A program made the translations under genes and the position numbers. From the NCBI GenBank assembly GCA_020052635.1, contig JAGVOR010000194.1:1-5433 (forward strand): DNA of 5,433 nt, given 5' to 3'. This DNA is from Candidatus Omnitrophota bacterium (GTDB lineage Bacteria; Omnitrophota; Gorgyraeia; Gygaellales; Profunditerraquicolaceae). The notes below the pieces were generated by a model. The model made no database searches and was not told the origin of the DNA. It saw only the letters and a program-made list of their open reading frames with translations. Below are positions 1-5,433 of the stretch, in pieces (the stretch's first letter is position 1; each line of letters starts with the position of its first letter).

Positions 1-588
1 CGGCAGATGATTGCCGATTCTTTTCTTGCGCATTGCCTGATGATGCTGGTGGACTTTACGCAAATCTTCTTTTAATTTATCGATTTTTTTTCTGACCTGG
101 CGGCGATCCTGTTCTAATTGCGTCTCCCCCGGCCCACGGGTACCGATCCCGCCTCCTAAATCTGAAAGCACGATTCCCTTACCGCTTAAGCGGGGAAGCG
201 AATATTCCAACTGCGCTAATTCCACCTGCATTTTGCCTTCCGGGCTCTTAGCCCGGCGGCTAAAGATATCCAGAATTAATTGCGTGCGGTCAATCGTTTT
301 ACGCCCCAGGGCATGCTCCAGGTTGCGCTGCTGAGTCCCGCTTAAATCATGGCTAAAGATGACCACATCGACCGATTCGGCATTTGCGATAAAGGCGATC
401 TCCTCCACCTTACCTTTACCGATAAAATAATTGGCAGTCGGACGGTCGCAGGTACAGATTATATTTTCCACAACTTCAACTGTAGTGGAAGAAGCCAGCT
501 CCTCTAATTCCGCGCAGATATCTTCAATCTGCCAGGAATCTGCGTCCGATTTTAATTTAACACTAACTAATAAGGCTTTTTCTAAAAT
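1..588 (-). CDS. hflX: HflX, ribosome-associated GTPase (N-terminal part, cut by window edge)
   Basis: HflX is a GTPase that binds the large ribosomal subunit and is known in other bacteria to split or rescue stalled ribosomes. The 196 visible codons cover the N-terminal HflX domain (about residues 4-135), including YFIGKGKVEEI near residues 54-64. The family signature LGGGIGTRGPGETQLE follows at residues 144-159, then a Lys/Arg-rich helical linker. The window ends just before the expected P-loop, so the GTPase domain is not visible. The frame opens after an in-frame TAA and contains no ATG, GTG or TTG until a GTG at codon 40 (471..469), which would remove conserved sequence. I therefore place the start at ATT (588..586), nine bases after an AAAGGA. 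The gene overlaps the end of miaA by 26 bases in another frame, suggesting translational coupling. Identity is secure; the start is an inference. Confidence 0.93.
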   Translation of the reverse strand, partial: MLEKALLVSVKLKSDADSWQIEDICAELEELASSTTVEVVENIICTCDRPTANYFIGKGKVEEIAFIANAESVDVVIFSHDLSGTQQRNLEHALGRKTIDRTQLILDIFSRRAKSPEGKMQVELAQLEYSLPRLSGKGIVLSDLGGGIGTRGPGETQLEQDRRQVRKKIDKLKEDLRKVHQHHQAMRKKRIGNHLP

Positions 589-1498
589 TTTTAATTATCC
601 TTTCCGCAATCTGCACGGCCTTTTCATTTTCCCTGACCTTTATCCACTTAATCCGTGTATCTTTCCTAAACCAGGTCAACTGCCGTTTAGCGTAATGCCG
701 GCTATTGCGCTGCATCAGGCGCTTGCATTCGCTTAAATCATATTTTCCTTCAAGATACCCTTTTACTTCAGGAATACCGATAGCGTATTTAGCGGTTAAA
801 CTTAATTTAGTTTTAAGTAAACGTTTGACTTCATTAATTACCCCTGCGGTAAACATCTTTTCAACGCGCCGGTCAATCGCAGTATAAAGAGACTGCCGGG
901 GAGAAGTTAACCCAAAAACCTTAACCTGGTAGTGTGAACCTAAACCCACTCTTTCTTTTTGCAATTTGGAAATACATTTACCTGTTTTTAAATACACCTC
1001 TAGCGCCCGGATGATCCGCCGGCAATCATGCGGATGGATTTTGGCCGCTGCCGCACGATCAACCTTAGCCAAACGGCGATAAAGGTAAGTATTTCCTTTT
1101 AATTTAAGCTGTTTTTCCAGCTGGGCGCGGATGATCTTATCCTGCGGCACGGCCGCAAATAACCCATCCACAATAACCGAATAATAAAGCCCGCTACCCC
1201 CGACAAATAAAGGTATTTTCCCGGCCGCAAAAAGCTTATCGCAAATTACGATTGCTGTCCTGCGATACCTAGCCACATTATATTCCTGACCGGGATTAAT
1301 GGCGCCTACAAGATGATGCTTGATTTGCCGCTTTTGCCGCCGGGTAACTTGAGAGGTAAGAATATCCATCCGGCGATAGACCTGCATTGAATCGCAGGAG
1401 ATAATTTCAGCATTAATTTTTTTAGCCAGCTTGATGGCTACCGCTGATTTGCCTATACCGGTGGGACCCAGGAGAAAAATAATCTTCTTTTTTAACAT
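563..1498 (-). CDS. miaA: tRNA dimethylallyltransferase MiaA
   Basis: MiaA transfers a dimethylallyl group from DMAPP to N6 of A37 in tRNAs that read UNN codons, giving i6A37, the substrate of MiaB. The 311 residues match the usual family length. Visible motifs in order are the P-loop GPTGIGKS (residues 11-18), the DSMQVY motif (36-41) with the conserved Asp and Gln, HHLVG (61-65), VGGSGLY (99-105), a CRRIIRALEV helix (159-168), and SRHYAKRQLTWFRKD near residues 266-280, a typical late MiaA signature. It starts at ATG two bases after the stop of the SPOR gene. No clear ribosome binding site precedes it, so translation is probably coupled to the gene upstream. Its 3' end overlaps hflX. The miaA-hflX neighbourhood is common in bacteria. 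Nothing in the sequence suggests loss of function. Confidence 0.97.
   Translation of the reverse strand: MLKKKIIFLLGPTGIGKSAVAIKLAKKINAEIISCDSMQVYRRMDILTSQVTRRQKRQIKHHLVGAINPGQEYNVARYRRTAIVICDKLFAAGKIPLFVGGSGLYYSVIVDGLFAAVPQDKIIRAQLEKQLKLKGNTYLYRRLAKVDRAAAAKIHPHDCRRIIRALEVYLKTGKCISKLQKERVGLGSHYQVKVFGLTSPRQSLYTAIDRRVEKMFTAGVINEVKRLLKTKLSLTAKYAIGIPEVKGYLEGKYDLSECKRLMQRNSRHYAKRQLTWFRKDTRIKWIKVRENEKAVQIAERIIKNFRKSLIS
598..603 (-). promoter_or_regulatory. Shine-Dalgarno site supporting an ATT start of hflX
   Basis: On the minus strand AAAGGA lies inside the last codons of miaA, nine bases before the ATT at 588..586. It decides the hflX start because no standard start codon exists between the upstream in-frame TAA (597..595) and the conserved first residues of HflX. 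Confidence 0.6.
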
Positions 1499-1500
1499 AA

Positions 1501-2292
1501 CTACAACGGGCAGATTTTAGTTTGAAAACCATCCCGGATGAGCCTATCCTCTAAATCTAGCGCTTCCTGGCGGGATTTTACTTTACCCACCTTAACCCGG
1601 TAACCTGAGCCGGCATCTTCCAGGTAAGCCGGATAATTTTTACTTAATAAGGTATCTTTAAAATTATTAGCATTAGCGCTGCTGGTAAAAAACCCTACCT
1701 GAATAGAATATTCCCCGCCCTCTGCAGAGCTATTCAACGCCGGCTCACACTCCCCCACTGAAGGCCCAACCACAACAATACCCTTGGAACCCCTTAGTTC
1801 CGGGCTTAAAGGAAAATCCCTTTTTAGCTTAGTCAGGTATTCGCTGCTCTTTTGATAATTACCGCGCCGAGACTCCAGCTGGCTTAAACGATAAAGCACT
1901 GCTGGTTTTTGAGGGCTGTTAATACTGTCGGAAATTAACTTATGGTAAGCCGCCTCAGCCTCCTGGAACTTCCCCGAGACCAGATAAGTATCCGCCAGAG
2001 CTAAACCGGCTTCCGCTTTAAATTTGCTTGCCGAATTATCCAGGATCCTGCGGAAACAATCTTGCGCTAAATCCAATTTGGCTTCTTTAATGTAACTAAG
2101 ACCTACAATATAATTTAACTCATCGGCATTACCGAAGCGAATACGGCTAAGTTCGGCCTGCCCTTCAAAAATTACCCGGCGGTAATTCCCCTGCAAAAAA
2201 TCCGCTTTTAAAGCATCCAGGTCGAATGCCCAGGCACTGCTGTATTGGCTAAAACAGACCAAAAGAGCCACCACCGATTTATTTATGCGCAT
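1501..2292 (-). CDS. Secreted TPR-repeat protein with C-terminal SPOR domain
   Basis: The 263 residues begin with a probable Sec signal peptide: R2 and K5, a hydrophobic core at residues 7-14, and an A-W-A site predicting cleavage after residue 22. No lipobox is evident, so a soluble periplasmic protein is likely. Residues about 25-165 look like three or four tetratricopeptide-type helical repeats with YbgF/BamD-like spacing. After a linker at about 167-192, residues 193-261 (from EYSIQVGFF to the end) match a SPOR domain, a family that binds glycan strands lacking stem peptides at division septa. The likely role is in envelope or division-site peptidoglycan, possibly as a scaffold; the partner is unknown. 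The start overlaps the end of miaB by 14 bases, and AAGGAG lies 11 bases before the ATG. I do not assign a gene name. Confidence 0.88.
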   Translation of the reverse strand: MRINKSVVALLVCFSQYSSAWAFDLDALKADFLQGNYRRVIFEGQAELSRIRFGNADELNYIVGLSYIKEAKLDLAQDCFRRILDNSASKFKAEAGLALADTYLVSGKFQEAEAAYHKLISDSINSPQKPAVLYRLSQLESRRGNYQKSSEYLTKLKRDFPLSPELRGSKGIVVVGPSVGECEPALNSSAEGGEYSIQVGFFTSSANANNFKDTLLSKNYPAYLEDAGSGYRVKVGKVKSRQEALDLEDRLIRDGFQTKICPL

Positions 2293-3445
2293 TATCTTTT
2301 TTGCTCCTTAATTTCTGCGAAATATTTCTTTGAATATCTAAAATCTTTTGATGCCGTTTTTCTTTTTCGCCGGTTTTGAGCACTTCGGCTATTTTCGCAG
2401 CAGCTGTCTGCGGCCGAAAGGAATATTTAAAAATATAAGCGGAATTAAATTTAACCTTTTTAAGCAAAGCGCAGCTTTGGTTAAATTCTTCGGCAGACTC
2501 CGTAGGAAACCCTACAATAATATCGGTAGTTAATAATCCCCCTTTAACAATTTTACGATAAGAATCAACTAAGGCCAAGTAATCTTTTACGCTGTAGCCA
2601 CGGTTCATCAGTTTTAAAATCCGATCGGAACCGGACTGCACCGGTAAATGCAGGCGTTTGACTGATTTTTCGGCATCCCGGATTACTTTAAAAAAATCCG
2701 GATGCGCATCCTTAGGATGAGAGGTAAAAAAATCAAACTCCTTTAACCCACTTAAGCCGTTGACCTGAGTAAGCAGCTTGGTAAAATCAACCTGGCTATC
2801 CTGATAAGCATTAACATTCTGGCCCAACAGGGTAAGCTTAGTTACTCCCCGGTCAAGAGCTTGCTGTATCTCGGCTAAAATATCTTGATATTTACGATGG
2901 CGTAAAGGGCCGCGCACATAAGGCACCACACAATAGGAACAAAAATTAGAACAACCTTCCGATATCACAACATAAGCATGCCGATTATCCTGCGCGAAAC
3001 CGCTGTGATAAATTTCTTCCGGCCTGATAGTACCTTCGGTCTCCCAGATTTTGCATTCCAATAAGTTATTCAAGGTAACCTTTTTAAGTATCTCCGGAAG
3101 CTTGGCGATATCCTGCGGCCCCACCACAAAGCTAATCCGCGGGTCTCGCTCAAAAGCACGCTGTTGGTAATTTTGAGCCATACACCCCACCAGGCCGATA
3201 ATTTTAGCGCCCTTGTAACTGCCAATCAAGCTCCACACCCGGTCTTCTGCATGCTGGCGTACTGAACAAGTATTAAAAATAATTACCTCGGCATCCTGAT
3301 CGGATGGGGTAATTATAAAACCGGCCTTGCTCAACAAACCGCAAATTACTTCCGAATCCCGAAGATTCATTTGGCATCCGTAGGTAACAATGTAGAGACG
3401 CTTGCCCTTTCCGTCGTAAGTATCTGATTTTCCTGCACTTCCCAT
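2279..3445 (-). CDS. miaB: tRNA-2-methylthio-N6-dimethylallyladenosine synthase MiaB, lacking a TRAM domain
   Basis: MiaB is a radical SAM methylthiotransferase that adds a methylthio group to C2 of i6A37, completing ms2i6A37. The N-terminal domain (about residues 17-130) carries the three ligands of the auxiliary 4Fe-4S cluster: C24 in YGCQMN, C60 in FNTCSVR and C88 in VGCMAQ. The radical SAM CxxxCxxC is C165, C169 and C172 in SEGCSNFCSYC. HLPVQSGSD (266-274) and a YSFRPQTAA segment (341-349) are typical of MiaB. YGCQMN and the dependence on the miaA product favour MiaB over MtaB or RimO. The protein is 388 residues, while family members are usually about 430-460 and end in a TRAM RNA-binding domain, which is absent here. 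The first 15 or so residues are not family-like and overlap the recombinase gene. The ATG at 3445 is supported by AAGGAG and GAGG upstream. A start at Met26 would lose C24. Confidence 0.94.
   Translation of the reverse strand: MGSAGKSDTYDGKGKRLYIVTYGCQMNLRDSEVICGLLSKAGFIITPSDQDAEVIIFNTCSVRQHAEDRVWSLIGSYKGAKIIGLVGCMAQNYQQRAFERDPRISFVVGPQDIAKLPEILKKVTLNNLLECKIWETEGTIRPEEIYHSGFAQDNRHAYVVISEGCSNFCSYCVVPYVRGPLRHRKYQDILAEIQQALDRGVTKLTLLGQNVNAYQDSQVDFTKLLTQVNGLSGLKEFDFFTSHPKDAHPDFFKVIRDAEKSVKRLHLPVQSGSDRILKLMNRGYSVKDYLALVDSYRKIVKGGLLTTDIIVGFPTESAEEFNQSCALLKKVKFNSAYIFKYSFRPQTAAAKIAEVLKTGEKEKRHQKILDIQRNISQKLRSKKDNAHK
2304..2309 (-). promoter_or_regulatory. Shine-Dalgarno site of the TPR-SPOR gene within miaB
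   Basis: A full AAGGAG on the minus strand lies in the last codons of miaB, 11 bases before the ATG at 2292. The spacing is slightly long. It supports this start and coupled translation with miaB. Confidence 0.6.
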
Positions 3446-5004
3446 TTTATCCTCGCTCCTTCATAGAGACTTTTGTAAGGCTCAAAAAGCTCAAAGCTCT
3501 TTATCCTGCCGTTATCAATTTTTATGCTTTTGAAGAGCATCCTGAGCAACCCTTTCTTGCTCACAAAATCCATCCTCTCATTTATGCTCTGGAAATGATT
3601 CACCACATCCCTTATCATCTTCAGGTATTCCTCGTTCCTCTCCCTCTCAATCAGGGAAAGCTCAAGCTTTCTTATCTTTCCCTTGATTTCCTTTTCCTCA
3701 TCCCTTAAAGGGATAATCTGCCTCTTGTATGCCTCAATCGCAAGCAGGCCATCTGTGAATATGCTGCTTAACCTTTCCTGCTTTATGATATTCTCCTCAA
3801 GCTTAAGCTTTGCCTCTCCCAATTGTTTTTCTGAATCCTCTGAATGGGAATGAGAACTGTTCTTCACAAGATTGAATAATCTTGCGTCATCAATATCCTG
3901 ATCGAATATGACTGAAATAATAGTGTAAACCTCTATCTCAATATCCTCAGCCCTCGCATAAGAATTTTCGCAGGGCATATCATATGTTTGCCTTGCGCTG
4001 CACCTGTAATATCTTCTCTTTGTCTTTGTTTTCTTGTTTTCCCTTGTAGCAGTATTCATGCAGCCCTGGAAGCTGTTGTCGCATCTCGCGCAGGAAATTA
4101 TTCCTGTCAAAGGATACTCATTTGAGTTGCACTTCCTCACCACTCCTTTTCTTGCAAAAGCCATCTTTTTCTGGACAGCATCAAAATCATCCTGATAGAT
4201 TATCGCCTCATGCCTTCCTTTGACAATTATAACCTTTGAAGGCTCGTTCCTGACATACTTGCAGCCTTTCAGCGTTTTCTGCTTCTTGTCATAGTGATGG
4301 CGGTTCCATACAAGATTGCCAAGATAAATCTGGTTCTTGAGAATATCGCAGATAAGCTTTGTGTTGAATCTTCCGCCGCTTCGTGTCTTGTATTCCTTCC
4401 TGTAAAGATAGCCTGCGACCTGTTGCGTGCTCTGGCCTGCAAGATACATCGTGTAAGCCAGCTTCACGATATCAGCCTCTTCCTTTACCACCTCAAGAAG
4501 TTTCTTTCCCTTGTTATAGTAATAGCCATAGGGCGAATATCTCGCGCCCTGCCAGTTGCCTCTCTGCACCCCTTTAATCATCCCGGGAAAAACTCTTTCC
4601 TTTATCCTGTTTCTTTCAAACTCGGCAAAGCTTCCCAATTGCTGAAACATCATCTTGCCTGCCGAATTGGATGTATCATAAGCCTCTGTTGCTGACTTTA
4701 AGGAAATGTCAAGCAGCTCAAGCTCCTCAACAAGATTAAGCAAATCCCTGAGATTGCGGCTGAACCTGTCAATCTTGTGAACAATAACCATCTCAAACTT
4801 TTTCTTCTTCGCATCAGCAAGAAGCTTTCTCAGCGCAGGCCGTTCCATTGAATAACCGCTGTAACCGTCATCAACATAAATCTCCGCTATTTCATTTCCT
4901 TCCCTTTGCGCATAAGAGACAAGAAACTCCTTCTGCACTTCAAGGGATGTTCCCTCGCGCGCCTGGTCCTCTGTTGATACTCTGGTATACAGGGATACCT
5001 TCAT
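3367..5004 (-). CDS. Large serine recombinase (site-specific integrase)
   Basis: Large serine recombinases cut both attachment sites through a phosphoserine link and rotate the strands to integrate or excise DNA. Counted from the ATG at 5004, the resolvase-type catalytic domain spans about residues 2-147, with R8 and nucleophile S10 in YTRVS and the DRFSR motif at 79-83 (R80, R83). A recombinase DNA-binding domain follows (about 155-265). A zinc ribbon has CxxC at C305/C308 and later ligands C335 and C345. A charged coiled coil lies at about 390-465, the part that in this family controls synapsis and directionality. I chose ATG 5004 over TTG 5007 because AAAGGA is seven bases upstream and the Ser falls at position 10. 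At 545 residues the protein is a normal size. Its last 25 or so residues are read from DNA that also encodes the start of MiaB, so that tail is probably not ancestral. Confidence 0.93.
   Translation of the reverse strand: MKVSLYTRVSTEDQAREGTSLEVQKEFLVSYAQREGNEIAEIYVDDGYSGYSMERPALRKLLADAKKKKFEMVIVHKIDRFSRNLRDLLNLVEELELLDISLKSATEAYDTSNSAGKMMFQQLGSFAEFERNRIKERVFPGMIKGVQRGNWQGARYSPYGYYYNKGKKLLEVVKEEADIVKLAYTMYLAGQSTQQVAGYLYRKEYKTRSGGRFNTKLICDILKNQIYLGNLVWNRHHYDKKQKTLKGCKYVRNEPSKVIIVKGRHEAIIYQDDFDAVQKKMAFARKGVVRKCNSNEYPLTGIISCARCDNSFQGCMNTATRENKKTKTKRRYYRCSARQTYDMPCENSYARAEDIEIEVYTIISVIFDQDIDDARLFNLVKNSSHSHSEDSEKQLGEAKLKLEENIIKQERLSSIFTDGLLAIEAYKRQIIPLRDEEKEIKGKIRKLELSLIERERNEEYLKMIRDVVNHFQSINERMDFVSKKGLLRMLFKSIKIDNGRIKSFELFEPYKSLYEGARIKWEVQENQILTTERASVSTLLPTDAK
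3400..3460. other. Putative integration junction (attachment half-site) at the 5' end of miaB
   Basis: Recombinase-like sequence ends near its Trp at 3444..3442, and family-like MiaB sequence begins near Arg16 (3400..3398). The junction between element and host DNA should lie between or close to these points. Large serine recombinase elements typically carry the attachment site next to the recombinase gene. The exact crossover dinucleotide cannot be read from one end. The partner site would lie beyond 5433 and is not in this window. Confidence 0.4.
3450..3461 (-). promoter_or_regulatory. miaB ribosome binding site inside recombinase coding sequence
   Basis: On the minus strand AAGGAG (3461..3456) and GAGG (3454..3451) lie ten and five bases before the miaB ATG. 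They fall in the recombinase codons for Glu-Gly-Ala-Arg, so the translation start of miaB appears to be supplied by, or to overlap, the mobile element. This site decides the 3445 start. Confidence 0.6.
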
Positions 5005-5011
5005 CAAGAAA

Positions 5012-5017
5012 TCCTTT
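5012..5017 (-). promoter_or_regulatory. Shine-Dalgarno site of the recombinase gene
   Basis: AAAGGA on the minus strand directly follows the stop codon of the nuclease-like gene and lies seven bases before the ATG at 5004. The alternative TTG at 5007 would be only four bases away. It supports the ATG start and co-transcription with the gene upstream. Confidence 0.6.
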
Positions 5018-5018
5018 T

Positions 5019-5420
5019 TTATTTCAATGGCTTGTAATAAGGCAACTTAGTTACCCTTCCCTGCTTGCTCACAAAGAAAACATCAACCCTAAGTTTCTTT
5101 CTAATTTCCAGCGGAAGTTTCTTTACCTTATCTTTATAAGTTATGGGAAAGCCCAATGCATATTGCCCGTTCTTCTGGCACATTCTCAAAAGAATTTTCG
5201 CCAGATTGTCTAGAAAGTAATTTTCCTTCTTGGCGTGTCTACTTTCTCCTTGAGGCTCTGGCTTTACTTCTACAAAATAATACCTGCAAAGCTTAGGATG
5301 ATATCCCTTAAGATCAACCCCATGCTCATGCCCTTTGGCTTCGTGAGTAATCCGATATCCATTATTAATTAAATAATCTTTAATCTTTGTCCTAACCCAA
5401 TCTTCGCTATATATACTCAT
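5019..5420 (-). CDS. Small PD-(D/E)XK nuclease-like protein, function unknown
   Basis: I do not recognise a named family for this 133-residue protein. A restriction-endonuclease-like core is suggested by HGVDLKGY (residues 33-40), then a strand ending YYFVEVKPE (47-55). D36, E51 and K53 fit the D...ExK metal-binding triad of PD-(D/E)XK nucleases. An N-terminal helix (about 6-20) and a later helix (66-82) also fit the fold. No signal peptide or membrane segment is visible, so it is probably cytoplasmic. It could be a restriction or repair nuclease, a Holliday-junction-resolvase relative, or a catalytically inactive relative. The recombinase gene follows after 14 bases, so both are probably co-transcribed element genes. 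The frame stays open from the ATG to the window edge and no ribosome binding site is visible in the 13 bases available, so a longer N-terminus is possible. Confidence 0.62.
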   Translation of the reverse strand: MSIYSEDWVRTKIKDYLINNGYRITHEAKGHEHGVDLKGYHPKLCRYYFVEVKPEPQGESRHAKKENYFLDNLAKILLRMCQKNGQYALGFPITYKDKVKKLPLEIRKKLRVDVFFVSKQGRVTKLPYYKPLK

Positions 5421-5433
5421 GAGATAAGTAAAA

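Follow-up and report, generated by a model that had tools for sequence, protein, structure and literature searches.

The window analyzed here (5,433 bases) is the whole of contig C180 from an Omnitrophota genome assembly of 1.09 Mb, which is distributed over 199 contigs and 69% complete. Its main genes all lie on the minus strand and comprise a 133-residue ORF, a large serine recombinase (LSR) gene, miaB, a gene for a TPR/SPOR protein, miaA, and the N-terminal part of an hflX-like GTPase gene, with the names miaA and hflX assigned on the basis of Pfam domains. The LSR gene (3367..5007, minus strand) encodes 546 amino acids from a TTG at 5007, or 545 from an ATG at 5004, and ends at a TGA that reads TCA on the plus strand at 3367-3369. 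The protein matches PF00239, PF07508, and PF13408, and has the features of its class, namely a Resolvase N-domain, a recombinase domain, and a zinc ribbon. For a model of the homologue P0004, Foldseek ranked 9y66 and 9dxh best, both of them complexes of serine integrases. The 133-residue ORF (5019..5420, minus strand), which we assign to the same element, gave no match in Pfam, PHROGs, or NCBIfam; a D..EVK nuclease-like motif was noted in it by eye only.

The miaB gene (2279..3445, minus strand) encodes 388 amino acids with UPF0004 and Radical_SAM domains, and barely clears the NCBIfam cut-off for the MiaB equivalog (TIGR01574, 357.2 versus 355.3 bits). In named genomes, this MiaB finds its best matches among Candidatus Omnitrophota. 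An earlier note on this DNA had claimed that the LSR and miaB genes share 79 bases, each read in its own frame, and the ORF coordinates confirm this, placing the 3´ end of the LSR gene over the 5´ end of miaB at 3367..3445 on the minus strand. The parts of this overlap, all on the minus strand, can be assigned to different sources. Base 3374 and those below it are host-derived, such that miaB is a hybrid. The putative 2-bp crossover core, TG, lies at 3375..3376 and was located by breaks in identity on its left and right sides; it forms bases 1-2 of the TGC codon for the Cys in the MiaB motif GCQMN. The P arm of attL (3377..3445), recognized by its identity to loci L005 and L016, provides miaB codons 1-23 (MGSAGKSDTYDGKGKRLYIVTYG), and a Shine-Dalgarno-like GAAGGAG preceding the miaB ATG (3456..3462), read from the sequence, likewise comes from the element. 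On the other side of the core, comparison of junctions points to a host B´ arm (CCAAATGA, 3367..3374) as the source of the TGA that ends the LSR frame (3367-3369).

The LSR-miaB junction recurs across Omnitrophota

When 384 Omnitrophota genomes were searched for the LSR, 41 of them yielded a total of 44 matches (E up to 1e-60); the other 343 had no match at this threshold. At 34 of the 44, the window included, the LSR frame is ended by the same TGA in the miaB codons for GCQMN (GGN TGY CAR ATG AAY), and miaB follows. This count comprises 33 junctions found by script and one, L105, found by hand; five of them (L114, L122, L269, L270, and L275) have an LSR frame that, at some point upstream of this ending, is interrupted or incomplete. 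The remaining ten matches include tandem or extended endings (L106, L120, and L181) as well as endings elsewhere, at genes that appear by eye to be mtaB-like (L121), rlmN-like (L119 and L272), or comEC-like (L274). At L111, an LSR is present at the site, but the next gene is ispE-like (also named by eye) and there is no miaB; the endings of L271 and L273 were not assessable. Outside the phylum, an LSR match (E up to 1e-8) was found at none of 67 miaB loci for which up to 2.5 kb upstream was examined (L017-L084 without L036, with 8 of the 68 stretches shorter than 2.5 kb upstream). The single match within L017-L084 was at L036, which is itself from Omnitrophota.

The overlap, singled out in the earlier note as an oddity, is thus real but not confined to one contig: an LSR frame that ends at one and the same base of a miaB motif in 34 of 44 matches is far beyond chance, and the overlap is a design that an element family uses repeatedly. 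A chimeric origin, in which an Omnitrophota miaB had been joined to a recombinase from elsewhere, might be suspected for one whole 5,433-base contig from a fragmented genome. Its probability is negligible, given that the junction is also present in an independent assembly with a near-identical element (L005, LSR 94% identical), in the distant host L016, at 33 LSR places besides the window, and in a genome that is a single 1.97-Mb contig (G088).

A candidate crossover core in a cysteine codon of miaB

Comparisons on both sides of the junction point to the site of crossover. Directly left of the core, the window is the same as L005, and as L016, at 35 of 36 nucleotides, and the right-hand sequences of those hosts differ. 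Identity among these three loci is 90% left of TG versus 61.5% right of it, and the L016 host is distant, with a MiaB 46% identical to that of the window. Similarly, L013-type elements in eight hosts average 85% identity over the 110 bases left of TG and 57.5% over the 110 bases to the right; for L013 and L130, the corresponding numbers are 110 of 110 and 57 of 110. At the opposite ends of the elements, the common sequence starts at TG, and the letters that precede it vary. Since the shared left sequence stops at TG and the shared sequence of the opposite end starts there, TG is the most likely core; it makes up bases 1-2 of the codon for the first MiaB cysteine, which we take to be a ligand of the auxiliary iron-sulphur cluster. 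Around this core, the P and P´ arms show a weak pseudo-palindromic symmetry (match of 0.334 at offset 0, and of 0.22-0.28 elsewhere). A core at the ATG of QMN, proposed from the first attR, was dropped, as host letters start right after TG in L106, in the second L097 remnant, and in the L013-type set.

The earlier note had placed the attachment site in the first codons of miaB. The assignment to the 5´ part of the gene stands, but the crossover appears to fall further in, at the first conserved Cys, codon 24, with codons 1-23 coming from the element in place of the native ones. The outcome that the earlier note had named as refuting was not observed: LSR-free relatives do not share the sequence of the window past the junction (compared by eye, and for sister elements by alignment).

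Distal ends, empty sites, and movement between hosts

Native-like, truncated miaB 5´ ends fused to element sequence were found in 14 genomes (G001, G009, G012, G034, G050, G082, G088, G090, G092, G115, G143, G260, G349, and G389); the nearer of two such remnants in G092 is without a clear start codon. In half of the 14, the remnant shares a contig and strand with the LSR-hybrid miaB and precedes it by 12.7 kb (G092), 16.1 kb (G082), 18.0 kb (G090), 22.6 kb (G143), 23.4 kb (G050), 43.2 kb (G009), and 99.9 kb (G088). The remnants resemble the 5´ ends of uninterrupted relatives, as in the pair MSNKEITKNKVFVRTFG (G082) and MSNKELEKNEVFVRTFG (L011). No distal attR for the element of the window was found in its genome assembly, where the contig ends at 5433 and completeness is 69%.

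The Velamenicoccus genome G088, a single contig of 1,974,201 bases, has its two miaB halves ~100 kb apart. When the G088 flanks were joined by script, they gave one 829-nt, 86% match to the uninterrupted L012 locus, 797 nt of it left of the core, against a match of just 6 nt left of the core for the actual G088 attL. Joined flanks from G082 matched L007 over 81 nt, against 17 nt for the real attL. Beyond G088, eleven joined-flank tests were carried out against six distant relatives, with verdicts by judgement: the outcome was clear for six (G082, G143, G050, G001, G349, and G115), marginal for three (G009, G012, and G389), and uninformative for two (G092 and G090).

Related elements are also found in different hosts. 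Measured from core to core, the L013-type element spans 18.0 kb in G009, 18.8 kb in G088, and 18.2 kb in G143. Between G009 and G088, the two ends of the element agree closely, with 99.2% identity across 7.8 kb of one and 95.5% across 6.9 kb of the other, in both cases reaching the core, and the copies differ in a middle of ~3.4 kb; the MiaB proteins of these two hosts are 65% and ~50% identical to that of the window. The G143 copy is more distant. Given that a second LSR precedes the L013-type element in both G009 and G088, and that G143 has a second remnant, elements stack, and several can do so at the miaB site, presumably because attL still holds the B´ arm. The site seems to serve phages as well, since the 16.1-kb element of G082 resembles a viral contig (L263) with genes for a terminase small subunit and an internal virion protein. 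We considered this IMG/VR contig as a source of attP and rejected it, as it is a tandem junction with a phage like the G082 prophage on the left and a G092-type element on the right. A circular attP was not seen for any element.

An LSR that had been resident beside miaB for a long time, inherited vertically and not mobile, would account for its recurrence at one place across the phylum. We regard such a history as very improbable in view of the 343 of 384 genomes with no match, the near-identical element in different hosts, the distal junction with its native-like miaB 5´ end, and the empty sites. The central proposal of the earlier note, that an LSR element has inserted into the 5´ part of miaB with a tRNA-modification gene as its target, is instead supported, with the same junction at 34 of the 44 LSR matches.

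The hybrid miaB likely retains function

In all 34 hybrid miaB genes, an ATG or GTG start precedes the Cys codon by 21-37 codons, and a Shine-Dalgarno-like sequence, scored with a loose pattern, is present for 26 of them. No early stop follows the Cys in any of the 34: 29 reach a stop after at least 330 codons, and five run off the available sequence, which for L122 extends just 58 codons past the Cys. In 12 genomes checked, one MiaB was found in each, other matches being paralogues with 28-36% identity; for this count, the MiaB of G088 and of G115 was taken as two pieces of one gene, and G000 is incomplete. The L016 hybrid, like that of the window, clears the MiaB equivalog cut-off, and the L013 hybrid is slightly under it (341.5 versus 355.3 bits).

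These observations bear on whether integration inactivates miaB and leaves the hybrid as a pseudogene. The native start is gone, and the L013 hybrid scores slightly too low for a MiaB equivalog, but inactivation is quite improbable given the start codons and lack of early stops throughout, the absence of a second MiaB in the 12 genomes, and the scores of the window and L016 hybrids. The intact frames, sole copies, and equivalog scores thus suggest that MiaB function is likely kept.

The LSR frame probably continues into the P´ arm

From distal and tandem junctions, we collected 24 distinct P´ arms. The LSR frame is open for at least 18 codons in 23 of the 24, which are not independent since the arms are homologous, compared with nine in the miaB frame and eight in the third frame; mononucleotide shuffling gives an expectation of 0.30 per arm. 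The arm of L168 has a stop after 2 codons. Stops cluster at 18-21 codons (18 of 24), and many arms share the tail motif [GA]RWxxYxxxMxxLAEAxxG, in which the amino acids are kept and the DNA varies. For 13 similar arms, pN/pS is 0.69 in the LSR frame versus 0.92 and 1.10 in the others, which is modest evidence for coding; for 23 arms the values are 0.83 versus 0.88 and 1.10.

At tandem junctions, tails are joined to LSRs, and the tail and body of one same element were never found joined at the junctions examined. Among the matches listed, 215 database homologues include 166 that end in the truncated pattern and 22 that match the tail pattern, at least one of the latter falsely (P0032). We also considered an AlphaFold model of P0004, a tailed homologue with 78% identity. 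The model is weak (pTM 0.39), with residues 525-553 at pLDDT below 50 and a tail helix at residues 551-567 with block means of 55 and 67; it is suggestive only of a dual-coded stretch that acts as a disordered linker and of a helical tail.

With its open and conserved P´ tail in frame, the LSR gene appears to straddle attP. On the simplest reading, it spans its own attachment site, and integration would trim a tail of ~20 codons. The LSR gene might instead truly stop at the attachment site, with the open tail due to constraint on binding-site DNA or to shared descent, and with no meaningful change in the protein. The weak pseudo-palindrome of P and P´, by which the DNA would be constrained in itself, lends this some weight, as do the modest substitution evidence and the arm with a stop after 2 codons. 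We nevertheless consider it unlikely, as the openness is specific to one frame (23 versus 9 and 8), the stops are clustered at 18-21 codons, the amino acid motif is kept despite DNA variation, and tails are joined to LSRs at tandem junctions.

Proposed mechanism and significance

We are confident, though not certain, that the window shows a mobile element at its attL end and that this element gives miaB 23 codons, a start codon, and a site like that for ribosome binding, likely through recombination of attP with attB at the Cys codon. In the model that we propose, recombination at the TG core would fuse the P arm, carrying a substitute miaB 5´ end, to the body of the host miaB to form an in-frame hybrid gene. 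The native miaB 5´ end would remain at the far end of the element, an outcome that comparison shows for relatives rather than for the genome of the window. In the circular form, the LSR frame would continue for ~20 codons through the P´ arm. In the integrated form, the YCARATGAAY sequence of miaB would place a TGA as the third codon after the core and, with this stop supplied by miaB, the integrated LSR would be without its tail.

An LSR gene that spans attP raises a further, more tentative possibility, namely that this is a bacterial self-trimming serine integrase. In this scenario, the circle or tandem would give a long form that ends in a helix attached through a disordered linker, the Met-Asn codons of miaB would supply the stop upon integration, and integration might switch activity, stability, or direction. 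The integrase protein would then differ between the free and integrated states, which may be a way in which nature switches off such integrases after integration. Since the att arms have been mapped to a 2-bp core, this idea is directly testable. More broadly, an uncultured phylum gains a defined hotspot where phages and islands recurrently integrate and at which the N-terminus of a housekeeping RNA-modification gene is repeatedly rewritten by mobile elements.

Relation to known systems

The choice of a target from the MiaB family is in itself no novelty, because elements at rimO are in print, one of them with a serine recombinase (PMC4482086; PMC9658991). As described, dusA islands and prophages sit in the 5´ end of dusA and replace it, with a functional N-terminus proposed to be kept, and the targets reported for mobile elements also include thdF/mnmE, rluA, and the MiaB-like rimO (PMC4482086). 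The miaB element is like the dusA islands in its manner of working, though not in membership, in that it replaces the 5´ end of a tRNA-modification target gene. Unlike these islands, which use dusA and tyrosine recombinases, it has miaB as its target and an LSR whose frame overlaps the replacement 5´ end (PMC4482086). Prophage J1_pp_2 of Variovorax boronicumulans, with a serine recombinase, a rimO target, and a 16-bp repeat, shares with the miaB element the combination of a serine recombinase and a MiaB/RimO-family target; the description available, on which the comparison is based, mentions no replaced 5´ end, overlap, or split integrase (PMC9658991).

The SCC and ECC cassettes have LSRs at the conserved RNA-methyltransferase gene rlmH and carry variable cargo (PMC6222049). 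The likeness lies in an LSR at a conserved RNA-modifying gene and in the best NCBIfam match of the window LSR, which is CcrB; however, this match reaches 224.5 bits against a cut-off of 900, and the SCC account available concerns the rlmH 3´ region and describes no overlap of ccr with its target (PMC6222049). The miaB element belongs neither to SCC (Ccr) elements nor to dusA-type islands. Diverse LSRs have been reported to share one conserved coding-sequence site, for example in a prolyl isomerase gene (PMC10083194); miaB is absent from the main text of that survey, and neither a replacement 5´ end nor an overlap is mentioned in the account available. In the literature searched, which held few subscription papers or preprints, the matches listed included neither an LSR at miaB nor a serine integrase whose own gene contains attP.

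The closest parallels to the altered integrase come from other recombinases and other genes. The archaeal suicidal integrases of SSV, pTN3, and pT26-2 carry att within the gene for the integrase, a gene that integration alters, and are said in the account available to be exclusively archaeal (PMC8371274). These are tyrosine recombinases that are split, whereas the Omnitrophota serine recombinase would lose merely a tail of ~20 amino acids (PMC8371274). In the integration-dependent immunity of mycobacteriophages, as described, attP lies in a phage gene and a TGA at the junction trims the C-terminus of the product (PMC9262239). There, the trimmed protein is the repressor, the integrase is a tyrosine integrase, and the target is a tRNA gene; for the miaB element, the protein trimmed would be the recombinase itself (PMC9262239).

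Gene content and sites of the miaB-associated elements

Upstream of the large serine recombinase (LSR) gene, a 133-aa ORF (window 5019-5420) has no match in Pfam, PHROG or NCBIfam, and a nuclease-like D..EVK motif was noted in it by eye. We also compared two ORFs of the island in G009, a genome with a second LSR, with curated family profiles (L102 8680-9474 and L101 14635-16194, both on the reverse strand). The island encodes a class D beta-lactamase-like ORF, scoring 223.1 bits against a cut-off of 250, and a type I/MAD2-like DNA methyltransferase, also below its curated cut-off.

In G349, which has a native-like truncated miaB 5´ end joined to element sequence, a pattern search found miaB-5´-like att matches on both strands of contig C1 (61026-61057 and 62849-62880). 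The opposite-strand matches overlap in coordinates and are therefore near-perfect palindromes of GTCTTTATAAAGACCTTCGGCTG. In sequence L324, 542 nt adjoining the miaB site (about 485-1030) align at 93% identity with a stretch upstream of miaB in L009, whereas the miaB regions of the two genomes are only ~64% alike; this shared stretch is perhaps another mobile gene.

LSRs ending outside an intact miaB

In L111, the LSR stops at the usual site (near 3148, reverse strand), but the miaB-like frame there breaks off after GCQMNGRDWEER and gives way to an ispE-like gene; an intact native-type miaB start lies on a separate contig. As read by eye from the translation, the family LSR of L121 stops at the homologous cysteine codon of an mtaB-like gene (TLGCKVNQYET, 3147-3172), an apparent retargeting to a miaB paralogue. 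Translations read by eye likewise place the ends of two related LSRs (L119 at about 3115, L272 at about 3073; reverse strand) at the conserved GEP motif codons of a gene that looks like rlmN. This apparent target is, like miaB, a radical-SAM RNA-modification gene.
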